DNA from: a virus
Length of the DNA: 22,374 nt
Direction: 5' to 3' (one strand)
Virus record (IMG/VR): IMGVR_UViG_3300044729_001785
Span: 1 to 22,374 of that record
This document shows positions 1-22,374 of the stretch, one piece after another. Made by a program: the position numbers and the translations under genes. Each line of letters opens with the position of its first letter. Within the stretch, counting starts at the first letter, position 1. The notes beneath the pieces are model-generated. The model ran no database searches and was not told where the DNA came from. It worked only from the letters and a program-made list of their open reading frames with translations.

Positions 1-24
1 GTCCTGAACAAGAAAAGCAAATGA
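1..24 (+). CDS. 3' end of an upstream tail gene (partial)
   Basis: Reading from base 1 gives seven sense codons (V L N K K S K) and a TGA at 22-24 that overlaps the tape measure start as ATGA. In lambda-like phages the gene just before the tape measure is the tail assembly chaperone (G/GT), so this could be its last few residues. Too little is present to identify it; the overlap pattern, seen at almost every junction here, is the only support. Confidence 0.35.
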   Translation, partial: VLNKKSK

Positions 25-2579
25 GCCAAGTCACGGAACTGCTAGTCAGGATCAAGCAGCAAGGTGACGAGCAGCTCACCAGGCTTCAGAGCAGCCTGAA
101 AGGCGTTGCGCAGCAGACTGCAGCAGCAAATGTCAACTTCAAGGAAGTATCTGCAGAACTGAAGAAGATACAAAATACATCAACGCAAAGCATTAACAAC
201 CTGAAAGGGTATTCAAGTGCATGGCGTGAGATTGCCAATAGCGTTGACGTAGCCAGCAATGAGTTTCGTCAGGCTACTGCCGAGGCCGATCGTCTTGATA
301 AGAAGCTGGCCGAGATTCAGGGCAAGCAGATTGGCGGCAGAGGCGGCCGTGGAGGCATTGGTAAGGCTGCGCAGATTGCGGGCACAGTCGCGGGTGCAGG
401 CGTCTTTGGCGGCTTTGAGGGTGGCGCTGGTGCGTTGATTGGTGGCCTTGTTGGCGGCGTCCCTGGCGCGATTGTTGGCGGTGGTATTGGTGCGCAGGTT
501 GGCGGTGCTCGTCAAGCACTTGGTGGGGCTTCAACTTATGCCGCTGATTTGTCCAGGCAGCAGCAAGCGTTGAGGCTTGTTACGAAGAACGCAAGTGAAT
601 ATCAACGCGCTCTTGGGTTCATTGATCAGACAAGCAGAAGCCTTGCGATTCCGCAGGATATTTTGACGCGGCAGTTCACGCAGTTGACCGCTTCTGTCAA
701 AGGTGCAGGCGGCAATGTACGTGATGCTGAGAAGGCATTCATTGGTATTGCATCTGGTATTCGCGGTACAGGCGGCAGTCTTGAGCAACTTGATTCTGCG
801 CTAACTGCAACATCGCAGGTATTTAGCAAGGGCAAGGTCAGTGCTGAAGAACTTCGTCAGCAGATTGGTGAGCGCCTGCCTGGTGCATTTAGTTTGTTTG
901 CTGAGTCAATCGGCATGACTCCTCAGCAGCTTGATAAAGCACTTGAGAAAGGCCAGGTCAGCTTGCTCGACTTCCAGAAGTTTGCAGAGAAGCTGTTTGA
1001 AAGGTATGGCGAAAACGCCAAGATCATCGCTGATGGTCCTGATGCTGCTGGTGATCGCCTGAAGACATCGTTGGCTCGTTTGCAACAAAGCGTTGGCACG
1101 CTGCTGAAGCCTGTGGGTGCATTCTTCCAGACGATTTTTGCTTCGATTGTCGACGCGATTGATAAAGCAACAAGAAAGCTGAATCAATTCCTTGGACTTG
1201 GCAAAGATCGCACGCAGCAGATTGCTGATATCAACAGCAAATTATCGATCCTTGATAAACAGTTGGAAGGATACGACAGACTGCGTAGTTCAGGTCAAGC
1301 TAGCGGTTTCCAAAAGAATTTTATTAAGAATCTTGAGGCACGTCGCATTCAGTTGACAGCGCAACGTGATGCGTTGAAGGCTGCTGAGGCTGCAGTTAGC
1401 ACGGGGCAAGGTGAACCCCCGTCAAGGCTTCCTGGGATCACGCCAGAAGCGGCAAAAGAGAAGAAGAGCAAAGCCGATCGAGAGCAAGAAAAGATCCTGC
1501 GTGACTACAATCGCGGCCTTGAGCGTGGTGCGGATCTTGCCGAAAAACTGCGTCGCATGATTCGCGATGTCAATCTTGAGACTGCAGGAATTGGTGAGAC
1601 AGCAGAAGAAGCAATTGAGCGCAAGTTTCTTGAGGCTTTGAATGACATCAATGACAAGGGCAAGGATCTGAACAAAACAATCAAAGAATTGCGGCAGTTG
1701 ACTGGTGGCCGCGTCATGTTCGAGGGGCTTGTCAATGCTGATCGGACAGGTCTTGCACAGCAGTATCTGCAAGCGCTTGGCGTTCAAGCACAGAGGCGTC
1801 GTGACGAGGCGCTGGGACAGCTCAAGTTTGATGAGGCTATCTCTAAAGCTCAGTTCAGCTTTGCCGATACCACCGCTTTCGATGCCGGTGTTCAGAACTA
1901 CCTGAGCGGCATTGGTCAAATTGATGATGCATTGACTTCCTTGACCGAGAAAGGATTCAAGGGTGTTGAGGATTCGATCACTGAACTCGTTACGACTGGC
2001 ACCTTCAATTTCAGAAGCTTTGCCGCTTCAATCTTGGCCGACACTGCAAGGATGATCATTCAGCAACTTGTGTTGAAGACAATCATGCAGGCGCTGGGAT
2101 TCGGTGGTGGCTTCTTCAAGGGAGGGTTCCTGGGTTCCACAGGTGCGATGAACATTTCTGGTGTGCCGTCTGCCGCGAATTTTGGATTGGGTTCTCTTAC
2201 AAGCGGAGGAAGTAACTTCTTCAGCGGATTTGCTGCAAGCGCAAATGGCAATGTGTTCGGCCGCAATGGCATTCAAAAGTTTGCTAGGGGCGGCATTGTT
2301 GGCGGTCCCACGATCTTCCCCTTTGCTAATGGCATTGGGTTGATGGGCGAAGCTGGTCCCGAGGCGATCATGCCCCTGCGGCGCGGACGTGATGGACGCT
2401 TGGGTATTGAGTCTGCTGGTGGCGGTGTCAATGTCACGGTGAACGTCGATGCAGGCGGCAGTGAAGTTCAAGGCGATGGACCCAATGCAAATCAATTGGG
2501 TAGAGTGATCGGGGCTGCGGTACAGGCCGAAATCGTCAAGCAGCAACGCCCTGGTGGCCTGCTCTCTGGTACTCGCTGA
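21..2579 (+). CDS. H: Tail tape measure protein
   Basis: This 852-residue protein should set tail length and travel through the tail tube. Residues about 117-163 are a long Gly/Ala-rich hydrophobic stretch with GG repeats, typical of tape measures. Residues about 200-380 carry the classic tape-measure N-terminal domain, including SAEELRQQIGERLPGA and DAAGDRLKTSLARLQQSVG. A charged, helical middle with a KEKKSKADREQEK segment follows. The C-terminus, with LMGEAGPEAIMPLRRG near residue 775, matches the lambda-type tape measure C-terminal domain. At 852 residues it is the same size as lambda gpH (853). It starts with ATGA overlap to the preceding gene and ends in a TGATG overlap with M, so it belongs to one translationally coupled tail operon. 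The family assignment is firm; the exact tail length is not predicted. Confidence 0.95.
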   Translation: MSQVTELLVRIKQQGDEQLTRLQSSLKGVAQQTAAANVNFKEVSAELKKIQNTSTQSINNLKGYSSAWREIANSVDVASNEFRQATAEADRLDKKLAEIQGKQIGGRGGRGGIGKAAQIAGTVAGAGVFGGFEGGAGALIGGLVGGVPGAIVGGGIGAQVGGARQALGGASTYAADLSRQQQALRLVTKNASEYQRALGFIDQTSRSLAIPQDILTRQFTQLTASVKGAGGNVRDAEKAFIGIASGIRGTGGSLEQLDSALTATSQVFSKGKVSAEELRQQIGERLPGAFSLFAESIGMTPQQLDKALEKGQVSLLDFQKFAEKLFERYGENAKIIADGPDAAGDRLKTSLARLQQSVGTLLKPVGAFFQTIFASIVDAIDKATRKLNQFLGLGKDRTQQIADINSKLSILDKQLEGYDRLRSSGQASGFQKNFIKNLEARRIQLTAQRDALKAAEAAVSTGQGEPPSRLPGITPEAAKEKKSKADREQEKILRDYNRGLERGADLAEKLRRMIRDVNLETAGIGETAEEAIERKFLEALNDINDKGKDLNKTIKELRQLTGGRVMFEGLVNADRTGLAQQYLQALGVQAQRRRDEALGQLKFDEAISKAQFSFADTTAFDAGVQNYLSGIGQIDDALTSLTEKGFKGVEDSITELVTTGTFNFRSFAASILADTARMIIQQLVLKTIMQALGFGGGFFKGGFLGSTGAMNISGVPSAANFGLGSLTSGGSNFFSGFAASANGNVFGRNGIQKFARGGIVGGPTIFPFANGIGLMGEAGPEAIMPLRRGRDGRLGIESAGGGVNVTVNVDAGGSEVQGDGPNANQLGRVIGAAVQAEIVKQQRPGGLLSGTR

Positions 2580-2950
2580 TGGCTACGTTCAACGACGCGA
2601 CAGTAGGAACGAGCACAGGCGGAACAACGCCTGACTTTGGATCTGCTCGCAGGAGCGCACCGATTGTCAGGACTGTTCAGTTCGGCGACGGTTATCAGCA
2701 AAGGCTGAAGTACGGTCTGAACCAGAACCCGAAGGAATGGGATCTGCGCTGGACCGCCAAGTCAACGGCTGACGCGGATGCGATTGAAGCATTCTTTGAT
2801 GCACGTGCGGCTGACAACGCTGCGTTCGACTGGACGCCTTTGGATGACAGCACGGCGTACAAATGGATCTGCAGTGAGTGGAATCGCGAGTTCAATTACG
2901 CGAACGTGCATACCATTACTGCAACGTTCAAGCAGGTGTTTGAACCGTAA
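2579..2950 (+). CDS. M: Minor tail protein M
   Basis: The product is 123 residues. Residues about 29-41 (VRTVQFGDGYQQR) match the VRxVxFGDGYxQR hallmark of the lambda minor tail protein M family, and the end (ITATFKQVFEP) matches the family's closing beta strand (lambda EFSAEFEQVV). In lambda gpM joins the tail tip between the tape measure and L/J. The gene starts on the A of the tape measure TGA and its TAA overlaps the L start by one base (TAATG), placing it in the H-M-L-K-I-J order seen in lambda. Compared with lambda gpM it is slightly longer, mostly in a loop before the FGDGY motif. Confidence 0.93.
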   Translation: MATFNDATVGTSTGGTTPDFGSARRSAPIVRTVQFGDGYQQRLKYGLNQNPKEWDLRWTAKSTADADAIEAFFDARAADNAAFDWTPLDDSTAYKWICSEWNREFNYANVHTITATFKQVFEP

Positions 2951-3843
2951 TGGCCTACGCAGCCTGGCAAGCCAGCACGAGCTATGCAGTCGGCGCCATC
3001 GTTCGCGCCACGACGACGCAGGCCAGCGGGCTGGTGTTCCGCTGCACGGTCGCAGGTACAAGTGCCAGCACACAGCCAGCATGGCCGACCGACATCGGCA
3101 GCACGATTGCAGACGGCGGCGTCACATGGGCAGCCATCAGCAGCGTCTACGAAGAGCTGGCGGTCCTGGGTCCGAACGCGATCATCGAGCTGTTCGAGCT
3201 GCAGCTTGACACCACGCTGCATGGCGCCAGCACGACCTACTACTGGCACAACGGCGTGAACGCAGCCGTGACTGGCAACATTGTCTTTGCCAGCAACACC
3301 TACGTCAGGCTTCCAGTTGAGGCGACGGGCTTCGATTACACCAGCTCTGGCAGCCTGCCGCGTCCGACGTTGCGAATCAGCAACCTGTTCAGCGACATGA
3401 CCACGCTTCTGCTGCTGGTCAACGCGACCACGCCCGGCAACGACCTGGGCGGCGCCACGGTGCGGCGGATCCGCACATTGAAGAAGTTCCTTGACGGCGA
3501 GGCGGCGGCCGACCCTAATGCCCGCTTCCCCACGGAGATCTGGTACGTCGATCGCAAGTCGAACGAGAACCGCGACCTGGTGGAGTTCGAGCTAGCCAGC
3601 AAGTTTGACCTGGCCGGCGTCATGCTGCCCCAGCGGCAGATCATCGCCAACGTGTGCCAGTGGAAATACAGGGGTGCTGAATGCGGCTACACCGGCAGCA
3701 ACTACTGGAACGTGAACGATCAGGTCGTGGGTACCTTGGCTGCTGATGTGTGCGGCAAACGGGTGGAGAGCTGCAAACTGCGGTTCGGCGCCACGGCTGA
3801 GTTGCCGTTCGGAAGTTTCCCAGGCGCGGGTCTGACCCAGTGA
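2950..3843 (+). CDS. L: Minor tail protein L with extra N-terminal module
   Basis: The 297-residue product aligns with lambda gpL from about residue 65 (elements such as RLPVEATGF, LPRPTLRISNLF, GGATVRRIRTLKKFLDG). Near the C-terminus four cysteines (236, 245, 268, 275) sit in CQWKYRGAECGYTG and VCGKRVESCKLRFG; in lambda gpL the equivalent cysteines bind an iron-sulphur cluster in the tail tip, so a cluster is likely here. Residues about 5-62 are not in lambda L: they form a Trp/Tyr/Gly-rich module (WQASTSYAVG, AGTSASTQPAWPT, DGGVTWAAIS) resembling small carbohydrate-binding or chitin-binding-like repeats found in many phage tail proteins. It starts with TAATG overlap to M and ends as TGATG with K. 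Confidence 0.92.
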   Translation: MAYAAWQASTSYAVGAIVRATTTQASGLVFRCTVAGTSASTQPAWPTDIGSTIADGGVTWAAISSVYEELAVLGPNAIIELFELQLDTTLHGASTTYYWHNGVNAAVTGNIVFASNTYVRLPVEATGFDYTSSGSLPRPTLRISNLFSDMTTLLLLVNATTPGNDLGGATVRRIRTLKKFLDGEAAADPNARFPTEIWYVDRKSNENRDLVEFELASKFDLAGVMLPQRQIIANVCQWKYRGAECGYTGSNYWNVNDQVVGTLAADVCGKRVESCKLRFGATAELPFGSFPGAGLTQ

Positions 3844-4556
3844 TGAAGCTGACCGACACGCTCAAGGCTGACATCCTGGCGCACGCGCAGGCCGAGGATC
3901 CCCGCGAGTGCTGCGGCCTGATCCATGTGGTCAAAGGCCGGCGGCGCTACTACCCATGCAGGAACTTTGCGGCCACTCCTGACGAGCATTTCGTCTTGGA
4001 CGCCACAGACTATGCAGCCGCCGAGGATGCCGGCGAGGTGATCGCTGTTGTCCACAGCCACCCGGTTACCCCACCCGAGCCATCGGCAGCAGACCGCATC
4101 AGTTGCAACAACAGCGGCCTGCCGTGGGTGATCGTCAACCCCAAGACCGAAGCATGGGGCGGCTGCGAGCCTGCAGCGTTCGAGTTGCCCTACGTCGGCC
4201 GCGAGTTCGTGTTTGGCGTGGTCGATTGCTACTCGCTTGTGCGGGATTGGTACAGCCGCGAGTGGGGTCTGACGCTGGCGGACTTCGACCGGCGTGATCG
4301 GTTCTGGGAACGAGGCGAGAACCTATACCTCGACAGCTACCGCTCGCAAGGCTTCAGACAGGTGCCGTTTGAAGAGCTGCAATACGGCGATGCGATCCTG
4401 ATGCAACTATCGGCAAGCCTGCCCAACCACGCGGCGATCTACCTGGGCGATCAGCAGATTCTGCATCACGTTCAAGGCAGGCTCTCTAGCCGCGATGTCT
4501 TCGGCGGCTACTATGTGAAAAGCAGTGCCATGGTCTTGCGGCATGAAAGTCGTTAA
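3843..4556 (+). CDS. K: Tail assembly protein K: JAMM peptidase plus NlpC/P60
   Basis: The 237-residue protein fuses two domains as in lambda gpK. Residues 1-105 are a JAB/MPN (JAMM) metalloprotease fold with Glu22 (RECCGL), His71 and His73 (VHSHP), Ser81 and Asp84 (SAADR), all zinc-site positions kept. Residues about 120-237 are an NlpC/P60 cysteine peptidase with Cys129 (VDCYSL), His196 (NHAAIYLGD) and His208/209. Such proteins act at the tail tip and may process tail parts or cut peptidoglycan cross-links during entry. I chose the ATG at 3843, which overlaps the L stop as TGATG, over a GTG three bases earlier. The 3' end overlaps gene I by 14 bases. Confidence 0.92.
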   Translation: MKLTDTLKADILAHAQAEDPRECCGLIHVVKGRRRYYPCRNFAATPDEHFVLDATDYAAAEDAGEVIAVVHSHPVTPPEPSAADRISCNNSGLPWVIVNPKTEAWGGCEPAAFELPYVGREFVFGVVDCYSLVRDWYSREWGLTLADFDRRDRFWERGENLYLDSYRSQGFRQVPFEELQYGDAILMQLSASLPNHAAIYLGDQQILHHVQGRLSSRDVFGGYYVKSSAMVLRHESR

Positions 4557-5193
4557 GGTCTACGGCGCACTTCGCAAGCGACTCGGACAGTGCCGGTTCG
4601 AGTTTGAAGTGGACACGCCCGCGCAGGCGATCAAAGCGCTGTGCGTCAACTTCCCTGGCCTGGACAAGTGGCTCATCGACTCTGAGCAGACCGGAATGGG
4701 CTTCCGCGTCACGGTCGGCAAGGAACGCATCACACAAGAGGACGCCAGCGTGGCCGTGCTGCCATGGTCTGAGCGTGACGTGTTCAGCATTGCGCCGGTG
4801 CTGACTGGCGCGGGGCAAGGTTTTGGCCGCGTGCTGGCAGGCATCGGTCTCGTTGCGCTAGCGATTGTTGCCGGTCCTGCGGCTGGCGGCTTCCTTGGAT
4901 TGGGTGCCGGTCTAGGCGGCGCTGGTGCAGGCTTGATCGGGGGCACTGCTGCTGTTGCCCTTGGCGGCATCGGCGCCAGTTTGGTGCTTGGTGGTATTGC
5001 GCAGATGCTGTCTCCGCAGCCCGACATCTCAGCGCTGCAACGCGGCAAGGAAGCCGCCCGGTTGGAGTCATTCAGCTTTAGCGGCATTGTCAACACCAGC
5101 CAGCAGGGGATGCCGGTGCCGATCGTTTATGGCCGCGCTTTTGTTGGTTCGGCTGTCCTGTCTAGCGGCCTTGACGTGGCGCAACTGAAATGA
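4543..5193 (+). CDS. I: Tail assembly protein I
   Basis: The product is about 216 residues and has the layout of lambda gpI: an N-terminal ubiquitin-like half (KVVKVYGALRKRLG at the start, then a PAQAIKAL helix), a long Gly/Ala hydrophobic middle (about residues 90-160) with VLGGIAQMLSPQP, and a C-terminal VPIVYGRAFVGSAVLSSGL motif. In lambda, gpI is needed for tail-tip assembly but is absent from the finished tail. I placed the start at ATG 4543, inside the end of K; a GTG at 4525 in the same frame would add six residues. It ends in an ATGA overlap with J. Confidence 0.9.
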   Translation: MKVVKVYGALRKRLGQCRFEFEVDTPAQAIKALCVNFPGLDKWLIDSEQTGMGFRVTVGKERITQEDASVAVLPWSERDVFSIAPVLTGAGQGFGRVLAGIGLVALAIVAGPAAGGFLGLGAGLGGAGAGLIGGTAAVALGGIGASLVLGGIAQMLSPQPDISALQRGKEAARLESFSFSGIVNTSQQGMPVPIVYGRAFVGSAVLSSGLDVAQLK

Positions 5194-8100
5194 CGCAGCT
5201 CCAAGGTTCTGGTGGCGGCGGTGGTGGCGGCGGATGCTTCCTAGGGCACACGCTGGTGCGCACGCCTGACGGGCAGCATCGCATCGATGAGCTGCAGGCT
5301 GGCGATCAAGTCCTGAGCTTCGATGACAAGGGCACGCTGCACGAGGCGACGATCCTGAAGGTGCATGAGCACCTGAACGAACGCGTCTATCGCTACCAGC
5401 TTTGGGGCGGCGCGTCACTGGATGCAACCCCGAATCACTGGGTGCTGAACCAGTTCAATGCCTTTGTTGCGATCGGCAGCCTTGGCGCTGATGACTGCTT
5501 GGTGGACGAGAACAACCACCTACGCCCCATCGTCGGCCGTGAAGAACTGCCCGCTGGCGCGGTCTACAACCTGACTGTCGAGGGGCACCATACCTTCATC
5601 GCCGGTGGTATCCGTGTTCACAATGCCGGCCTCGGCGTGCTGCAGGGTGCAGGTGGCGGTGGCGGTGGCAAAGGTGGCGGTGGCACAACCCACGTCCCAT
5701 CAGAGGCTGACGACAGCCTGCAATCGGTTCAATACGCCAGTGTCCTGGACCTGATCAGCGAGGGCGAGATCCAAGGCATCGAGGATGGGGTGCAGGGCAT
5801 CTACTTGGATGGGACGCCCGTTCAAAGCGCAGGTGGCATTGACAACTTCACCGGCTACACCGTCGTCACCCGTACCGGCACGCAGGCTCAGAGCTACATC
5901 CCTGACGCCAACGGCACTGAATCTGAAAAGGCTGTCAACGTCGAGATCACCGCTGCTGCATCTGTCACCCGGCAGATCACCGACTCGGATGTGGACCGCG
6001 CCCGCATCACGGTGCAGGTGCCAGCGCTGCAGATCATCGAGGATGACGGCGATATTGTTGGCCACGAGGTCAGCATCCGCTGCAGGGTGCAGTACAACGG
6101 CGGCGGTTACACGACCGTGTTTGAAGACACGATCAGCGGCAAGACCACAAACGCCTATCAGCGCGATTACATCATCAGCCTGAGTGGTGCGTTCCCGGTT
6201 GACATCAGGTTGGAGCGCATCAGCGCTGATGAGTCAAGCGCCCGCCGGCAGAACCGCACGTTCTGGTTCAGCTACACCGAGATCATCGACGAAAAGTTCA
6301 GGTACCCCAACAGTGCACTGGCATTCCTGCGCTTCGACAGCCGTCAGTTCAAAGGCGTCCCAGCCCGCAAGTATCTGGTGCGTGGCATCAAGGTGCAACT
6401 GCCCAGCAATGCCACGGTTGACACGACGACCTACCTCGGCCGCGTCACCTACAGCGGCGTCTGGGATGGCACCTTCGGCGCTGCTACCTGGACTAACGAC
6501 CCAGCATGGTGCCTATGGGATCTGCTGACCAACACCCGCTATGGCGCCAGCATCCCGGCCAGCAGCCTTGATCGGTATGACTTCTACGCAATCAGTCAAT
6601 ACTGCAACGAGCTGGTAAGCAACGGCCGCGGCGCACAGGAGCCACGGTTCAGTTGCAACATGCTGATCAACAGCAGGGACGAGGTTTACAACGTCATCCA
6701 GGAGTTCGTCGCGCTGTTCCGTGGCATCGCCTACTACGGCGCTGGCGCCATGGTTGTGCTGCAGGACAAGCCATCTGATCCGCAGTATCTGCTGACTCCG
6801 GCCAACGTGGTTGATGGGCTGTTCAATTACAGCGGCTCATCGCAGAAAGCACGACACACCACAGCAACCGTCGCCTATCAGGATTACGACAACCTGGGCG
6901 AGGTGTCCTATGAGTATGTCGAGGATGCGTCGGCCGTTGCCAAATATGGCATCATCAACAAGGACATCAAGGCAGTCGGCTGCTACTCGCAAGGGCAGGC
7001 GCACCGTGCTGGCAAGTGGGCGCTGCTGTCCGAGCAGAACCTGACCGAGACCATCACCTTTTCAGTCTCGATCGACTCAGGCATCGTGCTGCGACCTGGC
7101 ATGGTGATCGACGTGGCCGATCCGGTCAAGGCTGGCAGCAGGCGCGGCGGCCGCATCGCAGCAGCAACAACCACGACCGTCACGCTCGACGACGCCACCG
7201 GCATCACCCTGGGCACCTCGCCCACGATCAGCGTCCTGTTGCCCACCGGCCTGGTCGAGACCCGCACCGTTAGCACTCTGGCGGCTGGCGTGGTCACGGT
7301 CACAAGCGCGTTCAGCGAGGCGCCCAACGCCCAGAGCATCTGGGTCATGGAGAACACCAGCCTGCAGACGCAGCAGTTCCGTGTCGTCAGCGTGGCTGAG
7401 GCCGAGGACGGCATCTATGGCGTGACAGCGCTGGCCTACAACAGCAGCATCTATGCCGCCATCGAATCAGACATCAAGTTGCAGACGCGGGACATCTCCA
7501 ACCTGTCCGCACTGCCTGAGTCGCCCACCGGCCTGACTGGCACGGAGCACCTGTACACCGACGGCCAGAACGTGCGCACGGCATTTGAGCTGAGCTGGGT
7601 GCCGCCGACCCAACTGGTGCAGTCCTACCGGGTGATCTACCGGCTCGGCAATAACAACTTCTCGCAGATCGACACCAACAGCCCCAGCACCCGCATCGAG
7701 GGCTTGGACGCTGGCACGCTGCAGGTCCGCGTGCAGTCGATCAACAGCCTTGGCGGTGTCAGCAACCCGGCGACTGCAACGTTCAACCTGATCGGCAAGA
7801 CCGAGCCACCGGGCAACGTCCAGAACCTGACCATCGAACCGATCAGCGCCAACAGCGCCCGGCTGCGCTGGGATGCCACGGTTGACTTGGACGTGCGCGT
7901 TGCCGGCCGCGTCCACATCCGCCACACCAACCTGACCGATGGCACCGGTACCTGGAGCAACAGCGTTGACCTGATCCCTGCAGTCGCTGGCTACAGCACC
8001 GAGGCGATCGTGCCGTTGGTGGAGGGTCAGATCCTGGTCAAGTTCGAGGATGACGGAGAGCGTCAGAGCCCAACTGAAGCCAGCGTGATCGTGGACTTCC

Positions 8101-8927
8101 CGGATGCGCTCGGCAACCTGCTGGTGCAAAGCCGCCGTGAAGATGCTGACACGCCGCCGTACCAAGGCAGCAAGACGAATGTCTTTTACAGCGAAGAGTT
8201 GGACGCCTTGGTGCTCGACGGCGACACACTGCTGGACGCCATTGCTGACTTTGACCTGATCAGCAGCATGGACTACCTCGGCGCCGTGGAGCCGCTAGGA
8301 ACCTATGAGTTCGCCAACACGCTCGACTTGGGTGCCAGCTTTGCCCTTGACCTGAGCCGATTCTTTGTCACTGCTGGATTCTTCCCGAACGATCTGGTGG
8401 ATAGCCGCACTGCACTGGTGGACGACTGGGCAGATTGGGACGGCGGCATCATCGATCAGGTCAACGCCAAGCTGTACCTGCGCCGCACGCCTGACAACCC
8501 CAGCGGCACGCCTACATGGTCCGGCTGGCAGGAGTTTGTGAACGGCACCTTCCTGGGGCGTGGCTTCCAGTTCAAGGCAGAGCTGATCAGCAACAACACA
8601 GCGCAGAACATCCTGATTGACCAGCTCGGCTACGAGGCCACCTTCCAGCGCAGGACTGAGCAGTCGGTTGGGGCGGTCAGTAGCGGTGCTGGCACGAAGG
8701 CGGTCACGTTCGACAAAGCGTTCTTCACCGGCACCACCAGCTTGGGGGGCACCAACGCCTACCTGCCCAGCATTGGCATCGTGGCGCAGAACCTAGCGAC
8801 AGGCGACTACTACAACGTGACCAACGTCACCAGCAGCGGCTTTGACGTGACCTTCAGAAACAGCGCTGGCACGGCAGTGAGTAGGAACTTCCTATGGACT
8901 GCGGTGGGATTTGGCAAGGGCGCTTAA
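5190..8927 (+). CDS. J: Tail tip host-specificity protein J carrying a Hint domain
   Basis: The 1245-residue protein is a lambda gpJ homologue: after a glycine-rich start it follows J closely, with DSLQSVQYASVLDLISEGEI, NRTFWFSYTEIID, SGVWDGTFGAATW, WCLWDLLTNTRYG and QAHRAGKWALL. Two fibronectin type III-like domains lie at about residues 774-970. The remaining 275 residues have no lambda counterpart that I recognise and probably face the host receptor. In lambda, J forms the tail tip and recognises the receptor. Unlike lambda J, residues 16-145 are an inserted Hint domain (separate entry). Without it the protein would be about 1115 residues, close to lambda J (1132). The start overlaps gene I as ATGA. 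Whether the mature tail contains the full chain or one starting at Ala146 cannot be told from sequence. Confidence 0.95.
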   Translation: MTQLQGSGGGGGGGGCFLGHTLVRTPDGQHRIDELQAGDQVLSFDDKGTLHEATILKVHEHLNERVYRYQLWGGASLDATPNHWVLNQFNAFVAIGSLGADDCLVDENNHLRPIVGREELPAGAVYNLTVEGHHTFIAGGIRVHNAGLGVLQGAGGGGGGKGGGGTTHVPSEADDSLQSVQYASVLDLISEGEIQGIEDGVQGIYLDGTPVQSAGGIDNFTGYTVVTRTGTQAQSYIPDANGTESEKAVNVEITAAASVTRQITDSDVDRARITVQVPALQIIEDDGDIVGHEVSIRCRVQYNGGGYTTVFEDTISGKTTNAYQRDYIISLSGAFPVDIRLERISADESSARRQNRTFWFSYTEIIDEKFRYPNSALAFLRFDSRQFKGVPARKYLVRGIKVQLPSNATVDTTTYLGRVTYSGVWDGTFGAATWTNDPAWCLWDLLTNTRYGASIPASSLDRYDFYAISQYCNELVSNGRGAQEPRFSCNMLINSRDEVYNVIQEFVALFRGIAYYGAGAMVVLQDKPSDPQYLLTPANVVDGLFNYSGSSQKARHTTATVAYQDYDNLGEVSYEYVEDASAVAKYGIINKDIKAVGCYSQGQAHRAGKWALLSEQNLTETITFSVSIDSGIVLRPGMVIDVADPVKAGSRRGGRIAAATTTTVTLDDATGITLGTSPTISVLLPTGLVETRTVSTLAAGVVTVTSAFSEAPNAQSIWVMENTSLQTQQFRVVSVAEAEDGIYGVTALAYNSSIYAAIESDIKLQTRDISNLSALPESPTGLTGTEHLYTDGQNVRTAFELSWVPPTQLVQSYRVIYRLGNNNFSQIDTNSPSTRIEGLDAGTLQVRVQSINSLGGVSNPATATFNLIGKTEPPGNVQNLTIEPISANSARLRWDATVDLDVRVAGRVHIRHTNLTDGTGTWSNSVDLIPAVAGYSTEAIVPLVEGQILVKFEDDGERQSPTEASVIVDFPDALGNLLVQSRREDADTPPYQGSKTNVFYSEELDALVLDGDTLLDAIADFDLISSMDYLGAVEPLGTYEFANTLDLGASFALDLSRFFVTAGFFPNDLVDSRTALVDDWADWDGGIIDQVNAKLYLRRTPDNPSGTPTWSGWQEFVNGTFLGRGFQFKAELISNNTAQNILIDQLGYEATFQRRTEQSVGAVSSGAGTKAVTFDKAFFTGTTSLGGTNAYLPSIGIVAQNLATGDYYNVTNVTSSGFDVTFRNSAGTAVSRNFLWTAVGFGKGA
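5211..5234 (+). repeat. Poly-glycine codon run before the Hint domain
   Basis: Eight consecutive GGN codons (GGT/GGC/GGA) encode residues 8-15 of J, directly before Cys16. A second Gly run follows the Hint domain, so the domain lies within one low-complexity linker. Confidence 0.85.
5235..5624 (+). other. Hint / bacterial intein-like domain inside J
   Basis: Residues 16-145 of J show all the Hint blocks. The N-terminal block starts with Cys16 (CFLGHTLVRTPDG, then IDELQAGDQVLSFD). The second is DATPNHWVL with Thr80 and His83 (TxxH). The C-terminal block is VYNLTVEGHHTFIAGG followed by IRVHN with His144-Asn145. There is no room for a homing endonuclease, so it is a minimal domain of 130 residues. 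The residue after Asn145 is Ala146, not the Cys/Ser/Thr that standard splicing needs. That fits A-type bacterial intein-like (BIL) domains, which mainly cleave their flanks. The domain assignment is directly visible; cleavage in vivo is inference. Confidence 0.9.
5652..5684 (+). repeat. Poly-glycine codon run after the Hint domain
   Basis: GGT/GGC codons encode GGGGGGKGGGG (J residues 155-165). Many J homologues start with a short Gly-rich segment like this just before the conserved P-x-E-x-x-D-S-L region, so this is probably the original J N-terminus. Confidence 0.8.
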
Positions 8928-8950
8928 ACTGGTAGCAAAGTGGCCTTGTT

Positions 8951-10648
8951 ATGGCTCAACACGATTACGTCATCGCTAACGGCACCGGTGCGGCCGTCCG
9001 ATCTGACATCAACAACGGCCTCGCCGCCATCGTCAGCAACAACAGCGGCGCCACTGCACCCAGCACCACCTACGCGTATCAGTGGTGGGCAGATACGACC
9101 ACCGGCCTGCTCAAGCTGCGCAACGCCGCCAATAACGCCTGGATCACCCTGTTTCAGCTCGACGGCGAGTGGAGCACGCTGGCGATTGAGAACGGCTCGG
9201 CCGCAGCACCGTCGATCTACTTCAAGGACAGCGGCACCGATACCGGCGTCTACAGCCCCGGTGCTGACCAGGTAGCCATCAGCACAGGCGGCACTGGGCG
9301 GTTGTTTGTTTCTTCGTCGGGATTGGTTGGCATAGGTCAGTCCTCCCCTGGTTCGGCACTAGACGTTGCAGGAGAGATCAGGATATATCCAACTTCTGGA
9401 GCTGGCACTCTTCGATTTGGCAGTGGTGGTGCTGAGAAGGGAAAGGTTTCTATTGATGCTTCCAGTAATTACATGGTAGAAACAGCGGGCGTTGAAAGAC
9501 TCCGTATAACTTCGGCAGGGCTTGTAGGGATTGGCTCTAATAATCCTCAGTCGCTTTTGCATCTAGAAACAGATGGCACGGCGCTTCGTATTGTTCGGGG
9601 AAGCGCAATCGGATTCGCATACAACACCGGCACGGCTTCAACTGACGCTTTCAGGATTCAATCAAATGGCGGCTCTGTTGATTTATTTAGCGCTGTTAAC
9701 CAGCCAATTACATTCTCGGCTGGCACGGCCGAAAAAGCTCGCGTCGATGGATCGGGTCGTTTTTTAGTTGGCACGTCTTCTAGCGTTCCGGTGCTTTCAT
9801 CAGCCACCGGAGCAGCAGTACAGGTCAATTCAAGTGCATTCGGATCTTACGCGCAAACTTGGTTTTATGGCGCAAATAACGAGTTTGCTCCAGTAATTAT
9901 GCTGGCAAAAAGCAGAAATACCACCTACGGAAGTTATACAGTTGTCCAGAATAATGACCAGCTTGGAGGGCTTTGGTTTGCCGGTGATGACGGCACTGAC
10001 TTAAACCAGTCCGGCGCAAAAATTGAAGCCTTTGTAGACGGCACGCCCGGCAATAACGACATGCCGGGCAGGTTAGTGTTCTCCACTACCGCCGACGGAG
10101 CGAGCAGCCCGACGGAGCGGATGAGGATTTCTAGTACAGGCAAATTAAACGTATTTGATTCATCTGGTGCTGGATTAAGGGTAAACAGCGCCATAGGCTC
10201 CAGCTCTACCGATAATGTTTTCACCGGATTTTATGGCGCTAGTAGCACAACAGCCGAAGGAACAGCATCAATCGCCATCAGAACAAATGGAGATGTTAGA
10301 AACACAAATAATTCTTATGGCGCTTTATCTGATGTCAAACTCAAAGAGAACATTGCTGACGCAAACTCACAATGGGATGATTTAAAAGCTGTTCGCGTCC
10401 GCAACTTTAACTTCAAAGAGGGTCAGACCCACCGCCAGATTGGCGTAATTGCCCAAGAGCTTGAGCTGGTCTCTCCCGGCCTCGTCAGCGAATCCCCTGA
10501 CTTTGACGCAGACGGCAACGACCTTGGTACCGTCACCAAGAGCGTCAACTACTCGGTGCTCTACATGAAGGCGGTAAAGGCGCTGCAGGAAGCCATGGAG
10601 CGCATCGAGGTTCTCGAACAGCGTCTCACTGATGCTGGTATCGCCTAG
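8951..10648 (+). CDS. Tail fibre with S74 intramolecular chaperone
   Basis: The 565-residue protein starts with a module (MAQHDYVIANGTGAAVRSD, TTYAYQWWADTTTGLLK) that I associate with tail fibres of cyanophages and marine phages; it probably docks the fibre on the tail. The middle contains several copies of an E-(R/K)-x-R-I-x-S-x-G-x-V-G-I-G type repeat (about residues 115-120, 182-190, 260-270, 390-400), usual in trimeric fibres. From Ser460 to the end is a peptidase_S74 chaperone: SDVKLKENI, FNFKEGQTHRQIGVIAQEL, then a helical tail. The gene lies 23 bases after J. Its first 350 bases and last 230 are GC-rich, the middle more AT-rich, suggesting exchange of the receptor-binding part. A host receptor cannot be predicted. 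Confidence 0.9.
   Translation: MAQHDYVIANGTGAAVRSDINNGLAAIVSNNSGATAPSTTYAYQWWADTTTGLLKLRNAANNAWITLFQLDGEWSTLAIENGSAAAPSIYFKDSGTDTGVYSPGADQVAISTGGTGRLFVSSSGLVGIGQSSPGSALDVAGEIRIYPTSGAGTLRFGSGGAEKGKVSIDASSNYMVETAGVERLRITSAGLVGIGSNNPQSLLHLETDGTALRIVRGSAIGFAYNTGTASTDAFRIQSNGGSVDLFSAVNQPITFSAGTAEKARVDGSGRFLVGTSSSVPVLSSATGAAVQVNSSAFGSYAQTWFYGANNEFAPVIMLAKSRNTTYGSYTVVQNNDQLGGLWFAGDDGTDLNQSGAKIEAFVDGTPGNNDMPGRLVFSTTADGASSPTERMRISSTGKLNVFDSSGAGLRVNSAIGSSSTDNVFTGFYGASSTTAEGTASIAIRTNGDVRNTNNSYGALSDVKLKENIADANSQWDDLKAVRVRNFNFKEGQTHRQIGVIAQELELVSPGLVSESPDFDADGNDLGTVTKSVNYSVLYMKAVKALQEAMERIEVLEQRLTDAGIA
10328..10645 (+). other. S74 self-cleaving chaperone domain and cleavage site
   Basis: Residues 460-565 of the fibre. 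In endosialidases and related fibres this domain drives trimer folding, then cuts itself off at the Ser of the SDxxLK motif. Ser460-Asp461 and Lys465 are present, as are the downstream GVIAQEL and NYSVLYMKAVKALQE segments, so removal of the last ~106 residues is expected. The family is clear; cleavage is inferred. Confidence 0.8.
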
Positions 10649-10707
10649 ACCTCTTAGTCCTACTCTCTACTGACCCGTCCTAAACTCCCACCATCACCCA
10701 TCAACTC

Positions 10708-11013
10708 ATGGCCACCACCTTTACCTGGCACATCGCCAACCTGGAACGCGAAACCGCCGACGGGTTTGTGCTGGCCGCCCACTACACCGTCACAGCCGAA
10801 GACGGCACCTACAGCAGCGGCGCGTATGGATCACTGGGCTTTGAGCGCCCGGACAAGCTGATCCCGTATGCCGACCTGACTGAGCAGATGGTGATCGGCT
10901 GGGTCAAAGATGCCTTTGGTGCTGAGAAGGTCACCGAGATCGAGGCCGCCCTGCAGGCGCAGCTTGACGAGCAGCGTCATCCCAGTAAGGCCAGCGGGAT
11001 GCCATGGCAGTAA
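10708..11013 (+). CDS. Conserved small phage protein, function unknown
   Basis: A 101-residue protein with an all-beta-looking N-terminal half (FTWHIANLERETADGFVLAA, then HYTVTAEDGTYSSGAYGSL) and a helical C-terminal half (MVIGWVKDAFGAEKVTEIE, ALQAQLDEQ). I recall similar proteins near tail fibres in cyanophages, where they are listed as a domain of unknown function. Its position directly after the fibre would fit a fibre-associated or assembly role, but nothing in the sequence shows this. The start at ATG 10708 follows 59 pyrimidine-rich bases without a clear ribosome binding site. The end overlaps the next small gene by ten bases. Confidence 0.8.
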   Translation: MATTFTWHIANLERETADGFVLAAHYTVTAEDGTYSSGAYGSLGFERPDKLIPYADLTEQMVIGWVKDAFGAEKVTEIEAALQAQLDEQRHPSKASGMPWQ

Positions 11014-11141
11014 AAAGCAAGCAGGGTGTGGCTCGCGTTGATCATCAGCCGGGTCCACCCAAAACTACACGTCAAGGTTTTGGTCAAAACAGTCGCCCCA
11101 GAAGAAGGGGTAAAAAAGCCTTGCGTGGGCAGGGACGCTAA
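11004..11141 (+). CDS. Small basic protein, function unknown
   Basis: A 45-residue reading frame starts at ATG 11004 inside the end of the previous gene and stops at TAA 11139. The product is rich in Lys, Arg, Gly, Pro and Gln (RVDHQPGPPKTTRQGFGQ, then SRPRRRGKKALRGQGR) and has no acidic residue except Asp13. It has no hydrophobic core, so it is probably disordered and may bind nucleic acid. I recall closely similar short basic proteins ending in RGQGR in cyanophages, which supports it being real, though no function is known to me. It fills the gap between the fibre-linked gene and the lysis block. Confidence 0.75.
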   Translation: MAVKSKQGVARVDHQPGPPKTTRQGFGQNSRPRRRGKKALRGQGR

Positions 11142-11165
11142 TCTGTCAAGGTAGCTGGAGCTGCC

Positions 11166-11411
11166 ATGATTGAAGTCATCGCCGCAATAGCCGGCGCATC
11201 TATCTCAGTGGCAGCAATGGGTGCCATGGGGTTCACACGACGTAACGACGAAGCGCGAGAAGCAGTTATCAGGTTGACGGCCGCTGTTGAACACATTGCG
11301 ACTCAGCTTGAGGTTTTGCACACAGACATCAAAGAAGACCGCAAGGAAACTTTCACTCGTCTTAATGGTGTTGAGCATCGCGTGACTATGCTGGAAGCAC
11401 GTCCACACTGA
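11166..11411 (+). CDS. Small membrane-anchored coiled-coil protein
   Basis: The 81-residue product has one N-terminal membrane segment (about residues 3-23, IEVIAAIAGASISVAAMGAM) followed by a basic patch (FTRRNDEAR) and a helical, heptad-like tail (AAVEHIATQLEVLHTDIKED). TGGAG lies five bases before the ATG and serves as ribosome binding site. One membrane span plus a coiled coil just upstream of an endolysin suggests a lysis role (holin-like or spanin-like), but the sequence matches no lysis family that I recognise. Confidence 0.75.
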   Translation: MIEVIAAIAGASISVAAMGAMGFTRRNDEAREAVIRLTAAVEHIATQLEVLHTDIKEDRKETFTRLNGVEHRVTMLEARPH

Positions 11412-11416
11412 TCGTC

Positions 11417-11554
11417 ATGGATCCCACCACTGTTGCAGCGATCGCGATTGTTGTTGCTGCTGGCTCCGAGATCATTGCACTCCTCCCAATCCGGGAGAAT
11501 TCTTGGGTGCAACTGGTGCTGAAGGCACTGAAGGTGATCTTCCCAAAGCGCTGA
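11417..11554 (+). CDS. 45-residue membrane protein, holin candidate
   Basis: A short frame begins five bases after the previous stop. The product starts MDPTTVAAIAIVVAAGSEI and has a hydrophobic segment at about residues 5-25, then an amphipathic tail (WVQLVLKALKVIFPKR) ending in basic residues. The segment starts with VAAIAIVVAAG and ends with IIALLPI. Its size, single span and position two genes before the endolysin make it a plausible holin or holin partner. I recall similar short proteins in cyanophages but know of no proven function. The next gene overlaps its end. Confidence 0.7.
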   Translation: MDPTTVAAIAIVVAAGSEIIALLPIRENSWVQLVLKALKVIFPKR

Positions 11555-11847
11555 GCGACAATACGACTTGGCTGTGGCGTTATGACAGCAGGGACTGGCG
11601 GCATCGCATGCAGCGTGCTGCTCAAGATCACAAGTTCCACGCGACCTTAGCGCCACGGCTTGATCGTGAAATCGAACGTGTCAACAAGATTATTGACCTG
11701 GAAGAGGAGCGGTCAAAGCGCCGGCCTGTGATCAAGGAAGAACCGATCACACCAGAGCAAACAGGTGACAGCCGCCTTCTAGGTGGACCGATGTCAATCT
11801 CATCCCCTTGGAACGATGACGACCCAGAACCGCCTGAAGCTAGTTGA
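11503..11847 (+). CDS. Hypothetical protein between membrane proteins and endolysin
   Basis: The convincing part of this frame begins about residue 18 (SDNTTWLWRYDSRDWRHRM), followed by a charged helix (DREIERVNKIIDLEEERSK) and an acidic, proline-rich end (WNDDDPEPPEAS). No family is recognised. The start is uncertain: TTG 11503 has GGGAG just upstream but would overlap the previous gene by 52 bases; a CTG at 11551 would overlap its stop as CTGA; the first ATG is at 11608, inside the conserved-looking part. The 3' end overlaps the endolysin start by 32 bases. Confidence 0.6.
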   Translation: MGATGAEGTEGDLPKALSDNTTWLWRYDSRDWRHRMQRAAQDHKFHATLAPRLDREIERVNKIIDLEEERSKRRPVIKEEPITPEQTGDSRLLGGPMSISSPWNDDDPEPPEAS

Positions 11848-12847
11848 CCTGTTCAAGTATTACAAGGCATTACCGCATCAAACGGCGGCGATCTTTGAAT
11901 TCGAGGAAGCCTTGTTAAAGGTTGCCCCTGATCTGTTGAATAGGGATCAAGCTTGGTTCAAGACGTGGTCACAAGCTGGCAAGCAAAATCTTTTTGAAAA
12001 TAATTGGCAGGGCGTGTTTGATGCCGCCAAGAAAGCTGGGGCGAAATTCCCTGAGCTTGTTGCAGCGCAGTGGGCACTTGAATCGGGGTATGGCAAGCAT
12101 GTATCAGGCGAGAACAACTTCTTTGGCCTGAAGGGTGCAGGAACGAATCGCAACACGAAGGAATACATCAACGGCCGTTGGATCACGATTCAGGATTCAT
12201 TCCTTGACTTCCCTGATCTTGAGACGTGTGTGTTTTATCTGGTTGAGCGCTGGTACAAGGATTTCAATGTGTATCAGGGCTGCAATCGTGCTCCTGATCG
12301 CGAGGATGCTGCACGCTGGCTTGTGCGTGAAGGGTATGCAACAGACCCTACCTACGCTGACAAGCTGATTAAGCTGATGAATCTGCATGCGCAGGGTGTC
12401 AAGGCGGTGCAGGCTGTACAGGCCGTGCAGTTCACCCCTGGTAAGCCATTTGACTACAAGATCACACCCAATGTGACCTATGGCGAGATCGCGCTGAACA
12501 GCGAAAACAGGCGATTCATTGCGCAGCATCAATGTGACACTGCCGTTGTGTTGTGTCAGTACCTTGAGAAGGTCAGGACGCACTTCGGCAACAAGCCAAT
12601 CATCATCACAAGTGGCTACAGGCCGCCTGCTGTGAATAATGCTGTCGGCGGTGCTCGCAACTCTGAACACCTCTACGACAAACCCAATACAGGCGCTCTG
12701 GACTTCTGGATCAAAGACGTAGACATCTACAAGGTGCAGGAGTACTGTGACCAGACCTGGCCGTACAGCCTTGGCTACGGGGCAAAGAAGGGCTTCGTGC
12801 ATCTAGGCATGAGACCAGGCAAACCACGCATCCGCTGGGATTATTGA
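11816..12847 (+). CDS. Endolysin: GH73 glucosaminidase plus M15 peptidase
   Basis: The 343-residue protein should cut both the glycan and peptide parts of the cell wall at lysis. Residues 1-60 are an extra helical N-terminus (DLFKYYKALPHQ, WFKTWSQAGKQ) that I associate with cyanobacterial and cyanophage homologues. Residues about 60-190 are a GH73-type glucosaminidase with likely catalytic Glu89 (WALESGYGKH) and ENNFFGLKG. A small repeat, KAVQAVQAVQ (196-205), links to the M15-type D,D-/L,D-peptidase at about 215-343, with zinc ligands His285 (NSEHLYD), Asp296 (GALDF) and His329 (FVHLGM) after SGYRPPAVN. There is no signal peptide, so a holin is needed. ATG 11816 was chosen over an upstream in-frame ATG at 11783 that overlaps the previous gene more deeply. 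Confidence 0.9.
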   Translation: MTTQNRLKLVDLFKYYKALPHQTAAIFEFEEALLKVAPDLLNRDQAWFKTWSQAGKQNLFENNWQGVFDAAKKAGAKFPELVAAQWALESGYGKHVSGENNFFGLKGAGTNRNTKEYINGRWITIQDSFLDFPDLETCVFYLVERWYKDFNVYQGCNRAPDREDAARWLVREGYATDPTYADKLIKLMNLHAQGVKAVQAVQAVQFTPGKPFDYKITPNVTYGEIALNSENRRFIAQHQCDTAVVLCQYLEKVRTHFGNKPIIITSGYRPPAVNNAVGGARNSEHLYDKPNTGALDFWIKDVDIYKVQEYCDQTWPYSLGYGAKKGFVHLGMRPGKPRIRWDY

Positions 12848-13371
12848 TGGCTGTCCTGTGTGACTGGCAGATCCGTGACCTGTGCGTTGGGTCACAGATG
12901 GTCACCCCATTCGATGAAGCGCTGCTGAACCCTGCGTCCTTGGATGTGCGGTTGGGTGATCACCTGATGATCGAGCGTGCCCTGGACATGGACCTGGAGC
13001 TGGTCAGCCTGAAGGGATACAGCGAGAATGATCCTTACTGGCTGCAGCCTGGTGAGTTCGTCTTGGCTGAGACGGTGGAGACCTTCAACCTGCCAGAGCA
13101 CATCTGCGGGCAGTTTGCGCTGAAGAGCAGCAGGGCACGAGCAGGGTACAGCCACATGCTTGCAGGCTGGTGTGATCCAGGTTGGCACGGCTCAAAACTA
13201 ACGCTGGAGCTGCAAAATGCACGCAAGATGCACTCGCTGCCTCTGTACCCAGGGTTAAAAATAGGACAGATTATTTTCTTTGAAATGAGTGCCCAACCAC
13301 TCGTTAGTTACGCGAAGGTGGGGCATTACAACAACGATACAAAAGTATCAGGATCAAAGGTTAATCCCTGA
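12847..13371 (+). CDS. dcd: dCTP deaminase
   Basis: The 174-residue protein belongs to the dCTP deaminase/dUTPase family, converting dCTP to dUTP (or on to dUMP in bifunctional forms) for thymidylate synthesis. Family signs are NPASLDVRLGDH (residues 28-39), LQPGEFVLAETVETFNLP (66-83), ALKSSRARAG (91-100) with Ser94/95 and Arg98, WCDPGWHGSKLTLELQN (108-124) with catalytic Glu121, and PGLKIGQIIFF (135-145). A metal-free active site is expected. The start overlaps the endolysin stop as TGATG; a TTG three bases earlier is less likely. The 3' end overlaps a leftward HNH gene by 11 bases. Confidence 0.9.
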   Translation: MAVLCDWQIRDLCVGSQMVTPFDEALLNPASLDVRLGDHLMIERALDMDLELVSLKGYSENDPYWLQPGEFVLAETVETFNLPEHICGQFALKSSRARAGYSHMLAGWCDPGWHGSKLTLELQNARKMHSLPLYPGLKIGQIIFFEMSAQPLVSYAKVGHYNNDTKVSGSKVNP

Positions 13372-13669
13372 ACTGATAAATCCAACGCCAGATCGCAATT
13401 TCGCGAGCCATTGAATAAAATTCCTGTTCTCTGTACCAGAGGGTCCATTCCATTGATCCTTTAGATCCGTTGCAGCGCAGGCATGCTGGTGCCATGTTCT
13501 CTATAACAGTTTGCCCACCTCTGTGTCTTGGGATAATGTGATCAAGCGACTGAGCCGGCTTGTCACAGTATGCACAACGGTGATCAAAGGCTTCAAAGAT
13601 TTTTAACCTGAATTGCGCTCTTGTTTCTCTCTTAGGAATCAGACTGGTCTCGTCGATCCAAGAGTGCAT
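13361..13669 (-). CDS. HNH endonuclease
   Basis: A 102-residue stand-alone HNH nuclease read leftward. Cys32-x2-Cys35 (CAYC), DHIIPRHRGG (43-52) with the catalytic His44, Asn58, and Cys63-x2-Cys66-Asn67 (CLRCN) give the zinc-stabilised HNH core. The C-terminus is a Trp-rich helix (IAIWRWIYQF). The start is supported by GGGAGG on the minus strand four bases before the ATG. Such genes in phages are homing endonucleases or packaging-linked nucleases; here it is far from any terminase and sits alone on the opposite strand between dCTP deaminase and a small gene, which favours a mobile (homing) origin. Confidence 0.88.
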   Translation of the reverse strand: MHSWIDETSLIPKRETRAQFRLKIFEAFDHRCAYCDKPAQSLDHIIPRHRGGQTVIENMAPACLRCNGSKGSMEWTLWYREQEFYSMAREIAIWRWIYQFRD

Positions 13670-13673
13670 AGCG

Positions 13674-13679
13674 CCTCCC
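13674..13679 (-). promoter_or_regulatory. Ribosome binding site of the HNH gene
   Basis: GGGAGG on the minus strand, four bases before the ATG at 13669. It is one of few strong Shine-Dalgarno sites in the window and fits an independently expressed gene. Confidence 0.6.
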
Positions 13680-13732
13680 GCGATGAGCCAATCCTAGGGA
13701 GGATTACACGCCGAAGAAAGACATAAACGCAA

Positions 13733-13915
13733 ATGACACCAAATCCTCTTTCCAGTGACGGCTGCGGAGCCGTGTGGGTACGCTACGGCCTGCATGGATA
13801 CTGGCGTCCTTGGTTTGTGAAGACAAATACTGTTTTCTACGTCAATGAATGCTTTGATAACGAGAGTATGGCAGTACAAGCTGCAGAAGCTGCTCATGGA
13901 CTGGCACCCGATTGA
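13733..13915 (+). CDS. Hypothetical protein, 60 residues
   Basis: The product is short and aromatic-rich (AVWVRYGLHGYWRPWFVK), with a helical end (SMAVQAAEAAHGLAPD). The strand pattern suggests a small beta sheet followed by one helix. Codon use is like that of neighbouring plus-strand genes. No family is recognised. The start at ATG 13733 has no good ribosome binding site. It overlaps the next gene. Confidence 0.55.
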   Translation: MTPNPLSSDGCGAVWVRYGLHGYWRPWFVKTNTVFYVNECFDNESMAVQAAEAAHGLAPD

Positions 13916-14141
13916 AGCCACGCCCGAGTGTCAATTCTCCGAGGCAGCAACGGCGCAGGTGATCCAGGAGATGCTTGCCGATCGCGACATCTACAGCCTG
14001 TACAAGATGGCGATCATGCTGAACCAGCTCGCGCATCAACAGCGCATGATGGCTCAATGGGCAGCCAAGGAAGCCGCCAGCAACCTCACACGCAAACCAA
14101 TCAGCCCGTTGGAGCTGATGTCTGAGCTGGGCGTGGGATGA
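13896..14141 (+). CDS. Hypothetical helical phage protein
   Basis: The 81-residue product (from ATG 13896) begins MDWHPIEATPECQFSEAA and continues with helices QVIQEMLADRDIYSLYKM and AIMLNQLAHQQRMMAQWAA. I recall similar small proteins in cyanophages without known function. An upstream in-frame ATG at 13845 would add 17 residues and overlap the previous gene by 71 bases instead of 20, so the later start is preferred. Its 3' end overlaps the leftward frame ending at 14101 by 41 bases. Confidence 0.65.
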   Translation: MDWHPIEATPECQFSEAATAQVIQEMLADRDIYSLYKMAIMLNQLAHQQRMMAQWAAKEAASNLTRKPISPLELMSELGVG

Positions 14142-14322
14142 CGCGAGCGGCTAGATGATCGCAGTAGATCTCAGCCTGCCAGAGATCATTCGAGTACCGA
14201 CAGTAGCCATGAGCGCAGCTTCTGTAGAGGGTTTCGGCTCCTTCGGCCTCGAGCACCTCGATGTACGACCCATTGTCTTTCGAGATGCGCTGCGAAATCA
14301 CCCAATTCCAATGAATCGTCAT
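14101..14322 (-). CDS. Hypothetical protein overlapping an acidic-tail gene
   Basis: A 73-residue frame starting with MTIHWNWVISQRISKDNG, containing YIEVLEAEGAETLYRSCA and HGYCRYSNDLWQAEIYCDH. Its codons (GAG GTG CTC GAG GCC GAA and so on) look like real coding use. The other leftward frame over the same bases uses AGA, CGA and AGG heavily. The ATG lies inside the Asp-codon run of the upstream gene, without a ribosome binding site, and is one base forward of that gene's frame. It could be a separate gene or the continuation of the upstream gene after a frameshift. No family is recognised. Confidence 0.55.
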   Translation of the reverse strand: MTIHWNWVISQRISKDNGSYIEVLEAEGAETLYRSCAHGYCRYSNDLWQAEIYCDHLAARVIPRPAQTSAPTG

Positions 14323-14581
14323 CGTCTTCGTCGTCGAAGTCGTCGTCTTCATCATCGTCATCATCTGGCGTCGCTTCAATGATTTCAAGCAAACGCAGAC
14401 CCCAGCACTTGAGATCCGTGATGCCCTCACGGCAGTTCATGAGGTTCTCAGATGGCATTTCGCCGTTCCTGAGGATCTCATTGGATGCTGAGTCAAGCCA
14501 GTCCTGATGGTTCTCGCACATCCAGAGCAGAAGCCTGACATGGCCTTCGGTGAACTGAAAATCGCCGTTAGGTGCAGCCAT
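14186..14581 (-). CDS. Hypothetical protein with acidic run, possibly frameshifted
   Basis: From ATG 14581 the frame gives 131 residues: a well-formed N-terminal part (DFQFTEGHVRLLLWMCENHQ, then GITDLKCWGLRLLEIIEA) followed by 17 residues that are Asp or Glu except for one Phe. After the run the frame continues about 40 residues with unusual Arg-rich codon use (ARGRRSRN), which looks non-coding, while the frame one base forward looks coding. A GTG at 14635 would add 18 residues. AGGGAG lies upstream but is too far (about 13 bases) to be ideal. Function unknown; acidic tails often bind basic proteins or mimic DNA. Confidence 0.6.
   Translation of the reverse strand: MAAPNGDFQFTEGHVRLLLWMCENHQDWLDSASNEILRNGEMPSENLMNCREGITDLKCWGLRLLEIIEATPDDDDDEDDDFDDEDDDDSLELGDFAAHLERQWVVHRGARGRRSRNPLQKLRSWLLSVLE
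14314..14364 (-). repeat. GAY/GAR codon repeat (acidic tract)
   Basis: Seventeen codons, all GAT, GAC or GAA apart from one TTC, form a near-microsatellite. Such repeats change length easily by slippage, which can shift the reading frame between the two overlapping leftward frames. Confidence 0.75.
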
Positions 14582-14652
14582 GACGGGCAACCATCTCCCT
14601 GAACGGTAGCTAGGCAAATTGTCCAAAGCTCTCACGCGACTTTAATGAAGGA

Positions 14653-14868
14653 TCAAGCTTTGACGTACTTCTGCCGCAGACCGGTGTAGACGCCATACAG
14701 GGGATGCCTTTTCTTGTCGCGACCGTCTTTCTTGTACAACGCCTCGAGCAGGTAAAAACGGTTGTTCATCGCGTTGATGTCCGTGGCGCCTGGCGTTTTT
14801 GGTTCTGTATCGAGAAAGCGAGCGAGGTGACCCGGCAGGTTTCTCAGGTCGTACTTCTTAGGTGCCAT
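14653..14868 (-). CDS. Hypothetical basic protein, 71 residues
   Basis: The product starts MAPKKYDLRNLPGHLARF and ends with a basic segment (KKDGRDKKRHPLYGVYTG, RQKYVKA). It has a predicted helix in the middle (INAMNNRFYLLEALYKK) and is strongly basic overall, so nucleic-acid binding is possible. The ATG follows the preceding gene's stop by nine bases. The bases before it read CCTCCTA on the coding strand, the complement of a ribosome binding site, so translation probably relies on coupling. No family recognised. Confidence 0.65.
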   Translation of the reverse strand: MAPKKYDLRNLPGHLARFLDTEPKTPGATDINAMNNRFYLLEALYKKDGRDKKRHPLYGVYTGLRQKYVKA

Positions 14869-14877
14869 TAGGAGGGA

Positions 14878-15129
14878 TCAAGTCGGCGTTGCTGTAGAAA
14901 AAACTTCGCGCCCTTTTCCGATCTGAATGTTACTGGCGGCTGGATGCCGATTGAGCAACAAACGTTTTGCGTCATCCTCGTCAACAGCACGAATACAACC
15001 ACGCAAGGGGCACTGGCCAGGAATGCGTAATTCAAAATCGAACATCCGTTGAGATGGAGCAATGCAATAAGAGACGCCGGGTCCAGTTTTAGGAAACGGC
15101 AGTTCAGGGAAAAGGGCGTCGAAGTCCAT
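14878..15129 (-). CDS. Hypothetical protein, 83 residues
   Basis: The product starts MDFDALFPELPFPKTGPGV and contains two cysteines in PGQCPLRGCIRAVDEDDAK. The DEDDAKRLLLNRHP part is probably a helix. It lies in the leftward operon; its start overlaps the previous stop as TGATG. No family recognised. Coding is supported by ordinary codon use and by the tight overlap. Confidence 0.7.
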   Translation of the reverse strand: MDFDALFPELPFPKTGPGVSYCIAPSQRMFDFELRIPGQCPLRGCIRAVDEDDAKRLLLNRHPAASNIQIGKGREVFSTATPT

Positions 15130-15431
15130 CAGAACATGGGATCGTTGACGCTGTCAGGCTTGAGCGGGCTGAAGGAGCCTTTTTTGCCCCACAGGCCGCC
15201 CCAAAGGCTAAAGCCAACTTCTTCGTTGAAGGTGTCCTTGCCGGTGTAGATGCGAATGGTCTTGTTGCTGGCTTCTGCCTGCTCAGCCATCGTCATGAGG
15301 TAGTTAGCTGCCAGCACTGCTTCTTTGGCAGTGAAGTCAACAATGATGTTCTCCTCAGGAGATTTGTCAGTTTTGCGATTGCGATTTTCAACAATGCGGA
15401 ATTTCGCATTGAATGCGGATGAGTTAGCCAT
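15129..15431 (-). CDS. Hypothetical protein beside the annealing protein, SSB-like tip
   Basis: The 100-residue product starts MANSSAFNAKFRIVENRN, has a central helix (AKEAVLAANYLMTMAEQAEA), a Gly/Trp-rich FSLWGGLWGKKGSFSP segment, and ends DSVNDPMF. The final DPMF resembles the acidic-hydrophobic tip (D-x-P-F) by which single-stranded DNA-binding proteins recruit partners. That, and a place two genes after a probable annealing protein, hints at a role on single-stranded DNA; no SSB fold is recognisable. ATG 15431 was chosen because it overlaps the preceding RHH gene by eight bases; the frame is open 33 codons further upstream. Confidence 0.7.
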   Translation of the reverse strand: MANSSAFNAKFRIVENRNRKTDKSPEENIIVDFTAKEAVLAANYLMTMAEQAEASNKTIRIYTGKDTFNEEVGFSLWGGLWGKKGSFSPLKPDSVNDPMF

Positions 15432-15603
15432 CTGTTGGTTCAAGGATTGCGTAGTGAGATTTAATGATCTCGTTTGCGAGAGAAGAAACTGTGACCCTGG
15501 AGTCTGAGTTGTAACGAAGCGCGACTTCACGCTCCATACGCTCTAGCGCTTCAGGGTCAAGTAGTACTTGCACCCGCATTTTTCGTCCTGCGGGGGTGGC
15601 CAT
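15424..15603 (-). CDS. Small ribbon-helix-helix-type protein
   Basis: A 59-residue frame (MATPAGRKMRVQVLLDPEAL at the start) has the RHH pattern: a short strand (RKMRVQVLLD), helix A (PEALERMEREVALRY), a polar turn (NSDSRVT) and helix B (VSSLANEIIKSHYAIL). RHH proteins dimerise and bind DNA through the paired strands, usually as repressors. It starts one base inside the stop of the annealing-protein gene (TAATG) and overlaps the next gene by eight bases. It could regulate its own operon. Confidence 0.75.
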   Translation of the reverse strand: MATPAGRKMRVQVLLDPEALERMEREVALRYNSDSRVTVSSLANEIIKSHYAILEPTDG

Positions 15604-16361
15604 TACTTTTGCAGGTCAGGCTTGGCTCGCAGCTCATCAATGCAGGACTGCAATTGATCAACTGTCATCTGGGCAAGCTTACTGCCAGAGGCATCCAGAT
15701 CCCACTTGGTGGCCTTGTCGGCAATCCAGGAGATTTGGTGCATGGAGTCGAGCTTGGCCTGGATGAGGTCGACGCAGGTGTCGATCAAGCCTTTTTTGAC
15801 GACGGCCTCGTTGATTTCTGCAGGTGGTGCAGATGCATCATTCGTGGCCTTTGGCGTGCGTTTGCTCGCCTGCTTGGGCGCCTCATGCTTGATCGTCAGC
15901 AACTGAGTCTCAGGTTGAGTCTCAACTGTCTCAGAGGAAGAAGCGGCCACCTCTTCGCGTGCCCACAGTTCGTAAGCCAAGGAGAAGTACGCAGCGGCTG
16001 CAGAGCAGATCCCACGACGATGCGAGTCGGCAAGGTCGCGAGCGCTGATCTTCTCAAACGAGATTGGGTTGTTCCTGTTGTCCGTGATGGCGTAAGGCCA
16101 CGCCGGGGTCTCAAAGGCAAGTTCCGAATGGAAGAACTTGATCATCAGGTAGCCCGTGTTGTTCGGTGCCACGTGAATGGGATCGCCTTTGACGGTCAGG
16201 ACCAGTTCAGGGAGCCAGCCATTGGCGTGCTCGTTCATGAGCTGGGTGACCTTTGCCCAGGGGACATAGTCTGCGGCATAGGAGCCAGTCCCTTTCTGTT
16301 TCACGTCAGAAAGAGTGATGACTCCCGCCAGGTTGGGGAAGACGGGAGTTGTGTCTGACAT
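15603..16361 (-). CDS. Probable single-strand annealing protein (DUF1071/Sak3-like)
   Basis: The first ~150 of 252 residues resemble the DUF1071 family, which has been placed among Rad52-like phage recombinases: SYAADYVPWAKVTQLMNEHA, a middle with LAFETPAWPYAITDNRNNPI, and a helical stretch RDLADSHRRGICSAAAAYFS followed by LAYELWAREE. Members anneal complementary single strands during phage recombination. After a Ser/Thr/Pro/Lys-rich linker (about 145-185), a C-terminal helical domain of about 65 residues follows (KGLIDTCVDLIQAKLDSM onwards), which I do not recognise. Start and stop overlap the neighbouring genes by one base each (TGATG, TAATG). The family call rests on remembered similarity, so moderate confidence. 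Confidence 0.6.
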   Translation of the reverse strand: MSDTTPVFPNLAGVITLSDVKQKGTGSYAADYVPWAKVTQLMNEHANGWLPELVLTVKGDPIHVAPNNTGYLMIKFFHSELAFETPAWPYAITDNRNNPISFEKISARDLADSHRRGICSAAAAYFSLAYELWAREEVAASSSETVETQPETQLLTIKHEAPKQASKRTPKATNDASAPPAEINEAVVKKGLIDTCVDLIQAKLDSMHQISWIADKATKWDLDASGSKLAQMTVDQLQSCIDELRAKPDLQK

Positions 16362-16537
16362 CAGACGCTGGCAGCTTCGACTTGCTCGATGCCCTGTTCG
16401 AGGATCTGACGCATGGCAGCGGCGGCGCTCATGTTGTGCTGCTTGGCGCTGACCTTGATCCGATTGTACAGATCAGGATCGAGCTGAAGCATGACGGTCT
16501 TGGCGCTGGAGGGCTTGGCGGTGAGTTTGATGGCCAT
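16361..16537 (-). CDS. Ribbon-helix-helix DNA-binding protein
   Basis: The 58-residue product has the RHH layout: basic N-terminus (AIKLTAKPSS), a beta strand (AKTVMLQLD), helix A (PDLYNRIKVSAKQHN) and helix B (SAAAAMRQILEQGIEQVE). It is the first gene of the leftward operon and faces a repeat-rich control region, so it probably represses one or both divergent promoters. ATG 16537 gives the natural start; the frame is open for 14 more codons upstream, but that part is low-quality sequence overlapping the presumed promoter. The stop overlaps the annealing protein start (TGATG). Confidence 0.78.
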   Translation of the reverse strand: MAIKLTAKPSSAKTVMLQLDPDLYNRIKVSAKQHNMSAAAAMRQILEQGIEQVEAASV

Positions 16538-16573
16538 GGCAATGGCGTGAGTACCTGAACACCATACCCACAT

Positions 16574-16579
16574 TGTCAA
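16574..16579 (-). promoter_or_regulatory. Possible -35 box of the leftward operon
   Basis: TTGACA on the minus strand, 37 bases from the ATG at 16537. No good -10 box stands 16-18 bases downstream (AGGTAC at 17), so the promoter is tentative or needs an activator. Confidence 0.3.
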
Positions 16580-16591
16580 GGTTTGGGCTGC

Positions 16592-16614
16592 GTCTCAAAT
16601 GGATTCGTTGAGAC
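16592..16614. promoter_or_regulatory. Inverted repeat, operator candidate
   Basis: GTCTCAA and TTGAGAC are perfect complements separated by nine bases. The position is just upstream of the TTGACA box on the leftward side. The two-fold symmetry fits a dimeric repressor; a transcribed hairpin is less likely as there is no T run. Confidence 0.5.
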
Positions 16615-16632
16615 TGTGATCTGCAACACATT

Positions 16633-16704
16633 GCAAGCATTGCTTGCGGATTCTTGCTGCTAAGGTTTGCGAGCAATTTTTGCGATCTGCAAGCATCTGC
16701 AAGC
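16633..16704. repeat. Cluster of GCAAGC/GCTTGC hexamers
   Basis: GCAAGC occurs at 16633, 16689 and 16699, its complement GCTTGC at 16642, and the variant GCGAGC at 16669. The first two form GCAAGC-ATT-GCTTGC, a perfect inverted repeat. The last two lie in a tandem copy of ATCTGCAAGC (16685-16704) that ends two bases before the ATG at 16707. This looks like a binding-site array for a regulator or replication protein. Confidence 0.6.
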
Positions 16705-16706
16705 AA

Positions 16707-17282
16707 ATGCCAAAGCCTCTCTACTTGCGATTACCGGACTCTGTGGCCGAAAAACTGGCTGCAAAAAAGCCGGAATCCCTTTCCCTGTCTAGTTTCTGCG
16801 CCCTTCTACTGGAGCAAACGCTTGACACGCCTGCTACGCTGGCGGAGCGACCGAACGGGAGCGAAGCCTCTATTTCTTCTCTTGATAGTAATACTAGTGT
16901 TTCTTTAAAAAAAGAAGTTCTAAACAATCAATCAATTAAAGCTGTAAACTCGAAAAAAAAGCGCGTTCGAGCGGACTACGACGAAGCGTTTACGGCGTTT
17001 TGGAACGAGTATCAGCGAGCCCCGCTGAAGGCCAACGCGCAGAGCAAGAAGAAGGCGTTTGAAGCCTGGGGTGACGCCTTGAAGCAGGAGACTCCTCAGA
17101 GGCTCGTGGAAGCCGCTCAGAAGGCCGTCGAGGAGGTCAAGAGGGCTACGACCCTGAACGAGTGGTGCGCACCCCTTCCAGACTGTTTTCGCTGGCTACG
17201 GGACGAGCGCTACGCCGTCTTGCTTGAGAATCACGTCCCTGCCGGTCCTCAGATGATCGGCGGTTACCTTGTGTACGACTGA
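16707..17282 (+). CDS. Replication-type protein with RHH-like N-terminus
   Basis: The 191-residue product starts MPKPLYLRLPDSVAEKLAAK, then SLSSFCALLLEQTL, an RHH-like DNA-binding N-terminus. A Ser/Asn/Lys-rich linker (about 45-88) precedes a C-terminal domain with FWNEYQRAPLKANAQSKKKA, FEAWGDAL and DCFRWLRDERYA. The pattern FW-x-x-Y...K...A...W...WLRDERW is common at the end of phage replication initiation and primosome-type proteins. The linker is AT-rich, unlike the GC-rich domains. It leads the rightward early operon and starts directly after a tandem repeat, so it may bind that array. ATG 16707 is preferred because an upstream in-frame ATG at 16644 would translate the repeats. Function moderately supported. 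Confidence 0.6.
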   Translation: MPKPLYLRLPDSVAEKLAAKKPESLSLSSFCALLLEQTLDTPATLAERPNGSEASISSLDSNTSVSLKKEVLNNQSIKAVNSKKKRVRADYDEAFTAFWNEYQRAPLKANAQSKKKAFEAWGDALKQETPQRLVEAAQKAVEEVKRATTLNEWCAPLPDCFRWLRDERYAVLLENHVPAGPQMIGGYLVYD

Positions 17283-17283
17283 C

Positions 17284-17604
17284 ATGAAGCTGTACGCCCC
17301 TGAGCTTGCCGGCACCTACGTCTGGCAGGTTGCTGATCCCAAGAGCTCCAAGACCAGCTTCGCCCCGTCCAAAAGCCAATCGCCGCCACCGAACTGCAGC
17401 TACGGCCACCCGCTCGGTCGTTACGACTCAGAAGGGCGCTACTGGACCTTTTGTCCTAATGCAGGCGAGGAGGATCCCAACAACCCCAAGTCGTCGCGTT
17501 TCGTCAAGCATCCCCTTGCTGAACAGGAGTACATGATTGCCGTCAAGGAAAAAGTGTGGGGACGCCTTGATTCGTTTGGTTCGTACAAGGAGACCGAGTT
17601 TTGA
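17284..17604 (+). CDS. Hypothetical protein, 106 residues
   Basis: The product starts MKLYAPELAGTYVWQVADP, then a Ser/Pro/Lys linker and CSYGHPLGRYDSEGRYWTFC, which has two Cys and one His in a spacing that could bind a metal, though four ligands are not clear. The C-terminal part is charged and probably helical (AEQEYMIAVKEKVWGRL). ATG 17284 lies one base after the previous stop. No family is recognised. Its end contains a strong ribosome binding site for the next gene. Confidence 0.7.
   Translation: MKLYAPELAGTYVWQVADPKSSKTSFAPSKSQSPPPNCSYGHPLGRYDSEGRYWTFCPNAGEEDPNNPKSSRFVKHPLAEQEYMIAVKEKVWGRLDSFGSYKETEF
17587..17592 (+). promoter_or_regulatory. Ribosome binding site that fixes a TTG start
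   Basis: AAGGAG stands eight bases before the TTG at 17601, which overlaps the previous stop as TTGA. This makes TTG the likely start of the next gene. Confidence 0.65.
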
Positions 17605-18137
17605 CATCGTCTCACTACATTGAGCAGTCACTTGACCCAATCGTCCTGGAGAAAGCAATTGCAGAAGCAAACCGGCGGCAACAAACAAATGAGGGATTAG
17701 GTCTTCTTGGACGCAATGCTGGACCCGCGAGCGGCAACAAAGCCCTTGAGATCCATGTTCTTGGCGCCAAAGGAGAGCTTGCAACTGCTTGTTTTCTGGG
17801 CATTGAATCTCAGATTTTCAAGGACAAAACACCCAAACGCGGCTCTGTCGATTTGCCACCCAACATCGACGTGAAAACCAGATCCAAGCATTGGATGGAT
17901 CTTGTTGTGCAGCTTGATGATGACCCTTACAAGGTGTTCGTTCATGCGACCTGTCAAGACCACATCGTCAGGCTGCATGGTTGGAGTTACGGGCACAGGA
18001 TCATGAAGGATCAATTCAAACTTGACCCAGCTCATGGGCGCCCTGCCTACTTTGTAAAACCCGCTGTCTTGCATTCAATGCATGATCTGCGCGGAATCAT
18101 TCACGACCTCAATCGCATTCATGAAACGCACATTTGA
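17601..18137 (+). CDS. PD-(D/E)XK nuclease-like protein
   Basis: The 178-residue product has the sequence signs of a PD-(D/E)XK fold: GAKGELATACFLG with Glu59 in the first helix, Asp84 (SVDLPP), then Asp90-x-Lys92 in IDVKTRSKHW, followed by strands with DDDPYKVFVHATC and a GWSYG segment. These residues would bind the metal and cut DNA. I cannot assign a substrate. It starts at TTG 17601 (AAGGAG eight bases before; TTGA overlap) and overlaps the next gene by 17 bases. It lies between a replication-type gene and a RecB/Cas4-like gene, which fits DNA processing. Confidence 0.6.
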   Translation: MTSSHYIEQSLDPIVLEKAIAEANRRQQTNEGLGLLGRNAGPASGNKALEIHVLGAKGELATACFLGIESQIFKDKTPKRGSVDLPPNIDVKTRSKHWMDLVVQLDDDPYKVFVHATCQDHIVRLHGWSYGHRIMKDQFKLDPAHGRPAYFVKPAVLHSMHDLRGIIHDLNRIHETHI

Positions 18138-18348
18138 TCCATCTGCTGCACGTGATCTTCTGCGTCGCGGCATTCTCAAGGGCTACTGGACACTCGAAGA
18201 CCTCGACAAGTCTGCACCTGGCACTGAGCTCAATTTTGCTGAATATCGCCGTTTCCTTGCGTTACAAAAAGCTTATGTGCAGGCGCCTGTTTACAAAAAC
18301 CTCCTGCGTGATGACGATGAATCGCCTGACACTGCCCTGATCCCGTGA
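18121..18348 (+). CDS. Hypothetical protein, 75 residues
   Basis: The product starts MKRTFDPSAARDLLRRGILK, then GYWTLEDLDKSAPGT and EYRRFLALQKAYVQAPVYKN, and ends acidic (RDDDESPDTALIP). It looks helical. ATG 18121 lies inside the end of the upstream nuclease-like gene, and the stop overlaps the next start as TGATG. No family recognised; coupling to two nuclease-type genes suggests a related process. Confidence 0.68.
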   Translation: MKRTFDPSAARDLLRRGILKGYWTLEDLDKSAPGTELNFAEYRRFLALQKAYVQAPVYKNLLRDDDESPDTALIP

Positions 18349-19076
18349 TGCTCGTTACCATGCATGAAAGCAGTAGCGAGCTTGTGCCCTTGCAGCGCCT
18401 GCCACTGATACAGCGCAACCCTGTAGGTCAGCCGCGTTTCTACTGGAACGAAGCGCGGCCTCACCTCAGGTACGCCAGTATCACGAGCGTTCTGTCTGCA
18501 ACACAATCAGAAGCCACGAAGCAAGCCCTCAGGCGTTGGCGTCACAAAATCATCCAAGAGGGAGGTGACCCTGACGAGACCCGTGATCAGGCTGCCCGTC
18601 GTGGTGCTGCTATTCATGACTGGTTCGAGCAGTTCCTGCTGAAGCAGAACCCAGAGATGCCTGAGGCCATTGCGCCCTGGTGTCAGAACCTGCTGAAGTC
18701 TCCCCTGTGGAACAGTCTTGATCACGTGGTCTGCACAGAGCATCAGGTCTGCAGCGATGAAGGCATCGTGCCCTTTGCCGGCACCCTTGATGCCCTCGTC
18801 AAGCTGAACGGTGAGTTCTGTCTGCTTGACCTGAAGACCAAAGCGCCCAACAAAGCCAAGCCGACCAAGCAGATCAGTGATGAGGCCATGTGTCAGTTGC
18901 AGGCTTACCGCCTGTGCTTGGCTGAAAACTACGGGATTCAGGTGCAGCGCTTCATTGCCCTGTATGCCTTCCCTGATCAGCCGGCTTACCCAGTTGCTGC
19001 AGCGGGCGAGGATCTGAAACGCCATGAGACTCATTGGACTCAACGAATTACCGCGTATTCGCTGCAAAACCCTTGA
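18348..19076 (+). CDS. PD-(D/E)XK exonuclease (RecB/Cas4/MGME1-like)
   Basis: The 242-residue protein has the ordered motifs of the RecB-type nuclease family: a conserved RRGAAIHDWFE helix with His90, Glu131 (TEHQV), Asp148 in FAGTLDALV, Asp161-Leu-Lys163 in LLDLKTKAP, and the QLQAY motif (183-187). Such nucleases trim DNA ends in recombination and replication; phage members often work with an annealing protein. There is no four-cysteine set as in iron-sulphur Cas4, so MGME1/lambda-exo-like action fits better. ATG 18348 (TGATG overlap) is chosen over a GTG three bases earlier. The end overlaps the next gene as TTGA. Confidence 0.82.
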   Translation: MLVTMHESSSELVPLQRLPLIQRNPVGQPRFYWNEARPHLRYASITSVLSATQSEATKQALRRWRHKIIQEGGDPDETRDQAARRGAAIHDWFEQFLLKQNPEMPEAIAPWCQNLLKSPLWNSLDHVVCTEHQVCSDEGIVPFAGTLDALVKLNGEFCLLDLKTKAPNKAKPTKQISDEAMCQLQAYRLCLAENYGIQVQRFIALYAFPDQPAYPVAAAGEDLKRHETHWTQRITAYSLQNP

Positions 19077-19291
19077 CGCCTACCACTAGGGGTGTAGAGT
19101 ATGAGGGTGCCAAGGGGGGCTTCCCAATCGTCGCCTTCCACGACGGCACTCCAATCGCAAAGATCACCTCTCACAAAGATGGCTTTGCTGTCTGGTTGAC
19201 AGATCCTATTGACGATTTCTGGTGTACTTACCGGAAAACTTTCACGCACCTTCCTGATGCCAAGCGCTTCATTGAACTGCACCTTCTATGA
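19073..19291 (+). CDS. Hypothetical protein, TTG start
   Basis: The product (72 residues) contains FPIVAFHDGTPIAKITSHKD and DDFWCTYRKTFTHLPDAKRF. It looks like a small beta sheet followed by a helix. There is no ATG or GTG in the useful part; TTG 19073 overlaps the preceding stop as TTGA, like the gene at 17601. Another in-frame TTG at 19034 would add 13 residues. No family is recognised. Confidence 0.62.
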   Translation: MTPTTRGVEYEGAKGGFPIVAFHDGTPIAKITSHKDGFAVWLTDPIDDFWCTYRKTFTHLPDAKRFIELHLL

Positions 19292-19500
19292 ACACAAAAC
19301 GCTATTACTTCCAGATCAAGTCAGCCAACATCCTTGATTACGTTGAAGCCTTGAGTTTCGTTGACGCCAAACGTCGCGCTGCGCATGAGTACATGGATGT
19401 CTGGAACGAGATTCAGTGGTTCGACACCTCTAATCCTGAACCTCTTCCAGAACAGCTCTCACCTGAAGCACGACAAGAATGCGCACGACTCTCTTCCTGA
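19288..19500 (+). CDS. Hypothetical protein, 70 residues
   Basis: The product starts MNTKRYYFQIKSANILDYVE and continues with FVDAKRRAAHEYMDVWNEIQ and a Pro/Glu-rich end. A strand followed by helices is likely. ATGA overlap with the previous gene supports the start and coupled expression. No family recognised. Confidence 0.68.
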   Translation: MNTKRYYFQIKSANILDYVEALSFVDAKRRAAHEYMDVWNEIQWFDTSNPEPLPEQLSPEARQECARLSS

Positions 19501-19628
19501 TCACGGCTTTTCTGATCGCTTTTTACACAGACCTTTACATCCAAACCAATGACAAGCAGCTATCAAAAACGTGCCGAGAATTCGTTGCGCGTACTAGCCC
19601 AACTAAAGCAGCAGCAGCGTGCCCTTGA
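19479..19628 (+). CDS. Possible 49-residue membrane peptide (doubtful)
   Basis: A frame from ATG 19479 gives RTTLFLITAFLIAFYTDL, a possible membrane segment, then a basic end. It overlaps the previous gene by 22 bases and the next by 80, and covers the only 48 bases between them. The hydrophobic start is the sole argument in its favour. Confidence 0.2.
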   Translation: MRTTLFLITAFLIAFYTDLYIQTNDKQLSKTCREFVARTSPTKAAAACP

Positions 19629-19893
19629 AACCGAAATCAAGGATCTGCAAGCTGAACTGACGCAGTACTTGCTTGCTGGTGACTTGGAACATCTCAAGAC
19701 TGACGCTAACAACACGTATCACTTCGAGGACATCAACTTCGTCTACAGCACAGGTCGTGTCAGCTATGACTACAGCACCTGCCCTGAAGTCATTTCTGTT
19801 GCGGAAGCGCTTAAGGAGCTGGAGTCAACCGCTGTTGCAATCGGTACAGCCAGGCAAAAGGTTGGCACTCCTTTCTGGACAGTTCGGGCATGA
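19549..19893 (+). CDS. Hypothetical protein with coiled-coil N-terminus
   Basis: The 114-residue product opens with a helix of coiled-coil type (NSLRVLAQLKQQQRALETEI, then KDLQAELTQYLLAG), followed by a beta-rich part (TYHFEDINFVYSTGRVSYDY) and a helical part (VISVAEALKELESTAVAIG). The layout, a coiled coil and then a compact beta region, recalls small phage recombination accessory proteins, but no motif proves it. ATG 19549; the 3' end overlaps the next gene as ATGA. Confidence 0.7.
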   Translation: MTSSYQKRAENSLRVLAQLKQQQRALETEIKDLQAELTQYLLAGDLEHLKTDANNTYHFEDINFVYSTGRVSYDYSTCPEVISVAEALKELESTAVAIGTARQKVGTPFWTVRA

Positions 19894-20261
19894 CAAATAC
19901 TAAAATGGAAATGACATCAACAGAATTAGCTTTTTATTCTTTGGGCGAAATTCTTGCGGGTACAAGAAATAGACTCAAGTTTGAGACTCAATTTTCATTG
20001 ATTAAACAAGCTCTAACTCGTCTTCAAAAGCTCGAAGAAAGCCTTAAAACAAGCAATTCCTCAACGTTTCAACATTGGTTGGATCTCAGGGAAAACTCAA
20101 ATATTGCTGCTTATGCCTGCATTTTGGATCTTCGTGAACAAATACAGGCATTAGAACAGGATTTAACGAATCAAGAATTTCGTGCTCAATTCTACAAAAA
20201 TATTTTAGGCAATCGTATTGACTCAATTGAAACTTTTATCAAACAAAAAGAAAATGACTAA
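19890..20261 (+). CDS. Hypothetical helical protein, AT-rich
   Basis: The 123-residue product is almost fully helical and charged (SLIKQALTRLQKLEESLKTS, ILDLREQIQALEQDLTNQEF), likely coiled coil. Its bases are much richer in A and T than the genes on either side, like the endonuclease that follows, so the two may have arrived together. It starts in an ATGA overlap and its end overlaps the next gene by eight bases. No family is recognised. Confidence 0.65.
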   Translation: MTNTKMEMTSTELAFYSLGEILAGTRNRLKFETQFSLIKQALTRLQKLEESLKTSNSSTFQHWLDLRENSNIAAYACILDLREQIQALEQDLTNQEFRAQFYKNILGNRIDSIETFIKQKEND

Positions 20262-20775
20262 ATCAAAACCCCTTCCAGCCCTTGAAGTCCTTCAAGAGTA
20301 TTTTGAATATAATTCAGAAACTGGAATTTGTTATTGGAAAAAAAGTCCGGCAAAAAACACGAAAGCGTGGACTGTTGCCGGCACCAAAAAATCAGATTAT
20401 TGGGTAATTAGGTTTCAAAATAGCGAATATCAAGCGCATCGCATTTTTTGGTATTTACATTTTAAAGAGGATCCGGCCGAAGGCATGGTTGACCATATTG
20501 ATCGTGATAAATATAACAACAGAATTTCAAACCTCCGGATTGTTAATGATGCACAAAATCAAATGAATCAAGAAAAAGCAAAATCGAACAACAAAACAGG
20601 CGTACTCGGAGTTTGCTGGGATAAAAAAGCTCAGCGATACAAAGCATTCATAACTGTTGATAAAATTAAAAAACACCTGGGAAATTATAAAACTTTGGAA
20701 GAGGCGGCAGCCGTTAGACAAGCAGCCGTCAAACAATACTTTGGCGATTTCGCACCTCAATCTAATTTCATATGA
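20254..20775 (+). CDS. HNH homing-type endonuclease with AP2 domain
   Basis: The 173-residue protein has an HNH core: AHRIFWYLHF (61-70), MVDHIDRDKYNNRISNLR (78-95) with Asp80-His81, and Asn93, then NDAQNQMNQ. Residues about 112-165 are an AP2/ERF-type DNA-binding domain (NKTGVLGVCWDKKAQRYKAF, then HLGNYKTLEEAAAV). This pair is typical of free-standing homing endonucleases in phages. The gene is AT-rich compared with its neighbours, a sign of transfer, yet is threaded into the operon with eight-base and ATGA overlaps. ATG 20254 was chosen because an earlier in-frame start overlaps the previous gene by 44 bases. Confidence 0.88.
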   Translation: MTKSKPLPALEVLQEYFEYNSETGICYWKKSPAKNTKAWTVAGTKKSDYWVIRFQNSEYQAHRIFWYLHFKEDPAEGMVDHIDRDKYNNRISNLRIVNDAQNQMNQEKAKSNNKTGVLGVCWDKKAQRYKAFITVDKIKKHLGNYKTLEEAAAVRQAAVKQYFGDFAPQSNFI

Positions 20776-20978
20776 CTGATTCTGAATTGATGAAGCTAAT
20801 CAAGGCTTCTGCAACAATCAAAGTTCGTTTTATTTTTCTTGCTTGCAGCTTTGTTGGTCTTTTCTTTCCTGGCGTAACTGGATTTGTTTTATTCAAGGCT
20901 TTTTGGCGACTGTTCAAGAACCTGCCAGAGGAAGACAAGAGAGTGTTGGATTACTTAACGGTGAACTTCAATGACTGA
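20772..20978 (+). CDS. Small membrane protein
   Basis: The 68-residue product has a hydrophobic region at about residues 18-45 (VRFIFLACSFVGLFFPGVTG, then FVLFKAFW), enough for one long or two short membrane segments, and a charged C-terminus (KNLPEEDKRVLDYL). It follows the endonuclease in an ATGA overlap and overlaps the next gene by eight bases. AT-rich like the previous two. No family recognised. Confidence 0.65.
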   Translation: MTDSELMKLIKASATIKVRFIFLACSFVGLFFPGVTGFVLFKAFWRLFKNLPEEDKRVLDYLTVNFND

Positions 20979-21183
20979 CTACAGTTCCAAACTTCAAGAG
21001 TTTCACGCCACTGGCGCTCAACTCATCCGCGCTGTCATCGAGAACGCCATCAGGGACACCTCGCCATGCCATTGGCGTGTCATTGAAGGTCCTGAAGATG
21101 GCAGTCAGATGGTTCGCGTTCGTGATCTGATGGCGTGGGCTGACAAGATCGCTTCGCAACTAGAGCAGGAGATTGAACAATGA
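20971..21183 (+). CDS. Hypothetical protein, 70 residues
   Basis: The product starts MTDYSSKLQEFHATGAQLIR and contains CHWRVIEGPEDGSQMVRVRD and a helical end (MAWADKIASQLEQEIEQ). Base composition returns to that of the rest of the phage here, marking the right edge of the AT-rich island. ATGA overlap with the next gene. No family is recognised. Confidence 0.66.
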   Translation: MTDYSSKLQEFHATGAQLIRAVIENAIRDTSPCHWRVIEGPEDGSQMVRVRDLMAWADKIASQLEQEIEQ

Positions 21184-21539
21184 CCCACCCCATCACCCCA
21201 CCTCGCGAATTAGTAGAGCAATGGGCTTCAGAAAAATGCTACGACGAACGCGATTGGCTTTATGAATTGCACATCGCCAACCGTGCTGCTCAATGGGGGG
21301 CTGACCAGGAGCTGGAGGCGTGCTGTGAGTGGCTAGTCAGCGAAGGGTGGTTCAAATACGAACACGAGGCTGTGGAAGATCTCCGCGCCGCCCGCCGCTC
21401 TAAGCCGCCGAGCTTGAAGGAGCAGGCGCTGGCTGAACTTGAAAGAGTGGACATGCTTTGGGATACAAATGAATTTAGCAAAGAAACCCTTGGCGCACTT
21501 GACACTATTCGCCGCGCACTGGAGCAACTCGATGACTGA
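21180..21539 (+). CDS. Conserved hypothetical protein of cyanobacterial type
   Basis: The 119-residue product starts MTHPITPPRELVEQWASE, contains ANRAAQWGADQELEACCEWL, RRSKPPSLKEQALAELE and DTIRRALEQLDD. I recall this modular pattern (MTHPITPP, then RAAQWGADQELEACCEWL, then KPPSLKEQAL) in many picocyanobacterial and cyanophage proteins, where it has no known function. It is the best single pointer to the host group. Start at ATG 21180 in an ATGA overlap; the end overlaps the next gene by eight bases. Confidence 0.75.
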   Translation: MTHPITPPRELVEQWASEKCYDERDWLYELHIANRAAQWGADQELEACCEWLVSEGWFKYEHEAVEDLRAARRSKPPSLKEQALAELERVDMLWDTNEFSKETLGALDTIRRALEQLDD

Positions 21540-21747
21540 CCTCGTCAATCACCCACCGCATTACACACAAGGCGATATTGAATGCATTGATGCCATTCAA
21601 GCAGCGCTCACACCAGAAGAGTTTCGTGGCTACTGCAAGGGCAACGTCATCAAATACGTCTGGCGTGAACAGCACAAAGGCGCTACCGAATCACTCCGCA
21701 AAGCAATCTGGTACATGCAACGACTCTTAAACACCACAAAATCATGA
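21532..21747 (+). CDS. DUF3310 family protein
   Basis: The 71-residue product matches DUF3310: NHPPHYTQGDIECIDAIQA, then GYCKGNVIKYVWREQHKG and ATESLRKAIWYMQRLL, i.e. the HPxHY...E.I...GNxIKYxxRxxxK...L.KAxWYL pattern. These small helical proteins are common in phages and are sometimes fused to nucleotide kinases, but the role is unproven. ATG 21532 is inside the end of the previous gene; a start at 21439 would overlap it fully. Ends in an ATGA overlap. Confidence 0.85.
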   Translation: MTDLVNHPPHYTQGDIECIDAIQAALTPEEFRGYCKGNVIKYVWREQHKGATESLRKAIWYMQRLLNTTKS

Positions 21748-21974
21748 ACGAAGACTTCAACGTTATTGACCTCGTTGCTTACGCAATCGATCGTCAAACC
21801 TCTGTCGACATCACAGATCTACGTCGCAAGCAAGCGCGTGCTGCCATCGACAAAATGGCTGACATCCTTGAACGCGCCCTGGATGAAGACAATCAATTTC
21901 AACCTGATGGACGCACCGTTGTTGAAACAATGCGCTTCATCGCTCGCACACCCTCAGAGTTCATCTTTGCCTGA
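21744..21974 (+). CDS. Hypothetical helical protein, 76 residues
   Basis: The product begins MNEDFNVIDLVAYAIDRQTS and has a long helix (RRKQARAAIDKMADILERAL), then a charged turn and TVVETMRFIARTPSEF. Its acidic/basic helix pattern suggests a small helical bundle. It starts in an ATGA overlap with the DUF3310 gene. No family recognised. Confidence 0.68.
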   Translation: MNEDFNVIDLVAYAIDRQTSVDITDLRRKQARAAIDKMADILERALDEDNQFQPDGRTVVETMRFIARTPSEFIFA

Positions 21975-21977
21975 CCC

Positions 21978-22374
21978 TTGACTGAACTTGAATCCCGCAA
22001 CTGCCTGATCTGCGGTACAAACTTTCACGTCGCACCCATCAGCAAAAATCGTTTCAGCAAACGTCAAACCTGCTCAATCGAATGCCGCAGGCTCCTTTCC
22101 ACAAAAAATCGTGCTCGTTGGAGCCCTGAAGATGTTCAGTTCCTTTCATCAATTGCTGAAACGCTCCCAATCAAACGCCTGCACAATGTCTTCAATGCAG
22201 TTGCATCAAGACACAAGCGCCCCCTGCGCAGCATCAATGCCATCAAGAGCAAGCTCGCAGCACTGGGCTACTCAATCGATCCACGCATCGGTTACTTCAC
22301 CCTGTCCAGCCTCGGCCGTGTTCTTGACTGTCACCCAAGCACCATCAGGCACTGGTGCAAAATTGGTCTTGAGT
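21978..22374 (+). CDS. Zinc-finger / helix-turn-helix protein (3' end cut off)
   Basis: An open frame from TTG 21978 runs to the window end without a stop (132 codons visible). Four cysteines (9, 12, 32, 36: CLIC and CSIEC) form a likely zinc finger. A Trp-containing helical part (RARWSPEDVQFLSSIA) resembles a SANT/Myb-like unit, with a further helix in INAIKSKLAALGYS. Then FTLSSLGRVLDCHPSTIRHW resembles a MerR- or excisionase-type helix-turn-helix. A DNA-binding regulator is likely. TTG is the only start visible; it has no ribosome binding site, so the true start is uncertain. Confidence 0.6.
   Translation, partial: MTELESRNCLICGTNFHVAPISKNRFSKRQTCSIECRRLLSTKNRARWSPEDVQFLSSIAETLPIKRLHNVFNAVASRHKRPLRSINAIKSKLAALGYSIDPRIGYFTLSSLGRVLDCHPSTIRHWCKIGLE

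Follow-up and report, generated by a model that had tools for sequence, protein, structure and literature searches.

We found that the tail-tip protein J of an uncultured virus carries, in a poly-Gly arm close to its start, a complete Hint domain which, judging from its residues, may be an active cassette of environmental siphoviruses that resembles A-type bacterial intein-like (BIL) domains, and the reading that we prefer, at a probability of roughly 0.55, is that it would be excised with ligation of its flanks, accompanied by some cleavage. Comparison of near-identical J sequences, in which the domain is cleanly present or absent, shows that it is dispensable and exchangeable in J. The window, that is, the whole stretch of DNA analysed here, is the 22,374-bp IMG/VR record IMGVR_UViG_3300044729_001785 (positions 1-22,374).

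The Hint domain and its tail-gene neighbourhood

The window contains a lambda-type tail module with genes for the tape measure protein, for positions M, L, K and I and for J, followed on the 3' side by a tail fibre gene with an S74 chaperone domain. The J core domains and the M-L-K-I-J gene order are those of lambda gpJ-like tail tips. When J was compared with phrog_31 ('central tail fiber J', E=5e-246), the match began only at residue 158, and because the PHROG J families match only from about this residue, the Hint does not belong to J as it is known. The relevant features, all on the plus strand, are as follows.

2950..3843 (+), minor tail protein gene in the gpL position (phrog_18, E=3e-77)
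3840..4556 (+), minor tail protein gene in the gpK position (phrog_30, E=9e-114)
4525..5193 (+), gene for a gpI-like tail assembly protein, immediately 5' of J (phrog_32, E=4e-48)
5190..8927 (+), gene of the tail-tip / central fibre protein J, 1245 aa, with the Hint inside (NCBIfam lambda_TipJ, E=6e-131)
5190..5234 (+), N-peptide M1-G15 (MTQLQGSGGGGGGGG), the N-extein equivalent, read from the sequence
5199..5216 (+), motif copy 1 (LQGSGG), ahead of the Hint and co-varying with copy 2 protein by protein
5234..5651 (+), cassette that some close relatives have and others lack, from DNA comparison with Hint-less J
5235..5624 (+), Hint domain, Cys16 to Asn145, 130 aa, codons 16-145 of J, from profiles and structure model
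5235..5237 (+), Cys16, predicted nucleophile of the N-S acyl shift (Cys in 119/119 distinct sequences)
5427..5438 (+), block B, T80-P81-N82-H83 (TxNHW in 119/119)
5568..5570 (+), Asn127, block F position 4 (invariant in a 30-sequence alignment)
5619..5624 (+), His144-Asn145 (block G), where Asn cyclisation and cleavage at the C-terminus are predicted (119/119)
5625..5636 (+), Ala146-Gly-Leu-Gly, positions +1 to +4, with no side-chain nucleophile at +1 (Ala146 = 5625-5627)
5640..5657 (+), motif copy 2 (LQGAGG), then GGGGKGGGG and the J core; the same motif starts Hint-less J

An earlier note, made from the letters of this DNA, had placed a complete Hint domain at 5235-5624 with Cys16, TPNH (80-83), His144-Asn145 and Ala146, and this proved exact to the residue. 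Pfam recognised the domain in J as Hint (E=5.8e-8), PT-HINT (9.6e-8) and Intein_splicing (2.6e-7), the NCBIfam models intein_Nterm and intein_Cterm both matched, and profile comparison gave the BIL domain CthBIL4 (2lwy) as the nearest solved structure (1.3e-12). In an AlphaFold2 model built from a 30-row alignment, block means reached 93-98 pLDDT between approximately residues 21 and 140, while the N-peptide and the Gly arm were disordered. Superposition of the modelled domain on structures of BIL domains and inteins gave 1.7-2.4 A, and the best Foldseek matches were Tetrahymena BIL2, CthBIL4 (1.7 A) and two inteins, gp41-1 and Mtu RecA. Chance or artefact as the origin of the Hint is ruled out by the profile matches, the conservation and the structure model. 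Position 4 of block F is Asn in both the J Hint and CthBIL4, whereas it is Asp in Mtu RecA and usually in inteins; in the Pho RadA intein, this Asp is thought to restrain Asn cyclisation until the branched intermediate forms. The Hint would lie close to a crowded interface of the tail tip and could plausibly be removed before or during assembly.

The window also encodes an endolysin that combines glucosaminidase and M15 peptidase domains (11783-12847, +), a dCTP deaminase-like protein (12844-13371, +), a PD-(D/E)XK nuclease-like protein (18345-19076, +) and a 185-aa ORF with an HNH_3 endonuclease domain (20218-20775, +; Pfam 1.9e-11), which is possibly a free-standing homing endonuclease.

A family of J Hints and its conservation

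Hint searches of IMG/VR gave 487 and 525 matches on about 500 contigs, those from related samples not being independent of each other, and a more distant branch was reached via an Oxalobacter contig. The GTDB species genomes contributed two Hint contigs, one in a cyanobacterial MAG (L084) and one in Oxalobacter (L085), where the neighbours are again tail genes and the contig is a phage or prophage; these two, the first of which may be mis-binned, are the only host pointers for the J Hint. Among 399 genomes of the order to which Oxalobacter belongs, we found the Oxalobacter case and otherwise only three weak Hint matches in large frames. No J with a J-type Hint was found in 50,697 phage records representing cultured phages; the matches there are inteins or Hints in other genes, at about 33% identity or below. 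Two Salmonella/Alcaligenes matches annotated 'putative tail protein' are weak (E=2). In Prochlorococcus phage MED4-117, which ranks among the cultured phages with the closest J proteins, J as annotated begins at the core, without the Gly arm.

In all 119 distinct sequences, the first residue of the domain is Cys and the last two are His-Asn. Both codons of each of the catalytic residues Cys, His and Asn are in use while the residues themselves do not change (for Cys1, 81 TGC and 38 TGT). Gly occupies position -1 in 118 of the 119, Gly-Gly before Cys1 is general in the family, and position +1 is Ala in 100 and Gly in 18, the last being cut off by a contig end. The Hint is under strong purifying selection, with a mean pairwise dN/dS of 0.16 vs 0.25 for the J core. 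A second sample of 80 contigs was picked by the block B DNA pattern alone, which avoids a bias towards intact copies. Here His-Asn stood at every readable C-terminus, all placeable Hints were in J, and a +1 nucleophile occurred in two only (Ser in L408, Thr in L426); these two could splice canonically and are natural controls. In another member of this sample (L448) the N-terminal part of the Hint is out of frame, which is either a frameshift or an assembly error. Five contigs (L140, L144, L149, L150 and L419) form a distinct branch, also in J, with Gly at +1 and the sequence HNGGHR; they are about 75-110 kb long and related to the Oxalobacter copy. The earlier note had proposed a search of J homologues for Hint domains and their +1 residue, and had held that random loss of Cys16, His83 and Asn145 would speak against an active domain: the search uncovered a Hint family residing in J with Ala or Gly, rarely Ser or Thr, at +1, and no such loss was seen. 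Its view of an A-type-BIL-like Hint that sits in a tail-tip protein without a +1 nucleophile is thereby supported.

Presence, absence and exchange of the cassette

When J relatives were searched for with the J core only (267 residues) and the best 80 were compared for Hint state, carriers and non-carriers were about equally frequent. Hint-less J alleles are up to 98% identical to Hint-carrying J over the 267 residues searched, and these proteins have the N-terminus MIEDLLLVQGAGGGGGGGGGGKGGGG... At the DNA level, homology between the window and Hint-less J genes ends at 5233, the edge of the Cys codon, and starts again at 5646 or 5652, leaving a gap of about 410 bp between left and right homology; right-side identity is about 84-93% in the main group. 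The idea that the Hint has an obligatory role coupling J maturation to tail assembly is weakened by these alleles. The earlier note had described neither this presence/absence polymorphism nor the exchange of the cassette. With 39 carriers and 37 non-carriers, Hint state changed 14 times on a J tree (801 bases of the J core), at least six of the changes being forced by well-supported branches, and 11 times on a tree of the upstream gene, although recombination within J may inflate such counts.

The exchange can also be seen in a second J family, in which one contig (L137) is the sole carrier among the J relatives listed. Compared with a Hint-less relative (L305), it is 91% identical upstream and 96% identical downstream, and has 421 extra bases. 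With another carrier (L063), it has in common only 3385-3854, i.e. the cassette and the Gly tracts, at 88%, while the J cores of the two give no nucleotide match; sharing the cassette between unrelated J cores indicates transfer of the cassette itself. Nevertheless, a general recent sweep of one Hint is not supported by the distances among Hint-carrying relatives, which for the Hint and the J core are similar in size and correlated (r=0.96), and much of the pattern is therefore probably old polymorphism, loss and allelic exchange. Most Hint-less J genes of the main group start with MIEDLLL, and thus they are not simple deletions of the window allele. Alleles with and without the Hint coexist, in some cases on contigs that share an IMG sample. 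We also considered and rejected homing by an endonuclease encoded nearby: the HNH_3 gene (20218-20775) was not detected in the contigs of 12 close relatives with or without the Hint, most of which are fragments. In the 40,428-bp contig IMGVR_UViG_3300042565_001438, one and the same stretch of J is matched at either end (L243 and L301), which points to terminal redundancy and a genome size of about 40 kb.

Relation to known Hint systems

The J Hint has the Hint fold, Cys1, the block B His and the C-terminal His-Asn, with no required +1 nucleophile, and on these sequence traits we place it as probably working like an A-type BIL domain. A-type BIL domains lie in variable regions of non-conserved proteins (PMC7765530); the J Hint occupies a variable, Gly-rich arm, yet that of a conserved tail protein. 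Its likeness to CthBIL4 of C. thermocellum covers the fold, Cys1, His-Asn, the usual absence of a +1 nucleophile and the Asn in place of the block F Asp. Unlike A-type BILs, however, it stays at a single, fixed site within a single conserved structural protein of phages, its +1 residue is almost restricted to Ala and Gly, and it behaves as a presence/absence cassette with matching flank motifs. Mini-inteins (the Mtu RecA splicing domain, gp41-1) resemble it in fold, size, active site and the existence of empty and occupied host-gene alleles, but nearly all J Hints lack Cys, Ser or Thr at +1 and they sit in a Gly-rich arm and not in a conserved active-site motif. A class 1 intein was rejected on the same two grounds, namely Ala at +1 (Ala or Gly in nearly all) and a site of variable length without a conserved motif; empty alleles in close relatives are a trait that the J Hint does share with this class, and its 130 aa leave no room for a homing endonuclease, an optional trait that mini-inteins also lack. 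It is not a B-type BIL domain, which would lack the intein C-terminal motif, whereas the J Hint has His-Asn, nor a Hedgehog Hog domain, for there is no sterol-recognition region and a Gly tract and the J core follow the Hint. BIL2 of the Tetrahymena BUBL1 locus (6y75, 6tmm) has the best Foldseek E-value and also Gly before Cys1, but it belongs to a eukaryote, has ubiquitin-like domains on either side and forms isopeptide bonds (PMC8616854). The inteins of phage TerL, helicases and nucleotide enzymes (phiCbK TerL, cyanophages Mic1 and CL131) are likewise phage-borne Hints, but those described are in enzymes and packaging proteins, and we found none in a tail-tip protein. With the PT-HINT domain of polymorphic toxins, the J Hint shares the Pfam match and a similar C-terminal His-Asn, but here there is no toxin module and J lies downstream of the Hint.

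Processing of J and alternative explanations

A motif of the form hydrophobic-x-Gly-Ala/Ser-Gly-Gly occurs before Cys1 and again shortly after His-Asn, and Hint-less J proteins have a single copy. The two copies match within each protein (IQGAST/IQGAST in L029, IIGSKG/IVGSKG in L147, VTGAGG/VTGAGG in L146) above expectation, with permutation p=0.0016 in the Ala clade and p<5e-5 in the Gly clade and Fisher p=0.0015 for their Ala/Ser agreement, these p-values being only indicative because the representatives share ancestry. Across 252 codon pairs, the copies differ by 118 synonymous vs 54 nonsynonymous changes, and this synonymous excess indicates that the match is held at the peptide level. A discarded peptide should not need a matched motif, and the covariation therefore favours, short of proof, an N-peptide that stays on J, i.e. 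splicing, although it could partly be a record of the first insertion of the cassette.

For A-type BILs, it has been proposed that a thioester forms at the N-terminus, that Asn cyclises at the C-terminus and that the freed amine attacks the thioester, and these domains can splice without a +1 nucleophile, though cleavage dominates (PMC4031507). All residues of this amine-attack route are invariant in the J Hints, and a small +1 residue offering only its amine, with Gly at -1, seems suited to it. J would thus be synthesised as a precursor, in which Cys16 would form a thioester with Gly15; with block F lacking the restraining Asp, Asn145 would cyclise and the chain would be cut at 145/146; the freed amine of Ala146 could then attack the Gly15-Cys16 thioester and join MTQLQGSGGGGGGGG to AGLGVLQGAGG... 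by BIL splicing. Where hydrolysis prevailed over ligation, J would begin at Ala146. Either product would be close to a natural Hint-less J, so that the cassette would be tolerated like an intein and copies unable to leave would be purged. Its spread would probably need no endonuclease, with the GGN-rich coding tracts on both sides providing the homology for recombination. We tentatively raise the possibility that this would amount to a new kind of mobile element, an endonuclease-free and J-specialised splicing cassette of the BIL type that moves via poly-Gly tracts and is ligated through a backbone amine.

The prediction that the domain cleaves rather than splices is unsupported, as A-type BILs can splice (PMC4031507) and the motif before Cys1 is kept and co-varies. 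Cleavage only, in which Asn145 cyclisation with or without thioester hydrolysis would free the N-peptide and the Hint and virion J would start at Ala146, is nonetheless the alternative that deserves most weight, even if we consider it rather unlikely. It fits the absence of a +1 nucleophile in nearly all homologues, the Asn where the intein Asp restrains cyclisation, the dominance of cleavage products in tested BILs (PMC4031507) and the resemblance of AGLGVLQGAGG... to the Hint-less start MIEDLLLVQGAGG..., but it does not account for a pre-Cys1 motif that matches the post-Hint motif protein by protein, nor for the conservation of the -1 Gly and Cys1, neither of which is needed for a discarded peptide.

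Compatible with either splicing or cleavage, the Hint might also act as a conditional switch that activates J only upon a signal from redox state, a metal or assembly, giving carriers an advantage in some conditions. The long coexistence of both alleles, including in the same IMG samples, and the strong purifying selection on the Hint are what such a switch would lead one to expect; near-identical phages nevertheless manage without it, no signal-sensing feature was found, and we regard the switch as unlikely. Still less probable is conjugation, in which the Gly15 thioester would be passed to a Lys or another amine of J or of a neighbouring tail protein, giving a branch or cross-link. The top structural match, BIL2, makes isopeptide bonds (PMC8616854), Gly-Gly before Cys1 is general in the family and a lone Lys lies within the downstream Gly tract, but that Lys occurs in Hint-less J as well and is thus no partner specific to the Hint, a search for a partner gene found none, and J can do without the domain. 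That the domain is vestigial or structural and remains in the virion, or is an artefact of assembly, is hardly credible given an active site that is invariant under synonymous drift and an occurrence in hundreds of contigs from many samples and in two GTDB genome contigs.

Significance

In the open-licence literature on Hint domains, inteins and phage tails, we found no report of a tail-tip Hint. The phage inteins described there reside in enzymes of DNA metabolism and packaging, and a widespread Hint in a host-recognition tail protein would be new. The compact, conserved Hints with their Gly|Cys and Asn|Ala/Gly junctions could become tools for cleavage or ligation. Matched alleles of one J with and without the Hint allow the natural role of BIL domains to be studied directly, and they bear on whether splicing elements spread without an endonuclease and on whether the virion uses ligation without a +1 nucleophile. 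At the start of J, hundreds of uncultured phages from water carry a Hint domain that is predicted to cut itself out.
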